Source: Planctomycetota bacterium (lineage in GTDB: Bacteria; Planctomycetota; UBA1135; GCA-002686595). Taken from it: a DNA stretch of 64,000 nucleotides. Of this stretch, positions 1 through 64,000 are shown in pieces. How positions within the stretch are numbered: position 1 is the stretch's first letter; each line of letters opens with the position of its first letter. The position numbers and the translations under genes were made by a program. The stretch lies in NCBI GenBank assembly GCA_002686945.1, contig NYYZ01000011.1, forward strand, positions 31,233-95,232. Direction: 5' to 3'. The notes beneath the pieces are model-generated. The model did not search any database, was not told the DNA's origin, and saw nothing but the letters and a program-made list of their open reading frames with translations.

Positions 1-981
1 CGGCGGTTCGCGGCGGAGGAGGACTTTGATGACTGGTGTGACCGGCTGCATGTTTTTGGCCTCGACCTGCGCCACACGCCTAGTGTGGAGGCTTTTGCCA
101 AGCACATAAATGGTTCCTTTGCTCGCTTGGACTTTCTCTTGCACAACGCATGCCAGACCGTTCGGCGGCCGCCGGCCTACAGCGCCCATTTGATGGAGGG
201 CGAGTCCATTGAGGATCTGGATCCCTCGGTACGCCTGCTCTTGCGGAAGCATGAACGGCTGCTGGCAGACCTGGGGGCGCAGCCTGCACATTCCACGCCT
301 GATGCAGCTCAGATCGGGGGCGCAGATGCAGGTGCGGACCTGCCCGCACAGGTCGGAAATGACCAGGCCGCTTTGATGGGACTGACACACGCGGCGGGCA
401 TGAGTCAATTGGATCTGCTGAATGAGGACCAGCAGCGCGGTCTCTTCCCCGAGGGCATGTTGGACGGGGATGGCCAGCAGTTGGATCTGCGGTCCAAGAA
501 TTCCTGGCGTATGGAATTGAGCGAAGTGCCCACTGTGGAGCTGATCGAAGTGCATCTGGTCAACACCATTGCGCCCTTTGTGCTCAATGCCCGGCTCAAG
601 AACCTGATGGCTCGGGCGGGTACCGGGGATCAGCATGTGGTCAATGTCTCAGCTATGGAGGGTCAGTTCTATCGAACCTTCAAGACCACCCGGCATCCCC
701 ATACCAACATGGCAAAGGCCAGCCTCAATATGATGACCCGCACCTCGGCGGCGGATTTCTACCAGAGCGGCATCCACATGAACAGCGTCGACACGGGCTG
801 GGTCACAGACGAGGATCCCTTCGAAGCGGCGGTCAAGAAGGAACAGGATCAGCGCTTCGCTCCACCCCTGGACTGCATCGATGGGGCGGCGCGCATTGTC
901 GACCCGATCTTCGTGGGCTTCAACACGGGAGTGCATTGCTGGGGGCAGTTCCTGAAGGATTACGAGCCTGCACGCTGGTAA
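1..981 (+). CDS. SDR-family oxidoreductase, 5' truncated
   Basis: The reading frame is open from the first base of the window, so the N-terminus with the cofactor-binding glycine motif is missing. The visible part has the short-chain dehydrogenase layout: the helix-4 region LDFLLHNACQT (equivalent to the NNAG strand), a serine strand VVNVSAMEG, and the substrate-loop segment SVDTGWVTDEDP. The usual YxxxK catalytic pair is replaced by HTNMAK: the lysine is present, but threonine sits where tyrosine is expected. An insertion of roughly 100 residues lies between the NAC strand and the serine strand. It is probably an NAD(P)-dependent oxidoreductase of an atypical SDR subgroup; the substrate cannot be told. 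Confidence 0.8.
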   Translation, partial: RRFAAEEDFDDWCDRLHVFGLDLRHTPSVEAFAKHINGSFARLDFLLHNACQTVRRPPAYSAHLMEGESIEDLDPSVRLLLRKHERLLADLGAQPAHSTPDAAQIGGADAGADLPAQVGNDQAALMGLTHAAGMSQLDLLNEDQQRGLFPEGMLDGDGQQLDLRSKNSWRMELSEVPTVELIEVHLVNTIAPFVLNARLKNLMARAGTGDQHVVNVSAMEGQFYRTFKTTRHPHTNMAKASLNMMTRTSAADFYQSGIHMNSVDTGWVTDEDPFEAAVKKEQDQRFAPPLDCIDGAARIVDPIFVGFNTGVHCWGQFLKDYEPARW

Positions 982-1102
982 GGCTGGACCGGGGCGAGGC
1001 CGGGGGTCTATGCTGCGTCAGCACCCCGGAAACCAAGCTGCACCCAATGTTGATCGACCGTCCTGTTGAGACCCATGATTTCGGGTGGGTTCGTGTTCCT
1101 CG

Positions 1103-2242
1103 ATGAGTACAACGCCCGAGGAATCTCCGATCCCACGATGGAAGCAGCGCTTGCTGGCCCTGCTGGTGAGCTTCGTGCTGATGATTCTGGGGGGCGAGAT
1201 TTTCTGTCGTTGGCAGGTACATCAGGCCAATGCCCACAATCTTGAAGCGGTTCTCGCTGGCAGGACCAGACCGGTGGAGGGCACCTCGCAGGAACTCACT
1301 CCGGTCAGTTTCGGTGATGTGATCCGAATGGGGACCGATTCCAAGATCGTCTATGAATTGCACCCGAACCTGCAGGGCGTGAATTTCAAGGGACACGAGG
1401 TACGCACCAACCACCTGGGCTTTCGCTCAGCACCTCAGGTGCCCAAAGAAGCGAACACGATCACGATCATCGGTTTAGGGGATTCGATTCAATTCGGTCA
1501 TGGAGTCGGTCAGGATGACTGCTATCTGGAGCAGCTCAGGCTCCTGCTTCAGGCGGCCTATCCACGGCATGATTGGCGGGTGATCAACACCGCTGTGCCT
1601 GGGTACAACACGGTCATGGAGGTGGCGACCCTGGAAGCCAAGGGCATGGCTCTTGAGCCCGACCTGATTCTGCTTGGGGTGTGCGGCAACGACGAGGGGC
1701 TGCCCGTATATGTCAATCTGGCCCAAGACCCCTACGACCTGGGGCATTCGTTTCTCTGGCGAAAGCTGCGTGGGCACCAACCTGACTCGGAACCAGGTCT
1801 GGTGCACAAGAACACCCGGCGAGACGATGAGCAGGGGTCGACCTTCGATCTGCCGGGTCGTTACGAGCAACTCCAGGGTTGGAAGTCACTGGTCAGTGCC
1901 CTGGAGCGCTTGAAGGAGATCAGTGCTGACAATCAGATCCCGGTCTTTGCCATGGCCAGCATCACCTACAGCGATCATGGGCACGAGGCGAACCATGCCT
2001 CGCAGATCCTCGCCGCCTGCGAGGATCAGGGTTTCAGTGTGCTCGATATGCAGCCTTACCTGGACCAGGCGTTGTTCGCAGAAACAGGCAAGCCGTTTCG
2101 TGAGGGAGTCTACAAGCACTCGAGCCTGGTGGTCTCGCGCTTCAACCTGCACCCCTCCGCCAGTCAGCACAAGTTGATTGCCCAGAAGTGCTTTGAGCAT
2201 TTGGAAGAGAGTGGCACCTTGAATCGTTTGATGGGGCCATAG
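1103..2242 (+). CDS. Membrane-anchored SGNH/GDSL-family hydrolase
   Basis: A 379-residue protein from the ATG at 1103; an in-frame GTG at 1085 would add six residues. Residues 18-32 form one hydrophobic segment, so the enzyme domain is probably anchored outside the cytoplasmic membrane. Block I is IIGLGDSIQFG with nucleophile Ser128, and GND at 195-197 is the block III asparagine motif. The C-terminal block V histidine may be FNLHPS, but the residue three before it is Phe, not the usual Asp. SGNH enzymes act as esterases or as O-acetyl transfer or removal enzymes on polysaccharides. The neighbouring gene also encodes SGNH domains, suggesting a related substrate. The substrate is unknown. Confidence 0.75.
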   Translation: MSTTPEESPIPRWKQRLLALLVSFVLMILGGEIFCRWQVHQANAHNLEAVLAGRTRPVEGTSQELTPVSFGDVIRMGTDSKIVYELHPNLQGVNFKGHEVRTNHLGFRSAPQVPKEANTITIIGLGDSIQFGHGVGQDDCYLEQLRLLLQAAYPRHDWRVINTAVPGYNTVMEVATLEAKGMALEPDLILLGVCGNDEGLPVYVNLAQDPYDLGHSFLWRKLRGHQPDSEPGLVHKNTRRDDEQGSTFDLPGRYEQLQGWKSLVSALERLKEISADNQIPVFAMASITYSDHGHEANHASQILAACEDQGFSVLDMQPYLDQALFAETGKPFREGVYKHSSLVVSRFNLHPSASQHKLIAQKCFEHLEESGTLNRLMGP

Positions 2243-2261
2243 GGTGAATCGGTTTCTTTCC

Positions 2262-4418
2262 ATGGCCAACCGATTCCGGCTGGTTGCTTTCGTGGTCTTG
2301 CTCGCCGGTCCGGGGGTGACTCAGGTGCGAGTTGCTTGTGTGGGGGACTCCATCACACAAGGTGCCCTGTTGAGTGATCTGGAGCATGACGCTTATCCCG
2401 TGCAGTTGGGCTGGCGACTTGGTTCCGGGTATCGCGTACAGAATTTTGGTGCTGGTGGGCGCACCCTGTTGCGTGGGGCCGACCTGCCCTACATGGACAG
2501 CTCAGCCTGGAAGAAACTGCTTGAGTGGCAACCGGATCTGGTTGTGGTCATTCTGGGCAGCAACGACACCTGCGAAGGAAAGCGAGGAAACTGGGGCCAC
2601 CAGGCCGACTTGGAGGTTGACACCCAGGCCTTGATCGAAGGTCTGAGGGGGGCCAATCCGAAGGTGCGCGTGCTGCTTTGCAGTCCACCACCCATGCTGG
2701 TGGAGGTTGCAGGTCTGAGCGCGGAGCGTAGAAAGGATCTCAACGAGCGCGGCGGGCGGCTGGTGCGTATCGCTCAAGCGCTCATGTCCGTGGCTGCGCA
2801 ACATGCGTCCGCTCGCTTTGTCGATCTCTCCCGAGTCCTGAAGCCTCGGCAGGTGCTCGATGGAGTGCATCCCAATCCCTTCGGGGCGGAGGCGATTGCG
2901 AACCGGATCGCGGAAGTGATCTTGATGCCTGAGGCCCAGTCCCTGGACATCTTGGAGGCCTTGGGTGCGCGTGGCATCAAGCCGATCACGAGCCGTTACC
3001 ATGGATTTCCACGTCTTGATTTTGAGCTCGGGGCAGAAGGCCCCGCCTGCACCCTGGTGCAGCCCCACAGGGTCAGCCGTGGACGGCCGTGGCTCTGGCG
3101 GCTGCGCTTTTTTGGACACCAACCGGCCTTGGAGCTGGAACTGCTTGAGCGCGGTTTTCATCTGGCCTATGTGGACCTGACCCAGCTTTTCGGTTCAGCG
3201 CGCGCCTTGGCGCGCATGGAGGCCCTGCACGGAATGTTGCTGCAGCTTGGTTTCTCGTCCAGGCCGGTGCTTCTTGGAATGAGTCGAGGTGGATTGCCCT
3301 TGCTCGCCTGGGGCAACACTCATCCCGGTGAGACCGCTGCCCTGGTGGGGGACAACCTGGTTTGCGATCTGCGCACCTGGCCCGGCGGGCAGGGGGGCAA
3401 GCGATCGGATGGGGATTGGCATCGCGTGTTGGGTGAGTACAAGTGGACAGAAGCCGAAGCCGCCGCACGCGGGGACTTCTTGTTGGGCGGCATTGAAGCC
3501 CCGGCCAAGGCGGGGATTCCGCTCCTGCTGGTGCAGGGTCTCGCTGATCAGGTGGTGCCCCCGCTGGCCAACGGTTTGCGCCTTGCAAAACTCTGGCGCG
3601 AGGCCGGTGGGTCCGTGACCCTCTGGTCCAAGGCTGGTCAAGACCACCATCCCCATGGCTTGCATCCCCCTTCGCCTCTGACTCGTGAAATTCACTTTGC
3701 TTGTGGCCTGGGACGCAATCCCGCCACCTGGGCGGTTCCTTCGGCGGAGTACCGGGGTCATCCGGCCGGTTGGGGTGGCGAAACCTGGTGGCGGCAATTG
3801 GAGCGCTTGCGAAACCTCGGCCGGGAGTGGCCCCAGACCGAGATCGTCTTCCTCGGGGATTCCCTGACCCAAGGTCTGACCGGTGCTGTTGATCGAATTG
3901 CCCGAGCGGACGGCTCACGTCCCATTGATCGTATCTTGGGCGAGACCAATGCCCTTTCCCTGGGGCTTTCGGGTGACCGAACGGAACACCTCCTGTTCCG
4001 CATCAAGCAAGGTGCTTTGGCCGCTTGCGATCCCAAGGTCATTGTGCTCCAGATCGGGGTCAACAATCTCAACACTGCCCGGCACACGGGTCGTGAGGTG
4101 GCGCAGGGCATTCGGGCTGTGGTGGACCTGCTCGCCCAGGAAGAGCCCCAGGCCCATGTGCTGCTTTGCGGTCCTTTTCCTGTGGGGATTCAACCAACGG
4201 ACCCACGCAGGGCAGCTCTGGAGGAGGTGCACGCCTCGATTGCCGATCTGGGAAATCGTTCTGGAGTGACCTACTCCGACCTGCGGCCCTTGTTCCTTGA
4301 TGAACACGGCAAAGCCACCAACGCCATGCGCCAGGATGGTATTCACCTGAGTGGCAAGGGAGAAGAGGTTTGGCTTGGCGCCCTGCAGCCCTTGATCGAG
4401 TCCCTCATAGGGGGGTAA
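2262..4418 (+). CDS. Secreted SGNH - alpha/beta hydrolase - SGNH fusion protein
   Basis: A 718-residue protein with three hydrolase domains in one chain. The ATG at 2262 begins a signal peptide; a GTG at 2244 is an in-frame alternative. Domain 1 (about 22-225) is SGNH: CVGDSITQG with Ser30, ILGSNDT, and DGVHPNPFG near its end. Domain 2 (about 235-480) is alpha/beta-hydrolase-like: elbow GMSRGG with Ser341, LVQGLADQVVPP giving an Asp, and GQDHHPHG giving a His. Domain 3 (about 500-718) is a second SGNH of the PAF-acetylhydrolase-like type: FLGDSLTQG with Ser534, QIGVNNL, DGIHLSGKG. All three active sites look intact. It starts 19 bases after the preceding SGNH gene. Likely role: deacylation of extracellular polysaccharide (inference). 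Confidence 0.75.
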   Translation: MANRFRLVAFVVLLAGPGVTQVRVACVGDSITQGALLSDLEHDAYPVQLGWRLGSGYRVQNFGAGGRTLLRGADLPYMDSSAWKKLLEWQPDLVVVILGSNDTCEGKRGNWGHQADLEVDTQALIEGLRGANPKVRVLLCSPPPMLVEVAGLSAERRKDLNERGGRLVRIAQALMSVAAQHASARFVDLSRVLKPRQVLDGVHPNPFGAEAIANRIAEVILMPEAQSLDILEALGARGIKPITSRYHGFPRLDFELGAEGPACTLVQPHRVSRGRPWLWRLRFFGHQPALELELLERGFHLAYVDLTQLFGSARALARMEALHGMLLQLGFSSRPVLLGMSRGGLPLLAWGNTHPGETAALVGDNLVCDLRTWPGGQGGKRSDGDWHRVLGEYKWTEAEAAARGDFLLGGIEAPAKAGIPLLLVQGLADQVVPPLANGLRLAKLWREAGGSVTLWSKAGQDHHPHGLHPPSPLTREIHFACGLGRNPATWAVPSAEYRGHPAGWGGETWWRQLERLRNLGREWPQTEIVFLGDSLTQGLTGAVDRIARADGSRPIDRILGETNALSLGLSGDRTEHLLFRIKQGALAACDPKVIVLQIGVNNLNTARHTGREVAQGIRAVVDLLAQEEPQAHVLLCGPFPVGIQPTDPRRAALEEVHASIADLGNRSGVTYSDLRPLFLDEHGKATNAMRQDGIHLSGKGEEVWLGALQPLIESLIGG

Positions 4419-4458
4419 TCCCACCCGTTGGGTATGGTGGGCCCCAGCCCAATTGCGT

Positions 4459-6297
4459 ATGAGTTCTCCCAACTGGTCCCTTCGCGATGTACCCACTCGG
4501 CCTGGGGTCTATCTCTTCCGGGACGCAGGCGGGCAGGTGCTCTATGTGGGCAAGGCTCGCGACCTGCGTGCGCGTCTGGCAACCTACCAGCGGCCAGGCG
4601 CTGATGGCCGGCCGAACATCGCGTCCTTGGGGGTGGATGCAGCAGAGGTCGAGACGATTGTGACGCGCACCGAGGGCGAGGCCCTCTTGTTGGAAGACAC
4701 TCTCATCAAGCAGTATCAACCCGCTCACAATCTGCGCCTAAAAGACGACAAGTCCTTTCTGATGTTGCGGCTGGATCTTGCGGAACGCTTCCCGCGTCTC
4801 AAGTTTGTGCGCGCCCACAAGCCAGATGAGCAGAAAGGTGCGGGGCGTAGTCGCTTCTTCGGCCCCTTTGCTTCCTCTCGGGCTGTAAGGAGAACCCTGG
4901 CAGATCTGCATCGTTTGGTGCCTCTGCGGGATTGCCCTGATCATGAACTCAATGGCCGCTCACGGCCCTGCATCAAGTATCAATTGGAACTTTGCAGCGC
5001 ACCATGCGTGGACAAGATAAATGAGCAGGATTACGGGGAGTTGGTGAACAAGGCGCTGGGCATCTTGTCCGGAGACACTGGCGAGTTGGAGCAGGACTTG
5101 GAGCAGCGCATGCAGCGTGCTTCAAAACAGCGGGAATACGAGCGAGCAGCCCGCTGGCGCGACCGCTTGGCTGCTTTGCGACGCACCATCGAGGGTCAGG
5201 GGGTGCGGCCTCGAGATCGGGTTTCCAGGGACTTTGTCGGCTTTGCACGATCCGCTGGGCAGACAGCCGTGCATCGCTTGTCTTTCCGGGATGGTCGCCT
5301 TGCGGAGAGCCGCAGTCATTTGTTTCGCTCGGTCTTGCCGGATGCCGAGATGTTGCACCAGGTTCTGACCGCTCTGTATGGAAACAAGCGTCGTCAAGTG
5401 CCCAAGGAAATCGTGCTGGCCGTCAAGCCGGCGGAGGCGGGTCTCTTGAGCGACATTTTTGGCAGCCCCGTGCGCCTGTTGGTTCCGCGGGCCGGGGACA
5501 AACTGCGCACCCTGGACATGGCCGGAGAAAACGCCCGCAGCAGTCTGGAGCGTCACGATGCGACCGCCAGAAGGGAGCAGGAAGCGCTTGACGATTTGGT
5601 CCGTTTGCTCGACTTGGAGCAAGGCGCTGAAGTGATCGACTGCTTTGATATTTCCAATCTGCAAGGCTCCCATGTGGTGGCCAGCCGCGTGCGTTTTCGG
5701 CGCGGACACCCGGATCGGGCAGGCTACCGGCGTTTCAAGATCCGGGGTGTGGAGGGTCAGGATGACTTTGCTTCCATGCGCGAGGCGGTGCTGCGATCAT
5801 TGAAGCGCGGCATGCAAGCGGGCGACCTGCCAGATCTGGTAGTGATTGATGGGGGGCCTGGTCAGTTGGAGAAGGCTCTCGAAGCCAGGGCCGAGGTCGG
5901 TGCTTTTGATGTGGGGGTGATTTCGCTTGCCAAGGCGCGTGGCGAGAGGCGGGTCAAGGGGCGCACCAGAGAATCCAGCGAAGAGCGCCTGTTTATGCCC
6001 GGAGCAAACGCGCCCCTGGAACTCGCGAAAGGCTCTCCGGCTCGGCATTTGTTGGAGCGCGTGCGGGATGAGGCACACCGCTTCGCGATCACCTATCATC
6101 GCAAGGAGCGCGGTCGCATCAAGAGTGGCTTGGATTCGATTCCTGGGGTTGGAGAGGCTCGGCGCAAGCTGCTCTTGCGTACCTTTGGTTCTCTGCAGGG
6201 GGTGCGAGGAGCCAGCGTGGAACAGTTGGCTGCCCTTGATGGCATCTCTGCCCGGCTGGCCCGTGGAATTGTCGATCACCTGGCTGGGAGGGGTTGA
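4459..6297 (+). CDS. uvrC: UvrABC excinuclease subunit C
   Basis: The 612-residue length matches UvrC, which makes the dual incisions around UvrAB-marked DNA lesions in nucleotide excision repair. The N-terminal GIY-YIG nuclease begins PGVYLFRDAGG and LYVGKARDLRAR. A central UVR segment follows around residues 200-235. The C-terminal RNase-H-like nuclease shows DCFDISNLQG, GYRRFKI, VVIDGGPGQ and the histidine of AITYHRKER, followed by a helix-hairpin-helix pair (SIPGVGEARRK, LDGISARLA). The ATG at 4459 is preferred; a TTG at 4453 is in frame. It stands alone between an esterase and an unknown secreted protein. Confidence 0.96.
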   Translation: MSSPNWSLRDVPTRPGVYLFRDAGGQVLYVGKARDLRARLATYQRPGADGRPNIASLGVDAAEVETIVTRTEGEALLLEDTLIKQYQPAHNLRLKDDKSFLMLRLDLAERFPRLKFVRAHKPDEQKGAGRSRFFGPFASSRAVRRTLADLHRLVPLRDCPDHELNGRSRPCIKYQLELCSAPCVDKINEQDYGELVNKALGILSGDTGELEQDLEQRMQRASKQREYERAARWRDRLAALRRTIEGQGVRPRDRVSRDFVGFARSAGQTAVHRLSFRDGRLAESRSHLFRSVLPDAEMLHQVLTALYGNKRRQVPKEIVLAVKPAEAGLLSDIFGSPVRLLVPRAGDKLRTLDMAGENARSSLERHDATARREQEALDDLVRLLDLEQGAEVIDCFDISNLQGSHVVASRVRFRRGHPDRAGYRRFKIRGVEGQDDFASMREAVLRSLKRGMQAGDLPDLVVIDGGPGQLEKALEARAEVGAFDVGVISLAKARGERRVKGRTRESSEERLFMPGANAPLELAKGSPARHLLERVRDEAHRFAITYHRKERGRIKSGLDSIPGVGEARRKLLLRTFGSLQGVRGASVEQLAALDGISARLARGIVDHLAGRG

Positions 6298-6311
6298 GTT
6301 GAGACAGGTTT

Positions 6312-6345
6312 GATTCTTGCCTGGCGCGGCAGGCGCAGGAGAATC
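6312..6345 (+). terminator. Weak hairpin downstream of uvrC
   Basis: GATTCT at 6312-6317 can pair with AGAATC at 6340-6345 around an inner TGCCTG/CAGGCG pairing. No T-tract follows, so this is a weak terminator candidate or a leader structure for the next gene. Confidence 0.25.
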
Positions 6346-6432
6346 GTTACTCTGCTCATATCCTGGGCTCTCTTGACCGATCAATCTGTGGAACGCCCCA
6401 ACCCTTGACCTCCCCGAGCGTACCCCGCTGAC

Positions 6433-7797
6433 ATGCTGCACTTCCACCTCCTGCGTCTCTTTCTCCTGGCGCTCCTGCTCAACACCGCTGCGCCCTCTCC
6501 CGGGATTGTTCAGGATGAGGACCCCGTGCTTGGTTATCACCTTTACAAGGTTCCGGGCCTGACAGTCATTACTCAATGGCACTCTGAACGCAATCGTGAG
6601 ACCCTGGCACAACAGGCCGGCGCTTTGGCCAGCGCAGCCTGGTTGAGAGCACAGGAGACCTTGGGCCTGACACCTACTGTTTGCAGTCCTTCCATCACCC
6701 TGGAATTGCACAATGGTCGCCGTGCGTTTGTACAGGCGGCGCGTGGCCTGACAGGCAAGGCTCCGGACAAGCAGGTCGCTTCCTTCAGTGATCTCTCCGC
6801 TGGTTTTGCATTGATCACAGTGGCTCCGGTTCTGCCTGACCGCGTGCACGAGATCTTTGGCCTGCCTCCGGCAAGTCTGCGGATGGCTTGCGAAGAGATG
6901 CTGCGCCTGGGCTTGCAGCAGCGTCTACCAGATCTGCAGGAGAAGGCGCCCTGGCTGAGCGAAGGTCTCGTCCGTTGGTGCGTCCAGGAGACCATGGTTG
7001 CTAACGGGGTTGCGAAGTTGGGCACCCAGGAGCCAGGCCTTTGTCGGGAGCGTGCCGCCCTGCATGGGCTCTCGTCCGATCAACTGCCGAGCCTGCCCAT
7101 GGGGGGCGCGCCGGTCACAGCGCAAGAGGGCGTTCTGTGTCATCTGGCGCTTGAGTGGTTGGCTCAGCAGGAGCAGGGTGACCAACTCTTGAGCAAGTTG
7201 GGCCGCGGTGACCTCTTGAGCGAGACCGCCATCGTATCACTGTTGGAAATGCTAGGGGAGCAGCCCTCCGCGACCCTGGCCGAGTACCTCGGTCAACTGG
7301 AGTTCCCCTGGGACGAGCGTGCACCGGCCATGACCGGAAGTGCCTTTGGCCTCTTCCAGGTGCCCAGTCAGGGAAAAAGCGCGGTTTGCTTTCGCTCCCA
7401 ACCGGTGGGCTTCACGAATTATCGCATCGAAGGAGATGTGATGCTCTTTCCGGGAGCCCGCAGCAAGAGCCAGATGAACATCTTCTTGGGGCTTGACGGT
7501 GAGAGCTACCTTTCGGTGGCGATTACCCAGAGTGCTGGCGTTACAGTCTTTGTCTATGATCCTGAGAAAGACACCTTCAGCACGCTGGCTCGCAATCTGA
7601 AGGTTCCCGTGCGGCTCTACGATCCGACCAGTTTCGTGATTGAGGTCAAGAACGAGCGATTGTTTGTAGTAGTCAATGGCGTTTCGGTGGAGTCGGTTGA
7701 ATTGATGGGGCGGGCCATGGATGGGCCCATGGGGTTTGGCGCCCAGCGCCATGGTGCAGGGCTCTGGGTACGCCACCAGGTCAAGTCCCTCGACTGA
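6433..7797 (+). CDS. Secreted protein of unknown function, possible degenerate peptidase plus beta-sandwich
   Basis: Not recognised as a named family. The 454-residue protein starts with a signal peptide (hydrophobic residues 8-20, then AAPSPG). Residues about 30-290 are helix-rich. Their spacing resembles the peptidase-MA-like domains of secreted proteins, but the place where HExxH would fall reads MACEEML, with cysteine for the first histidine, so catalysis is doubtful. From about residue 310 the sequence is beta-rich with alternating hydrophobics (YRIEGDVMLFPG, LSVAITQSAG, LFVVVNGVSVES), resembling a concanavalin-like sandwich (inference). It lies 135 bases after uvrC and converges with the recombinase gene. 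Confidence 0.5.
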   Translation: MLHFHLLRLFLLALLLNTAAPSPGIVQDEDPVLGYHLYKVPGLTVITQWHSERNRETLAQQAGALASAAWLRAQETLGLTPTVCSPSITLELHNGRRAFVQAARGLTGKAPDKQVASFSDLSAGFALITVAPVLPDRVHEIFGLPPASLRMACEEMLRLGLQQRLPDLQEKAPWLSEGLVRWCVQETMVANGVAKLGTQEPGLCRERAALHGLSSDQLPSLPMGGAPVTAQEGVLCHLALEWLAQQEQGDQLLSKLGRGDLLSETAIVSLLEMLGEQPSATLAEYLGQLEFPWDERAPAMTGSAFGLFQVPSQGKSAVCFRSQPVGFTNYRIEGDVMLFPGARSKSQMNIFLGLDGESYLSVAITQSAGVTVFVYDPEKDTFSTLARNLKVPVRLYDPTSFVIEVKNERLFVVVNGVSVESVELMGRAMDGPMGFGAQRHGAGLWVRHQVKSLD

Positions 7798-7899
7798 ATC
7801 AGCCCAATGCAGGGGCTATGGGCCAGGCGTTCTGTATCGGGGCCTGACTCTCTCGGAGCTTTCTTTCTGCGCCCTCCGATCCGTGCGTGAGTTCGTTGG

Positions 7900-8844
7900 T
7901 CAGGCTCGTGGGTGATACAGGCGATGTAAGGCGCGCACCCCATCCGCATCCACATGGGTATAGACCTCGGTGGTTCTGATCGAGGCGTGCCCCAGCAGTT
8001 CCTGTACTGCTCGCAGATCCGCGCCTCCGGCCAGCATGTGGGTGGCGAACGAGTGGCGTAGCGCATGGGGATAGACTGACGCGCTGATTCCCGCGCGCAG
8101 GGCTGCCTGGCGCACTCGGCGCCAGGCGGCGGCGCGGGTCAGGGGCCGACCGGTGCGTGAGAGAAAGACCTCCGGGACCCTGTCAGCTCGGGCCAACCGG
8201 GGGCGTCCTTGGCTGAGGTAGGTTCGCAGAGCTTGTTGGGCACGGCCACCCAGTGGCACCAGTCGTGTCTTGCCCCCCTTGCCCAGAAGGCGAACTACCT
8301 GGTACTCGCGCTCGATGCCCTCACTGGAAAGGCCCACCGCCTCGCTGATGCGCGCCCCTGTGGCGTAGAGCAATTCCAGCAGGGCGCGGTCTCTCTGCAG
8401 AAGGGGATCCTCTCCCTGGCAGGATGCAAGCAAGGCGTCCACTTCGTCGGGATCAAGGACTCCTGGCAGGTGGCGTCGTAGCGTGGGGCTGGGTATGCGT
8501 GCGCTGGGATCGCTCTTGATTTCTCCTTCTGCCACCAGAAACCGATAGAAGAGACGCAGCGAAACCAGGGCTCGAGCGATGGTGGCAGGGGCGGCCCCCA
8601 GGGCGCGCAGATGCCCCAGGTAGTCGATCAGATCCTCGGGGTTGGCTGCGCCGGGCTGCGCCAGATCGCGGTCCGCCCCCCAGCGCGCGAAGGCTTCCAG
8701 GTCCCGGCGATAGGCGCTGAGTGTGTTTCGTGCAAGACCTGCCTCCACCCGCAGGCTGTCGAGCAGATCTTCAATCGCCGCCTTTTGGAGAGGGGGCAGG
8801 GTGGGCTTGTCCCGGATCGGTTGAGCAGCAGAGGGGGTTGGCAA
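7900..8844 (-). CDS. XerC/XerD-type tyrosine recombinase
   Basis: A 314-residue site-specific recombinase; the normal size for Xer proteins is about 300. The SAM-like N-terminal DNA-binding domain covers residues 20-105. The catalytic domain has Arg165 in ATGARISE, the lysine hairpin GKGGK at 188-192, HALRHSF with His260 and Arg263, His286 in LLGHAS and the nucleophile Tyr295 in TTEVYTHV. All are intact. Chromosomal Xer proteins resolve chromosome dimers at dif with FtsK. XerC and XerD cannot be told apart here, though the C-terminal motif spacing looks XerD-like. It stands alone, convergent with the preceding gene and with no flanking repeats. Confidence 0.9.
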
Positions 8845-8997
8845 GGGGTCCAGCCTAGCTTCTTGGGCGTCTCCATACCGACTGTGCAGGGGAACAAATG
8901 GAATCTCTCGGGCGGATCATGTGCAGCCACATCTTGGAACCGAAGGCCGGCCTGCCTATACTCCGCCCCCCAAGAGTCCCTGCAGACCCACTCAAGC

Positions 8998-9366
8998 ATG
9001 CCCAAGAAACCACTCAGCGCCAGTGAGCTTCGTCAGTTCGAGCAGGGGCTCAAGCAGATGCTGCGCGTGGTCCAGGGAGATTTGGAAGTGTTGGCCCAGG
9101 AGACCAGCCAGTTGCCTGGCAACGATGTGAGTGCTGAGGACTCTGGCAGTGAGATTGTGGCCCTGGAGATCTCCTTCGAGCTCCTAGGTCAGGATGAGCG
9201 TACCGCCCAGCAGATTCTCGATGCCCTCAGGCGAATCAAGGAGGGCATCTTCGGTCGTTGTACCGCCTGCAATGATCTGGTTGGCAAGCTGCGCCTCAGG
9301 GCCATGCCCCACGCGGCCCATTGCATCACCTGTCAACGCAAGCACGAGGCGGGTGAGATTGAATGA
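8998..9366 (+). CDS. DksA/TraR-type zinc-finger protein
   Basis: A 122-residue protein starting at the ATG at 8998; the frame is open further upstream but has no family similarity there. The N-terminal half is helical and probably forms the DksA-type coiled coil (residues about 8-75). The C-terminal half has the zinc finger: GRCTACN, then HCITCQRKHE, a Cys4 arrangement. DksA-family proteins bind the RNA polymerase secondary channel or act as small regulators. Short members beside lspA are a common arrangement. The stop overlaps the lspA start in ATGA, indicating translational coupling. Confidence 0.85.
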   Translation: MPKKPLSASELRQFEQGLKQMLRVVQGDLEVLAQETSQLPGNDVSAEDSGSEIVALEISFELLGQDERTAQQILDALRRIKEGIFGRCTACNDLVGKLRLRAMPHAAHCITCQRKHEAGEIE

Positions 9367-10073
9367 CGGGTGAGGTTCGGGTATCGCGCCAGACTCTGTT
9401 CTTGCGCTTCTTCTGGTTGTTTGTCCTGGTGGGCGCGGATATTGGCTCGAAGGCCGCGGTGATGCCCTGGCTGGAAGCTCGCATGCCGAACTTCGAAAGC
9501 GTCTACGAGCCCGAGGCAAGACCAGCTCTCGTGCGTTGCCCCCACGGCCATCTGCGCCACTCCGTGGTAGGGGAAAGCGTGACGCTGATGCACAACTTGA
9601 ACTATGGAGCGGCTTTTGGCTTTCTGCAATCGATTCCCTGGGTGTTGGTGCTTGGGCGCGCCCTTGCAGCAGGGGTGCTCGTCGCCCTGCTGATTCGCGC
9701 GGGCCCTGGTCGAGCCTGGCACGTGCTGGCACTGATCCTGGTGCTGGGGGGGTGCCTCGGCAATTTGTGGGACAACTTGACCTATGTGCCCCTGGCTGGA
9801 CGCGAAGACATGCCTTTTGGCCCCGTGCGAGATTTCATAGATGTGTACTTTTCCTACTGGGACTGGCATTTTCCCACCTTCAATGTTGCTGATTCAGCGA
9901 TCTCGGTAGGGGCGCTGGTGCTGATCTTTGGGCCGCATGACTCTGAGTCCGGCGGTCGGGAGGACGACGCTAGGGGCCGCTCTGGCGATGAAGCGACCGA
10001 AGAGTCCAATGGCGTGTCCGCTCCAGATGCAGGTGCTGCGGGCGGAGGCCTGCCGGAGCAACCCAGCGACTGA
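9363..10073 (+). CDS. lspA: Lipoprotein signal peptidase (signal peptidase II)
   Basis: A 236-residue, four-helix inner-membrane aspartyl protease that removes prolipoprotein signal peptides. Visible motifs: GADIGSK in TM1, HNLNYGAAFGF, GGCLGNLWDNL, GPVRDFID with catalytic Asp157, and TFNVADSAI with catalytic Asp177. It is longer than the usual 160-170 residues. There is an extra periplasmic stretch between TM1 and the NxGAAF motif (about 36-75) and a charged, disordered tail from about residue 195. Many predicted lipoproteins in this window would be its substrates. It overlaps the dksA-like gene by four bases. Confidence 0.95.
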   Translation: MTGEVRVSRQTLFLRFFWLFVLVGADIGSKAAVMPWLEARMPNFESVYEPEARPALVRCPHGHLRHSVVGESVTLMHNLNYGAAFGFLQSIPWVLVLGRALAAGVLVALLIRAGPGRAWHVLALILVLGGCLGNLWDNLTYVPLAGREDMPFGPVRDFIDVYFSYWDWHFPTFNVADSAISVGALVLIFGPHDSESGGREDDARGRSGDEATEESNGVSAPDAGAAGGGLPEQPSD

Positions 10074-10116
10074 GAAAGGGCCCGGGCTGACCTGGATTCG
10101 GGGGGAGTTTGTCCGC

Positions 10117-10153
10117 CCCGGCCTGTGGCCGGGAATCTTCCCAGTTGTTTTTT
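10117..10153 (+). terminator. Hairpin plus delayed T-run after lspA
   Basis: CCCGGCC at 10117-10123 pairs perfectly with GGCCGGG at 10127-10133 across a 3-base loop. A T6 run follows at 10148-10153. The 14-base gap before the T-run is longer than in a canonical intrinsic terminator, so this is only a candidate. Confidence 0.4.
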
Positions 10154-10215
10154 GGGCATTTCCCGCAAAACACCGCGCTTGGGTCGGGCTAGAGTGGCTT
10201 TTGTAGAAGCGAAAC

Positions 10216-11154
10216 ATGTCGGATCTCTCCACACGCTTGGCTGGCCTCGCGCTGCGCAACCCGATCTTGTCGGCGTCAGGGACCTTTGGCCATGGTCTTG
10301 AGATGGCTCAGCTGGTCCCTGCTGGTGCCCTCGGTGCATGGGTCAGCAAAACTGTGACATTGACTCCGCGGCCGGGCAATCCCATGCCGCGCATCCACGA
10401 AACCGAGGCGGGCTTTTTGAATTCCATCGGGCTCGAAAACCGCGGGCTGGATGCGTACATCAGCGAGACCCTGGCCAGTGTGCAGGATCCCGATGCGGTG
10501 CTGATCACCAACATAGGCGGCCATACGGAAGAGGAGTTCGCCATTGCCGCCGCTCGCCTGGACGATTGCTCAAAGGTGCAGGGCCTGGAGGTCAATCTTT
10601 CCTGTCCCAACGTGGACGGGGGGCGGCTGCCCTACAGCACTGATCCGGCCACCGCCGAGCGAGTGATTGCGGGAGTGCGCGCTGCGACCGCCAAGCCGAT
10701 CTTTGCCAAGCTTTCCGGCAATGTGACTCGCATCGAGGACATAGCTTTGGCCGCCGAAGCGGGAGGTGCAGACGGCTTGACCGTGATCAACACCTTGCTG
10801 GGTATGGGGGTCGATTGGCGGCGTGGGGAGCCCCAGCTGGCCACCGTAGTGGGGGGGTATTCGGGCGTGGCGATCAAACCCATCGCCATGCGCTGCGCCT
10901 GGCAGGTATGCCAGGCAGTGAAGATTCCGGTGATCGGCTGCGGAGGAATTCGCACCGCCGAGGATGTACTGGAATTTCTGGCTGTGGGTTGCACCGCCGT
11001 GCAGGTGGGTACGGCGAGTTTCTCGGATCCAGCTTGTATGGCAACCCTGGCCCAAGAACTTTCCGCCAGTCTCGACGAGGAAGGAATCGCAACCTCCGCC
11101 GAGGTCAGTGGCCGACTGGCCAGAAATCTGCAGTGCGAGGTCGGGAATGCTTGA
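10216..11154 (+). CDS. pyrD: Dihydroorotate dehydrogenase, class 1
   Basis: A 312-residue FMN enzyme that oxidises dihydroorotate to orotate in pyrimidine synthesis. Visible: GTFGHG near the N-terminus, VSKTVT with the FMN-contacting lysine (Lys45), NSIGLEN, the catalytic-loop cysteine Cys130 in VNLSCPNV, and the phosphate-binding end GCGGIRTAEDV. Cysteine as catalytic base and the absence of an N-terminal membrane helix mark the soluble class 1, most like the 1B type that usually pairs with an FeS/FAD PyrK subunit. No pyrK is visible in the window. It is followed after 21 bases by a response regulator. Confidence 0.93.
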   Translation: MSDLSTRLAGLALRNPILSASGTFGHGLEMAQLVPAGALGAWVSKTVTLTPRPGNPMPRIHETEAGFLNSIGLENRGLDAYISETLASVQDPDAVLITNIGGHTEEEFAIAAARLDDCSKVQGLEVNLSCPNVDGGRLPYSTDPATAERVIAGVRAATAKPIFAKLSGNVTRIEDIALAAEAGGADGLTVINTLLGMGVDWRRGEPQLATVVGGYSGVAIKPIAMRCAWQVCQAVKIPVIGCGGIRTAEDVLEFLAVGCTAVQVGTASFSDPACMATLAQELSASLDEEGIATSAEVSGRLARNLQCEVGNA

Positions 11155-11175
11155 TTCCAGGAGCAAGAGTCAGCC

Positions 11176-12051
11176 ATGCGGATCGAGAGACTGACCCCTT
11201 CCCATGTGCGCCATGCGGTTGATCTCTACATGGAGAAAGCCTGGCCATCGGGTCTACCAGGGAAGCCTCCCGTCAACCTGGATCTGATCGAGCAAGCTCA
11301 GACCATGCAGGACTTGAATGAGGCCTTCGATCGGCCCAAGGCCGAAGAACAGGTACCCTGTGAGCGCTACACCCTGCGCCTTGGCAATTGGCGCTACCCC
11401 TTCATGAAGCTCGTGATCCAGGAGTATCTGGTGCACGATGAGTTCTTCTTTTCGGTGGACACCCACGACGATCTGCGGGTGGATCCGAGCATGCCCGACT
11501 ATGGTGCCTGGTGCGAGCTGCGCGAAGCAAATCGGGTGCTCAAGGAACGTATTGAGAGCGCCTGGGCCGACGCGGGTCTGCCGACACACGATGACTTGCG
11601 CAGGTTGACCGAAGAGATCGCGCGCATTGAACAGGCCCCCGGCGCCGGGGCCAGCATCTTGCTGGTGGATGATGAAGAGGCAGTGGCCCGCGGCCTGGGA
11701 TCCCTGCTATCGGCCCGGGGCTTCAAAGTCAGCCTGGCCCACGATGGGCGCCGGGTGCTGGAGATGCTGGAGCAGGACCCACTGCCGGATCTGGTGATCC
11801 TGGACTATGCCATGCCCGAGCTTGACGGTTGGCAGGTGCTGGAGCAGTTGAGGGGCAATGCGCGTACCGCGGATCTCAAGGTCTTGCTGGCAACGGCCAC
11901 GAATATTGAGTTGCAGATGCTTCAGCGCTGCAACGCGCTGCTCAAGAAACCCTATCCCCGGGAGATGTTGTTTGACCTGATCGATCAGTTGCTGGGACCG
12001 GACGGGGGCAGTTCAGAGGAGCCCCAGGGGGGGGCGAGCCCCGTTTCATGA
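11176..12051 (+). CDS. Response regulator with novel N-terminal domain and C-terminal REC domain
   Basis: A 291-residue protein with the usual response-regulator order reversed. Residues about 158-275 are a receiver domain: ILLVDDEEA with acidic residues 165-166, phosphoacceptor Asp210 in VILDYAMPELDG, the threonine of LLATATN, and the lysine of LLKKPYP. Residues 1-150 match nothing I recognise. They contain an aromatic, basic core (YTLRLGNWRYPFMK, EYLVHDEFFF) and a helical linker 115-152. The tail after 275 is low-complexity. No histidine kinase is adjacent. The N-terminal part may be the output domain or a sensor; its function is unknown. Confidence 0.85.
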   Translation: MRIERLTPSHVRHAVDLYMEKAWPSGLPGKPPVNLDLIEQAQTMQDLNEAFDRPKAEEQVPCERYTLRLGNWRYPFMKLVIQEYLVHDEFFFSVDTHDDLRVDPSMPDYGAWCELREANRVLKERIESAWADAGLPTHDDLRRLTEEIARIEQAPGAGASILLVDDEEAVARGLGSLLSARGFKVSLAHDGRRVLEMLEQDPLPDLVILDYAMPELDGWQVLEQLRGNARTADLKVLLATATNIELQMLQRCNALLKKPYPREMLFDLIDQLLGPDGGSSEEPQGGASPVS

Positions 12052-12189
12052 CCCTGATCTGGCTGATTGGGCAAACTCTCTAGGGGCAACCCTTGGCAGG
12101 GGGCCTCTTGATGGGTTCAATGGTCGCCCGTTGCATCCTGGGAACTGGCCACGGGTATCCCCGCGCAGGGCAAGGGGCGAGAAAACACC

Positions 12190-15138
<2,949 letters not shown>

Positions 15139-15220
15139 CTTGCTTCGGCAATTGAGCTTGGATCGTGCCTGAACTGGCACAACACTGAACTCAAGATCTC
15201 ACGCGCCACCCAAAGACCCC

Positions 15221-16585
15221 ATGGTTGATCAAGCCACACATCGGAGATCCAGGGTCCGATGGGCGCTGCCCCTGCTGCGTGTGGTCTATGGCCTGGCCTG
15301 GTTTCTCCTGTTCGTGTTGGGCTCTCCCTGGTGGATCGCCCGTTCAATTCTCTCCAAGGAGTTTCGGGTCATGGTGGTGGGGCGTCTGGCCCTGGATGTG
15401 CCCGGTCTTGGGCCTGCCCCTGTGCGTGGCCGCATTCTCGTGCACGGGGTCTCTGTGGGCGAAGTCAAAGCCAGCCAGTCCTTGGTGGCCGCTCTGGTGC
15501 AAGAACATGAGGTGGTCGTCAGCGCCTCTACGGATTCAGGTCTAAAGGTTGCGCGGGACCTCTTCCCCGACTTGACCGTGGTGCGCTTTCCTCTGGATTT
15601 CCTGCCCTTGGTATCGCGCTTCTTGGGGTGCATTCAGCCTACCGCTCTCCTGTTGATGGAGCTTGAGGTATGGCCGACTTTCATTCATTGCAGCGATCGC
15701 CGCGGAATTCCTATCGCGATCGTCTCCGGACGCATCACACCCGCAAGCCTGGCAAACTATCAGCGTTTTGGCCCGACCTTGACCCACTTCGACCGCATCT
15801 CCCTGTTCGCCGCCCAGTCAGAAGTCTACGCCAAGCGCTTTCGTGCTCTGGGGGCTGACCCGGACAGGATCCTGGTCACGGGGAATGTCAAGGTAGACGG
15901 TATTCGCATGGAACTTGAGCAGGCCACGGACGGGGAGAAGCAGTCCCACCAGGATCTACGACGGTTGCTTGCCCTGGATCCAGAGGTGCCCGTGCTGTTG
16001 GCTGGCAGCACTCACGACACTGAGGACCTGACGGTGACGCGGTCATTTGCAGCAGCAGCGCCAGAGGCCCGCGTGATCCTGGTGCCGCGTCACCCTCCCA
16101 GGGTTCCTTCGGTGGTGGAGGCCCTGGGGCGGGCGGGTTTTCAGGTCCAGCTCCTGACGGACTTGAGAATCGGACGAGAGCAGCCCGATGCCAGCCGACC
16201 CCTGGTGGTGGACACCATTGGTGAGTTGGAGGTGCTCTACGGACTCTGCACCCTGGCCTTCGTGGGGGGTACCTTGGTGGAGCACGGGGGCCAGAATGTG
16301 CTCGAACCCGCAGCACAGGGAAAGCCCGTTCTGCACGGACCAAGCGTTTCAAACTTCCAACAGGAGGCTGCACTGCTGGCGCGTGTGGGGGCCAGTCGGT
16401 TGGTTCGCAACGGGGCGGAACTGGGCAGAGCGGTGGCCGAACTGTTGGCTGACCCAAGTGAAGCCCGTGCCATGGGGCAAGCGGGCCGTGAGGCGGTCAG
16501 AAGCCAGCAGGGGGCGACCGAGCGCACTCTGGAGGCCCTCGGCGCATTCCAGATTCTGCCCCCTGGCGGCCGATCTCAGGCCTGA
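15221..16585 (+). CDS. waaA: 3-deoxy-D-manno-octulosonic acid transferase
   Basis: A 454-residue, GT30-type glycosyltransferase that transfers KDO from CMP-KDO to the lipid A precursor at the inner membrane. An N-terminal membrane helix lies at about residues 14-38. The N-domain motifs are HGVSVGEVKASQ (with the catalytic Glu), ASTDSGLKVA, FPLDF and LMELEVWPTF. The C-domain shows GNVKVDGI, AGSTHDTED, ILVPRHPPR and FVGGTLVEHGGQN. Presence of WaaA indicates a lipid-A-based outer membrane. It is separated from metK by 151 bases. Confidence 0.93.
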   Translation: MVDQATHRRSRVRWALPLLRVVYGLAWFLLFVLGSPWWIARSILSKEFRVMVVGRLALDVPGLGPAPVRGRILVHGVSVGEVKASQSLVAALVQEHEVVVSASTDSGLKVARDLFPDLTVVRFPLDFLPLVSRFLGCIQPTALLLMELEVWPTFIHCSDRRGIPIAIVSGRITPASLANYQRFGPTLTHFDRISLFAAQSEVYAKRFRALGADPDRILVTGNVKVDGIRMELEQATDGEKQSHQDLRRLLALDPEVPVLLAGSTHDTEDLTVTRSFAAAAPEARVILVPRHPPRVPSVVEALGRAGFQVQLLTDLRIGREQPDASRPLVVDTIGELEVLYGLCTLAFVGGTLVEHGGQNVLEPAAQGKPVLHGPSVSNFQQEAALLARVGASRLVRNGAELGRAVAELLADPSEARAMGQAGREAVRSQQGATERTLEALGAFQILPPGGRSQA

Positions 16586-16736
16586 GATGGGTCTGAGGAG
16601 GCTTCCTCGCTTGGCGCTTTTTGCTTATCCGAGTATCCTGTTTGGCCGATGAAGGCTGGGGTGGAGGACAACCCAGAGGTTGTTCCTTCCGCTTTCCATT
16701 GCCAGACCCCTTTCCCAGAACCCTTTCAAGAGCCCC

Positions 16737-17936
16737 ATGGCCCGTACCCTCTTCACTTCCGAATCCGTCTCCATGGGCCACCCCGACAAGGTTGCCGATC
16801 AGGTTTCTGACGCAATTCTCGATGCCCTGCTCGAACAGGACTCCGCCAGCCGCGTGGCCTGCGAGACAATGGTGACCACCGGCCTTTGCGTCGTGGCTGG
16901 AGAGATCACAACCAAGGCGGTGATCAACTACCAGGACATCGCCCGGGACACCCTGCGGCGCATCGGTTACACCAGCGATGCCTATGGCATCAACGCGGAT
17001 ACCTGCGCGGTGATGGTTACCCTTGACAAGCAGTCCCCCGACATCAGTCAGGGCGTCAGTGAAGGGGAAGGCTTGCACACGGAACAGGGCGCGGGGGATC
17101 AAGGCCTGATGTTTGGCTACGCCTGCGATGAGACTGATGTCTTGATGCCTTTCCCGGTGCACTATTCCCACCGCTTGGTGGAGAAAATGGCCCAATTGCG
17201 GGAGAACGGCAGCCTGCCCTGGCTGCGTCCTGACTCCAAGAGCCAGCTTACGGTTGAGTACGAGGGCGAGGTGCCCGTTCGCGTGCATACGGTCGTGATC
17301 AGCACCCAGCACGATCCTGACATCAATGGCAAGAGCGAAGAGGCCGAGGTGCTGGCAGAGATCAAGAGAGAGATCATCGAGAAGGTGATCAGGACCACGA
17401 TTCCTGCAGAGATGCTTGACGACGAAACGATCTACCATGTCAACCCCACGGGCAAGTTTGTGCTCGGCGGTCCCCATGGTGATTGTGGTTTGACCGGACG
17501 CAAGATCATCGTTGACACTTACGGCGGCATGGGCCGTCACGGTGGGGGCGCTTTCAGTGGCAAGGACCCTTCCAAGGTGGACCGCTCCGCGGCCTACGCC
17601 GCCCGCTGGGCGGCCAAGAATGTCGTGGCCGCGGGCCTCGCCCGACGCTGTGAAGTGCAATTGTCCTATGCCATCGGTGTGCCCCATCCCTTGTCCGTGC
17701 GGGTCGAAACCTTTGGGACCGGCAGCATCGATGAAGAGATCCTCTCGGAGGTTGTCAGCGATACTTTCGATCTGAGTCCTGCCGGCATCATCAGTGCCCT
17801 GGGCCTCAGGGCGCCGATCTATGCCAAGACCGCCTACCATGGGCACTTCGGCCGCGACGACGTCTCTTGGGAGGAGACCAATCGGGTGGAAGAACTCAAG
17901 GCGGCGGCCGCCCAGGCTGCTGGCAGCGGAGCCTGA
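16737..17936 (+). CDS. metK: S-adenosylmethionine synthetase
   Basis: A 399-residue enzyme that makes S-adenosylmethionine from methionine and ATP; typical length is 380-400. The ATG at 16737 gives [18 protein letters not shown], matching the family start, so the longer open frame upstream is not used. Motifs: [18 protein letters not shown] with the catalytic His, [32 protein letters not shown] and [10 protein letters not shown] slight oddity is an extended loop around residues 150-165. It is followed by a strong intrinsic terminator. Confidence 0.98.
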
Positions 17937-17973
17937 TCGGCAGCGCTCTGATGGCCGCATTCGGCAGTGAAGG

Positions 17974-17997
17974 GGAGGCCGAACAGGCCTCCTTTTT
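17974..17997 (+). terminator. Intrinsic terminator of metK
   Basis: GGAGGCC at 17974-17980 pairs perfectly with GGCCTCC at 17986-17992 across the loop GAACA, followed directly by TTTTT. It sits 37 bases after the metK stop and ends that transcript. Confidence 0.92.
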
Positions 17998-18067
17998 GCT
18001 GGAGTCGTGACCTGCCCACCCTTGGCGGGTACCCTTGGGAGCGCCTGGAACCCCAGGCCCGACCCCC

Positions 18068-18751
18068 ATGAAGCGAGTCTCCCGAAATCTGTCTTTCCAC
18101 CGGCCCCCGTCCCGCAACATCTTGCGCCGCGCGGGCTTCACCTTGATCGAACTGATCGCTGTGATGGCGATCATCATGATCTTGGCGGTGGCTTTGCTGC
18201 CGCGGGTCAATGCCGCCTTCGAGCAGGCCCAGGTCACCGCCTGTTCTGCGAACCTGGGCAAGATCTACCAGGGACTGTTGCAGTACCACGGGATGAAGGG
18301 GCGCTGGCCGCGGCACACAGGAGTGGGTTTCTTTGCTGCTCTTGTTGCGGACGAAATCTGGGAGGACACGGAAACGTCCACCAAGACATTGAGTTGCCCC
18401 TCCGTTGAATCTGATTTTCTCACCCCTCAAATGGACGGCTTGCCCATGGGTGAGTGGTACACCGATCTCAGCCGGGTTGATGGTAGTTGGTCTGCCTATG
18501 CGGGGCGCGATACCCGCAACCATCCCCTGCGCAAGTTCCCCGCATCTGGCAAGGTCGTGCTGGTAGCCGATGACAATGATCCAGAGGGGAACCACCGCAT
18601 CAAGACCAACGCGCTGTACGGGGACGGATCGGTGCGGGGTATCGACATAGTCGACGAACGGGATGAGGGCCGTGCGGATGAGGAACAGGAGTTTGTGATT
18701 GTCGGCCCCGATGCTCGCCGGGAGGAACTGCGGGCCCTGACCCTCGACTAG
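18068..18751 (+). CDS. Type II/IV pseudopilin-like protein with H-x9-DG tail motif
   Basis: A 227-residue protein with a class III signal peptide: basic leader, then RRAG/FTLIEL with the conserved Glu5 and a hydrophobic helix to about residue 53. The C-terminal half has HRIKTNALYGDG, the H-x9-DG motif typical of the many secretion-type pseudopilins in Planctomycetota. A prepilin peptidase would cut after the glycine. It starts at 18068, 71 bases after the metK terminator, and is followed 21 bases later by a UbiA-type gene. Its specific role is unknown; such proteins are often not part of classical pili. Confidence 0.82.
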   Translation: MKRVSRNLSFHRPPSRNILRRAGFTLIELIAVMAIIMILAVALLPRVNAAFEQAQVTACSANLGKIYQGLLQYHGMKGRWPRHTGVGFFAALVADEIWEDTETSTKTLSCPSVESDFLTPQMDGLPMGEWYTDLSRVDGSWSAYAGRDTRNHPLRKFPASGKVVLVADDNDPEGNHRIKTNALYGDGSVRGIDIVDERDEGRADEEQEFVIVGPDARREELRALTLD

Positions 18752-18753
18752 CA

Positions 18754-18767
18754 GGTTCTCCAGAACC
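18754..18767 (+). promoter_or_regulatory. Small hairpin over the ribosome-binding region of the UbiA-type gene
   Basis: GGTTC (18754-18758) pairs with GAACC (18763-18767), loop TCCA, ending five bases before the ATG at 18773. It occupies the place where a Shine-Dalgarno site would be, so it may lower or tune initiation. It could also be chance. Confidence 0.3.
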
Positions 18768-18772
18768 GGTTC

Positions 18773-19678
18773 ATGACCCTGCCTCCTCTGATCGCCACCC
18801 TGCGCCCTCACCAGTGGGTCAAGAATGTCTTTGTGGGAGCGGCGTTGCTGTTCACCCTGGCAGAGTTGGGGGACGACCCCCTGTCCCACACGGCGGAGAT
18901 CACGCGGGTGGCTCTGGCGGTGGCGGCTTTTTGCCTGGCCTCCAGTTCGATCTACATCATCAACGATGTGCTTGACGCCGAGTCCGACCGCAAACATCCC
19001 GAAAAGTGCAAGCGCCCGATCGCCTCGGGTACGTTGTCTGTGTCAAAGGCCCTTGTGCTCTCGCTGATTTGCCTCGGCTCATCTGCGTGGCTCGCTTCCC
19101 AGGCGCGAACCGAAGAGGGCTCGGTCTTGTTTGTGGTTTTGGGCTACGCGTTGCTGAACCTCTTGTACTCCCTGCGCCTGAAGCACATCGTGCTGGTGGA
19201 TGTGTTCTGCATCGCCGCAGGATTCTTGTTGCGGGTGGTGGCCGGTGCCTATGCGGTGGGCCGACCGATCTCCGAGTGGCTGGTGATCTGCACATTCTTC
19301 CTGGCTTTGTTCCTGGCCCTCTGCAAGCGCCACGCGGAACTGGAGCTGCTCGGGGATGACAGCAGCGGTCACCGCCGCAATCTGCAGGAGTACTCGATTG
19401 GTTTCCTCAACCAGACCACTGCAATCCTGGCCGCTTGCTCTGTGCTGACCTATGCCATGTACGCCATGGACGCGGGCACGGTGAAGCGGCTCGGGCCGGG
19501 CTTGATCTATACGGTGCCCTTTGTGGTCTTTGGAATCTTCCGTTACCTCTTACTGGTGCAGACCCGCGGTGGGGGAGGCAGCCCCTCCAAGGTGCTCCTC
19601 GGTGGCGATGCTGCATTCGCCCTCAATGGGATCCTGTGGTTCTTGACCACCTGCGGGATCCTGTTTCTGGGGGATTGA
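18773..19678 (+). CDS. UbiA-family prenyltransferase, decaprenyl-phosphate phosphoribosyltransferase-like
   Basis: A 301-residue polytopic membrane protein with about eight hydrophobic helices. The first aspartate-rich motif is NDVLDAESDRKHP and the second is the YSLRLKHIVLVDV region; both would bind the Mg-diphosphate or PRPP substrate. RPHQWVKN at the start and KRPIASG are typical of the UbiA subgroup annotated as 5-phosphoribosyl-1-phosphate:polyprenyl-phosphate transferases, which start decaprenyl-phosphoryl-arabinose synthesis. A quinone prenyltransferase is less likely. It may be co-transcribed with the upstream pseudopilin (21-base gap) and converges with the HEAT lipoprotein gene. Confidence 0.75.
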   Translation: MTLPPLIATLRPHQWVKNVFVGAALLFTLAELGDDPLSHTAEITRVALAVAAFCLASSSIYIINDVLDAESDRKHPEKCKRPIASGTLSVSKALVLSLICLGSSAWLASQARTEEGSVLFVVLGYALLNLLYSLRLKHIVLVDVFCIAAGFLLRVVAGAYAVGRPISEWLVICTFFLALFLALCKRHAELELLGDDSSGHRRNLQEYSIGFLNQTTAILAACSVLTYAMYAMDAGTVKRLGPGLIYTVPFVVFGIFRYLLLVQTRGGGGSPSKVLLGGDAAFALNGILWFLTTCGILFLGD

Positions 19679-19717
19679 ATCCAGTCTGGCTGGGAAGTGA
19701 ACATTGAAGTTCGGTTC

Positions 19718-21217
19718 CTAGGGCGCGATCAGGGAGTCAAGAACCTGGGACAGTTGCTGGCCTCGTGCAGTGCGGCGGGAGCGTGCGCGTTCGGCGCTGG
19801 GGATTGAACCCGGTGGATCCGATTGGGCTTGCCAGTGTCTCAAGGCTGCTTCGAAGCCGAGACGACCGCCGGCGGTGCCCTTGGTGAGCCAGAGTCCGAT
19901 GGCCTGCTCAGCATCGCTGTTGCCCGGGCCGTGTTCCATTTGTTGCAGCAGCCAGGTGCTTGCCTCGTCGCCGCTACCCAGTTGAACAAGGGCCTTGGCG
20001 CTGGCCAGGCGCAGATCCTGAAGGTGCTCCTGGCTGGGATCTTTGAGTTCACGGAACAGTTCTTGGATCGTATCCAGGGCCCCGGGCAGACCGAGATCTC
20101 CCAGCCCGCGTACGGCGGCTACGCGCAGTTCGTGGGGTTGGTCAGCCTGGCTCGCTGCCAGGAGAGGTTTGAGGGAGCGGGGGCTGCCCACGGAGCCCAA
20201 TGCCTCCGCCACCGCCGGGGCTACCTGGACCTCGGTCAAGGCCACCACCAAGGCCATTTCTGTCTCTCGGGCACGGGGGCCCATGCGCTCCAGTACCTGG
20301 GCCACGTGCAGGCGTACATAGGGGTCTGTGTCCCACAGGGCGGCGGCCAGCTCGCGCGCGCACCATGGGCCCAGGTGACTGAGGATGTAGCGCGCGTCGT
20401 CCACCGGCCTGAGGGCAAAGGTGTCGCCCGAGAGATCTTGCACCAGGGACCAGATCTCGGACAGTTGGGCCTCGCTGGGGGCGGCCAGTGGCAGGGCACT
20501 GGCCTCAGAGCTGGACCAGCGTTGGAGGAGTTTGGCGGCGGAGTCGGCAAGCTGTTCTTCGATCCAAGTGATCTCGGCCTGGGCCCTGGTTGCTCGTTCA
20601 TCCCCGCGGCTGGCCAGGTCCATCAGGCCACCGAGTCCCGCCAGGCAGCCTCCCCGGGCCAGACTGGACGCGACCCAGAGGAACGCCTCGGGGTCGGATT
20701 CATAATTCAGGCGAAGGACCAGGCGCGGTAGCACATGGTCCGAGTGAGAGGTCCCCAGACGCCACGCCGCGTGGGCCCGCAGCCAGGGTTCTGTGGCTGT
20801 GGTGGTCAGGTCCAGCAAGCGTTCGCTGGCCGCCGCACCGCTGGGTTCCTGCGCCAGAACCCCGAGCAACTCAACAGCGGCCTGGCGCAGGGCGTTGTCC
20901 AGGCTCCCATCTCGAGCCCACTGGGCCAGGGGCAGGACCGCCGCCTTGCCGAGGGTGGCGAGGTCTTTGAAAGCCAGATCTCGGAACTCGCCCCCGTGCA
21001 CCCGCGTCTGCAGCAGTTCCTGGGTCAGCTCCATGCGCTCGGTCGTTGGGACCGGCGCTTCGGTGTCTGCCGCTGTCAGGTTTGCCAGGCGTTCTGCGAC
21101 CACTCCCGCGAGGGATGGGATCGCAGGCTCAGTGGAGTTGTCGCCCCGGCCGCACGAGGCGAGGAATAGCAATCCCAGAAGACCGCCCAGCTGCCCAGGG
21201 TTGAGCCCAGCTCTCAC
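19718..21217 (-). CDS. HEAT-repeat lipoprotein, last gene of the ABC/cytochrome operon
   Basis: A 499-residue protein starting at the GTG at 21217, whose bases overlap the cytochrome stop as GTGA. The frame extends upstream, but that part only shadows the cytochrome gene. The start gives a lipoprotein signal with lipobox FLASC (Cys22). From about residue 80 onward it is made of helical pairs with the HEAT pattern: PLAQWARDGSLDNALRQAAVELLG, PWLRAHAAWRLG, DPYVRLHVAQVLERMG, HELRVAAVRGLGDLG. It is probably an outer-membrane- or inner-membrane-anchored protein-binding scaffold in the periplasm. Partnership with the cytochrome or importer is inferred only from coupling. Confidence 0.75.
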   Translation of the reverse strand: MRAGLNPGQLGGLLGLLFLASCGRGDNSTEPAIPSLAGVVAERLANLTAADTEAPVPTTERMELTQELLQTRVHGGEFRDLAFKDLATLGKAAVLPLAQWARDGSLDNALRQAAVELLGVLAQEPSGAAASERLLDLTTTATEPWLRAHAAWRLGTSHSDHVLPRLVLRLNYESDPEAFLWVASSLARGGCLAGLGGLMDLASRGDERATRAQAEITWIEEQLADSAAKLLQRWSSSEASALPLAAPSEAQLSEIWSLVQDLSGDTFALRPVDDARYILSHLGPWCARELAAALWDTDPYVRLHVAQVLERMGPRARETEMALVVALTEVQVAPAVAEALGSVGSPRSLKPLLAASQADQPHELRVAAVRGLGDLGLPGALDTIQELFRELKDPSQEHLQDLRLASAKALVQLGSGDEASTWLLQQMEHGPGNSDAEQAIGLWLTKGTAGGRLGFEAALRHWQAQSDPPGSIPSAERARSRRTARGQQLSQVLDSLIAP

Positions 21218-22242
21218 GGAACTACAACCCGATGTACAAGGGAAGAGTCCATCAGGGGATCGGTTACCTCTTCCGTCTTCCAGACCCGTCCATCGCTCGG
21301 ATCCCTGTAATAGGGCGCAAGCTTGTAGAAGAGTGCCACTTCGATGGCTCCCTGTGGTGGCGCGAAACCAATCGTCCGCCGGGGGGAATCCCCCGTCTTG
21401 TCCTGGCTGGCGAGGGCGTGCAGCAGGGTGCTTGGAATGTCCACCTCCGTGCGATAGGGATCGCGGATACGGTGCAGGTGCGTCCAACCACCGCGAGCAT
21501 CTGGGTCAGCGGTCACTGGCCGCCAGAATATGTCCGCTGCTCGCGAACGTTCGTCCGTCGGGAAGGAGTGGGCGCCCATGACATTTTCCACAGTGACCAG
21601 GATCTGGTCTCCTTCCCGCTCCGCTTCGAGGGTTACAGCTGACTGCACCAGGTTCAAGTCGTGGCCTCCCGCCATGCCGTGGTGCCGGCCGCGGTTGGGG
21701 TCGCCGTTCCTGAAAGGCATGTGACAGTCGAGGCAGTCGGGGCCCGTGTCCGCCATGGGGGTTTCTCGCCACTGTGTCACGGTCTTGTGCTGGTCGTGGC
21801 AGCCCGCGCAAAAGGCTACGCGGCTCAAATCCAGGATGGCTTCGGGCTTGCACGGGGCGGAGGGCATGCTGATGGTGCCCGCGACTCCGCCATTGGGCAG
21901 CAGGTGGCAAGCCAGGCAATCCACTCCCTCCGCCCGCCGCGAAGAGCGGGGCAGGACTCGGTTGCCGACTCCTGTCTCGAATACACCGCGTGGGGCGTGG
22001 CAGTCGATGCAGACCTTGTTGCTGAAGTTGTCGCTCTGGGCGATCACATCCTCATCGATCCAGGACTTGGCGTGCCAGGAATCTTCCCACTCGGCAAAAA
22101 CCTCTTGATGGCACTCTTTGCACTGTTGGGAACTGGTCCACTTGACTGGAGTGGTAGGAGTGGCGTTTGGTTCGGGAGGCACCAACTCGGTCATGAACCA
22201 GGCCGCGCATCCGAGTACCAGCAGGCCGAGGAGTTTCTTCAT
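21214..22242 (-). CDS. Periplasmic pentaheme cytochrome c
   Basis: A 342-residue protein with an N-terminal hydrophobic signal (residues 3-20; Cys12 could be a lipobox cysteine). It has five CXXCH heme-attachment sites, at residues 41-45, 78-82, 109-113, 145-149 and 170-174. Extra histidines (SWHAKS, HHGMAGGHD) may be distal heme ligands. The layout resembles c554-like multiheme proteins. The C-terminal half (about 195-342) has no hemes and looks beta-rich. The start overlaps the ATPase stop (ATGA) and the stop overlaps the HEAT gene start (GTGA). It probably carries electrons in the periplasm; its partner is unknown. Confidence 0.88.
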   Translation of the reverse strand: MKKLLGLLVLGCAAWFMTELVPPEPNATPTTPVKWTSSQQCKECHQEVFAEWEDSWHAKSWIDEDVIAQSDNFSNKVCIDCHAPRGVFETGVGNRVLPRSSRRAEGVDCLACHLLPNGGVAGTISMPSAPCKPEAILDLSRVAFCAGCHDQHKTVTQWRETPMADTGPDCLDCHMPFRNGDPNRGRHHGMAGGHDLNLVQSAVTLEAEREGDQILVTVENVMGAHSFPTDERSRAADIFWRPVTADPDARGGWTHLHRIRDPYRTEVDIPSTLLHALASQDKTGDSPRRTIGFAPPQGAIEVALFYKLAPYYRDPSDGRVWKTEEVTDPLMDSSLVHRVVVP

Positions 22243-23000
22243 GCTGACTCGTCTCCCTCTCTACTTGGTTCAGGGGCTGGATCGTGGGTTGAAGAACTGC
22301 CCGAAGAGTCCGTCTGTGTAATCTCCAGCTTGCCCTTGTCCAGGCGAGCCACCGCATTCGCCAGCGAACGCGCTTCGTTTTCATCATGGGTCACATGCAC
22401 GATGGTCAGGCGCAGTTCCTTGCTGAGCGCATCCAGAGATTTCAACAGTCCCCGGCGCAGGTCCTGATCAAGAGGTCCCAGGGGCTCGTCCAGGAGCAGC
22501 AATCCCGGCTCCGTAGCCAGGGCCCGGGCCAGGGCCAGGCGCTGGGCTTCGCCCCCTGAAAGCGTCGGTACCGAGCGTTTGTCAAAACCCTTCAGCTCCA
22601 CCAATTCCAGCAGTTTCTCTCGCCGTTGCTTGCGCTCCTTGCGAGGCACCTTGGAGGCAGTGAGCACAAAGTCCAGGGTCTGCCGTACGGTCATGTGGGG
22701 CCAGAGTGCTCCCCCTTGGAAGAGCAGGCCAACCCCTCGATCCTGGGGGCTGATCAAACTGTTGGGACCCGCATGTACCTTTTGCCCCAGCACATGCATC
22801 ACGCCGCCGGTCACATTTCCGAGCCCCGCGATGGCACGCAGGAGAGTCGTCTTGCCCGAGCCCGAAGGGCCCACCAGCAGCAGGTGATCACCCACCACCA
22901 GGGAGAGTTCCAGGGGACCGAGCAGAGGCTCGCCACCCACATTGATTGTGACTCCAGAAAGTTGAAGAGCAAGTTGTACGTCGGGTTGCATTTCGCTCAC
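22239..23000 (-). CDS. ABC importer ATP-binding protein, iron/sulfate/thiamine type
   Basis: A 253-residue ATPase. Walker A GPSGSGKTT, Q-loop LLFQGGALWP, signature LSGGEAQRLALARAL, Walker B LLLLDEPLGPLD and switch HVTHDENEA are all intact. The GTG at 23000 overlaps the permease stop in GTGA and is preferred; the ATG at 22991 is the alternative. The sequence resembles single-ATPase importers for ferric iron or anions. It energises the fused permease encoded upstream. The short acidic tail lacks the regulatory beta-domain seen in MalK or FbpC types. Confidence 0.9.
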   Translation of the reverse strand: MSEMQPDVQLALQLSGVTINVGGEPLLGPLELSLVVGDHLLLVGPSGSGKTTLLRAIAGLGNVTGGVMHVLGQKVHAGPNSLISPQDRGVGLLFQGGALWPHMTVRQTLDFVLTASKVPRKERKQRREKLLELVELKGFDKRSVPTLSGGEAQRLALARALATEPGLLLLDEPLGPLDQDLRRGLLKSLDALSKELRLTIVHVTHDENEARSLANAVARLDKGKLEITQTDSSGSSSTHDPAPEPSREGDESA

Positions 23001-24559
23001 GGCAGGATCTCCATGCGGCGTTTGGAAAAGAGGGCCCACAACAGGCCGGGCAGGATCACAACAAAAATCACCAGCAGGGAAAGGGCGGCCACATAGTTTG
23101 AGTGGCCAAAGTGCACCGCATTGAAGACCCGGTACATGGCAGTTTGTTTGGCTGCGGGAACGATCACCGCAGCATCCAGTTCACGTACGGCGAGGACGAA
23201 GATCAGGGTCCAGGCCCCCGCAAGAGAGGGCCATAGGGGGGGAGCTACCACCCTCAGCAGGCGTTTGACGGGAGAGATTCCTGCCAGCTGGGCCGCTTCT
23301 TCCAACTCAGGATTCAAGGAGGCGACCCCCGACTGGCAGACCAGGGTGGGGAAGCAGAGAAACCGTCCGATGATCATCATCACCACCAGTACGCCACTGC
23401 TATAGATCAGCTCAAAGCCCCCGCCCCGATTCCAGAGCAGGACCGTACCGATGCCGTAGAGAATCGCGGGCACCGCGAGAGGCAGCAGCACAAGCAGGGG
23501 CAAGCCAAAGCGCGCCGTGCGTCCGCCCCGTTCAGCGCGGTGTCCGAGCACCAGTGCCAGAGGCACAGCCAGACTGGCGGCGCTGAAAGCAAAGAGAATT
23601 GAGTGCCGCAGGTCATCCCGGCCCAGTTCAAAGGCCATTGCAAAGGCCTCGCCGAGGGCCACTTGGCTCCAACCCTGGGGACCGCCCCCAGCCTCCCAGA
23701 ACAGCCTCCCCAGGGGGACGCCCGCTCCCAGCACTACGAAGCCGAGGCAGAACAAGAAAGCTGGCCAGCGCCCGGCGCCCAGGTCCAGGGGCTTGGGTGC
23801 TTCAAAATTGCCCTCAATGGTGGCCATTGATCCGCGGCGCATGAGCACCAGTGCGGGCAACAATGCGGCCAGGGTCATGAGCACGAGCGGAATGGCTGTG
23901 GCCACCGCTTCGGGGGCGTCTTGATCGACCTGCCAGACTGCGAAGACCTCGTCTGCGAACACATTGAACTTCGGGCCCACCGACGACACATAGTCGGGCA
24001 GGGCAAAGTCGTGGATCGCGAACAGAAATGCGAAGGCACAACCCGCCATCACAGCCGGTGCAATCAGGGGCCATTCCATCGCAAACAAGGCGGGCCGTCC
24101 CCCCGCGAGCAAGGCAGCTTCCTCCCGTCGGGCGTCGATGCGCCCTGCCGCCTTGGCGGTGAAGAGCGCAACGATGGGGGTCGTGGATAGCCCAATCAAC
24201 AGGGCCGTCATGGGCGCGCCGCGCAGGCCAGTGACCTGGGTCCAGGTGGTGGCCAGGAGCAGAGGCGGAATCAAGAAGGGCAAGAGTCCCAGTGCCCCGA
24301 GCAGCTTGCCCAGAGGCAGTTTGGTCCGTGCCACCAGAAAACCAAAGGGTGCGCCCAGCAGTCCGGCCAAAGCTGCGGCTGACAGACCCAGACCGAGGGT
24401 GCGCCCCAAGAGGCTCATGACCCGTGGGTCCTTGAGTACGCCTAGCGCCTCGGAAGCATTCACCAGACGCCAGCCCATGACGATCAGGGGCGCCAGCCCA
24501 AACAGGATGAGGGCTCCTATGGCCAGGGCGAAGAGGGGGTCTGAACGCTTGCTCTTCAA
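22997..24559 (-). CDS. ABC importer permease, fused two-domain FbpB type
   Basis: A 520-residue inner-membrane protein with about 12 hydrophobic helices in two halves. Each half carries the EAA loop that docks the ATPase: EEAALLAGGRPALFAMEWPL in the first half and EEAAQLAGISPVKRLLRVVA in the second. This duplicated architecture is typical of ferric-iron (FbpB/AfuB) and ThiP-type importers. The start overlaps the binding-protein stop and the stop overlaps the ATPase start, each by four bases. The substrate is inferred from family; iron is most likely, another metal or thiamine is possible. Confidence 0.88.
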   Translation of the reverse strand: MKSKRSDPLFALAIGALILFGLAPLIVMGWRLVNASEALGVLKDPRVMSLLGRTLGLGLSAAALAGLLGAPFGFLVARTKLPLGKLLGALGLLPFLIPPLLLATTWTQVTGLRGAPMTALLIGLSTTPIVALFTAKAAGRIDARREEAALLAGGRPALFAMEWPLIAPAVMAGCAFAFLFAIHDFALPDYVSSVGPKFNVFADEVFAVWQVDQDAPEAVATAIPLVLMTLAALLPALVLMRRGSMATIEGNFEAPKPLDLGAGRWPAFLFCLGFVVLGAGVPLGRLFWEAGGGPQGWSQVALGEAFAMAFELGRDDLRHSILFAFSAASLAVPLALVLGHRAERGGRTARFGLPLLVLLPLAVPAILYGIGTVLLWNRGGGFELIYSSGVLVVMMIIGRFLCFPTLVCQSGVASLNPELEEAAQLAGISPVKRLLRVVAPPLWPSLAGAWTLIFVLAVRELDAAVIVPAAKQTAMYRVFNAVHFGHSNYVAALSLLVIFVVILPGLLWALFSKRRMEILP

Positions 24560-25632
24560 CGGTCGAGGTAGAGGGCCTTGAGGTACTTGGTGTGCTCGGC
24601 CAACTCCGCGCCCACCTGGTTGTAGTCCACTTTCATGATCGTGAAGTCGCTCTTCACATGGTCCGGCCGGGGAACATTGGGTCGCACCGGGATCTGGGCC
24701 GAGCGTGCCTTGGCCAGTCGTTCTTCTACCTTCTCAGAGAGCACCCAGTCCACAAATGCTCGGGCCTCTTTCAGATGGGGGGCGCCTTTCATGATCGCGA
24801 TGGTGTTGGGAATCAGCAGGGTGCCAAGGGGCTCTTCACCATTGGGTCCAGCCTCCTGGTTGGGATAGACCGCTACGACCGGAGCCCCGGAGAGGCGTGC
24901 CACATTGAAGTCGTCCGTGTCGGTGTAGGCTGCGGCCAATTCGCCGCTGCGCACCAGGGTCATGGACTGACCGTTGGAACGCACCACATGAACGGGGGGT
25001 GGATCTTCGTGCTGGTGCGAGGCGATCCTTTTCCAGAAGGTGTCGGCGTGCTCCTGGCCCAGGCTGGTGTACATGGCTGCTGCATGGGTCAGAGTGGTAC
25101 CTGTCAGGGGTCGCGCCACTCCCACCTTGCCCTGCCAGTAGGAATCGAAGAGGTCCTGCATGTCATTGATTTTTGCAGGATCCGCCAACTCGGTATTGAC
25201 GATCACAATGCGCGCCCGGGCGGCGAAACCAGTCCAGAGATGATCCTGGTCCCTGAAGGTCGCAGGAATGTCCTGCGCGGAAGGCGAGTCGTAGGGCTGC
25301 AGCATTCCCAGGCGTGCGAGGCGCACGGTCTGCACGATTTCATTGTTCCAGAAAACATCGCAGCGCGGGTGTGCGCTTTCGGCGATCAACTGACCCACCA
25401 GTCCCACGGTCTTCTGGTGCTCCTGGTCGTAGAGTGCTTCGACCACAAGTCCGCTCTGCTTCTCATAGTCCCGGACCAGTTCTTCACTGAACACCTGGTC
25501 GAGGGCGCAGTAGACCACCAGGTCGGGCTTGGGTCCGCAGGCGAGCAGGCCCAGCAAGGGCAGGGACAGCAGGAGGTGGCGGCCTTGGAACCAGATCGGA
25601 ACCAGGAATTGAGGGAGGGGGGGGCGGGTCAT
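24556..25632 (-). CDS. ABC importer substrate-binding lipoprotein, iron type
   Basis: A 358-residue protein from the ATG at 25632; the frame is open upstream but only this start gives a proper signal with lipobox GLLAC (Cys32). The mature part begins LVVYCALDQVFSEELVRDY, as in the FbpA/AfuA group of periplasmic ferric-binding proteins. It also shows CDVFWNNEIVQT and, late, AAYTDTDDFNVA. The adjacent tyrosine pair that binds Fe(III) in classic FbpA is not obvious, so metal ligation may differ. It is the first gene of a five-gene minus-strand operon. Confidence 0.85.
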   Translation of the reverse strand: MTRPPLPQFLVPIWFQGRHLLLSLPLLGLLACGPKPDLVVYCALDQVFSEELVRDYEKQSGLVVEALYDQEHQKTVGLVGQLIAESAHPRCDVFWNNEIVQTVRLARLGMLQPYDSPSAQDIPATFRDQDHLWTGFAARARIVIVNTELADPAKINDMQDLFDSYWQGKVGVARPLTGTTLTHAAAMYTSLGQEHADTFWKRIASHQHEDPPPVHVVRSNGQSMTLVRSGELAAAYTDTDDFNVARLSGAPVVAVYPNQEAGPNGEEPLGTLLIPNTIAIMKGAPHLKEARAFVDWVLSEKVEERLAKARSAQIPVRPNVPRPDHVKSDFTIMKVDYNQVGAELAEHTKYLKALYLDR

Positions 25633-25840
25633 GGAGACTCTACTAGTGGGGGCGAGGCCCGGGGGCACAGCCCGCAGCCCTCTTTTCGCCAGCCTAACCA
25701 ATCAACGCTTGGTTTCTGAGGTGCAAACCCGGGTCCGGGGTCCCAGACGGTGGATTTTGGGGCCTGCCGGTTCAGGCCCGTGGGATCGTGGGGTTGCTTG
25801 AGGCTTGACCCCGCGGGCAGCAGGTGGACAATCCTGGCGC
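25633..25840. promoter_or_regulatory. Divergent promoter region
   Basis: About 208 bases separate the divergently transcribed importer operon (-) and the aminotransferase gene (+). It must hold promoters for both, but no confident -35/-10 pair, operator or Fur-like palindrome could be picked by eye. Confidence 0.35.
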
Positions 25841-27040
25841 ATGACCATGGAAACCACCCGACCCAGTACGACCCTCGCCGAACGATGCTCTCTCCTGGGA
25901 ACCGAAACCGCTTTCGAAGTGTTTGCCAGGGCAAAGGCACTCGAAGCCCAGGGCAAGAACATCATTCATCTGCACATTGGCGCTCCTGACTTCGACACCC
26001 CCACGCACATAGTCGAGGCTGGCCAGAAGGCCCTTCGGGATGGCTTTCACAAATACACCCCGGCGGCGGGTCTGCCACAATTGAGAGAAGCGGTTTGCGC
26101 GGATTTCTTGCGTCACCGGAAGGTGGAAGTGGATCCCGCCAATGTTCTGATCGCCCCGGGAGGCAAGCCCACCATGTATTACGCGATCATGATGTTTGGG
26201 GAACCGGGCGCGGAGATCCTGTATCCCAACCCAGGCTTCCCGATTTATGAATCGGTGATCAACTACTCCGGAGCCAAGGGGGTGCCCATCGAGTTGAGCG
26301 AAGAGAACGGTTTCAGCTTCAAAGCCGAAGATGTCCTGGCCAAGATCAATCCAAAGACGCGGCTGTTGATTATCAATACACCGGCCAACCCCACTGGAGG
26401 CGTGGTGCCCCGCAGCGAGTTCGATGTCTTGGTCAAGGGTCTTGAGGAGCATCCCCATGTGACCATTCTGTGCGACGAGATCTACTCGCGGTTGCTTTAC
26501 GACAACGAAGAGCATGTCAGCATCTTGCAGTACCCTTCAATGGTGGATCGTTCGATTATTCTGGACGGTTGGAGCAAGACCTGGGCCATGACCGGTTGGC
26601 GTTTGGGTTATGGCATCTGGCCCAGGCATCTCTTCGCCCATGCGGAGCGTTTGCAGATCAATATCGCTTCCTGCGCAAACGCCGCAGCCCAAGTGGCCGC
26701 GGTGGCGGCCATGGAAGGCACACAGGAGCCGGTGAAGGTCATGTGCGAAGCTTTTGATCGTCGCCGCCGGGTCATTCATCAGGGGCTCAATGACATTCCT
26801 GGGATCTCATGTGTGCTGCCCAAGGGAGCTTTCTACGCTTTCCCCAATGTCAGTGAGTTGGGCCTCGATACTCGCGAGTTGGAGCACGGCCTGTTGAATG
26901 AAGCGGGGGTGGCTTGCCTGTCCGGCACCAGCTTCGGGGCTTTTGGGGCTGGGTACATGCGCTTCAGCTACGCCAACTCCGAGGAGAACATCCTGGAAGG
27001 TCTGAGTCGGGTGAAGCGTTGGCTTGGAGAACGCTCCTGA
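25841..27040 (+). CDS. Class I/II pyridoxal-phosphate aminotransferase
   Basis: A 399-residue fold-type I enzyme. Motifs: HIGAPDFDTP at residues 45-54, KYTPAAGLPQLR, the NPTG segment 183-186, CDEIYSRLLY with the PLP-contacting Asp and Tyr, Schiff-base Lys246 in DGWSKTWAMTGWRLGY and a C-terminal MRFSYA with the carboxylate-binding arginine. This places it in the aspartate-aminotransferase-like Igamma group; the amino donor cannot be told. The ATG at 25841 is used; 25847 is a close alternative. The stop overlaps the next start (TGATG). Confidence 0.88.
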   Translation: MTMETTRPSTTLAERCSLLGTETAFEVFARAKALEAQGKNIIHLHIGAPDFDTPTHIVEAGQKALRDGFHKYTPAAGLPQLREAVCADFLRHRKVEVDPANVLIAPGGKPTMYYAIMMFGEPGAEILYPNPGFPIYESVINYSGAKGVPIELSEENGFSFKAEDVLAKINPKTRLLIINTPANPTGGVVPRSEFDVLVKGLEEHPHVTILCDEIYSRLLYDNEEHVSILQYPSMVDRSIILDGWSKTWAMTGWRLGYGIWPRHLFAHAERLQINIASCANAAAQVAAVAAMEGTQEPVKVMCEAFDRRRRVIHQGLNDIPGISCVLPKGAFYAFPNVSELGLDTRELEHGLLNEAGVACLSGTSFGAFGAGYMRFSYANSEENILEGLSRVKRWLGERS

Positions 27041-28077
27041 TGGTTCAGGCCCCCGCGGATTTTCGGAGCGACACGGTCACCCGCGCCGATGCCGTCATGC
27101 GCGGCTTGATGGCAGATGCCTCGGTCGGCGACGATGTGCTCGAAGGCGATCCCACAGTTCAACGCCTGGAACAGGCAGCGGCGGACTGGCTCGGAATGGA
27201 AGGATCTCTGTTCGTGCCTTCGGGCACAATGGCCAATCAGGTGGCCCTGGGGGCTTGGACCCGGCCGGGTGACGAGATCATCGTCCAGCGCTTTGCCCAC
27301 GTGACGACCTTTGAGGCCGGGGCCGCTGGTTACCTGCATGGATTGCAGTCCATGACCGTGGGTGGCGAAGAAGGGGACTTTGATCTTGAGCAGGTCAAGG
27401 CATCGATGCGTCCGGAATTCATCCACTGCCCACCTTCGCGCCTGATCTGCATGGAGCAGACTCACAATTACGCGGGCGGTCGTGTGTTGCCTCTTCAGGT
27501 GTTTGAGGAGGTTTCTGGTTTTGCCCGGGAAGTTGGGATTCCCATTCACCTTGACGGGGCGCGTCTGGCCAACGCGGTGGTTGCCAGTGGCGTGAGCGCG
27601 AGCACCTACGCTTCCCACGCTGACTCGGTCAGCCTTTGTTTCTCCAAGGGATTGGGAGCGCCTGTGGGTTCAATCATTGCAGGCCGGCAGGACTTTCTGG
27701 AACGCGCGCGGCTGGTGCGGAAGAGGCTCGGGGGTTGGATGCGCCAGTCCGGGCACCTGGCCGCTGCTGCCTTGCACGCGCTGGAAAACAATGTGCCGCG
27801 TCTGGCCCAGGACCACTCCTTGGCCCAGGAACTTTCCCAGCGCCTGGGAGCCCTACCAGGGTTGGAGTCCGATCCCACCCTGGTGCAGACCAACATAGCC
27901 ATGGTCCAGGTCACACACTCCGAATACGACGCTCAAGCACTGTCGGAAGCCCTCGGCCGTGAGGGTGTCCTGGTGATGGCCATGGGCGAGCGCCGGCTGC
28001 GTTTTGTAACCCACTTGGATGTGGGACCGGAAGATCTCGACCGTCTTGAGCGAGCAGCCAAGAATATTCTGGGCTGA
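27040..28077 (+). CDS. ltaE: Low-specificity L-threonine aldolase
   Basis: A 345-residue PLP enzyme that splits threonine or allo-threonine to glycine and acetaldehyde. Diagnostic segments: DFRSDTVTRA at the start, VGDDVLEGDPTVQRLE, FVPSGTMANQVAL, EQTHNYAGGRV, HLDGARLANA and the Schiff-base Lys203 in CFSKGLGAPVGS. Length matches the family. Its start shares one base with the preceding aminotransferase stop, so the two are translationally coupled; together they suggest a small amino-acid metabolism operon. Confidence 0.9.
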   Translation: MVQAPADFRSDTVTRADAVMRGLMADASVGDDVLEGDPTVQRLEQAAADWLGMEGSLFVPSGTMANQVALGAWTRPGDEIIVQRFAHVTTFEAGAAGYLHGLQSMTVGGEEGDFDLEQVKASMRPEFIHCPPSRLICMEQTHNYAGGRVLPLQVFEEVSGFAREVGIPIHLDGARLANAVVASGVSASTYASHADSVSLCFSKGLGAPVGSIIAGRQDFLERARLVRKRLGGWMRQSGHLAAAALHALENNVPRLAQDHSLAQELSQRLGALPGLESDPTLVQTNIAMVQVTHSEYDAQALSEALGREGVLVMAMGERRLRFVTHLDVGPEDLDRLERAAKNILG

Positions 28078-28090
28078 CCAAGGGGCAATT

Positions 28091-28112
28091 CCGGGAATGA
28101 GCCCATTCCCGG
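28091..28112 (+). terminator. Perfect hairpin after the threonine aldolase gene
   Basis: CCGGGAATG at 28091-28099 pairs perfectly with CATTCCCGG at 28104-28112 across loop AGCC, 14 bases after the stop codon. No T-tract follows, so it may be a U-less terminator or a 3'-end stabilising structure. Confidence 0.5.
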
Positions 28113-28237
28113 GGCGGGTCCAATTGGAACTTCATGAGGCCCCCGAGGGTGGTTATCCTGTTCGCCCCCGAAGTTCCGGGAAAGCGGCAGCAGGCCGCCT
28201 CTGAGCCACCTCCCCAGCACCCTGAGATCAAGCGCCC

Positions 28238-29590
28238 ATGGGCATCTTCAAGGCCTACGACATCCGCGGCATCGTGCCCGATGAACTCGACACCAAACTC
28301 GCCCGGCGCATTGGATTTGCCTTTGCCGAGCACATTGGTGGTTCGCCTCTTCTGGTAGGGCGCGACATGCGCGTGCACTCTCCAGAGATCGCCGAGGCTG
28401 TGATCGATGGCATGCGTGGTGCCGGTGCCCATGTGATCGACATTGGGCTGGCCTCGACTCCCATGACCTATTTTGCCATTGGCTCTCAGGATGTGGCCGG
28501 AGGCTTGTGCATCACAGCCAGCCACAACACAGGTGAGTACAACGGCATGAAGCTCTGCAGCCGCGGGGCACGGCCTATTTCCAAGACTACCGGGATAGCG
28601 GAGATTGAATTGGCATGCGAGGGACAACAGCAGCCCTCTTCCACACGCCGGGGTGGGGGCGAGGGTCTGGACCTGCTCCAGGCCTACGCCCAGCATGTGG
28701 CGGGGTTTGCCCAGGTCAAGCGTCCCCTGACGGTCGCCATTGACGTGGCCAACGGCATGGCGGGCCACACCCTGCCCGCGATCTTGCCCCTCTTGGAGAA
28801 TGTGAAAGCAGAGATCATTTTCATGGAGCCCGATGGCACTTTCCCCAACCACGAGGCCAACCCCCTCAAGGAAGAGAACCTGGACCCTGTGCGCGAATTG
28901 GTGCGCCAGACCAAAGCGGACTTTGGTGTTAGTTTTGACGGGGACGCGGACCGTTGCTGTTTTGTGGATGAGACCGGCGCAACCGTCCCTGCGGACCTGA
29001 TGACGGCGCTCCTGGCCCGGGATTTCCTGGCCCGCGAGCCTGGCAAACCTATTGTCTATGACCTCCGTAGTTCCTGGGTGGTCAAGGAAGAGATCACAAA
29101 CGCCGGGGGCGAAGCCGTGCGCGACCGTGTGGGACACTCCTTCATCAAAGCAACTATGCGCGACAATGGCGCAATCTTCGGAGGCGAACTTTCTGGCCAC
29201 TTCTACTTTCGCGACAACTTTGTCTGCGATAGTGGCGTGATCGCTTTGGTCAGCGCCCTGAATCTGTTGTCCGGGTCCAATGAGTCCTTCTCCAGTCGCG
29301 TAGCGGACCTGCGCCGCTACCACTCCACTGGTGAGATCAACTTCCAGGTGGAGGACAAGGGGGTGGTCCTGGCGGCCCTCAAGGAGCGCTTCAGGGACGG
29401 AGCCCAGGACGAATTGGACGGCATCACGGTGGAGTATGGGAGCCTGAAAAAGGCCTCCTGGTGGTGGTTCAATGTGCGTGCCTCCAACACCGAGCCGGTG
29501 CTGCGTCTGAACCTTGAGGCCAAGACTGCTGAACTGCGAGATCAGAAGCGGGCCGAACTGATCGAATTGATCAGTGAAACAGAGCACTAA
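28238..29590 (+). CDS. Phosphomannomutase/phosphoglucomutase
   Basis: A 450-residue alpha-D-phosphohexomutase interconverting hexose 6- and 1-phosphates, supplying GDP-mannose or UDP-glucose precursors for cell-surface glycans. Motifs in order: KAYDIRG at the N-terminus, phosphoserine loop TASHN (Ser95), metal-binding DGDADR (234-239), sugar-binding GGELSGH (315-321) and the phosphate loop RASNTEP near the C-terminus. All are present. The bacterial ManB/AlgC type is most likely. It is monocistronic, with leaders of about 160 and 140 bases on either side. Confidence 0.92.
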   Translation: MGIFKAYDIRGIVPDELDTKLARRIGFAFAEHIGGSPLLVGRDMRVHSPEIAEAVIDGMRGAGAHVIDIGLASTPMTYFAIGSQDVAGGLCITASHNTGEYNGMKLCSRGARPISKTTGIAEIELACEGQQQPSSTRRGGGEGLDLLQAYAQHVAGFAQVKRPLTVAIDVANGMAGHTLPAILPLLENVKAEIIFMEPDGTFPNHEANPLKEENLDPVRELVRQTKADFGVSFDGDADRCCFVDETGATVPADLMTALLARDFLAREPGKPIVYDLRSSWVVKEEITNAGGEAVRDRVGHSFIKATMRDNGAIFGGELSGHFYFRDNFVCDSGVIALVSALNLLSGSNESFSSRVADLRRYHSTGEINFQVEDKGVVLAALKERFRDGAQDELDGITVEYGSLKKASWWWFNVRASNTEPVLRLNLEAKTAELRDQKRAELIELISETEH

Positions 29591-29733
29591 TTTCTTGCTG
29601 GCTGGTTTGGTCCAAGGAGCGAAAAAAGGCCCGAATTTACGAAGTTGCATTGATTTTTGTGGCTTCGGGGCACAAGGCCTGAATGGGGACCGCTCCGGGG
29701 GTCGATAGGATCCTTTTGGAGTCCTGTCTTGCG

Positions 29734-31614
29734 ATGCTGATCACCCTTCTCTTGTGCGCCCTGCCCGCGCCCCCCGCGCTGACCGTGGCTGCCCCCAGTT
29801 TCCAGTCTCCGGCCACCCATTCCGCAGGTGCCCTTGGTCAGAGCCTTGCCCGTCTGGCGGACCAGGATCGACGCCTTTCCTTCACCCCGCGTACTGCGAG
29901 TCTGGCCCGCAAGGCTGTGGAGTTGAAGAGGCGTGGGTCTGAGGCAGTCCCTGCTCCGGGCGCCATTGCCGATCTCTGCGAGGCGCTTTTTGCCCGTGGA
30001 GCAGGTGGGGATGTGATGGCTCGCGCGGATCTGGTGGATCGCGCCACGGATCCCGGTGCCACACCGGTGGTGCTCTCTTCGATCCTGGCCCTGGGGGCTC
30101 TTGGCCCCAATCTGGGCGGAGCCCAGGCCCAGCTGGAAGTTTGGGCCAAGGACAGCGATCCTTCACGCCGGGCGCACGCTCTGCTGGCTCTTTATCTCGC
30201 TCGACCTGAGCTGGGTAAGGCCCTGGCGGACGATCTTGCTCTGAGCGATCCCTTTGCTGCTCTCCTGGCTGTGCATGTCCATCCCGCACCCTTGCCGGAG
30301 AACCCTGCCGTTCGCCGTTGGTACGGTTTGCGGTTGGGGGCAGCCAGGCGCTTCGGATTGGTGGACGGCCGGCCCTGGTCGGAAATCCTGATCACCCGTC
30401 TGGCCGCCGACCCGGCTTTCCTTGAAGAACTGATTCTGCAGGAATTGCCTTCGGTACCCGTGCCCGCCGTGGCTGATCATCTGCTGGCGCTGCTGCTTGA
30501 GGATCCGACTCCCGCCCGCATTCGGGCCGGGGTGCGCATGTTGCCAGTCGCCCTTGAGGCCCTGGTGGCCAGCGGCCACTGGGCCCCGCGCGGTGGCGAT
30601 GGCTGGCGCGAATTGGTGCGCTCAATCCTGGAGGGCTATCAGAGCGACTCCATGGGTGAGTGTCTGGCTCAGGCGGTGGAGCAATCCGCTTCGCGCGGTC
30701 TGGCGTTGGCAGCGATGGCGCGTCGGGATGCGACCTACCTTGCGCCTCTCGAAGCTGCCCTGGCATCAAACGACACGGGGTTGCTGCTCGATGTGATGTA
30801 CGGGGCCGGAGTCACGGACCTTGCCCGGGTGATTCCCGCCCTGCGCGACCTTGAGGAACACGCAGATCTCGAAGTGCGAGCGGAAGCCCTGGTTGTGCGA
30901 TCGCGCCTGGGAGACGGGGACGCGCACCAGACAATCCGCGACCTGCTGCTGGCGGTCAGCGGAGGTAGTCAGGATCCCCTGGCCGAGAGTCTGATGGATT
31001 CACTGGAACGTCACCGGGGTGGATTTCTGGTGCTCGACCTGTGCGAAGTCTTGTCCGCCGAATTGCCCTTCGGCGCTCCCGGTCGTCTCTTGGCTCTGGC
31101 GGCTCTGCGGCTGGGTGGACGGCGTGCAGCCACGGGGGATTTGTTGGAGGAGTCCCAGTTGGCTCCCTCGGGAGCTGCCGGTGAAGTGCTGGCTCTGGAA
31201 GCCCTGGGCCAGTTGCCCGACCGGGCTGAACTCGTTCACCTTCTGGCCCGCTTCCCCTCGGAAGTCCTCGGGCGCACGGACCTGGTGCTGGCTGGAGCAT
31301 GTGTTCGGGCCGGGCGCTCCGAGGTGGACCCTCTGATCAGCGCGGCGCTTTGGAGCGGCTCCATCCACCTCAGTTTGCTTTCAGCGGCCCTGGCCAGGGA
31401 GCAGGCTGGGGAAGTGAGCTTGCTGCTTTGGGCCATGGAGCCGCCCATGGAGGCTTCTTCGGAAGATCTCCGTCGGGTGGGGTACTGCCTTGGCCAACTC
31501 GGCGGCATGGTGGCCTTGGAGGAGATTTCGCGGCGCCTGGGGAGTTCTGTTGGAACCGATCGGCCCCTGCTTCAGGGTGCGCTTCTGGGGGCCATGGGAG
31601 CGCGTACACACTAG
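29734..31614 (+). CDS. Secreted HEAT-like repeat protein
   Basis: A 626-residue protein from the ATG at 29734, which begins a signal peptide (MLITLLLCALPAPP). The rest is almost all alpha-helical, leucine- and alanine-rich pairs of 30-40 residues with a HEAT-like pattern (LALGALG, RRAHALLALYLARPELG, VRAEALVVRSRLGDG). No catalytic motif is seen. It is not obviously homologous to the HEAT lipoprotein at 19718. It lies 21 bases upstream of the arginase gene, which lies 17 bases upstream of the exporter genes, so all may be one transcript. Probably a periplasmic binding scaffold. Confidence 0.6.
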   Translation: MLITLLLCALPAPPALTVAAPSFQSPATHSAGALGQSLARLADQDRRLSFTPRTASLARKAVELKRRGSEAVPAPGAIADLCEALFARGAGGDVMARADLVDRATDPGATPVVLSSILALGALGPNLGGAQAQLEVWAKDSDPSRRAHALLALYLARPELGKALADDLALSDPFAALLAVHVHPAPLPENPAVRRWYGLRLGAARRFGLVDGRPWSEILITRLAADPAFLEELILQELPSVPVPAVADHLLALLLEDPTPARIRAGVRMLPVALEALVASGHWAPRGGDGWRELVRSILEGYQSDSMGECLAQAVEQSASRGLALAAMARRDATYLAPLEAALASNDTGLLLDVMYGAGVTDLARVIPALRDLEEHADLEVRAEALVVRSRLGDGDAHQTIRDLLLAVSGGSQDPLAESLMDSLERHRGGFLVLDLCEVLSAELPFGAPGRLLALAALRLGGRRAATGDLLEESQLAPSGAAGEVLALEALGQLPDRAELVHLLARFPSEVLGRTDLVLAGACVRAGRSEVDPLISAALWSGSIHLSLLSAALAREQAGEVSLLLWAMEPPMEASSEDLRRVGYCLGQLGGMVALEEISRRLGSSVGTDRPLLQGALLGAMGARTH

Positions 31615-31635
31615 CTTCGTATCGGAAAACGAACG

Positions 31636-32565
31636 ATGTCTGTCAATCCCCAACGACCTTCCCGCGTCGCCTTGATCGGAGTCCCCATGGATCTCGGCGG
31701 GGGCCGTCGGGGCGTGGACATGGGTCCCAGCGCTCTTCGCATTGCGGGCATTCAAAAAGCTCTGGAAGATCTGGGCATCGAGTTCCGGGATACGGGCAAT
31801 CTGGAGGTGCGTGATCCGGTGGACTTGGAACCTGCCGATCCCTGTGCGCGGTTCCTGGAAGAGATCTCCGACTGCTGCCAGCGTCTGCACGCGCGCGTAA
31901 AAGAACTGGTGGCTGATGACTGGTTTCCATTGGTGGTGGGTGGGGATCACTCCGTGGCCGCTGGCTCCGTGGCTGGTCTGGCCAGTCATCACCATGAGAG
32001 GGGCGAGAAAATCGGCTTGATCTGGTTCGACGCCCATGGGGACATGAACACGCCGGAGACCACGGGCTCGGGAAACATACACGGCATGCCCCTGGCGGCA
32101 TTGCTGGGACACGGACCCACAAGCCTGACTCGCTTGTCCTCACGCTTTCCTGCGGTGGATCCCAAGAACGCGGTGCTGGTGGGAGTGCGTACCCTTGATG
32201 ACGGTGAACGTGAGTTGATCCGCGAACTTGGCGTGCGCTGCTTCACCATGCAGGAGATCGACGAACTCGGTATGCACGCTGTGATGCGCGAAGCCATCGA
32301 GATTGCTTGCGCGGGCACAGCGGGTTTCGTGCTCTCCTTTGATGTGGATGGCGCTGACCCTTCAGTGGCACCTGGGGTGGGTACTCCGGTCCCTGGCGGC
32401 GTCTCCTATCGCGAGGCGCATCTGGTGGTGGAACTGGCAGCTGAGAGCGGAAAGCTGTTGAGTCTGGAAATGGCTGAGATCAATCCAATCCTCGATACGA
32501 GCAACGCCACTGCGCGGGTTGCGGTTGAGTTCTGTGAATCAGCCCTGGGCAAACGAGTCCTCTAA
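31636..32565 (+). CDS. rocF: Arginase
   Basis: A 309-residue binuclear-manganese ureohydrolase. Motifs: VVGGDHSVA, FDAHGDMNTPETTGSGNIHGMPLA, SFDVDGADPSVAPGVGTPV and SLEMAEINPILD, all with metal ligands intact. NTPETTGSGNIHGMP fits arginase better than agmatinase. It hydrolyses arginine to ornithine and urea in the cytoplasm. It is tightly packed between a HEAT-like secreted protein and the Wzm permease, a context with no clear metabolic logic. Confidence 0.9.
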   Translation: MSVNPQRPSRVALIGVPMDLGGGRRGVDMGPSALRIAGIQKALEDLGIEFRDTGNLEVRDPVDLEPADPCARFLEEISDCCQRLHARVKELVADDWFPLVVGGDHSVAAGSVAGLASHHHERGEKIGLIWFDAHGDMNTPETTGSGNIHGMPLAALLGHGPTSLTRLSSRFPAVDPKNAVLVGVRTLDDGERELIRELGVRCFTMQEIDELGMHAVMREAIEIACAGTAGFVLSFDVDGADPSVAPGVGTPVPGGVSYREAHLVVELAAESGKLLSLEMAEINPILDTSNATARVAVEFCESALGKRVL

Positions 32566-32582
32566 ACCTCAGCAAGCCTGCC

Positions 32583-33860
32583 ATGATCCTCGTCCTAAGG
32601 TCATTCCTGCACAACCGACGACTCCTCTGGGATTTCGTCAAGCGCGACCTGCGGGCGCGCTATGTTGGCTCGAGCATGGGATTTTTCTGGTCGGTGATTT
32701 TTCCCGTGGTCAATCTGGTGGTCTACCACTTCGTTTTCCGCACGGTGCTCAACACCCGTTGGAGTGACAGCCAGGGGGCGACCGAGGTAGCCCTGGTGAT
32801 GCTGGCGGGAATCGTGGTCTGGCAGGCCTTTGCAGAGACCTTGACACGTTCCAGCAGCAGCCTGATTGATAACTCGAACCTGATCCAGAAGGTGGTCTTC
32901 CCGAGCGAGTTGTTGCCTGCGTTTCTGGTCAAGTCCAGTCTGATCAACATGATGATTGGAGTGCCTGTGCTCCTGATCGCGGTGATTTGGTTTGGCTTTG
33001 TGGATGTGCCCCGGACCTACATGCATGTGCCTCACACCACGGTGCAGCACGAAGGTGCCCCGGACACACATGCTCGCATTCCAGTTCTGCAGCATGAGCA
33101 AGGAGACGTCCTGCGGGTGCCGATTGCGATCGAGCGTGGCTACCGAGGGGATGTGCGTGTGACCTTGGAATACTCTGGCAGCGCTGAGCATGGCAAGGAC
33201 TTCTTGGGTCCGACCCAGATCCTGCTGCCCGCCACCGCTCGGGGTGTTGATCTCCTGATTCAGCCCCTGCCTGATGACGAGGTGGAAGGGGATGAGGAGA
33301 TCATTGTGCGCATCGTTGGCGTCGAACCCGGCGGATTGGCCGAGGTGGGGGAGATCCCCCAGGTGCAACACGACTTCCGGGCGACCCTGCTGGATGATCC
33401 AGCCCCGCCCCCTGGAGCAGCTCCCGCTTTTGCGGGGGGGGCAGAACCCCGCATGCGTGATGAGGGCTACAAGGCCCTGTCCCTCTCCTGGTCCCTGCTG
33501 TTGATCCCTCTGATGCTGCTGCTGCAGTTCTTGTTCACCCTCAGTCTGGCCTACTTCCTGTCCGTCCTCAATGTGTTCCTGCGCGACACCCAGCATCTGG
33601 TGGGGGTTGGCGTGGTGGTCTGGATGTTCTGCACCCCGATCTTCTATCCGGCGCACCTGGTTGAAAAGGCTGGCTATGGCTGGCTGATGCAGATCAACCC
33701 CATGCACTGGATCATTGAGTGCTGGCGGCAGATTCTGCTCTACGGCGCCTGGCCTGATCTCCTGCTGGTGTTGCGTACTGGTCTGCTATCGGTTGTTCTG
33801 CTGACCTTGAGCGGTCGTTTCTTCTTCTCCCAAAAGGCCCGTATCCCCGATCTCCTGTGA
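32583..33860 (+). CDS. wzm: Wzm-type polysaccharide ABC exporter permease with inserted Calx-beta-like domain
   Basis: A 425-residue ABC-2 permease; Wzm proteins are usually about 260-270 residues. The flanks are classical: DFVKRDLRARYVGSSMGFFW then TM1 (about 34-55), TM2 (69-88), TM3 (121-140), and after the insert TM4 (300-330) with LNVFLRDTQH, TM5 (338-358) and TM6 (388-412). Residues 143-298 are extra: soluble, beta-rich and similar to a Calx-beta repeat (GKDF, LPDDEVEGDEEIIVRIVG, ATLLDDP). By ABC-2 topology the TM3-TM4 loop is periplasmic. The ATPase is encoded next with a 4-base overlap (GTGA). The substrate is probably a lipid-linked O-antigen or capsule-like glycan. Confidence 0.9.
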   Translation: MILVLRSFLHNRRLLWDFVKRDLRARYVGSSMGFFWSVIFPVVNLVVYHFVFRTVLNTRWSDSQGATEVALVMLAGIVVWQAFAETLTRSSSSLIDNSNLIQKVVFPSELLPAFLVKSSLINMMIGVPVLLIAVIWFGFVDVPRTYMHVPHTTVQHEGAPDTHARIPVLQHEQGDVLRVPIAIERGYRGDVRVTLEYSGSAEHGKDFLGPTQILLPATARGVDLLIQPLPDDEVEGDEEIIVRIVGVEPGGLAEVGEIPQVQHDFRATLLDDPAPPPGAAPAFAGGAEPRMRDEGYKALSLSWSLLLIPLMLLLQFLFTLSLAYFLSVLNVFLRDTQHLVGVGVVVWMFCTPIFYPAHLVEKAGYGWLMQINPMHWIIECWRQILLYGAWPDLLLVLRTGLLSVVLLTLSGRFFFSQKARIPDLL

Positions 33861-35137
33861 GCGACGAGAAACAAAAACAGGCGCTCTCGGGCAGCGCCAT
33901 CCATGCGGAAGGACTGGGCAAGTGCTACCAGTTGTTCGACAAGCCGATTCATCGCTTGTACGACATGCTGCGCCTGGGCGGCCCTCGCCACCGGGACTTC
34001 TGGGCCGTGCGCGATCTGTACCTGGATGTGCCCCACGGGTCCACAGTGGGCATCATCGGTCAGAACGGTGCGGGCAAGAGCACCCTGCTCAAGCTGCTGA
34101 GCGGAATCAGCGCGCCTACCACCGGGCAGTTGCATGTACAGGGCCGTGTGGCCAGCCTGCTGGAATTGGGCGCTGGCTTCCACCCGGAGTTCTCCGGCCG
34201 TGAGAATGTTTTCTTGAACTGCTCGATTCTGGGCATGAAGGACGAGGAGATCGAGGAGCGCTATGAGTCGATCGTGGAGTTCAGCGAACTGGGCGAGTTC
34301 ATCGACCGACCAGTCAAGACCTATAGCTCGGGCATGTATGTGCGCCTGGGATTTGCCGTGGCTTCCAGCGTGGACCCGGACATTCTCATGATCGACGAGG
34401 CTCTCTCCGTTGGGGATGAGCATTTTCGCGGCAAGTGCATCAATCGTCTGAACGAGTTTCGCGAGCAGGGCAAGACAACTGTCTTTGTGTCCCACGACAT
34501 GGGCTCGGTCAAGACCATGTGCCAACATGTGGTGTTGATGGAGGCCGGGCGCGTGATCAGTCAGGGCTCGGCGGAAGAGGTGGCGGATGAATACCTCAAG
34601 AGTGCTCACGAGCGGGGCAATCAGCGCCTGTCGGCTCTGGCGCGGGAAGGTTCTGAGTATCCGCGCTGGGGTACGGAGGAGATCACCACGGGCGAGATCA
34701 CCCTGCGTGGCAAGGATGGGGAAGAGACCAGAAGCTTTGAACCCGGTGATCCCTTCAGCGTGCGCGTGGAGTGGAAGGCGAATCGGGACACAATGCAGCC
34801 CGTGTTTGGTCTTGGGGTCTACCGCTCCGATGGAACCTATGTGAACGGCTCCAATCACCATTGGCGGGAAGACTCGATTGACTTGTCTCCAGTCAAGGCC
34901 GGGGAAGAGGGCGCGGTGGAGATGAGCTTCGAATCCCTGCCCCTCTTGCAGGGTGAGTACTATTTGACCGCCTTTCTCTACGACCATTCCAAACCCGCGC
35001 CCACTGCGATCGACCACCGGGAGCACGCGGCGGTCTTTGAGGTTGTGGACGCCCGTCACCTGCAGCACGGCCTGCTCTACCTGCCCACCACCTGGACCGT
35101 GGAACAGGCTGGCAACCGGCGCATTTCCAAGTCCTGA
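33857..35137 (+). CDS. wzt: Wzt-type polysaccharide exporter ATPase with carbohydrate-binding C-terminus
   Basis: A 426-residue protein. The ATPase (about 15-255) has Walker A GQNGAGKST (68-76), the Wzt/TagH-like GAGFHPEFSGRENV, signature YSSGMYVRL, Walker B ILMIDEALSVGD and the H-loop VSHD. Residues about 275-420 form a beta-sandwich of the Wzt C-terminal type (FEPGDPFSVRVEW, FGLGVYRSDGTYVNGSNHH, LQGEYYLTAFLYD). In E. coli O8/O9a this domain binds the modified non-reducing end of the finished O-chain before export. GTG at 33857 overlaps the permease stop. It implies recognition of a capped glycan. Confidence 0.93.
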   Translation: MSDEKQKQALSGSAIHAEGLGKCYQLFDKPIHRLYDMLRLGGPRHRDFWAVRDLYLDVPHGSTVGIIGQNGAGKSTLLKLLSGISAPTTGQLHVQGRVASLLELGAGFHPEFSGRENVFLNCSILGMKDEEIEERYESIVEFSELGEFIDRPVKTYSSGMYVRLGFAVASSVDPDILMIDEALSVGDEHFRGKCINRLNEFREQGKTTVFVSHDMGSVKTMCQHVVLMEAGRVISQGSAEEVADEYLKSAHERGNQRLSALAREGSEYPRWGTEEITTGEITLRGKDGEETRSFEPGDPFSVRVEWKANRDTMQPVFGLGVYRSDGTYVNGSNHHWREDSIDLSPVKAGEEGAVEMSFESLPLLQGEYYLTAFLYDHSKPAPTAIDHREHAAVFEVVDARHLQHGLLYLPTTWTVEQAGNRRISKS

Positions 35138-35151
35138 TACCGACGGTTCCC

Positions 35152-36789
35152 ATGGACGACCTCCTGAGCTTGCCCTTCGACCAGTACCAGCGCTACCGCC
35201 TGGTAGCGGATCTGGTGGAGCGTGTTCGTCCTGGCGGCAGGCCCCTCAGGATTCTGGACGTGGGCGGACGTACGGCCCTGTTGCGCAAGTTCCTGCCCGA
35301 CGACCGGGTGGAGTTGGTGGATGTTGAGGCCTCCGAGGAAGAGGGTCTGGTGCTGGGCAGCGGCGGCGCCCTGCCTTTCCAGGACGGCAGCTTCGATGTG
35401 GTTGCGGCCTTTGACACCCTGGAACACGTGCCCCCCAGGGCACGCAAGGCCTTTGTCACCGAGTGCGCTCGGGTGGCGGCGCGTCATGTCATCCTGGCTG
35501 GTCCCTATCGCACCCCTCAAGTGGACGAGGCCGAGGAAATCCTGATGGGTTTTCTGGCAGACAAGTTGGGGGTCAAGCACCGCTATCTGGCGGAGCACCG
35601 GGACTACGGCCTGCCGGTCAGGGCCAAGGTTGAAGAGTGGCTCGGCTCTGCTGGGGGTCGCGTCCTGTCTGTGGGTCACGCCAACCTGGAACGCTGGTTG
35701 GTGCTCATGTGCCTTGAGCTGTATCTGGACAACGACCCCCTGCTGCGCAATCTCGCCCAGCGCTTCTTTGCGTTCTACAACGCCAGCATGTACTCCAGCG
35801 ACCACGGAGGCGCCGTCTATCGTCATGCAGTGGTCGCTTCCTTGGGCCAAAGTCGCGAGCCCTCCATCGAGGGCCTCTTTGACGCGCCCGCAGCTCCCCA
35901 GGGTGCCACCCGCGCTCTGCTCGCCATGGGTCTGGAGGTGATCGCCTTTGATGGAGAGAAGGACGCCTGGTCGCCCGAGCTCAAGCGCCTGGAAAAGGTC
36001 ATCCGTGGCTTGGAGAAAGACCTCTCAGGGCACAAGAAGCGCCTGGGCGACACCGTCGAGAATCTCCAACAGCACAAGGCGACCCTCAAGGACGAGCGCG
36101 CCCAACGCAAGCAGGAAGCCCGTGAGCAGGCGTCGATCATCAAGAGCCACGTCAAGGACCTGGCGGGCCATGAAAAGACCCTCGCCAGGCTGGAGCCAGA
36201 ACTCGCCGCCCAGGTCGAAGCCAGCAAGGAACTTGCGGCGGATCTGGAAGGGCATCGGGCTCACCTGACCGAGCTGAAATCCGATCTGGAAGCCCAGCAG
36301 ACGGCGGCTACGAATCTGGAGGCGAGCCTGCTTGAATCTGAGCAGGTGCGCGAGAGCGAAGCCGCTGCCGGAGCGCAGGTGGTTACGGAACTGGAGGCGG
36401 AAATCGCTGCCCGGGGAAAACTGGTCAAGGAACTGGAGGTCTCCCTGGCTGAGAACCAAGAACAGAATCTGCATCTGGGAGAACTGCTCAGTGAGGAACG
36501 CTCTCTGCGAGAAGAACTGACCCGGACCCTGGGGCAGCAGCTCAAGGATCTGGCAACCGATCGCGATGCTGTTCTGGAGACCCTGAGCGAGGTCCAACAG
36601 CACCGCACGGAGGTGCTCGCGCTGCTGCAGGAAACCCAGGCGGGAGCCGAGGCTCTCGAAGCCGCCCTGCACGCTTCCCAGGCGGAAGAAGCCCGTCAAC
36701 GGGCGGAAATCGAGCGCCTGCGGCAGTTGGTGGGCAGCCGCCTTGAGTCCTTCAAGCTGGTCTTCAAGCCTGAACGACCTGAAGCCTAG
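35152..36789 (+). CDS. SAM-dependent methyltransferase with long C-terminal coiled coil, WbdD-like layout
   Basis: A 545-residue protein in two parts. Residues 1-245 are a class I methyltransferase: ILDVGGR (motif I, 34-40), VELVDVEA, GGALPFQDGSFDVVAAFDTLEHV and a long insert 125-215. Residues about 262-540 are an almost unbroken, charged, E/K/L/Q-rich coiled coil. Starting 15 bases after wzt, this recalls WbdD of E. coli O9a, where a methyltransferase-kinase caps the chain and a coiled coil sets its length. No kinase domain is seen here. The proposed role is capping and measuring the exported glycan (inference). Confidence 0.8.
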   Translation: MDDLLSLPFDQYQRYRLVADLVERVRPGGRPLRILDVGGRTALLRKFLPDDRVELVDVEASEEEGLVLGSGGALPFQDGSFDVVAAFDTLEHVPPRARKAFVTECARVAARHVILAGPYRTPQVDEAEEILMGFLADKLGVKHRYLAEHRDYGLPVRAKVEEWLGSAGGRVLSVGHANLERWLVLMCLELYLDNDPLLRNLAQRFFAFYNASMYSSDHGGAVYRHAVVASLGQSREPSIEGLFDAPAAPQGATRALLAMGLEVIAFDGEKDAWSPELKRLEKVIRGLEKDLSGHKKRLGDTVENLQQHKATLKDERAQRKQEAREQASIIKSHVKDLAGHEKTLARLEPELAAQVEASKELAADLEGHRAHLTELKSDLEAQQTAATNLEASLLESEQVRESEAAAGAQVVTELEAEIAARGKLVKELEVSLAENQEQNLHLGELLSEERSLREELTRTLGQQLKDLATDRDAVLETLSEVQQHRTEVLALLQETQAGAEALEAALHASQAEEARQRAEIERLRQLVGSRLESFKLVFKPERPEA

Positions 36790-36832
36790 AGCTCTGCTTC
36801 AAGCGCTCCTCGCGGGAAGTGGGCGCGGGGAA

Positions 36833-36847
36833 CCGCCTTGCTGGCGG
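36833..36847 (+). terminator. Hairpin downstream of the methyltransferase gene
   Basis: CCGCC (36833-36837) pairs with GGCGG (36843-36847) across loop TTGCT, in the 120-base gap between convergent genes. No T-tract follows on the plus strand, so terminator activity is uncertain. Confidence 0.3.
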
Positions 36848-36850
36848 GCA

Positions 36851-36891
36851 AGAGAAAAGAGACGCTCCCCGCTTGTCGGGGAACGCCTCTT
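36851..36891 (-). terminator. Intrinsic terminator of the FG-GAP lipoprotein gene
   Basis: A 15-base stem (36857-36871 with 36877-36891, loop of five). Two positions that mismatch on the plus strand become G-U pairs on the minus-strand RNA. A TTTTCTCT tract follows in the minus direction. This orientation fits the end of the minus-strand gene at 36910. Confidence 0.8.
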
Positions 36892-36909
36892 GTTGGGGGT
36901 ACGAGGTGC

Positions 36910-38685
36910 TTACTTGAAGAGGTAGGCCGCTCCGGAGAAGGAAGCCGAGTTGTCGAATTGGTTTCCGTTCACTCCCGTGGCGTTACTGTCTTCTCCCCAG
37001 GCCCCGACCAGCAAGGTACCGCCGTCAAGGGCGACGCTGACCCCGAACCCATCCGCACTCTCTGTGTCCAATGCCTTGACGTAGTTCTCCTGAGACCAGA
37101 TGCCGCCGCTGCGGACGAAGACGTAGGCGGCGCCGGACTCAGGCAAGTTGTTCAACAGTGTGCCGCCGTCTTCACTGCTGGCCCCGACCACGAGGGTGTC
37201 GCCATCAAGGGCGAGGCTCCGCCCGAAAACATCACCAGCACCTGTGTTGGAAGCCTTGAGGTAGGCCTGTTGAGACCAGGTGCCGTCGCTTCTGACGAAG
37301 ACGTAGGCAGCGCCGGACCTGTTAGACGAGTTGTCGAGTTGGTTTCCATTCACTCCCGTAGCGTTGCTGTCTTCTCCATCGGCTCCGACCATCAGGGTGT
37401 CGCCGTCAAGGGCGACGCTGGTTCCGAAAGTATCGTTACTCTCTGTGTTGGAAGCCTTGAGGTAGGCCTGTTGAGACCAGATGCCATCGCTTCGGACGAA
37501 GACGTAGGCGGCGCCGGAGCTGTCAGCCGAGTTGTCGAGCTGGTTTCCATTCACTCCCGTAGCGTTGCTGCTTTCTGAATCGGCCCCGACCACCACGGTG
37601 TCGCCATCAAGGGCGACGCTCCACCCGAAGAAATCGCTGGCATCTGTGTTGGAAGCCTTGAGGTAGGCCTGTTGAGACCAGGTGCCGCCACTTCGAAAGA
37701 AGACGTAGGCGGCGCCGGATGAGGAAGCCGAATTGTCGAGTGCGTTTCCATTCACTCCCGTGGCGTTGCTTGCTTCATTGGCCCCGACCACCAGGGTGTC
37801 GCCATCAAGGGCGACGCTTTGCCCGAAAGCATCGTCACTATCTGTGTTGGAAGCCTTGAGGTAGGCCTGTTGAGACCAGATGCCATCGCTTCGGACGAAG
37901 ACGTAGGCGGCGCCGGACCAGGGAGCCGAGTTGTCGAGTTGGTTTCCATTCACTCCCGTGGCGTTGCTGTCTTCTCCATCGGCCCCGACCACCAAGGTGT
38001 CGCCATCAAGGGCGACGCTTTGCCCGAAGGCATCCCCAGCACCTGTGTTGGAAGCCTTGAGATAAGCCTCCTGAAACCAGGTGCCATTCAGGTGGCGGAA
38101 GAAGACGTAGACGGCGCCGGAATGGGGAGCTGAATGGTCGAGTTGGTCTCCATCCACTCCCGTGGCGTTGCTGGCTTCATAGTCGGCCCCGACCACCAAG
38201 GTGTCGCCATCAAGGGCGACGCTGTACCCGAACCGATCATTTCCACCTGTGTTGGAGGCCTTGACGTAGTCGGTTTGCATGCTGAGGCCCTGGCGGGTGA
38301 TGATCACGTTGTATTCCCTGACGCTCTCCCCATCTTCAGCGGTCACTCGGACCAGGACCGGGGTCACGGTTGCAGGCACGTCGATCACAGACGAGGGAGT
38401 TCCCGAGGCCACAACCAGTCCATCCACGGTGATGGTGGCGCCCGCATGGGCAGCAAGAGGGGTCAAGGTCACAGAGCCATGTACAAACATCTCTTGGGGG
38501 CCGACCAGATAGGCGTAGGTGTCCGAACTGAACGGCGGATCCAGGGTCCCCGCAGAGATGCTCAGGTCCGCCAGGTCGGCGTTCGTGGAGAGGGCGCTGG
38601 AAGCAGATCCTCCGCCTCCGCCTCCGCCGCAGGCGGCGAGGGTCAGCAGGACGGTCGCGATTGTCAACAGGTTTGAGTTCTTCAT
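36910..38685 (-). CDS. FG-GAP repeat lipoprotein with cadherin-like domain
   Basis: A 591-residue surface lipoprotein. The lipobox is LAAC followed by a run of glycines (Cys19). Residues about 35-130 are a cadherin-like beta-sandwich of the type found in many bacterial surface proteins (ADLSISAGTLDPPF to VREYNVIITR). Then come seven FG-GAP repeats of about 60 residues, each built as Y-L/V-KASNT, FG-SVALDGDTLVVGA, SNATGVNGNQLDNSA and SGAAYVFVRS, probably forming a seven-bladed propeller. Blades are highly alike, so they duplicated recently; the sixth is shorter. The start follows GGTGAGGT, a possible ribosome-binding site. Confidence 0.85.
   Translation of the reverse strand: MKNSNLLTIATVLLTLAACGGGGGGGSASSALSTNADLADLSISAGTLDPPFSSDTYAYLVGPQEMFVHGSVTLTPLAAHAGATITVDGLVVASGTPSSVIDVPATVTPVLVRVTAEDGESVREYNVIITRQGLSMQTDYVKASNTGGNDRFGYSVALDGDTLVVGADYEASNATGVDGDQLDHSAPHSGAVYVFFRHLNGTWFQEAYLKASNTGAGDAFGQSVALDGDTLVVGADGEDSNATGVNGNQLDNSAPWSGAAYVFVRSDGIWSQQAYLKASNTDSDDAFGQSVALDGDTLVVGANEASNATGVNGNALDNSASSSGAAYVFFRSGGTWSQQAYLKASNTDASDFFGWSVALDGDTVVVGADSESSNATGVNGNQLDNSADSSGAAYVFVRSDGIWSQQAYLKASNTESNDTFGTSVALDGDTLMVGADGEDSNATGVNGNQLDNSSNRSGAAYVFVRSDGTWSQQAYLKASNTGAGDVFGRSLALDGDTLVVGASSEDGGTLLNNLPESGAAYVFVRSGGIWSQENYVKALDTESADGFGVSVALDGGTLLVGAWGEDSNATGVNGNQFDNSASFSGAAYLFK
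36912..38275 (-). repeat. Tandem DNA repeat, seven units of about 180 bases
   Basis: The part of the FG-GAP gene that encodes the propeller consists of seven head-to-tail units. They share long near-identical stretches, for example the segments encoding KASNT, ALDGDTLVVGA, SNATGVNGNQ and SGAAYVFVRS. Unit length is about 170-190 bases. Such similarity favours slippage or recombination that changes copy number. Confidence 0.85.
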
Positions 38686-38989
38686 ACCTCACCCTGGTCC
38701 CCATCCAGCTCGGCGGACAAGAAAGAGCAAAAAGTATTTTTGGCGGATTCCTCGTTCGGACCTGGCTTCAGATTTCAGCCGAGAACCCGGAATCTTCTGG
38801 GTGCGATCACGGACGCGGATGCCCAGTCAGAGTGCAAGAACCCAATCGAATCGCCATCGTTCTCCCAGGCACAGCGGGCCCGGGATTTTTGGCATCAGGT
38901 GAGGTGGTCGGTGCTTTGACGGCTGGAGACCGGGATCATGAGCGCAGTCTGAATGGCAGCACCTCGCCAGGGCTTGGCCCCGCTCTGGC
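38686..38989. other. Intergenic region, no gene recognised
   Basis: Between two minus-strand genes. It carries the upstream region of the FG-GAP gene. The AT-rich tract GCAAAAAGTATTTTT near 38730 stands out against the GC-rich background and is the likeliest promoter position for the minus strand, but no clear consensus is visible. No tRNA or small ORF is supported. Confidence 0.4.
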
Positions 38990-40846
38990 CTAGGCCGCCA
39001 CGAAGGGCCACATGATTGGGATCATGAGGGCCGCGACGGCGCTGAGCACAATTGTCAGAGGAGTTCCCACTCGCAGGAAGTCCCGGTACTTGTAGTTTCC
39101 CGGTCCCATGATCATCGCGTTGGCCTGATGGGCCACCGGGGACAGGAAGGCCAGGCTGGCACCGGTGATCACTGCCATCAGGAAGGGTCGTGCCTCCAGC
39201 CCCGCGATTTCTGCGCATTGCAAGGCCAGGGGGGTCATGATGATGGCGGTTGAGGTGTTGTTGAGCACTTGGGTCAAGAGCACTGTGCCAGTCAGTAGCA
39301 GGATCAGCAGGACATGGGGCGTCAGGCTGCCGTCCTGCAGCAGGCTCCCTATCGTGCCTGCTATGCCATCGGTCTGCTCCGGAGTGAGGACTTCCTGTTG
39401 GAAGGCGCGTCCCAGGGCCAGCATGCCGCCCACCAGGGCCAAGACGCTCCAATCCACTGAGCGATATGCATCGTCTGCGCGGACGGCTTTTGTGCCAATC
39501 AAAGTCAGGACTCCGAGCAGGGCCAGGGCGCCGAGGGAAATTGTATGGGAGAGGGCCGCAACCAGCAGGATGGCAGCCAGGGTGCAGACGGTGATCCAGC
39601 CCTTGCTTCCGAAGCGCGGAGCGGCGATCTCCGAGAGCATGATCACATCCCGTTCTTCCCCTGCTCGCTCGATGTCCGGCAGGTGACCTTGCAGCAGCAG
39701 GGTGTCGCCCATCTCCAGCTCCACCTCGTTCAGGCGGGCGAGCTGCACGCCGCTGGTCTTGGAAATTGCCACCACGTTGAGGCCGCTGCGCGTGCGGAAC
39801 TCGGCGGTCTTGAGGCTGCTGTCCACCAGGGACGAGCCCGCAGGGATCAGGGCCTCTACCAGCAGTACATCGTCCGAGACCAGGCGCGTCCCCTGGGCTT
39901 CAACCTCGGGCTTCTGCCGCAGGGGCAGCTCTTCCGAAAGGGCCAGGATGTCTTCCGGGCTGCCCTGCAGGATCAGGGTGTCGTCTGCGCGGATGCGGTT
40001 GTAGGGACCGGGGGCGAGGATCGGGCTCTCCCCGTGAGCTCGTACAAGACCCAGAACCGTGACTCCGTGCTTGCGCAGGACTTCTACATCGGCCACCGAA
40101 CGGTTGATCAGACTGCTGCTGGGCTCAACCAGGATCTCGGTCACAAAGCGCGGCACCTGATAGCGCTCGCTCAAGGACTGGCCCACGGGAGAGTGGGGCA
40201 GCAGTTTGCGTCCAGGACCAACCAGATAGAGGCTGCCGACTCCCAGCAGGATCAAACCCAAGAGGCTGAAGTCGAACATGCCAAAGGGCTCGACCCCAGC
40301 ATCCCGCAGACTTTGGTTGACCACCAGGTTGGTGGACGTGGCGATCACGGTCACCAGACCACCGAGCAGGCTGCCAAATGCCATGGGTATCAGAATGCGT
40401 GAGAGGCTGATGCGCTTGCGCCGGCTGACTCCGTTGCAGACGGGAATCATCGTGGCTACCACGGCCGTGTTGGAGAGGATTGCTGAGAGCAGGCCGGACA
40501 ACACGGTGATGCGCGCCACCAACCCTCGTTCGCCTGAGTGGGTGCCCCGCAGGAAGGCGCGACTCAACAATTTCGCCACACCGCAACGACTGAAGGTGTG
40601 GCTGAAAACGAACATGCATGCAATCAGGATCACCGCTTCCGAGGCGAAGCCCGCGAAGGCCTGCTCGGCATCGAGAACGCCCGTCAGGACCAGGGCGCAG
40701 GCCACGCCCAAGGCCACAAGGTCGTAGCGCGCAAGATCGCAAACGAAGACCACCAGGGTCAGCACCAGCAGGGCGAGCACAATCGAAGTGGGGTCCAGCA
40801 GGAACATGGTGTCCAAGGCTAGCTTTCTTGATTCTCCCAGGAGCAT
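38990..40846 (-). CDS. SLC13/DASS-type anion transporter with two TrkA-C (RCK_C) domains
   Basis: A 618-residue inner-membrane transporter. Two membrane halves, each with a re-entrant conserved loop (SNTAVVATMIPV in the first, NNTSTAIIMTPLAL in the second), flank a cytoplasmic region at about residues 225-410. That region holds two TrkA-C-like domains (EPSSSLINRSVADVEVLRK... and LLVEALIPAGSSLVDSSLK...), each ending in a DTLILQG or DTLLLQG strand. This is the standard layout of sodium-coupled sulfate or dicarboxylate carriers such as SAC1-like proteins. The ion is not known. The start may be 40846 or the ATG at 40807, 13 residues in. Confidence 0.88.
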   Translation of the reverse strand: MLLGESRKLALDTMFLLDPTSIVLALLVLTLVVFVCDLARYDLVALGVACALVLTGVLDAEQAFAGFASEAVILIACMFVFSHTFSRCGVAKLLSRAFLRGTHSGERGLVARITVLSGLLSAILSNTAVVATMIPVCNGVSRRKRISLSRILIPMAFGSLLGGLVTVIATSTNLVVNQSLRDAGVEPFGMFDFSLLGLILLGVGSLYLVGPGRKLLPHSPVGQSLSERYQVPRFVTEILVEPSSSLINRSVADVEVLRKHGVTVLGLVRAHGESPILAPGPYNRIRADDTLILQGSPEDILALSEELPLRQKPEVEAQGTRLVSDDVLLVEALIPAGSSLVDSSLKTAEFRTRSGLNVVAISKTSGVQLARLNEVELEMGDTLLLQGHLPDIERAGEERDVIMLSEIAAPRFGSKGWITVCTLAAILLVAALSHTISLGALALLGVLTLIGTKAVRADDAYRSVDWSVLALVGGMLALGRAFQQEVLTPEQTDGIAGTIGSLLQDGSLTPHVLLILLLTGTVLLTQVLNNTSTAIIMTPLALQCAEIAGLEARPFLMAVITGASLAFLSPVAHQANAMIMGPGNYKYRDFLRVGTPLTIVLSAVAALMIPIMWPFVAA

Positions 40847-41015
40847 TGGAAAAGTGCGAACCCGCAGGAATCAAGGGGCAGGCAGGCGTTGCCGACCTGG
40901 AAAATGGGGCCCCGGGGCCTTGAGTTTAGCGCCCGGGGGTTCGACTGCGGTGTGAGGTGTGCTAGAACCTCATGCGAGGTTTCCTCTTTCCCCGGCGGCC
41001 TCTCCTCTTCAGCAC
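40847..41015. promoter_or_regulatory. Divergent promoter region between transporter and mcsB
   Basis: 169 bases between divergent genes; promoters for both must lie here. No confident consensus boxes were found. A GGTTCGAC near 40939 was checked as a tRNA T-loop and does not fold. Confidence 0.3.
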
Positions 41016-42116
41016 GTGCAGTCAGTACCCCCCGATCCCCAAGACCTGGCTACCCGCACGGGCTCCTGGCTCCAAGGCAACGGCCCCGAGGCTGATGTTG
41101 TGATTTCAAGTCGCGTGCGGCTGGCTCGCAACCTGAGTGGGCTGCCCTTCCGCTCTACCCTTTCCAGTGAGCGCGCGATCGAGGTGCCGAATCGGCTCAA
41201 GGGGGAGTTGTTGGATCTGGCCCTTGAGGGGGAGACCACTTGGGTCTCTCTGGGCGACACAGACGAGATTCTGCGGCGCGTCCTGCTTGAGCGCAGTCTG
41301 GCCACCCGTGAGTTGGTTGCTGGGGACGAGCAGGGTGAACTGACCGGACGGGCGGTGGCATTCGGGGGCGACGAAGGCCTGGCCGCTCTGATTGGTGAAG
41401 AGGATCACATCCGGCTGCAGAGCTTGACCTCGGGACTGGACTTGGAGGTTGCCTTGGATCGCGTGGTGCAATTGGACCGCCAGTTGGAAGCCCGTGTGAC
41501 CTACGCGACCCATCATGACCTCGGTTATCTGACGGCCTGCCCCAGTAATGTGGGAACTGGCATGCGTGCTTCGGTGATGTTGCACCTGCCCGCATTGGGG
41601 GCTGTGCGCAGCGAATTGCAGAAGGTTTTTCAGGCGGCTCAGCACACCGGTCTTGCGGTGCGTGGTTTGCATGGGGAGGGCAGCAAGGCCAGCGGAGACC
41701 TCTATCAGATTTCAAATCAAGTCACCCTGGGTTCTTCAGAGTCCGAGTTGGTTGCGCGTCTGCTCGTGTTGGTCCGTGGGGTCGTGCGTACGGAGCGCGG
41801 GATGCGTCAGGCTCTGCTTGCCGCTCGTTCCAGCGCTCTTGCGGATCGCGTGGCCCGGGGTATGGTGGTCCTGCGCAGTGCTCGGGCCTTGAGCACGGAT
41901 GAGGCCTTGCGGCACCTGTCGGTGATTCGCTTCGGACATCATGTGGGTCTGGTGCAGGGGCTTTCCACCTCTCTGCTCAATCGTCTGGCTTTGCAGATAC
42001 AGCAGGGTCACCTGCATGCTCTGAATCGCGCTGGGCAGATCGAGCCCGTGGATCACTCCGAGCGCCGACGCCTTCGAGCGGCGCTGCTGCGCTCGGAATT
42101 CGCTGGCCGGGGCTAG
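41016..42116 (+). CDS. mcsB: Protein-arginine kinase McsB
   Basis: A 366-residue ATP:guanido phosphotransferase-fold enzyme that phosphorylates protein arginines, marking them for ClpCP in Firmicutes. Motifs match McsB closely: DVVISSRVRLARNLSG, GEEDHIRLQSL, YLTACPSNVGTGMRASVMLHLP, VRGLHGEGSKASG and LYQISNQVTLGSSE. The C-terminal pArg-binding motif RDxxRA aligns with ERRRLRAALLR, so the Asp is replaced by Arg. The start is uncertain: the GTG at 41016 gives the expected N-terminal length, a GTG at 40959 is upstream. No mcsA, ctsR or clpC is adjacent; the next gene is a namZ-like hydrolase. Confidence 0.9.
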   Translation: MQSVPPDPQDLATRTGSWLQGNGPEADVVISSRVRLARNLSGLPFRSTLSSERAIEVPNRLKGELLDLALEGETTWVSLGDTDEILRRVLLERSLATRELVAGDEQGELTGRAVAFGGDEGLAALIGEEDHIRLQSLTSGLDLEVALDRVVQLDRQLEARVTYATHHDLGYLTACPSNVGTGMRASVMLHLPALGAVRSELQKVFQAAQHTGLAVRGLHGEGSKASGDLYQISNQVTLGSSESELVARLLVLVRGVVRTERGMRQALLAARSSALADRVARGMVVLRSARALSTDEALRHLSVIRFGHHVGLVQGLSTSLLNRLALQIQQGHLHALNRAGQIEPVDHSERRRLRAALLRSEFAGRG

Positions 42117-42188
42117 AACCGGACCTCTGTGGGCGAGGAGAGGGGACATTGAATACTTGAAGTCAGGCTCGCGTTATCCTGGCTGGCC

Positions 42189-43472
42189 ATGCGTGCGCCC
42201 ATTTTCCTGGCTCTGCTTCTAGCCCCTGGACTTGTGGTCTCCTGCGGCCTCCAGCCAGGGGATGTGCAGATCTCCCAGGCGCGAGAGCCCGGGGGCCCTT
42301 CTCAGGTCACCCTGCCTGGCGTAGATGTGCTGCTGGAGCTGGGCCTTGATCACTTGCAGGGGCGGCGTGTGGGATTGTTGACCAACCGCACGGGCCGGCT
42401 CCGTGACGGGCGGCGTGCGATTGATTTGCTCTGGCAGGCGCCTGAGGTGGACCTGGTGCGTCTCTTCAGTCCGGAACATGGGCTCAGGACTGACCTTGAG
42501 GGCCGCGTGCAGGACGGGGCCGATGGGCTCACGAATCTGCCAGTGGTCAGTCTTTACGGCCAGCATCGACGCCCGCGGGAAGAGGACCTTGAGGACCTCG
42601 ATCTGGTGATCTTTGACCTGCAGGACGTGGGCGTGCGCTTCTACACCTACAGCACAACCCTCTTCTATCTCTTGGAAGCCTGCTCGGATCTCAAACAGAA
42701 GCGCCCTGACAGAGCGCCGGGGGTGCTGATCCTCGATCGGCCCAATCCATTGAGTTCCTATGGTCCCCGTGGGCCGCTGTCCGACCCCAGTCGCCGGTCG
42801 TTCATCTGTCCGGCTGACATGCCCCTGATGCATGGACTGACCCTTGGGGAGTTGGCTCTTTGGCGTGTGGCCCAGCAGGACCTGGGCGTGGAGCTTGAGG
42901 TGGTGCAACTCCAGCATTGGGATCCCGCCAGCCATTGGAGCGAGACGGGACTGACCTGGATCGCTCCTAGTCCGAATCTGCGCACGCCTGAGAGTGCTCT
43001 GCTGTATCCCATGATCGGAATGCTTGAGGCCAGCAACCTCTCGGTGGGCCGCGGTACGGATGAACCGTTCATGCGCCTGGGCGCTGCCTGGCTCGACGGG
43101 CGTGCCCTGGCGCAGCGCCTCGGGGCTCGGCCCCTGCCCGGGCTCTCGGTCGAGTTCCTGGAGTTCATCCCTGACAGTGGCCCCTTTCAAGGGGAGCAAT
43201 GCGAGGGCGTGCAGTTTCAGATTGTCGAGCGCATGGATCTGAGTCCTGTGGAGAGCGGTCTGAAGTTGGTGCGGGAGCTGATCGAGTTGGGTGGGGCGAA
43301 ATTCGACTGGCGCCGGGTGGACGAGCGCCTGGCACATGCCAGCACCTTGGAGCGGGTTCGGCAGCAGTCCGCCAAGGATCCCGGGCATTGGGAGGTCACC
43401 TGGCGCTCTGGTCTCTTGCGCTGGCGCAAGGGCGTACGGCCCTACCTGTTGTACCCACGCAGCTGGGAGTAG
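42189..43472 (+). CDS. NamZ-like exo-beta-N-acetylmuramidase (DUF1343), lipoprotein
   Basis: A 427-residue protein with lipoprotein signal and lipobox VVSC (Cys19). Family segments: VGLLTNRTGRLRDG, LFSPEHGLRTDLEGRVQDG, VIFDLQDVGVRFYTYSTTL, LDRPNPLSS, PLMHGLTLGELA and LEASNLSVGRGTDEPF. NamZ of Bacillus subtilis releases terminal MurNAc from peptidoglycan chains, so a role in cell-wall turnover is likely, here anchored in the periplasm by lipid. It follows mcsB by 72 bases. Confidence 0.87.
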   Translation: MRAPIFLALLLAPGLVVSCGLQPGDVQISQAREPGGPSQVTLPGVDVLLELGLDHLQGRRVGLLTNRTGRLRDGRRAIDLLWQAPEVDLVRLFSPEHGLRTDLEGRVQDGADGLTNLPVVSLYGQHRRPREEDLEDLDLVIFDLQDVGVRFYTYSTTLFYLLEACSDLKQKRPDRAPGVLILDRPNPLSSYGPRGPLSDPSRRSFICPADMPLMHGLTLGELALWRVAQQDLGVELEVVQLQHWDPASHWSETGLTWIAPSPNLRTPESALLYPMIGMLEASNLSVGRGTDEPFMRLGAAWLDGRALAQRLGARPLPGLSVEFLEFIPDSGPFQGEQCEGVQFQIVERMDLSPVESGLKLVRELIELGGAKFDWRRVDERLAHASTLERVRQQSAKDPGHWEVTWRSGLLRWRKGVRPYLLYPRSWE

Positions 43473-43500
43473 CTGGAGGGGGTGCTGGGTGCTGCGACCC

Positions 43501-43932
43501 TCAGCTGATCTTGCCGCGGATGTAATCATCCATGGCGCTGTTGGCAGCCCGCTGTTCCGCAAGGTCGGCCCGGATCAGGTCGCGCACGGAGAGAACAGCA
43601 ATCACCTTGTCCTTCTCAATCACGGGTACATGTCGGATGTGGCGCTCTTTGAGTTGTTGGCGCACTTCCTTGACCAGATTATCCGGGGCTGCTGTGAACA
43701 CCTCGCGCGACATTACATCTTCAAGCTTGACCGCGTCCGGGTCGAGACCGACCGCGATCACGCGGGTCATCAGGTCCCGCTCTGTGAAGATGCCTCTCAA
43801 GGTTCCGTCTTCTTCCTGGATCAGGACCGAACCGCACTTGCAGTCCACCATCTTGCGCACTGCCTGTCGGACGGACGCTCCCGGGGTCAGTCTGACCGGG
43901 TCGATGGACCCAAGTAGCTCTCGAACTTTCAT
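43501..43932 (-). CDS. Protein with a CBS-domain pair
   Basis: A 143-residue protein consisting of two CBS motifs: VRQAVRKMVDCKCGSVLIQE with RGIFTERDLMTRVIAVG, and VRQQLKERHIRHVPVIEKD with AVLSVRDLIRADL. Stand-alone CBS pairs bind adenine nucleotides and act as energy or redox sensors. It converges with namZ. No partner enzyme is adjacent. Confidence 0.88.
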   Translation of the reverse strand: MKVRELLGSIDPVRLTPGASVRQAVRKMVDCKCGSVLIQEEDGTLRGIFTERDLMTRVIAVGLDPDAVKLEDVMSREVFTAAPDNLVKEVRQQLKERHIRHVPVIEKDKVIAVLSVRDLIRADLAEQRAANSAMDDYIRGKIS

Positions 43933-44052
43933 GCTCTTGCCTCCACGGTGCAGTCCCAGCGCAGGTTCGAGTTGGATTCGTTGCGCTTGCCAGGGCTGCT
44001 CTGCGTCCCTACTGTACCTTGGATTATCAGAGGATGCGAGGGGGTGTCCTGA

Positions 44053-44067
44053 GGGGGATTATCCCCC
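44053..44067 (-). terminator. Short hairpin at the end of the TPR-like lipoprotein gene
   Basis: GGGGGA (44053-44058) and TCCCCC (44062-44067) pair around TTA, which is the stop codon of the minus-strand gene. There is no T-tract, so terminator function is tentative. Confidence 0.25.
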
Positions 44068-45072
44068 TTCTAGGCCATCAGAAGCCGTATTCAGGCCTCC
44101 CAGCAACCGTTCACATTTGCGCATGGCTCGGCGTGCGCGAACCACATCTGGGTGGTCGAAGTCCAATTTAGTCAGGCGAAAAAACTGCTTGAGGGCCTCT
44201 TGGGCCCTGGGAGCATCTCCTGATTCCAGCAGCAACTGGCCTCGGCGAGCATGCAGCCCAGGAAGCGAATCATCGATATTCAGGGCCCCGTCCAGTTCCA
44301 GTAGAGCCGCCTGGTTGCGCCCATGCTTGTAGTGCAGTTCCGAGAGGTGGATGTGGGTCGCAATCATTACTTCCTGGTTGGCAAAGATCGCGCGCTGAAC
44401 CTTCCAAGAGCTGCTCTCAGTGTTCCGCAATTCCTCGATCTTGCGCTGTTGGATCAGGTTGGACTCGGAAAGTGACTGCAGTAAGGCGCGTCCTGCTTGC
44501 AGGCACTGATCGTCGTCACCGAGAAGGGATGAAATTCGCATGATGCCGTTGAGGGCCTCGGTGCCCCCCCGGAAGATTTCCTCTGCTCTTGAGTAATGAT
44601 CAAGGGCTGCGATCCACATGTCCCTGGCTTCGGCGCGTAGCTCGGTTGCCCGGGCCCTGGGGTCGGCTGCATCGGTGTAGGTGTTCCCAGACTCGATCCC
44701 CGCGGCAGAGTCCTGGCGGATCAGTCCCCTGCGCTCCGCGACCTCTCCGGCAACCAGGAAGACCCTGAAGTCCTCGGTCTGGAGCAGGCGCTCCAGGATG
44801 TTGTGGGCTGCCTCAAGGGTCTCGGTCTTGTTGAGCAAAAGCAGACAGCGGGCTTTCACCAGCCGCAAGAATTCGTTCTCGGGGTCCACCTCCAGGCCCT
44901 TGTTGGCCTGATGAATCGCACGGTCGAAGGCGTGCATGTCGTAGTAACGCATGCAACTCTCCCCGTAGTAATCCAGCTTTTCCGCGTCTGTCATCTCCTC
45001 GGGCGCGCTGGAGCAGGCGCTGAGGAGTGGCAGGCAGAGGGCAGAGACCAGGATTAGGGTGGCGCGGAGCAT
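44059..45072 (-). CDS. TPR-like lipoprotein
   Basis: A 337-residue protein from the ATG at 45072, which gives a signal with lipobox LLSAC (Cys19); the open frame upstream lacks any signal. Helix pairs with TPR spacing: YDMHAFDRAIHQANKGLEVDPEN, AEARDMWIAALDHYSRAEEIF, ELHYKHGRNQAALLELDGALNIDDS and GQLLLESGDAPRAQEALKQFFRL. The repeats at both ends are clearer than those in the middle. It is probably a periplasmic protein-interaction or assembly factor. It follows rqcH by 88 bases on the same strand. Confidence 0.72.
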   Translation of the reverse strand: MLRATLILVSALCLPLLSACSSAPEEMTDAEKLDYYGESCMRYYDMHAFDRAIHQANKGLEVDPENEFLRLVKARCLLLLNKTETLEAAHNILERLLQTEDFRVFLVAGEVAERRGLIRQDSAAGIESGNTYTDAADPRARATELRAEARDMWIAALDHYSRAEEIFRGGTEALNGIMRISSLLGDDDQCLQAGRALLQSLSESNLIQQRKIEELRNTESSSWKVQRAIFANQEVMIATHIHLSELHYKHGRNQAALLELDGALNIDDSLPGLHARRGQLLLESGDAPRAQEALKQFFRLTKLDFDHPDVVRARRAMRKCERLLGGLNTASDGLEGG

Positions 45073-45160
45073 GAGGGCTGCTGGTGGGAATGGCATCGGG
45101 GAGCCAGCGCACAGGATACCCCCCGTCATGGACCCGGTGGGGGGGGCAGGCTGGCAGGGG

Positions 45161-46702
45161 TCAGTTGCCTGTACTGCCTCGCAATAGGCTGGCCAGGCGC
45201 TCTGGTTGCGCCCTGACCCGCAAGATTTTGCCCCCTGCCAGGGTCACCAGGCCGGGCTTGGCGCCCTTGGGCTTGTGCACGTGCTTGCGCTCCACAAGAT
45301 GCACATCGCACTGGGAGGCACCTCGGGCGGGGGAGAAATGCACTGCCAGGAGGGCTGCGTCCACAATCGCCTGTTCGCTGGGTTGCACCCCGCGCCCCGT
45401 GCGCAGAATCACGTGACTCCCGGGTACATCTTGAGTGTGCAGCCAAAGGTCCAGTCCACGCGAGTGGTGCAGGGTCAGATCATCGTTGTCTCTGGCAGTG
45501 CGCCCCACGCGGATTTCCAGGCCCGCTTCGGTCTGGAAGGTGCGGTAGGGCAGGCGCGGAGGGCGCGGTTTTTTCTTGCGTGGGTTGGATTCCTGACGCT
45601 TTTCGAGCAGGCCTGCTTCGACTGCTTCAGTATCCAACCGCAGGGGATCTTCTGTGGTCAACGCCTGGGCAGCCAGTTCTTCCAGGCGTGAAATCCGTGA
45701 GCGGGCCTGATTGCGATCCTGCTCCAGGGTGGCCTGTGCTTTTTCGAGCTTGTGCACACGAGCAAAGATCTTCTCCAGATTTTCGCTCGGCGTCAGTTTG
45801 GGATCGAGTGCGAGTTTGCGCTGGGGCATGTCCGCAGCAAACCAATCCGAGACTGTAGTTTCGGTCATTCCACGTCGAAGGGTTCCCAGCACAGACTTGA
45901 GCAGCTCTCCATCCTGGCGAATGCGTTCACATTCATCTGTGGCCAGGGCCCGCTGTTCAATTCCCCTGAGGGCCGAGCGTGCACGGTTCAGGCGTCTTTC
46001 CAGGCGTGCGGTCAGGCGCGAGCGGTCCTGCTCCAGGACTGTCGCATCCGCCATCAGGCCAAGGGCGCACTCAACCCGCCAGGAGAGTGGCGCGCGGTCC
46101 TTGACCGGACCTGGAGGCAGCGTGTCGGGCTCCGGATAGCTCTCCCCGATGGAGGGTTGCGGCTTGTCGGGAGGCCGTAGCGATCCGCCAGGTGGGGACC
46201 AGGTGCGTCCCTTGGCTAAGCGGGCGGGACGGTGGGGCTTGTCCGCTTGAGGCACCAGGACCTCAATAATGCTGTCCTCTGGGCCCAGCAGGGCGATGTT
46301 GGAGTGGCGCCCCAGAAACTCCAACAGAAGGGCGCGCCGGGCGTTTCCTGGGCAGTTGCTGAACTCCAGGAGCGCAATGCGGTCAGCGCCCACCTGCTCG
46401 ATCGACTTGAGGGTTGAGCCCAGGAGTTCTTCTCCCAGACGGTCGAAGACTGGCGCATGGCTGCCTCGATGAGAATGCACCCGACCTTGCTGTAGATGCA
46501 GGCGCGCTCCATCCAGATGGGCCGAGAGGCGCAGGCGCAGGAGCGGGGGCCCATCGGGGACGGAGCTCGGTGGCGTCAGAATCAGCAGCAGATCCCGTGG
46601 AGGGAGAGGTTGGACTTCGGCCACGGTCCAGCCGGATACGAGCTGACCGAGCTCGCAAGCAAGCTCGGTCAGATGGGTCGCGCTGAAAGCGGAGAACTTC
46701 AG
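45161..46702 (-). CDS. rqcH: NFACT-family protein RqcH, proposed CTG start
   Basis: A 513-residue protein if it starts at CTG 46702. No ATG, GTG or TTG gives a family-like N-terminus; the nearest ATG (46801) lies inside ndk. An AAGGA ribosome-binding site lies six bases upstream of the CTG. Residues then run LKFSAFSATHLTELACELG, as in NFACT-N. The DR motif for tRNA contact is in EQVGADRIALLEF. A central coiled coil (ARLERRLNRA..., FARVHKLEKAQATLEQD) is followed by NFACT-R: RVGRTARDNDDLTL, DLWLHTQDVPGSHVILR. RqcH adds C-terminal alanine tails on stalled 50S-peptidyl-tRNA in ribosome quality control. Confidence 0.85.
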   Translation of the reverse strand: MKFSAFSATHLTELACELGQLVSGWTVAEVQPLPPRDLLLILTPPSSVPDGPPLLRLRLSAHLDGARLHLQQGRVHSHRGSHAPVFDRLGEELLGSTLKSIEQVGADRIALLEFSNCPGNARRALLLEFLGRHSNIALLGPEDSIIEVLVPQADKPHRPARLAKGRTWSPPGGSLRPPDKPQPSIGESYPEPDTLPPGPVKDRAPLSWRVECALGLMADATVLEQDRSRLTARLERRLNRARSALRGIEQRALATDECERIRQDGELLKSVLGTLRRGMTETTVSDWFAADMPQRKLALDPKLTPSENLEKIFARVHKLEKAQATLEQDRNQARSRISRLEELAAQALTTEDPLRLDTEAVEAGLLEKRQESNPRKKKPRPPRLPYRTFQTEAGLEIRVGRTARDNDDLTLHHSRGLDLWLHTQDVPGSHVILRTGRGVQPSEQAIVDAALLAVHFSPARGASQCDVHLVERKHVHKPKGAKPGLVTLAGGKILRVRAQPERLASLLRGSTGN

Positions 46703-46737
46703 GAGAGTTCCTTGTCGAGAAGGAGCTTCAGGAGAGC
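46697..46737 (-). promoter_or_regulatory. Twin stem-loops at the ndk/rqcH junction
   Basis: On the minus-strand RNA two tandem hairpins carry the same seven-base loop CTCCTGA. The first stem is AGGAGCT/AGCTCCT and its loop contains the ndk stop TGA. The second stem is GAACT/AGTTC and its loop contains the proposed CTG start of rqcH. The stems differ by paired substitutions while the loops stay identical. They may couple or restrain rqcH translation. Confidence 0.5.
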
Positions 46738-47198
46738 TCCTCAGCAATGTTGTAGGTCCAGCCCAGATCCGCAGGCTCCCACTCGCTGATTTCGGCTGCA
46801 TCGCTGAACCACAGGGCCATTTCGCTCTTGGCCGTATCCGGCCCATCCGAAGCGTGCACCAGGTTGTTGGAGAAGCTCATACCGTAGTCCCCGCGGATTG
46901 TTCCGGGGGCAGCTTCACGGCTGTTGGTTGCACCCACCATCTGGCGTACAACTTTGATCGCGTCCTTGCCTTCAAGGCAAAGGGCCACAACCGGGCCGGA
47001 ACTCATGAAACCCACCAGATTCTGGAAGAAGGGCCGCTCCCGGTGCACTTCGTAGTGCTTCTCGAGGTGCTCGCTGGAGAACGTGCGCATCTTGAGACCG
47101 ATGAGCTTCAATCCCTTCGCTTCGAATCGTGAAAGGATGCTGCCGATCAGGCCACGCTGGGCGGCATCGGGCTTGAGGAGGACGAGCGTGCGTTCCAC
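46728..47198 (-). CDS. ndk: Nucleoside diphosphate kinase
   Basis: A 156-residue enzyme that transfers the gamma phosphate between nucleoside di- and triphosphates. It starts at GTG 47198 (ERTLVLLKPDA follows, the family N-terminus). Motifs: LKPDAAQRGLIG, HYEVHRERPFFQNLVGFMSSGPVVALCLEG, GATNSREAAPGTIRGDYG and the phosphohistidine segment NLVHASDGPDTAKSE, where the usual HGSD is HASD. The C-terminus is about ten residues longer than average. It is first of a probable ndk-rqcH pair. Confidence 0.96.
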   Translation of the reverse strand: MERTLVLLKPDAAQRGLIGSILSRFEAKGLKLIGLKMRTFSSEHLEKHYEVHRERPFFQNLVGFMSSGPVVALCLEGKDAIKVVRQMVGATNSREAAPGTIRGDYGMSFSNNLVHASDGPDTAKSEMALWFSDAAEISEWEPADLGWTYNIAEELS

Positions 47199-47810
47199 GG
47201 TGGGGATTCCAGAAGACTGGGTGAGTTGAAAGAAAAGGGCGGACCTTTTCGACCCCCATCCCTGGAAGGTTTCCGGGTCCGCCCCGGATTTGGGGGAGGA
47301 GCATAGCGATGGGGGGGGTGCAGCGCCACCCTGATCCGGCCTTGGCTGGCCCTTCCCCATCCCCTTGGTGTCCTGGGTGGGTGGGTGGGGCATGCCCTGC
47401 AGGCTCCAGAGGGGCCCGAGCCAAGCGGAGTGGGGACCAAGAGGGCGGTCCGGGGCCTTGCTGAGCACACTCTCCTGGGGCTCCTGAAGGTCCCCGTGGT
47501 GCAGGAAGCCCAGGGGCCCTGTTGGTTCCCGCCCGAGTCTTCCATAACCCGGTCCGGGATCTGCTGTGGCAGGCGGTCGCATGCACCTGGCGCGCCCCAA
47601 AATAACCCCTTCCAGATCCTTGACTCGGCAACGCTGACTCCTACCATAGCGGCCCATATCTCGGATCGGGGGCATTTGCAAGGGCGCACAAGCGTTCCAA
47701 GCCTCTGGCTCGAGATGAACGTTTGAGAACCTGCGCCCCTCCGGATCTCCCCGATCCCTCCTGGCTTTTTTCCGTCCTGCCCGAGTCTGGATCCTCATCG
47801 ATCCAGCCCC
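47199..47810. other. Intergenic region with divergent promoters, no gene recognised
   Basis: 612 bases between ndk (-) and the ATP synthase operon (+). Open frames here lack family similarity and read as GC-rich shadows. It must contain the ATP operon promoter and the ndk promoter. A 9-base inverted repeat (GGGCGGACC 47237-47245, GGTCCGCCC 47276-47284) lies in the ndk leader. T6 near 47767 and the AT-richer stretch around 47610-47660 are candidate promoter positions, not assigned. Confidence 0.4.
47237..47284 (-). promoter_or_regulatory. Inverted repeat in the ndk upstream region
   Basis: GGGCGGACC at 47237-47245 and GGTCCGCCC at 47276-47284 are perfect complements separated by 30 bases. It begins 38 bases upstream of the ndk start codon and could form a leader hairpin or an operator. 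Confidence 0.35.
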
Positions 47811-48071
47811 TTGTTCAGAGTGCCCCCAGATCCTCAACGAGAAGACTCCCCTGGCCCGAAGGACTGGCAAGCAGACCTTGCCCGTTACGGTGGCCTCGGT
47901 CTCACCCTTGGTGTGACCTTGGCCGCGTTTTCTCTGGCAGGCTGGTGGCTCGATGGTCAGCTTGGCACCAGCCCCCTGTGCCTGCTGATTGGAACAGGCC
48001 TTGGATTTTTCGGTGGGATGGTCTCCCTCATTCGCAAGGTTCCTACTGTCCGTGGGAAGCAGCGCAAGTGA
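47811..48071 (+). CDS. Small AtpI/ATPase-gene-1-like membrane protein of the ATP synthase operon
   Basis: An 86-residue protein (TTG 47811; GTG 47820 is an in-frame alternative). After a polar N-terminus it has two hydrophobic helices: YGGLGLTLGVTLAAFSLAGWWLDGQLG and LCLLIGTGLGFFGGMVSLI. This is the layout of the small ATPase gene 1/AtpQ-type proteins that precede many ATP synthase operons and help Mg uptake or c-ring assembly. Position as the first gene of the operon supports this. The RBS is not obvious. Confidence 0.7.
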   Translation: MFRVPPDPQREDSPGPKDWQADLARYGGLGLTLGVTLAAFSLAGWWLDGQLGTSPLCLLIGTGLGFFGGMVSLIRKVPTVRGKQRK

Positions 48072-48109
48072 AGTCGGCTCCCTTGATTCAGGCGCGATCA
48101 CCGATCCCC

Positions 48110-48490
48110 ATGTCCAAAACCTCACTGATCACCCTGCTTGGGCTGGCGGCCGCTGTCGTGATTGCGATGGAGCAGGAGCCCGCTCAGCGTGCGGGCATTC
48201 TCGCCGGGGCAGTGCTGGGTGCAGGAGTAGGGCTGCTGGGCTTCGCCTGGTTGCGGCATAGCCTTGAGTATCGTCCCGCTCGGGCTTTCAATACCCTCGT
48301 GCTTGGTTTCCTTTTTCACCTTGGCGCACTTCTGATGGGTACGCTGGCCCTGCATTACGCCCCGGTGGCCAAAGATCTCTTTGATGCGCGAGTCTTTGCA
48401 GTGGGCTACGCCTGCCTGGCCTTCATCCCTCTCGTGTTTGGTGCTTTGGAAAGCGTCCGAGTCACGAGCCAAGGCAGGACCGTCGCATGA
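48110..48490 (+). CDS. Small ATP synthase operon membrane protein, AtpI/AtpR-like
   Basis: A 126-residue protein with four hydrophobic helices (LITLLGLAAAVVIAM, GILAGAVLGAGVGLLGFAWL, ALLMGTLALHYA, AVGYACLAFIPLVFGAL). No family motif is definite. By position just before atpB, and by size, it matches AtpI/AtpR-like accessory proteins of the Fo sector. The stop overlaps the atpB start by four bases (ATGA), showing tight coupling. Confidence 0.62.
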   Translation: MSKTSLITLLGLAAAVVIAMEQEPAQRAGILAGAVLGAGVGLLGFAWLRHSLEYRPARAFNTLVLGFLFHLGALLMGTLALHYAPVAKDLFDARVFAVGYACLAFIPLVFGALESVRVTSQGRTVA

Positions 48491-49443
48491 ACCTTCTGCG
48501 CCCGATTCTTATTCTGGCGGTGATCGTGGGAGCTATTTTCGTCTCCACGAACTACACCGAGCACCACGCGGGAAGCAACGCGGATCCCATGGATGCGCTC
48601 TATGCACACGTGGTCCCGGCCAAGCTTGTGTTCTCGGATCAGGGGCATGGACATGGTGATCAGGGCACCGCGGACCACATTGACGGGCATGCTGTTGATG
48701 ATGACCATGAGCACGAGGCGGTTGGTGTCTTCGGGCTGCCCGAGAGCATGGCGCCCACGAACCTCCAGGTCTTTCAATTGGCAGCGATCCTGCTGATTCT
48801 TATCGCTTTTGGTGGCGTGGGCCAGCATCTCCGAACGGGCAAGGGCGACAAACTGACCCGCATCCTGGCCGGATGGGTGACCTATATCAGGGACGAGATG
48901 GTGCGTCCGAACATGCAGCGAGGAGACGAGCAGCAGTTCCTGCCCTATTTCCTGTATCTGTTCTTCTTCATCGTCTTCATGAACCTGATGGGGCTGGTAC
49001 CCGGCGGGGCCACCGCAACCGCGTCTATTTTTGTGACGGCGGCTTTGGCCCTGACAACTCTGGTGGCCATGCTTGGTTGCGGAATGGTGAGTCAGGGTCC
49101 CATCAAGTTCTGGACCGGATTGGTGCCACAGGTGCCTGCGTGGCTCTGGCCCCTGATGTTCGTGGTCGAGGTCTTTGGCCTCTTCATCAAGCCTTTCGCC
49201 CTGATGATCCGACTCTTTGCAAACATGACCGGAGGACACCTGGTGGTGCTCTCTTTCATGGGCTTGATTTTCTACTTCGCTGGAACTGACTACAGCTCAA
49301 TTGGATGGGCTGTTTCGCCTCCGGCCGTGGCGCTTGCAGTCTTCATCATGATCATCGAGGGCTTTGTCGCCCTGCTGCAGGCCTACATTTTTACTCAACT
49401 GACGATTATGTTCGTCGGTACAGCTGTCCACCCCGAGCACTGA
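48487..49443 (+). CDS. atpB: F1Fo ATP synthase subunit a
   Basis: A 318-residue proton-channel subunit of Fo. The essential arginine is Arg242 in FALMIRLFANMTGGH; the final helices have IEGFVALLQAYIFTQLT. It is longer than the common 240-270 residues because of an N-terminal hydrophobic segment (5-20) and a periplasmic stretch at 51-77 very rich in His, Asp and Gly (GHGHGD, DDDHEHEA). The first helix could be a cleaved signal or a true TM segment. Confidence 0.96.
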   Translation: MNLLRPILILAVIVGAIFVSTNYTEHHAGSNADPMDALYAHVVPAKLVFSDQGHGHGDQGTADHIDGHAVDDDHEHEAVGVFGLPESMAPTNLQVFQLAAILLILIAFGGVGQHLRTGKGDKLTRILAGWVTYIRDEMVRPNMQRGDEQQFLPYFLYLFFFIVFMNLMGLVPGGATATASIFVTAALALTTLVAMLGCGMVSQGPIKFWTGLVPQVPAWLWPLMFVVEVFGLFIKPFALMIRLFANMTGGHLVVLSFMGLIFYFAGTDYSSIGWAVSPPAVALAVFIMIIEGFVALLQAYIFTQLTIMFVGTAVHPEH

Positions 49444-49546
49444 TTCTCATTGGTCGGGTTGTTTGCGGCATTCGCCGCAAAACACTTCACAAACCCCTTT
49501 AGACAACCTACTTAGCCCCCGACGGGGCGTACTGGAGACAGGAAAC

Positions 49547-49786
49547 ATGATTCAAGCAGACCAAGTCATGGAAATTGGCAAGATGGGCGCAGGTATTGGC
49601 GCTGGTATCGGTGCCGTTGGTGCTGGCCTTGGCATTGGGCGCATCGGCGCTGCTGCTAACGAAGGCATCGCACGACAGCCCGAGGCAGCCGGCGAAATAC
49701 GTGGCAACTCGATTATTCTTGCCGCCCTCATCGAGGGTGTCTCGCTCTTTGCCGTTGTGGTAACACTCTTGATCGCCCTGGGGTGA
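49547..49786 (+). CDS. atpE: F1Fo ATP synthase subunit c
   Basis: A 79-residue two-helix proteolipid. Helix 1 is glycine-rich (GAGIGAGIGAVGAGLGIG), followed by the polar loop ARQPEA. Glu63 in ALIEGVSLF is the ion-carrying carboxylate. The Na-type signature (Gln in helix 1, Ser/Thr right after the Glu) is absent, so proton coupling is expected. The ATG at 49547 follows GGAGACAGGAAAC, a good ribosome-binding site, stronger than its neighbours' and in keeping with the many copies needed. Confidence 0.96.
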   Translation: MIQADQVMEIGKMGAGIGAGIGAVGAGLGIGRIGAAANEGIARQPEAAGEIRGNSIILAALIEGVSLFAVVVTLLIALG

Positions 49787-49881
49787 TTGTTTGAAAACCT
49801 CACTTGGGTTGTGTCAAAGAGGAGAAGCCCTTTCCTGGGTGCTGATCCTGTGATTTGCACCTTGTAGGCCACGCGACTGCC

Positions 49882-49905
49882 CCCGCAGCCCTTCGCGGCT
49901 GCGGG
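49882..49905 (+). promoter_or_regulatory. Stable hairpin between atpE and atpF
   Basis: CCCGCAGCC (49882-49890) pairs perfectly with GGCTGCGGG (49897-49905), loop CTTCGC. It lies in a 180-base gap, and no T-run follows. Candidate mRNA-stabilising or attenuating element that raises atpE output relative to the downstream genes. Confidence 0.5.
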
Positions 49906-49966
49906 TTCCCGCGGGCCAGAGCCCACTCAACCGGACCAACACAAACCTCCAACCAATCCTCAAAAT

Positions 49967-50500
49967 ATGATTGCCAGTCTTATACCGGTGGCGAGCGAAG
50001 GCGGCTTCAACCCGCTTGACGTCCAGGAAGGGACCTTCATCTGGACGCTTGTGATCTTTGCGATTGCGCTGCCATTCATGTGGAAGTTTGTTTTCGGTCC
50101 GATCACAAATGCGCTCTATGCCCGCGATGTGCAGGCCAGCGAGGCAGCTCTGGCTGCGGAGAAGGCCCGTGAAGAGGCTGCGAAATCTGCGGCCAAAGTT
50201 GAGGTCGCCCTGGGCGACGCTCAAGCGGAGGCAGCCCGCCACCTGGCAACGGCCCGTGAAAGGGCAGAAGCCCGTGAGAACGACATTGTTGACAAGGCCA
50301 AGCGCGAAGCGACCGCCATGATCGACGGCGCGCGCACCCAGATTCAGGCTGAGCAGGAGAAGGCACTGGCGACAATTCGGGCCGAGGTAGTGGAGCTTTC
50401 CCTCGCGGCCGCATCCAAGGTCATCGGTCGCAGGGTGGACTCCGAAGACGATCGGCGTCTGGTCACTGACCTCGTCGCTGAGCAACAGGAGAACGTTTGA
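49967..50500 (+). CDS. atpF: F1Fo ATP synthase subunit b
   Basis: A 177-residue peripheral-stalk subunit. An N-terminal membrane helix (TFIWTLVIFAIALPFMWKFV, residues 23-42) is followed by a long, charged, alanine-rich coiled coil ending in VVELSLAAASKVIGRRVD, typical of the b C-terminus. Its stop overlaps the atpH start. Confidence 0.92.
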   Translation: MIASLIPVASEGGFNPLDVQEGTFIWTLVIFAIALPFMWKFVFGPITNALYARDVQASEAALAAEKAREEAAKSAAKVEVALGDAQAEAARHLATARERAEARENDIVDKAKREATAMIDGARTQIQAEQEKALATIRAEVVELSLAAASKVIGRRVDSEDDRRLVTDLVAEQQENV

Positions 50501-51066
50501 GCCACACCGCTGTAGACCCCGTCACCGGCCGTTGGGTCGGCGCCCTCTGGAATCTTGCCGCTGGCAAGGGCGCAACGGATGTGGTCATGGATGATTTGGG
50601 GCGGCTGGCCCATGAATTCCGCAACCCTGCCGTGTGCGCCTTCATGCTTGGTGGCGCAGTCAGCATGGAGGATCGGCGTGCCAAGCTGCAATTCCTTGTG
50701 GACGGCTTCAACTCTTTGACCCAGCGTTTTGTGTGGCTCTGCCTTGATCGCGGTCGTTTGGAGATCCTGCCTATCGCCTTCAGTGCTTTCCGCGCCCGAC
50801 GAATGCAAGAGGACGGGGTACTGGAGGGGGTGGTCGAAGCGCCTCGCCCCCTGGGCGAACATGATGTGCATGCGCTTGAAAATTCCCTTCATTCCCGTTT
50901 GGGCAAGACTGTGCGTCTGGCTCAAGCCACTACCCCTGACCTGGTGGGAGGCGTGCGCGTCACCATCGGGGACAAAATGATCGATGCGTCGATTGCAGGC
51001 CGATTTGATGGCCTGCGCCGGCGATTGCTTGAGGCACGACTACCATCGTCGGCGGCTACTGACTGA
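50497..51066 (+). CDS. atpH: F1Fo ATP synthase subunit delta
   Basis: A 189-residue subunit joining the peripheral stalk to F1. It starts at TTG 50497, overlapping the atpF stop as TTGA. The N-terminal helical domain is quite divergent; the C-terminal segment PDLVGGVRVTIGDKMIDASIAGRFDGLRRRL is the diagnostic family end. The spacing and order (F-H-A) confirm identity. Confidence 0.9.
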   Translation: MSHTAVDPVTGRWVGALWNLAAGKGATDVVMDDLGRLAHEFRNPAVCAFMLGGAVSMEDRRAKLQFLVDGFNSLTQRFVWLCLDRGRLEILPIAFSAFRARRMQEDGVLEGVVEAPRPLGEHDVHALENSLHSRLGKTVRLAQATTPDLVGGVRVTIGDKMIDASIAGRFDGLRRRLLEARLPSSAATD

Positions 51067-51225
51067 CCGGGACCAACGGTGCTTGCCGCCGGTCCTGCTC
51101 CCCTGACTTCTTAGACGACTTTTTCAATGCTGGCCCGGCCACCCTGGCTGCGCCAGTGAACTCAACCTGCAACCAACCCGCCAGCATCCAATGCTGGCCA
51201 GCAACAACCCACTAGGGACTAAACA

Positions 51226-52800
51226 ATGGATCTTCGACCCGCAGAAGTGACCTCGATCCTCGAAAAGGAAATTGAGAACTACGGTGGCGAAAGCCGCATG
51301 CAAAGCGTGGGCACGGTGCTCTCCGTCGGTGACGGTGTGGCACGTGTTTATGGCCTCGACGACTGCATGATGAACGAACTGCTTGAGTTCCCTGGTGGCG
51401 TGCGCGGCGTTGCGCTCTCCCTTGAGGAGGACAACGTTGGTTGCGTGCTGCTCGGAGATGCAGCAAAGGTTTCAGAAGGGGATACGGTCAAGGCCACCGG
51501 ACGGATCATCAGTGTGCCCACCGGGGATTCCCTTTTGGGCCGGGTGGTCAATGCTCTGGGCGACCCGGTTGACGGTAAGGGACCCCTGGCGGTAACCGAA
51601 GCCGACTATCTGCCCATCGAGCAGCCCGCTCCCTCTGTTGTGGAGCGCGAGCCCGTCACCGAGCCCCTGCAGACTGGCATCAAGGCTGTAGACGGCATGA
51701 TTCCCATCGGCCGCGGCCAGCGTGAGCTGATCATTGGTGACCGTCAGACCGGCAAGACCGCTCTGATCATCGACACCATCATTTCCCAGAAGTTCACTGG
51801 GGGGGGCGACCCCTCGGACCCGAGCCAGGTGATCTGTATCTATGTGGCGGTGGCTCAAAAGCAGTCCACCATCAAGGATGTGGTCCAGCGCCTTGAGAAA
51901 GAGGGTGCCATGCAGTACAGCATCGTCGTGGCGGCACCCGCCATCGAAGAGGCTTCCATGCAGTATCTCGCCTGCTATGGCGGGTGCACCATGGGCGAGC
52001 GCTTCCGTGACGAAGGTCGCCATGTGGTGATCTTCTATGATGACCTCTATAAGCAGGCTCTGGCCTATCGTCAGGTGATGTTGCTCCTGCGCCGTCCTCC
52101 AGGACGCGAGGCGTTCCCCGGCGATGTGTTCAATCTGCACTCGCGCTTGCTGGAGCGTTCGGCCAAGCTGGCCAAGAACGCTCCTGAGATCAACCCACGC
52201 TACAAGAAGGGCGCTGGATCCTTGACCGCTTTGCCCGTTGTGGAAACGCAGGAAGGGGATGTGTCCGCATACATCCCCACAAATGTGATTTCGATCACTG
52301 ACGGGCAGATCTTCCTGGAAACCAACCTCTTCAACTCGGGCATCCGCCCTGCGGTGAATGCTGGCATCTCGGTCTCACGAGTGGGGGGCGCTGCCCAGAT
52401 TCCTGCCATGAAGAAGACCGCTGGTTCCCTGCGCCTGGACTTGGCCCAGTTCCGTGAATTGGCAGCCTTTGCCCAGTTCGGTTCTGATTTGGACAAAGCC
52501 ACCCAGGACAAGCTGACTCGTGGCGAGCGCCTGGTGGAATTGCTCAAACAGGGACAGTATAAGCCCCTGCCCGCTGTCGAGCAGGTGATGATGCTTTACT
52601 CCGGTACTTCTGGCGCCCTGGACACCTTCCCCAAGGAAGAGGTGGGCAACTTTGAGCAGGCTTTCCTGCAGCACATTCGGGACACCGCGCCTGAAATTGC
52701 TGACCAGATCGTCAGCGCCAAGAAGGGCATCCCTGACGAGACCAAAGCCGCCCTCGATGGGCATATCGCCACGGTCAAGCAGACCCTCGGATTGAGCTGA
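51226..52800 (+). CDS. atpA: F1Fo ATP synthase subunit alpha
   Basis: A 524-residue F1 subunit carrying non-catalytic nucleotide sites. Motifs: [18 protein letters not shown]-loop [39 protein letters not shown] and [14 protein letters not shown]. Length is normal. A 159-base gap separates it from atpH; in it I see no gene or strong hairpin. Confidence 0.98.
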
Positions 52801-52837
52801 GTCCCCTCCATTAGCACTTACACCCCAAGAGCACCCC

Positions 52838-55221
<2,384 letters not shown>

Positions 55222-55242
55222 GTTCAGGAGCAGGTGAAAATC

Positions 55243-55662
55243 ATGGCCGACGCCATCAGTTTACGAGTCATTACTCCCGACAGCATTCTTATTGATGCTC
55301 CTGCTGACAGTGTGCGCTTCCCGGGGTTGGACGGTTCCATCGGTGTGCTGCCCCGCCATGCACATATGGTTGCGGCCCTGGATGCGGGGCCACTTTCCTG
55401 GGATGGCCCCGATGGCAAAGGAGAGATGTTTGTGGCGGGCGGGTTTGCTGAGGTGCGAGCCAATACCCTGCGTGTAGTGACACAATCCGGAGAGTTGGTC
55501 AGTGATATTGACGTGGAGCGCGCTGAGGCCTCCGCTGAGCGCGCCCGCGAGCGCCTGCGGGTCGGCGGAACTGCCTCCAAGGCTGGCGAATTGGATTCTC
55601 TGCGCGCCCAGGCGGCCTTGCGACGCGCACTTCAACGCATGCGAATGGCGCAGAGACGCTGA
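55243..55662 (+). CDS. atpC: F1Fo ATP synthase subunit epsilon
   Basis: A 139-residue subunit: N-terminal beta-sandwich (LRVITPDSILIDAPADSVRFPGLDGSIGVLPRHAHMVAAL) and a C-terminal helical hairpin with VERAEASAERARERL, which can inhibit ATPase activity. The ATG at 55243 is preferred; GTG 55234 is in frame. It is the last gene of the operon proper, with aspS starting three bases later. Confidence 0.94.
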   Translation: MADAISLRVITPDSILIDAPADSVRFPGLDGSIGVLPRHAHMVAALDAGPLSWDGPDGKGEMFVAGGFAEVRANTLRVVTQSGELVSDIDVERAEASAERARERLRVGGTASKAGELDSLRAQAALRRALQRMRMAQRR

Positions 55663-55664
55663 TC

Positions 55665-57464
55665 ATGGCGGTCGACTGGCGTCGAACGCATCGCTGCGGC
55701 GAACTGCGTGAAGAGCATGTGGGTCAGGAGGTGACCCTCAACGGCTGGGTCGCCAAACGCCGCAATCTGGGTGGTATCTACTTCATTGATGTGCGTGATA
55801 TCCAGGGCCTGACCCAGGTGATTCTGGATGGATCCGAGGCCTGGGAAGGGGCGGCAAGTGCCGAGCACCTTTCTCCGGAGGACGTGATCAGCGTAAGCGG
55901 CAAAGTGGTCATGCGCGAGCAGCCAAATCCTGAACTGCCCACGGGCAAGATCGAGATTGCCGTACAGCGTATCCACAAATTGGCCTCTTCGGAGTTGCCG
56001 CCCTTCGAGATTCAGCGCGACCTTGACACCAAGATCGATCTCCGCCTGCGCTATCGTTTCCTCGATCTGCGACGACCGGACATGCAGGAGAAGCTCATGC
56101 ATCGTTCCCGCTTTGTGGCGGCCATGCGCAACGCTTTTCTCAAGCGCGAGTTCATTGAAATCGAGACCCCGATCCTGACCAAGGCCACCCCTGAGGGAGC
56201 GCGGGATTACCTGGTACCAAGCCGAGTTCACCCGGGCAAGTTCTATGCTCTGCCCCAGTCTCCCCAGATCTTCAAGCAGATCCTGATGGTTTCTGGAATG
56301 GATCGCTACTTCCAGGTGGCGCGTTGCTTCCGTGACGAGGACTTGCGTGCGGATCGTCAGCCCGAATTCACTCAACTCGACATGGAGATGGCCTTTGTGG
56401 AAGAGGAGGATGTCTTCATGGTCTGGGAGGAGGTCTTGCGCGATACCTTCAAAGACGCCATGGGTGTGGATCTGCAGGAAAAATTCCCCTCCATGACCTG
56501 GGCTGAAGCCATGGAGCGCTTTGGCTGCGACAAGCCCGATACGCGTTTTGGCTGTGAATTGCGCTGCCTGTCCGATTGGGTTCCCCAGTCCGGCTTTGAG
56601 GTGTTTGCCAAAGTGCTGGCTGGCGGAGGCCGGGTGATGGGTATCGCTATTCCCAAGGGTGGCGCCAAGGTCAGCCGCGGAGCGCTCAAGAAGCTTGAGA
56701 AGTTCGCCAAGGATCTGGGTGCAGGCGGCCTCGCCTGGTGGAAACCCGCGGAGTCCGGTGGGGCGGCGGGTCCCATGGCTCGCTTCTGCCAGGAGGATAG
56801 CGGCGCTTCTCTATTGAGCATCCTGGAAGCTGGCGAAGAGGATCTGGTGTTGTTCTGCGGTGGAGACGAAGCTCTGGTCTGGCGAGTGCTCGGCGAACTT
56901 CGCTTGCGCCTGGCCAAGGACCTGGACCTGATTCCCAAGGGCCTTTGGAACTTCCTCTGGGTGACAGCCTTCCCCCTGCTGGAGTGGGATGCGGAGATGG
57001 AACGCTGGTCCTCTTCCCATCACCCCTTCACAGCACCGGACGATTGGGAAATGACCGGCGACCCTGCCAAGTTGCTCAGCCGCGCCTACGATCTGGTGCT
57101 CAATGGTTGGGAACTGGGCTCCGGTTCGATCCGCATCCACCGATCGGACACGCAGGCCAAGCTATTCAAACTGCTGGGAATCGGACCTGAGGAGCAGCGC
57201 ACCAAATTCGGCTTTCTGCTCGATGCGCTCACTTATGGAGCTCCCCCTCACGCGGGCCTGGCTGTGGGGCTGGACCGGCTTGTGGCTCTGACCCTGGGGA
57301 TGGATTCGATTCGCGATGTAGTCGCTTTTCCCAAGACGACCACTGCTGCCGATGCAATGTGCGAGGCCCCCTCGGTGCTTGAAGCCACCCTCTTGAGGGA
57401 GGTTCACATTCGCTGTGAGGTCCCCGAGCCCACTACGGAAACGGACTCCAAATCGGTCTCCTGA
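55665..57464 (+). CDS. aspS: Aspartyl-tRNA synthetase
   Basis: A 599-residue class IIb synthetase of the bacterial type. An N-terminal OB-fold anticodon-binding domain (GWVAKRRNLGGIYFIDVRD) is followed by motif 2 FRDEDLRADRQPEFTQLDMEM, the bacterial GAD insertion (about residues 285-415) and motif 3 GLAVGLDRLVALTLG. It charges tRNA-Asp. Leucine, not histidine, follows the RRN of the OB fold, as in tRNA-Asp-discriminating enzymes; this is only suggestive. Placed directly behind atpC, it is probably co-transcribed. Confidence 0.97.
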   Translation: MAVDWRRTHRCGELREEHVGQEVTLNGWVAKRRNLGGIYFIDVRDIQGLTQVILDGSEAWEGAASAEHLSPEDVISVSGKVVMREQPNPELPTGKIEIAVQRIHKLASSELPPFEIQRDLDTKIDLRLRYRFLDLRRPDMQEKLMHRSRFVAAMRNAFLKREFIEIETPILTKATPEGARDYLVPSRVHPGKFYALPQSPQIFKQILMVSGMDRYFQVARCFRDEDLRADRQPEFTQLDMEMAFVEEEDVFMVWEEVLRDTFKDAMGVDLQEKFPSMTWAEAMERFGCDKPDTRFGCELRCLSDWVPQSGFEVFAKVLAGGGRVMGIAIPKGGAKVSRGALKKLEKFAKDLGAGGLAWWKPAESGGAAGPMARFCQEDSGASLLSILEAGEEDLVLFCGGDEALVWRVLGELRLRLAKDLDLIPKGLWNFLWVTAFPLLEWDAEMERWSSSHHPFTAPDDWEMTGDPAKLLSRAYDLVLNGWELGSGSIRIHRSDTQAKLFKLLGIGPEEQRTKFGFLLDALTYGAPPHAGLAVGLDRLVALTLGMDSIRDVVAFPKTTTAADAMCEAPSVLEATLLREVHIRCEVPEPTTETDSKSVS

Positions 57465-57623
57465 TGAGTGCTCGTCTCGTTCATACGTATCCGCAGTCGG
57501 TCCCCTGCCGATCGCTTTTCTCCGATTGGTTGGCACCAAGCGACCGATCTGGCTATCCTACCCCTGCTGAATTTGTGCTCTGAGCCCTTCGCCTGAGTAC
57601 AGCGACCCAAACCAAGACCATTC

Positions 57624-58334
57624 GTGCCGAGAAGATCACGCCGCCGACCTAGGCCCGCCCCGGGCCCCTCATTTCGCCGCAACAACCGGATTCGGGTTTC
57701 CGAAGTGCGGCTCATCGATGAAGAAGGAGAGCAGGTAGGGGTGGTGCCCACGGATGAAGCCCGCAGACGCGCCAAGGACGCGGGGCTGGACCTGGTGGAG
57801 GTGGCTCCCGAGGCGCGCCCACCGGTTTGCAAGATTCTCGACTACGGGCGCTTCAAGTACGAAGTGCAGAAGAAGGAGAAGCGAAGCAAGTCCAGCAGCA
57901 GCGCTTCGACCCTGAAGGAGCTGCGGGTACGACCGGCCATCAGTCCCCATGACCTGGGCTATCGTCTGAAGGACGGTCGCAGGTTCCTGGAGGCGGGGCA
58001 CAAGGTGCTGGTGGTCTGCATGTTCCGTGGGCGTCAGATGGCGCACCCCGAACACGGGCACGATGTGATGAGAAGGGTGGCAGAGGAACTCGGGGATATC
58101 GCCCGGGTTGAGACTGCCGCCAAATTGATGGGGCGGCGCATGTCCATGTTGTTGGCGCCCACTTCCGCCGCCAAGCGGGGTTCGTCCAAGTCCAATAGGC
58201 CTCCGAAGGAGAAAAACGCCCCTCAGGCGGCAGCCCCAGCCAAGCCCGATCCTCCCCAGGAGACGGGTCCCAGCGAGGCTCCCGTCTCTCAGTCCGAGAC
58301 TGAAACGGCGCCAGAGACTGGTTCGGATTCCTGA
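57624..58334 (+). CDS. infC: Translation initiation factor IF-3 with C-terminal extension
   Basis: A 236-residue protein; the usual length is 170-180. The IF3-N domain (NNRIRVSEVRLIDEEGEQVGVVPTDEA) and IF3-C domain (KELRVRPAISPHDLGYRLKDGRRFLEAGHKV) are complete. From about residue 182 a Pro/Lys/Ala/Glu-rich, probably disordered tail follows. The GTG at 57624 is the only start in the frame after an upstream stop; the rare AUU codon typical of infC (at 57620) is out of frame. It separates ribosomal subunits and proofreads initiator tRNA. Confidence 0.94.
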   Translation: MPRRSRRRPRPAPGPSFRRNNRIRVSEVRLIDEEGEQVGVVPTDEARRRAKDAGLDLVEVAPEARPPVCKILDYGRFKYEVQKKEKRSKSSSSASTLKELRVRPAISPHDLGYRLKDGRRFLEAGHKVLVVCMFRGRQMAHPEHGHDVMRRVAEELGDIARVETAAKLMGRRMSMLLAPTSAAKRGSSKSNRPPKEKNAPQAAAPAKPDPPQETGPSEAPVSQSETETAPETGSDS

Positions 58335-58584
58335 GGATGGCCTTGAAGGAGCGTTTCCTGGGCTCCAGGAGACTCCATTGGCCCTTCGCTTGGAGGTGTC
58401 GGTGATCGCGTTGGTCGTTCTATGAACCGAGGCGGACTGGCTCGCCCCGAGGCACTTGGGAGCCGATTGAGGTCCAGCCACCTCGAATCCTGGTGGTCGG
58501 ATAGAATTATGAGGGATCCTCAAGGGGAGGTCATGCGTCCAAAGCATGATGTTTCCGTTTACACGTTCAACCCCAAGATCATCC

Positions 58585-61047
58585 ATGCGACTCCTGATTC
58601 CCGGCCTGCTTCTATCCACCATTTCCTTGACTGCCGCTGTCAGCGCGCAGGACGTGGTGACCTTCCCCTTTGACGCCCTCGGGGGGACTCCCCTGGTGCC
58701 CGGAACCACCGAGTATCAGCCCGATGCCCGGGATCTTTGGGGGCTTGTGGCTTCCAGTGACCTGATCATGCGCGATGTGCCCCTGCCCGGTTATAGCAGT
58801 GTGGAACTGGTTCTGGAAAGAATCGAGGCAGACTACACTCGCTGGGGCATCCAGGTAGATGGGGTTCCGAGCCCCTATGACTCCTTCAACCAGACGATCT
58901 GGAAAGGCACCGTGAGCGGGGATTCCACTTCGGAAGTGTCCCTGATCTTGTCTTCCTATGGTTGCTATGGCTGGATCGCCACTGGCGGCGAGGTCTATCA
59001 CCTGCTGCCGTTCCTGCAGCCTGGACTTGATTGGGACTCGAGTTCCATGCGAATCGTGTCTGAGACGATCATGCGTGTCACTGGTACCCCCAAGGGCGCT
59101 TTCTGTCTGGCAGACACCAGTCGACCGATTGGCCAGCCTGGTCCACCGACCTATAACAACCCCGTGGGCCAAACCCTGGAGTGCAAGCAGTCTGTGGAGA
59201 CTGACTTCCAGTTCTACAACCAATGGGGCAACCTGGCAGCGGCTCAGAACTATCTGACCGCGTTGTTGGGGGCTATCAGCGATCGCTACGCCACCCAGAT
59301 CAATGTGGTTATCACATATCCCTATGTGCAGTTTTATACCAACAGCAATGATCCCTGGACCTCACAAGGTGGCGGCCCCGGGGCAACCTTGACTGAGTTC
59401 CGCAACGCCTGGGCGGGGAACATTCCTGCTGGCGGACATCTGGGACACTTTGTCAGCGGCGTGAACGGCGGTGGTGTGGCCTATCTGGATGTGCTTTGTA
59501 GTCAGAACTGGGGCTTCGGCGTCAGCTTCGGAGTGGACGGTGGCGTGAACTTCCCGGTGAGCCAAGGCAACAACACATGGGACTTTGTTGTCATTGCCCA
59601 TGAGACCGGGCACAACTTTGGTACTCCTCATACCCATGATTTCTGTCCCACGCCTTTGGACCGTTGCGCTCCCAGTGCCTACTTCGGCAGTTGCCAGAGC
59701 AGCCAGCAGTGCACCAATCAGGGCACGGTCATGAGCTACTGCCACTTGTGCAGTGGGGGCATGAACAACATCACCACCTTCTTCCATGCCCAGGTTGAGA
59801 CCCTGATGCGCAACGAGGCGGAGAATTCCTGTATCCCGGTCTGCAACGGCTGCGGTGGCGGAGGAGGCTGCAACGATGACAGCCACGAGCCCAATGGCAA
59901 CTGCGCCGAAGCGGTCACTCGCGGCGTTGGCACGACTACTGGTCTTGTGGTAGATGGATCGGATCGAGACTTCTGGCACGTGGATGTGCCTGCGGGCTCC
60001 ACCCTGACTATCGACCTGACGTTCACCCACTCCAATGGGAACATCAACACCTTCCTCTACGATAACTGCTTCGGTAATGCCGGTAGTGGAACATCGACCA
60101 ATAACAACGAGCAGGTAGTTTGGACAAACACGGCCAACAATACTGTCCCGATCTATGTGGACGTGTTCCTGGCTTCGGGTACGGGCTGTAACCAGTACGA
60201 ACTGGGAGTTGGTATTGCGTCGGATCCCTGCAACCAGCCAGATGACGCCTATGAGGACAACGACAATTGTGGCCAAGCGGCGGCCCTGGCCAACGGGGTT
60301 GAATTGAGCATGTTCGTTTCCATGACGGACGCGGACTACTTCAGCTTCTGTGTGGCTGATGGCGGGACCTTCAATCTGGACCTGTTCTTCGACACCAACA
60401 CCGCGGACATCGATGCCTATCTCTACACGGCTGCCGGTTGTAATGGGCTTCCTGTGGCTCAGGCCAGTACTACCAGCAACAACGAGAGCCTGAGTTGGAC
60501 CAACTCCACTGGCAGCGATGCGGAAATGATCCTCAAGGTCGAGGTCTGGAGTCTGAGTGTTGGTATCTGCAACGACTATGTCATGCAGACCACCGGAATC
60601 GGCGGCAATTGCGGCGGAGGCCCTGGGGCCATTGGCAGTCGCTACTGTGATCCGGCGGTTGGCAACTCCTCTGGTCTCCCAGGGCGCATCGACGCCGTTG
60701 GGGAACTGGATGTACTTGCTAATGATCTGACTCTGACGGCAAGTCAATTGCCTACGAACCAGTTCGGTTACTTCCTGGCGTCCATGACACCGGCGGCGAT
60801 CTCAGGTCCTGGCGGCTCCATGGGAGTCCTTTGTGTAGGTGGCAGTATTGCCCGATTTGTTACCCAGCTGGGCAACACCGGTGCCTCTGGTCAACTGCAG
60901 GCGGCGATTGATTTGACCATGGTGCCTGCAAACCCCATGCATTCGGTTGCACCTGGCGAGACCTGGAATTTCACCTGTTGGTTCCGGGATGTATTGCTGG
61001 TTCAGACATCCAACTTCACCGACGGGGTCAGGATTACCTTCCAGTAG
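58585..61047 (+). CDS. Secreted M12-like metzincin metalloprotease with two PPC domains
   Basis: An 820-residue secreted protein starting at the ATG 58585, with a signal peptide ending near TAAVSAQ. The N-terminal propeptide-like region runs to about 190. The zinc site HETGHNFGTPHTHD has His339, Glu340, His343 and His349; the Met-turn is TVMSYCH with Met383. There are many cysteines. Two pre-peptidase C-terminal (PPC) beta domains follow, beginning near 431 (DDSHEPNGNCAEA) and 553 (DDAYEDNDNCGQA). The last 140 residues (GSRYCDPAVGNSSG to the end) form a domain I associate with Planctomycetota exoproteins. It breaks the usual infC-rpmI order. Confidence 0.88.
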   Translation: MRLLIPGLLLSTISLTAAVSAQDVVTFPFDALGGTPLVPGTTEYQPDARDLWGLVASSDLIMRDVPLPGYSSVELVLERIEADYTRWGIQVDGVPSPYDSFNQTIWKGTVSGDSTSEVSLILSSYGCYGWIATGGEVYHLLPFLQPGLDWDSSSMRIVSETIMRVTGTPKGAFCLADTSRPIGQPGPPTYNNPVGQTLECKQSVETDFQFYNQWGNLAAAQNYLTALLGAISDRYATQINVVITYPYVQFYTNSNDPWTSQGGGPGATLTEFRNAWAGNIPAGGHLGHFVSGVNGGGVAYLDVLCSQNWGFGVSFGVDGGVNFPVSQGNNTWDFVVIAHETGHNFGTPHTHDFCPTPLDRCAPSAYFGSCQSSQQCTNQGTVMSYCHLCSGGMNNITTFFHAQVETLMRNEAENSCIPVCNGCGGGGGCNDDSHEPNGNCAEAVTRGVGTTTGLVVDGSDRDFWHVDVPAGSTLTIDLTFTHSNGNINTFLYDNCFGNAGSGTSTNNNEQVVWTNTANNTVPIYVDVFLASGTGCNQYELGVGIASDPCNQPDDAYEDNDNCGQAAALANGVELSMFVSMTDADYFSFCVADGGTFNLDLFFDTNTADIDAYLYTAAGCNGLPVAQASTTSNNESLSWTNSTGSDAEMILKVEVWSLSVGICNDYVMQTTGIGGNCGGGPGAIGSRYCDPAVGNSSGLPGRIDAVGELDVLANDLTLTASQLPTNQFGYFLASMTPAAISGPGGSMGVLCVGGSIARFVTQLGNTGASGQLQAAIDLTMVPANPMHSVAPGETWNFTCWFRDVLLVQTSNFTDGVRITFQ

Positions 61048-61395
61048 GCTGAACCCGAAACGGGCTGCGAAGCGATCGCCTTGGGCGGTTTCTTCTGGCA
61101 GCTCACCGGCACCCTCACCTGTGATTCGCAAGGATCGGTGGTGGGGGTGCCTGTATTGAGGGCGCGGTCATCCCCTCCTGGGAGGGGCCGAGCCGCCTGA
61201 TTCTGCACCCGAGCCGGGGCTGTGTCGGGTGCACTGCTTTGCAAGGGAGAGAAAGGCGAGGGCCTGGCCTTGCAGAGGGGGCCCCAATCGTTATCCTCTT
61301 GGGCTCCAAGCCCGGCTCGCCGGGCCCCTGCAAGCGGCGGCATGCCAGCGAACAGGGTTTCGTCATTGGCCTATCCGGCCCCACGAGGACGTCCC
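61048..61395 (+). promoter_or_regulatory. Structured leader of rpmI-rplT
   Basis: 348 bases without a gene. It contains several stems: CCCCTC/GAGGGG (61072-61077 region shifted to 61172-61187), GCACCCGA (61205-61212)/TCGGGTGC (61225-61232), and GCCCGG (61310-61315)/CCGGGC (61320-61325). The segment CCTTGCAG at 61268-61275 can pair either upstream with TGCAAGG (61240-61246) or downstream with CTGCAAG (61328-61334). Mutually exclusive pairing of this kind is typical of attenuators; autoregulation by L20 is known for this operon in other bacteria. GAGGACGTCCC precedes the rpmI ATG. Confidence 0.5.
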
Positions 61396-61593
61396 ATGCC
61401 CAAAATGAAATCAAAAGGAGCCGTCAAGAAGCGGTTCCGTCGGACCAAGTCCGGCAAGCTCAAGTCGAACCGCCCACATCGCGGGCACATGCACGCCATT
61501 CGCAGCGCGGGAGCCAAGCGTGCCAAACGCAAGGCGATCATCACGGGTGGCACCTGGGCAAAGTTGCTGCAACGCATGATGGGGGGACGCTGA
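61396..61593 (+). CDS. rpmI: 50S ribosomal protein L35
   Basis: A 65-residue basic protein. The ATG at 61396 gives MPKMKSKGAVKKRFRRTKSGKLK, the L35 N-terminus, and it ends in the family-like GTWAKLLQRMMGGR. The GAGG ribosome-binding site lies about seven bases upstream. The open frame further upstream is leader, not protein. rplT begins two bases after its stop. Confidence 0.97.
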   Translation: MPKMKSKGAVKKRFRRTKSGKLKSNRPHRGHMHAIRSAGAKRAKRKAIITGGTWAKLLQRMMGGR

Positions 61594-61594
61594 G

Positions 61595-61954
61595 ATGGTG
61601 CGCGTGACCTACGGCGCACCCCGCGCCCGCAAGAAGGCCCGATTCTTCAAGCAAGCCCGCGGTTACCGAGGTGGCCGCAGCAAGCTCTGGCGCACCGTGC
61701 GCGAAGCGCTGATGCGCTCCTGGGCTTTCGCCTATCGTGACCGGCGCCAGAAGAAGCGTCAGTTCCGCCGTCTTTGGGTGGTCCGTATCAATGCGGCTGC
61801 CCGTCAGAACGGTACCAACTACTCTCAGTTCATGAACGGGCTCAAGCAGGCTGGCATCGAGTTGAATCGCAAGCAGCTCTCTGAGTTGGCGATCCACGAC
61901 CCTGCCGCCTTCAGCGAGCTGACAGAGGCCGCTAGCGCTGCCCGTAGCGCCTGA
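61595..61954 (+). CDS. rplT: 50S ribosomal protein L20
   Basis: A 119-residue 23S-rRNA-binding protein needed early in 50S assembly. Family segments: GYRGGRSKLWRTVREALMRSWAFAYRDRRQKKRQFRRLWVVRINAAAR and YSQFMNGLKQAGIELNRKQLSELAIHDP. In several phyla L20 also represses its own operon by binding the leader; see the structured region upstream of rpmI. Confidence 0.98.
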   Translation: MVRVTYGAPRARKKARFFKQARGYRGGRSKLWRTVREALMRSWAFAYRDRRQKKRQFRRLWVVRINAAARQNGTNYSQFMNGLKQAGIELNRKQLSELAIHDPAAFSELTEAASAARSA

Positions 61955-61989
61955 GGCAAGACTGCGGACTGGATACACTCCTTACACCA

Positions 61990-62034
61990 GCAAGCACAAC
62001 CCCGCGGACCAGCCTGGCACGTGGGGTTGTTTGC
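61990..62034 (+). terminator. Hairpin between rplT and pheS
   Basis: ACAACCCC at 61996-62003 pairs perfectly with GGGGTTGT at 62023-62030; outer GCAA/TTGC extend the stem after a bulge. It sits 42 bases after the rplT stop and 80 bases before pheS. Only a short T-rich end follows, so it could be a partial terminator or an attenuator for pheST. Confidence 0.5.
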
Positions 62035-62113
62035 ATGTGCGGATTGAGTGCCCTCGGGGATGTATTTGTGGCTTCGGGCATCAGTTCCCTCTAAGCTCTC
62101 CTAAACTCCTCCC

Positions 62114-63136
62114 GTGGACAAGCAAACCAACCTTGAGAACGCCCAGGCGCGCATCGCCGAGGCTTCTGACCAGGCGGTCCTGGCTGACCTGGAGCGCGAG
62201 CTGCTGGGCAAGGATGGCCTGCTGGGGCAGCAGCTCAAGGAGATCCCCAGTCTACCGCCCCCCGAAAGAGGCCCCGCCGGGCGCGCGGCCAATGAACTCA
62301 AGGCGGCTTTGACCGCTGGCTTGCTGGCCCGTGCTGCCGAACTTGCCGAGGCTGACCTTGCAGCTGACCGCGAAGGCGTCGGCTTTGACGCTACCCTGCC
62401 AGCGCCTCCGGTTGAGCGCGGATCCCTGCATCCAATCACCAAGGTGACCCGTAGGTTGGTGCAGATCTTCAGCTCCATGGGCTACCACATCCTGGACGGG
62501 CCAGAGGTGGAGCTTGACTGGTACAACTTCGAAGCCCTCAACATCCCGGCTGATCATCCGGCCAGGGATTCTCAGGACACTTTCTACTGCGACGAAGAGG
62601 GCCGCCTGGTCCTCCGGACGCACACTTCACCCGTACAGGTGCGCGCTATGGAACGCATGGCACCGCCATTCCGTCTGGTTTGTCCCGGCAAGGTTTTTCG
62701 TCACGAAAATACCGATGCAACCCATGAACATACCTTCCATCAAATGGAAGGTCTGGTGGTGGGCAAGGATATTTCCGTGGGGCATCTCGTGGGCACCATG
62801 AAGACCCTGCTGCGCGGGATCTTTGGCAAGGAGATCGACGTGCGCCTGCGGCCAGGGCATTTCCCTTTTGTGGAGCCTGGGTTTGAGTTGGACGCGCGTT
62901 GTGTTTTCTGTGAGTCCGGTTGTAGGGTCTGCAAGGGCACCCGGTGGATCGAGTTGTTGCCCTGCGGCCTGGTGCATCCCAAGGTGCTGGAAGCCGCTGG
63001 CATCGATCCCAGTGAGTGGAGCGGTTTCGCATTTGGCCTGGGCCTTTCGCGGCTGGTGATGCTCTCCCACGGCATTGATGATGTGCGCCATCTCTTGGGT
63101 GGAGACCTGCGGTTCCTGGAGCAGTTCTCATGCTGA
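62114..63136 (+). CDS. pheS: Phenylalanyl-tRNA synthetase alpha subunit
   Basis: A 340-residue class IIc catalytic subunit started at GTG 62114. An N-terminal coiled coil (about 1-90) contacts tRNA. Catalytic motifs: HPITKVTRRLVQIFSSMGYHILDGPEVE (motif 1), FRHENTDATHEHTFHQMEGLVV (motif 2) and GLGLSRLVML (motif 3). A zinc-type cysteine cluster CVFCESGCRVCKG is present, as in many bacterial PheS. It overlaps pheT by seven bases. Confidence 0.97.
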   Translation: MDKQTNLENAQARIAEASDQAVLADLERELLGKDGLLGQQLKEIPSLPPPERGPAGRAANELKAALTAGLLARAAELAEADLAADREGVGFDATLPAPPVERGSLHPITKVTRRLVQIFSSMGYHILDGPEVELDWYNFEALNIPADHPARDSQDTFYCDEEGRLVLRTHTSPVQVRAMERMAPPFRLVCPGKVFRHENTDATHEHTFHQMEGLVVGKDISVGHLVGTMKTLLRGIFGKEIDVRLRPGHFPFVEPGFELDARCVFCESGCRVCKGTRWIELLPCGLVHPKVLEAAGIDPSEWSGFAFGLGLSRLVMLSHGIDDVRHLLGGDLRFLEQFSC

Positions 63137-64000
63137 TTTCCATGCGCTGGCTTGGCCGCCATGTGGATCTCTCGGGAATTGATCCCGAGCAGCTGGCCCT
63201 GGACCTGACCCTTTCTACTGCTGAGGTGGAAGGGGTGGAGCGGTTTGCCCCCTATCTCTCGGATGTGGTGGTGGGCCATGTGCTCGAGCGGGAACAGCAT
63301 CCGGACGCAGACAAACTGAGCATCTGCAAATTGGATGTGGGCACGGGAGAGACCTTGCAGATCGTCTGTGGGGCGCCCAATGTTGCCGCGGGGCAAAGGG
63401 TCGCCGTTGCGACCGTTGGCACTGTCCTGCCTGGCGACTTCAAGATCAAGAAATCCAAGATTCGCGGTGTGCACTCTATGGGCATGATCTGCTCCGAGCG
63501 CGAGTTGGGCCTTTCTGACGAGCACGATGGCATTTGGGTCTTACCAGGGAAGCCCACCATAGGTGCTCCAGTAGCCGAGGCCTTGGGTATCGACGACTGG
63601 GTGCTGGAGATCGACAACAAGTCTCTGACCCATCGGCCGGACCTTTGGGGTCATCGGGGAGTCGCACGGGAAGTTGCGGCTATTTTGGATCGGCCTCTCT
63701 TGCCCCTGGATACCAGCTTGCCCGAATTGGGTGGCGCTGACCCTGTTGAGGTGCGCGTGGTAAGTCCCGCTTGTTCGCGCTACATCGGCCTCTCAATAGA
63801 CGGGGTCGGTGAGGGCATGACCCCCGATTGGATGCGTGGCATGCTGTTGGCTACAGGTCAACGGCCCATCGACTTGCTTGTGGACCTGTCAAATTTTGTG
63901 ATGGGGGACCTCGGTCAACCGAACCATGCCTTTGATCGGGACCAGCTCGCCGGTGACGGGATCCTGGTGCGCGAGGCTCGCGAGGGAGAGACCCTTGTGA
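63130..64000 (+). CDS. pheT: Phenylalanyl-tRNA synthetase beta subunit, 3' truncated by the window end
   Basis: The frame opens at ATG 63130, inside the last codons of pheS, and is still open at the final base (290 codons seen of about 800). The N-terminal part shows the family start MRWLGRHVDLSGIDPEQLA, the EMAP/OB tRNA-binding domain (VVVGHVLEREQHPDADKLSICKLDVG, VCGAPNVAAGQRVAVATVG, RGVHSMGMICSERELGLS) and the beginning of the B3/B4 editing domain (THRPDLWGHRGVAREVAAI). It forms the alpha2beta2 enzyme with PheS. Confidence 0.95.
   Translation, partial: MLISMRWLGRHVDLSGIDPEQLALDLTLSTAEVEGVERFAPYLSDVVVGHVLEREQHPDADKLSICKLDVGTGETLQIVCGAPNVAAGQRVAVATVGTVLPGDFKIKKSKIRGVHSMGMICSERELGLSDEHDGIWVLPGKPTIGAPVAEALGIDDWVLEIDNKSLTHRPDLWGHRGVAREVAAILDRPLLPLDTSLPELGGADPVEVRVVSPACSRYIGLSIDGVGEGMTPDWMRGMLLATGQRPIDLLVDLSNFVMGDLGQPNHAFDRDQLAGDGILVREAREGETLV

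Follow-up and report, generated by a model that had tools for sequence, protein, structure and literature searches.

Esterases that carry two or more catalytic domains on one chain are already known. The CE6-CE1a-CE1b protein Fll4 of Flavimarina sp. Hel_I_48 is reported to be the earliest enzyme described with three distinct CE domains, and activity was detected for all but one of them (PMC12247016). BoCE6-CE1 and FjCE6-CE1 combine an SGNH-type CE6 domain with a CE1 alpha/beta hydrolase (ABH) as acetyl and feruloyl esterases, and the abstract claims synergy of the fused domains (PMC7110780). The window analyzed here, a 64,000-nucleotide stretch of a Planctomycetota contig, encodes in a single frame a triple esterase of the order SGNH–alpha/beta hydrolase–SGNH (domains D1, D2, and D3). 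By the three esterase domains predicted in this frame, the protein would belong with the multicatalytic esterases, which have at least two esterase domains per chain, as CE6-CE1 and Fll4 do. Fll4 likewise has three esterase domains per chain and mixes SGNH and alpha/beta-hydrolase-type folds, but its order is SGNH-ABH-ABH and it lies in a xylan locus, whereas the central domain of the triple esterase is unassigned (PMC12247016). BoCE6-CE1 and FjCE6-CE1 differ in having two catalytic domains, no third SGNH domain, and xylan loci (PMC7110780). The fused-esterase principle is thus shared with CE6-CE1 and Fll4, and it is the SGNH-ABH-SGNH order that differs here. On balance, the protein is probably an exported multicatalytic carbohydrate esterase, whose three serine-esterase domains would deacylate one acylated glycan.

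The gene (2244..4418, + strand, stop codon 4416-4418) codes for 718 residues from the ATG at 2262 or 724 residues from the GTG at 2244. The GTG is probably the true start, since it lies directly past the upstream stop codon (2240-2242) and a same-genus relative (G001) has ATG at this place and Leu at the position of 2262. The residue numbers used here, including those of Ser30, Ser341, and Ser534, count from the ATG at 2262. The signal-like N-terminal stretch (residues 1-21, 2262..2324, +; MANRFRLVAFVVLLAGPGVTQ) abuts the first β-strand; in the full-length model, residues 2-14 formed a helix, the mean pLDDT over residues 11-20 was 56, and the strand began at residue 22. The protein is therefore probably exported by means of a putative signal peptide that would end at the first β-strand. 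The full-length AlphaFold2 model (58 rows) had a mean pLDDT of 93.2 and a pTM of 0.91, and Pfam placed two Lipase_GDSL_2 stretches (E 4.4e-48 for the whole protein) on either side of the center. The frame, Pfam, the model, and the Foldseek and VIA fold searches together confirmed the claim of an earlier, sequence-only reading that three hydrolase domains of two folds are fused in one protein.

Domain 1 (residues 22-222, 2325..2927, +) was recognized as an SGNH hydrolase by PF00657/PF13472, above the Pfam cut-off, and by VIA, in which it matched the M. smegmatis aryl esterase and Est24 (Z 20.5-21.1). In the Foldseek and VIA searches its nearest folds were aryl and carbohydrate acetylesterases, with Z about 20-21. 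Alignment placed the predicted nucleophile at Ser30 (2349..2351, +) and its partners at Asn101 (2562-2564), Asp200 (2859-2861), and His203 (2868-2870), all on the + strand, which together with G63/G66 and the D200-x-x-H203 spacing make up the residue set of the SGNH superfamily. Gly63 was present in 70 and Gly66 in 68 of the 81 rows with a letter. Domain 1 also resembled the C-terminal part of AxeA1 (NF042968; 123.8 bits, E 5.7e-36, model positions 268-458), but the N-terminal part of this 459-position model was unmatched, and the scores of 147.8 bits for the whole protein and 123.8 bits for domain 1 alone stayed under the 700-bit cut-off of the AxeA1 equivalog.

Ser30 was kept in 74 and lost in 6 of the 80 rows with a letter, a count that omits three rows without a letter at the nucleophile and includes degenerate domains that may be misaligned. 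In the six rows with the loss, Asn101 was absent from all and His203 from five, and the losses require at least five changes on the D2 tree. Asn101 was otherwise replaced by Ile in two further rows and by Ser in one. These losses indicate that catalysis by domain 1 is dispensable in some relatives. They also favor the alternative that catalysis is confined to one or two of the domains, with domain 1 or another mainly binding the substrate or acting as a scaffold; Fll4 offers a parallel in its domain that showed no activity (PMC12247016). Since all four catalytic residues of domain 1 were intact in the window and in its same-genus relatives, we consider this alternative rather unlikely for the protein studied here.

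Domain 2 (residues 228-484, 2943..3713, +), when modeled alone (55 rows), gave a pLDDT of 97.0 and a pTM of 0.93. Foldseek assigned it to the alpha/beta hydrolases with a probability of 1.00 among the 50 matches listed, and VIA aligned it with S9 catalytic domains, carboxylesterases, and BTAxe1 at Z about 19-21. The alpha/beta-hydrolase fold, on which the sequence-only reading had depended for this domain, was thus present. The predicted nucleophile Ser341 (3282..3284, +) lies in G-M-S-R-G-G, which has the form of the nucleophile elbow G-x-S-x-G, and the alignment supplied the acid Asp429 (3546-3548, +) and the histidine His462 (3645-3647, +). In the alignment of the window with 82 relatives, all 83 rows had Ser341 and His462, and 82 of them had Asp429. 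The scores against PF00561, PF12146, and PF00326 were 14.2-14.8 bits, under cut-offs of 22.6-27, and membership of a Pfam or NCBIfam family was rejected because no score exceeded any curated cut-off in either scan; for the same reason, domain 2 may define a new esterase family. In the fold searches it came as close to the catalytic domains of peptidases as to esterases, and the first five VIA rows were all S9-type peptidase catalytic domains (Z 20.6-21.0).

Domain 3 (residues 490-718, 3729..4415, +) is an SGNH hydrolase of the PAF-AH Ib type. It matched 3dt6 in phmmer (E 1.6e-18) and 1fxw_F, a PAF acetylhydrolase Ib, both in the profile search (E 1.3e-38) and in VIA (Z 28.9, 1.9 Å over 210 residues, 31% identity); a Phocaeicola sialic acid esterase was matched as well, with Z about 22-23. 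The predicted nucleophile is Ser534 (3861..3863, +) and the aligned partners are Asn602 (4065-4067), Asp692 (4335-4337), and His695 (4344-4346), all on the + strand. The domain showed S534, G571, N602, and D692-x-x-H695, in agreement with PF13472 and with the close VIA match. This Ser/Asn/Asp/His set was complete in 62 of 63 rows, the remaining row being cut ahead of the Asp and His, and Gly571 was found in all 63 rows with a letter. In the aligned rows the nucleophile serine was never lost from domain 2 or domain 3, unlike that of domain 1. Ser30, Ser341, and Ser534 therefore stand as the nucleophile positions that had been read from the sequence, each within a catalytic set that is complete by alignment.

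PAF acetylhydrolase Ib cleaves the sn-2 acetyl group of PAF, a phospholipid, and binds LIS1. Its catalytic subunits are like domain 3 in fold and catalytic set, whereas domain 3 is bacterial, probably exported, and part of a triple esterase; the comparison of the two covered fold and sequence. The phospholipid substrate of this nearest relative, together with the S9-type matches of domain 2, could point to domain 2 as an S9-like peptidase or a general carboxylesterase and to a protein without carbohydrate specificity, which would act for example on lipids or peptides. This explanation appears improbable, because the chain is without an S9 β-propeller, its other two domains are SGNH hydrolases, and relatives are fused to a GH29 fucosidase and F5/8C or have GH29 neighbors.

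A scan of genomes from 84,980 species confirmed 431 places; the 80 best were fetched, and 1 locus from viral contigs was added. Among the 87 domain-bearing frames of these 81 loci, the triple D1-D2-D3 accounted for 58, the locus from the viral collection included; the others were D1-D2 (20), D2-D3 (3), D1-D2-D2-D3 (1), D3 alone (4), and D1 alone (1). Two of the D2-D3 frames were cut by contig ends and one had a degenerate D1, and the frame scored as D1-D2-D2-D3 (L076) is a triple with an extra C-terminus. Within the 81 loci, triples occurred in Planctomycetota, in many families of Bacteroidota, in an Armatimonadetes MAG (Armatimonadota), and in an Ignavibacteria MAG (Ignavibacteriota). Isolates with the triple include Planctomycetes bacterium Pla86 and Adhaeretor mobilis. 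Verrucomicrobiota and Kiritimatiellota contributed 13 loci, every one scored D1-D2, although in two of them (L117 and L124) Pfam showed a further SGNH stretch. Of 81 genomes from the window's own family, 13 had a full-length match, that of the window among them, with 14 proteins in total (best 13 or fewer candidates per genome). A sample of 198 Bacteroidota genomes (best 5 or fewer candidates each) had the triple in one, which was the seed itself, and D1-D2 in another. The triple-esterase family is thus broad but thin across the phyla.

The order of the domains had been put forward as undescribed, and no SGNH-ABH-SGNH esterase was named in the literature searched, which covered titles and the beginnings of abstracts, with subscription papers and preprints largely outside it. 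The claim to novelty was nevertheless weakened by the occurrence in several phyla: the triple is a recurring, multi-phylum enzyme family rather than a one-off, and a unique architecture was rejected on the 58 of 87 frames and the 13 of 81 own-family genomes. The architecture is common only in part, being spread over several phyla and present in those own-family genomes, yet found in just 1 of the 198 genomes of the Bacteroidota sample.

In the D2 tree, a quick tree with SH-aLRT support only, the window grouped with other Planctomycetota triples (SH-aLRT 100 for 3 rows and 99 for 7 rows). Triples and doubles were intermixed, and the triple label required nine changes, four of them forced by starred branches. 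Several loci showed variations of the arrangement. In L074 (1785-4070), one stop codon separated D1-D2 from D3 in the same frame, and in G625 (C37:33670-35849) a separate D3 match stood immediately upstream of a 1046-residue D1-D2 frame, so that the third domain can be a neighboring gene. G689 and G690, like L017 from G059, had adjoining D1 and D3 matches in a single frame that lacks the alpha/beta hydrolase. The locus from the viral collection (L139) is a triple esterase on a 69.9-kb contig; a phage origin was rejected, because the protein was placed with those of Phocaeicola and Alistipes on the tree, and the contig is probably bacterial host DNA.

Esterase domains were fused to a GH29 alpha-L-fucosidase in three arrangements: a 1519-residue planctomycete chain D1-D2-D3-GH29-F5/8C (L076:5710-10266), a D1-D2-GH29 fusion (L135 and L136 by Pfam, L133 by sequence match), and the D1-D3-GH29-F5/8C chain of L017. 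Separate GH29 genes flanked 9 of 38 triple or double loci, against 0.68 expected from genome-wide counts; these were 38 of the 44 loci on the Bacteroidota list (with L105, from Ignavibacteria, counted among the 44), they are partly related, and the detectors differed (phmmer in the flanks, Pfam genome-wide). Pfam upheld the flanking GH29 in the four loci checked (L084, L098, L103, and L126). Among 84 neighbors from the Bacteroidota list, GDSL esterases (6) and fucosidases (5) were followed by rhamnosidase, GDSL_3, DUF2961, GxDLY, SASA, and GH2 with 3 each (25 commonest of 117 families), and the 54 neighbors from the other loci showed no carbohydrate theme among the 25 commonest of 84 families (sulfatase 2, fucosidase 1). 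Both tallies were hand-picked (84 of 142 and 54 of 66 neighbors), with near-duplicate loci and some short or second-rank neighbors omitted.

Of the 13 own-family carrier genomes, 12, including that of the window (78.6% complete), showed no GH29 (PF01120), the exception being G693 with two matches; as the carriers are 77-93% complete, any single absence is weak. Outside the family, three full or partial carriers (G037, G059, and G076) were tested, and all three had PF01120. A fucosyl substrate for the window itself was not adopted because of the 12 carriers without PF01120. Fucose-containing glycans are thus the best substrate lead for the relatives, with no support in the window's lineage.

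Acylation protects algal and plant glycans against glycosidases, and the acyl-serine route is established for SGNH and alpha/beta hydrolases. For the multicatalytic carbohydrate esterase that we favor, we infer export, activity of all three domains, a carbohydrate substrate, and an acetyl ester. Each predicted domain would act by the acyl-serine route usual for its fold, and the three tethered domains would remove O-acyl groups, most likely O-acetyl, at different positions or from different sugars of one glycan. Tethering might enable a single chain to remove esters at several positions, and deacylation would then open the glycan to glycosidases. Computation found three folds and three complete predicted catalytic sets on one chain, conserved across phyla. 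The conserved catalytic residues, the confident folds, the GH29 fusions, and the GH29 genes in the flanks support the carbohydrate-esterase reading; the 12 of 13 family carriers without GH29, the near neighbors, which do not evidently form a polysaccharide utilization locus, the D1 losses, and the peptidase-like folds of domain 2 count against it. The proposal of a processive deacylation machine survived to the extent that the protein is best read as a multicatalytic carbohydrate deacylase, but the results supported neither the word processive nor a different acyl group for each domain, and they gave no sign of channeling.

A wider proposal, which we offer only tentatively, is that the triple esterases form a family that spans phyla and has yet to be described, in which domain 2 would found a new carbohydrate-esterase family, D2 and D3 would form a constant core, and D1 would have repeatedly turned non-catalytic. 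In several lineages such enzymes might be coupled to GH29, in one complex or chain, for deacylating and trimming fucosylated glycans. The natural versions that lose a domain, split one off, or add a fucosidase provide a ready-made system for testing the joint action of fused esterases and the specificity of each domain.

The separate SGNH gene reported directly upstream of the triple esterase proved to be real (1085..2242, +; 385 residues; PF13472, E 7.9e-10), and the N-terminal hydrophobic stretch of its product may be a membrane anchor. The spacing of the two genes is tight, and so they perhaps form one transcription unit. A fixed partnership was rejected, as a relative of the upstream gene (phmmer E <= 1e-5) appeared only in L059 and L060 among the 81 loci L059-L139. 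This gene, with its hydrophobic stretch, and one MBOAT match in the genome are what could be expected if, instead of removing acyl groups, the SGNH domains transferred them to an envelope polymer of the cell itself, in the manner of MBOAT-SGNH systems. However, the MBOAT match lies on another contig (C14, the triple esterase being on C11), and the alpha/beta-hydrolase partner and the glycosidase fusions fit removal better, which makes acyl transfer very improbable and leaves the carbohydrate esterase as the preferred reading.

A polysaccharide utilization locus was not evident among the near neighbors scanned, GH29 having been sought genome-wide. These neighbors were SDR, SGNH, and uvrC genes, with a DEAD helicase in addition in the same-genus locus L059. 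A scan of positions 900-6500 gave 0 sigma-70-like promoter sites, a result that is uninformative for this lineage, and RNA families within the window numbered none at the gathering threshold. Further neighbors in the window included a dihydroorotate dehydrogenase, a response regulator, a 454-residue protein without a Pfam match at E 1e-5 (6433-7797), and a tyrosine recombinase (7900-8844, - strand; Phage_integrase, E 3.6e-44) that has the size of XerC/D.

Follow-up and report, generated by a model that had tools for sequence, protein, structure and literature searches.

In a 64,000-nt window of a planctomycete genome that is 79% complete, we found an ABC importer resembling FbpABC/FutABC that is encoded together with a pentahaem c-type cytochrome and a HEAT-repeat lipoprotein. 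Given that the partnership of cytochrome and importer survives reshuffling of the genes across the phylum, although the tyrosine ligands typical of ferric-binding relatives are gone, the locus has the appearance of a so far undescribed importer that includes a step of electron transfer. We propose redox-coupled ABC import, with iron or another metal as the most probable substrate, as a tentative reading that falls a little short of an even chance.

The operon and its conservation

All five open reading frames (ORFs) at 19718-25632 of the window are present and co-directional on the minus strand. The genes and their junctions are as follows.

24556-25632, minus strand: substrate-binding lipoprotein (SBP), 358 aa; ATG start, lipobox LLAC at C32, FbpA/FutA fold
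24556-24559, minus strand: TTGA overlap of 4 bases, SBP stop and permease start
22997-24559, minus strand: two-domain ABC permease, FbpB-like, 520 aa; TTG start
22997-23000, minus strand: GTGA overlap of 4 bases, permease and ATPase
22239-23000, minus strand: ABC ATPase, 253 aa; GTG start
22239-22242, minus strand: ATGA overlap of 4 bases, ATPase and cytochrome
21214-22242, minus strand: pentahaem c-type cytochrome, 342 aa; ATG start, five CxxCH motifs
21214-21217, minus strand: GTGA overlap of 4 bases, cytochrome and HEAT lipoprotein
19718-21217, minus strand: HEAT-repeat lipoprotein, 499 aa; GTG start, lipobox Cys22

The Pfam assignments agree with the ORFs: SBP_bac_8/6 for the SBP, BPD_transp_1 twice within the single chain of the permease, ABC_tran for the ATPase, Cytochrome_C7/C554 for the cytochrome and HEAT_2 for the last protein. 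The description of the locus in an earlier note, as a five-gene operon of importer, five-haem cytochrome and HEAT lipoprotein, is thus borne out. Among the matches listed, no NCBIfam equivalog was above its cut-off for any of the five operon proteins. The same note had described all four junctions as 4-base overlaps of the ATGA or GTGA type; the length is right for all four, but the first is TTGA. Because a 4-base overlap is available in 12-19 of 21 loci per junction (16/21, 19/21, 12/21 and 18/21 for junctions 1-4 in the window and 20 relatives), the overlaps are not due to chance. Close to the operon, on the opposite strand, the window also encodes, at 18035-18751, a prepilin-like protein whose N-terminus carries a type IV pilin motif (FTLIELIAVMAI).

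A search of gene neighbourhoods, proposed in the earlier note as a check on its reading, found the order SBP-permease-ATPase-cytochrome, the last with five haem motifs, in 20 of 20 loci of relatives from eight families of the same taxonomic order, and it recurs outside that order. The note had named a gene order kept in no relative as grounds for refuting its reading, and these loci speak against that refutation. The HEAT gene was detected by sequence after the cytochrome in 19 of these 20 loci, and the genes flanking the operon vary beyond the genus. The cluster was found in named contigs, including those of the cultured strains Poly30, Pla86 and Pla163. In Poly30, an unrelated opposite-strand gene is inserted between the ATPase and the cytochrome (L123, 11805-13514); read by eye, it encodes a flavoprotein resembling sulfide:quinone oxidoreductase. 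The relatives are mostly metagenome-assembled, gene calls beyond the window rest on mechanically derived ORFs anchored by matches to profiles, and contig ends hide some gene contexts.

We also compared the presence of the SBP with that of a close cytochrome in 59 relatives with usable data. Both were present in 50 and both absent in six, while three had the SBP alone (one of these carries part of a cytochrome at the end of a contig) and none had the cytochrome alone. Presence and absence therefore agree in 56 of the 59 (p=1.9e-6, not corrected for relatedness). A cytochrome without a detected SBP occurs in G100, a family member outside the 59-relative set.

In a wider sample of the phylum, comprising 392 genomes, 276 contained SBP relatives and 116 contained close cytochromes; for many SBP homologues, no cytochrome is encoded in the vicinity. 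The five-gene order occurs in other planctomycete families as well (L181 and L208), and L187 shows the same order with an unscored gene in the HEAT position. Outside the phylum, the UBP9 contig L155 carries the first four genes, through the cytochrome, in the same order. Rearranged forms also occur. In L193-L196 the cytochrome gene immediately precedes the SBP, and in L198 it immediately precedes the importer genes. In the split loci L199-L201, L203 and L204 it adjoins an ATPase of the same subfamily, usually with the HEAT gene, and the SBP and permease genes sit elsewhere. Loss of the permease from the split genomes was considered and rejected, as a same-family permease is encoded elsewhere in 10 of the 10 genomes checked. 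On the SBP tree, a quick tree with several open forks from whose context mapping several loci ending at contig edges were left out, linkage to the cytochrome changed at least six times. Together with the rearranged loci, these changes indicate that the pairing exceeds the inheritance of one old operon. A conserved cytochrome partner of the importer, as previously suggested, is therefore upheld: it is kept through rearranged forms and lost with the SBP. A genuine importer and joint production of the components are supported as well: the gene order is conserved, the pairing outlasts rearrangement, and SBP and cytochrome are lost together.

Ligand site of the binding protein and haems of the cytochrome

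The structural model of the SBP is good (AF2 pLDDT 89.6). Its best solved fold matches are FutA1, Trichodesmium FutA, Moraxella FbpA (McFbpA) and Campylobacter FbpA (cFbpA), with a Foldseek E of 1e-22 against FutA1 and a profile E of 5e-36 against cFbpA. In the FbpA/FutA family, the ferric ligands are Tyr-Tyr(-Tyr), with or without His (PMC10182148, PMC6254336). In the profile alignment, the C-lobe Tyr pair of cFbpA falls on Asp240-Asp241 of the SBP, while Thr179 matches the third Tyr and Asp45-Gln46 match the His-Tyr of the N-lobe. The N-lobe Arg pair is retained at the same alignment position as in FbpA/FutA. The acidic stretch in the C-lobe is encoded as follows.

24910-24924, minus strand: TDTDD codons, T237-D241 of the SBP, with D240-D241 on the FbpA/FutA Tyr-Tyr

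Across 114 SBP sequences, Asp238, Asp240, Asp241, Arg139 and Arg141 are invariant and Asp45, Asp69, Glu71 and Lys74 nearly so, whether or not a cytochrome is nearby. The earlier observation that the SBP has no FbpA tyrosine pair, suggesting altered ligation, can thus be made precise, in that D240-D241 take the place of the pair. Replacement of the Tyr ligands by a fixed acidic set argues against simple ferric binding and points instead to a changed state of the metal, to some other metal or to a metal complex. In G000, G001, G002, G004 and G005, no SBP_bac_8 protein was found besides the SBP; no redundant second SBP_bac_8 importer was found in the window's own genome, at its 79% completeness.

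The haem-binding motifs of the cytochrome and its additional candidate ligand are located as follows.

22108-22122, minus strand: CxxCH 1, residues 41-45
21997-22011, minus strand: CxxCH 2, residues 78-82
21904-21918, minus strand: CxxCH 3, residues 109-113
21850-21852, minus strand: Cys131 codon, non-haem Cys, candidate fifth distal haem ligand
21796-21810, minus strand: CxxCH 4, residues 145-149
21721-21735, minus strand: CxxCH 5, residues 170-174

The five CxxCH motifs are kept in 78 of 78 cytochrome sequences, in which four extra His (57, 152, 188 and 225) are near-invariant. Cys131 is conserved in 77 of the 78, and its region holds a single non-haem Cys in 55. The sole cytochrome without Cys131 (L212) comes from genome G420, which is not among the listed SBP positives. 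Five proximal His, four further His and one Cys would together give five six-coordinate haems, and this ligand pattern would fit bis-His ligation of four haems and His/Cys ligation of the fifth. The cytochrome model is of moderate quality (pLDDT 82) and holds no haem. It predicts an N-terminal hydrophobic helix, by which the protein is probably anchored in the membrane, and a C-terminal beta domain, which partially matches a superoxide-reductase-like fold (TM ~0.2). The best match in both sequence and fold is the pentahaem c552 of Thermochromatium tepidum (PDB 5ze8), which likewise has five haems (here, five CxxCH) and a C-terminal beta domain; the two share ~19% identity, with a TM of ~0.5 and an rmsd of 8.8 for the haem-free model, and the Cys131-bearing segment does not align. 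To our knowledge, this c552 has no link to a transporter. In the HEAT lipoprotein, the lipobox Cys22 is invariant; that this protein tethers or docks the other parts is a guess.

Neighbouring genes and rival explanations

Importers without the pentahaem cytochrome have ChrB_C or a full ChrB beside them in Desulfosarcina and Desulfatirhabdium (Desulfobacterota), and the same arrangement occurs in Nitrospirota, Omnitrophota, Verrucomicrobiota and Zixibacteria contigs and in some other Planctomycetota. A full ChrB adjoins the importer in L175, L179 and L191. In L179 (4613-11777), the neighbours also include an eight-CxxCH cytochrome that the pentahaem profile missed. In addition, one TonB-dependent receptor family recurs near the SBP or cytochrome in five loci; it is nearest to haem/haemoglobin and transferrin/lactoferrin receptors, below cut-off. 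The loci are as follows.

L135 11286-11801; L148 7469-7969; L150 11214-11744: small exported ChrB_C (PF09828) beside the importer
L151 11272-11745; L158 13762-14304; L160 8305-8814: small exported ChrB_C (PF09828) beside the importer
L147 3540-5717; L158 9037-11226; L189 3715-5982; L196 1331-3547; L202 12053-14428: TonB receptor

Taken together, these neighbours favour a metal and, weakly, iron. A search for a solved structure of ChrB_C found none. No ChrB_C gene is present in the window operon, and ChrB_C as a hidden part in the window's lineage was rejected, with none in its own genome and 4 of 61 relatives positive genome-wide. The TonB receptor was likewise rejected as a part of the window's system, since it is patchy in the window's order, and the window's own genome has distant receptors only and no close homologue.

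Several other genes were observed near SBP genes. Upstream of the SBP, L209 (8513-9823, directly upstream) and L208 (15396-16763) encode UshA-like proteins that combine a PCGC motif with four CxxCH; the corresponding position in L210 (12469-13848) is taken by a four-CxxCH ORF. In L186 (7958-9040) and L159 (9044-10132), a stand-alone SBP copy is followed by a DUF362 gene, with the Pfam assignment made on the L186 copy.

Because the ferric ligands of the SBP are lost, iron loses its usual argument, and reduced iron already has an importer in these relatives, given that FeoB is present in 56 of 61. The same architecture might serve another metal (manganese, cobalt, nickel or a lanthanide) or a metal chelate that suits an all-carboxylate site better than ferric iron does. 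The invariant Asp/Glu-rich site without His or Tyr accords with this, as does the result that no E. coli-type Fur box scored above shuffles in 21 upstream regions, although the Fur sites of this phylum may differ. However, several such metals need no electron-transfer partner, and the recurring TonB receptor resembles haem/transferrin receptors, so we consider this alternative unlikely. Less probable still is an importer for an organic cation or zwitterion of the thiamine, polyamine or aminophosphonate type, with the cytochrome serving a co-regulated pathway instead of transport. Such a substrate would agree with the nearest named NCBIfam relatives, aminoethylphosphonate and polyamine systems that all score far below cut-off, and with the membership of pyridoxal-phosphate and hexose-phosphate binders in the SBP fold family; it would not explain why several rearrangements have left the cytochrome next to genes of the importer, nor why SBP and cytochrome disappear together.

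The ChrB_C and ChrB genes that adjoin the SBP in five other phyla and some Planctomycetota, together with the presence of ChrB_C in only 4 of the 61 window relatives, raise a further alternative, in which the importer and its accessory, cytochrome or ChrB_C, handle the stress of a redox-active oxyanion such as chromate and have no role in nutrition. This seems improbable, as the acidic pocket is unsuited to an oxyanion and the operon was not found to contain a gene for a chromate transporter. Co-transcription by itself would also fit an importer that supplies iron for haem and cytochrome production, with the cytochrome as a mere client. Yet these genomes, rich in other multihaem proteins, retain one particular pentahaem family, and haem-ligation genes were not found in the operon; of the four alternatives, we give this one the least credence.

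A possible redox-coupled import system

In the redox-coupled import that we prefer, the SBP would bind a metal, free or complexed, and most probably iron. Its carboxylate-rich site would present Asp, Gln, Thr, Asp and Asp where ferric-binding relatives have His/Tyr ligands, and would keep the paired N-lobe Arg. With its N-terminal helix as an anchor, the cytochrome would pass electrons to the metal at uptake, for example reducing Fe(III) to Fe(II), and its reactive end may be the His/Cys haem or an open haem. The HEAT lipoprotein could act as a docking scaffold that organises this contact, and the permease and ATPase would import the product. A more specific proposal is that such importers form a class of their own, in which a dedicated, membrane-anchored pentahaem cytochrome with one His/Cys haem obligatorily reduces the metal on an Asp-pair SBP, and in which ChrB_C replaces the cytochrome in other phyla; we regard this form as doubtful.

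We found no description of such a system in open-access papers. It resembles FbpABC/FutABC in the SBP fold, the single-chain two-domain permease, the ATPase and the N-lobe Arg pair, but the His/Tyr ferric ligands are all replaced, and the cytochrome and HEAT lipoprotein are added. In Pseudomonas, FpvG acts with FpvCDEF in periplasmic siderophore reduction, combining a membrane reductase, a periplasmic carrier and an ABC importer. Likened by description, the logic would be common to both systems, with the multihaem cytochrome as the candidate reductase here. The iron importer EfeUOB is another metal importer co-encoded with a haem protein, of the peroxidase type; by description, it differs in its permease and in having this protein in place of a multihaem cytochrome.

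The cultured members Poly30, Pla86 and Pla163 make the system testable. If our reading is true, multihaem electron transfer would be tied directly to nutrient import, and the SBP would represent a second FbpA-like lineage with Asp instead of Tyr. Planctomycetes have many multihaem cytochromes with no assigned role; our reading would also provide one of them with a function open to testing, and would offer a first clue to the role of exported ChrB_C proteins outside chromate resistance.
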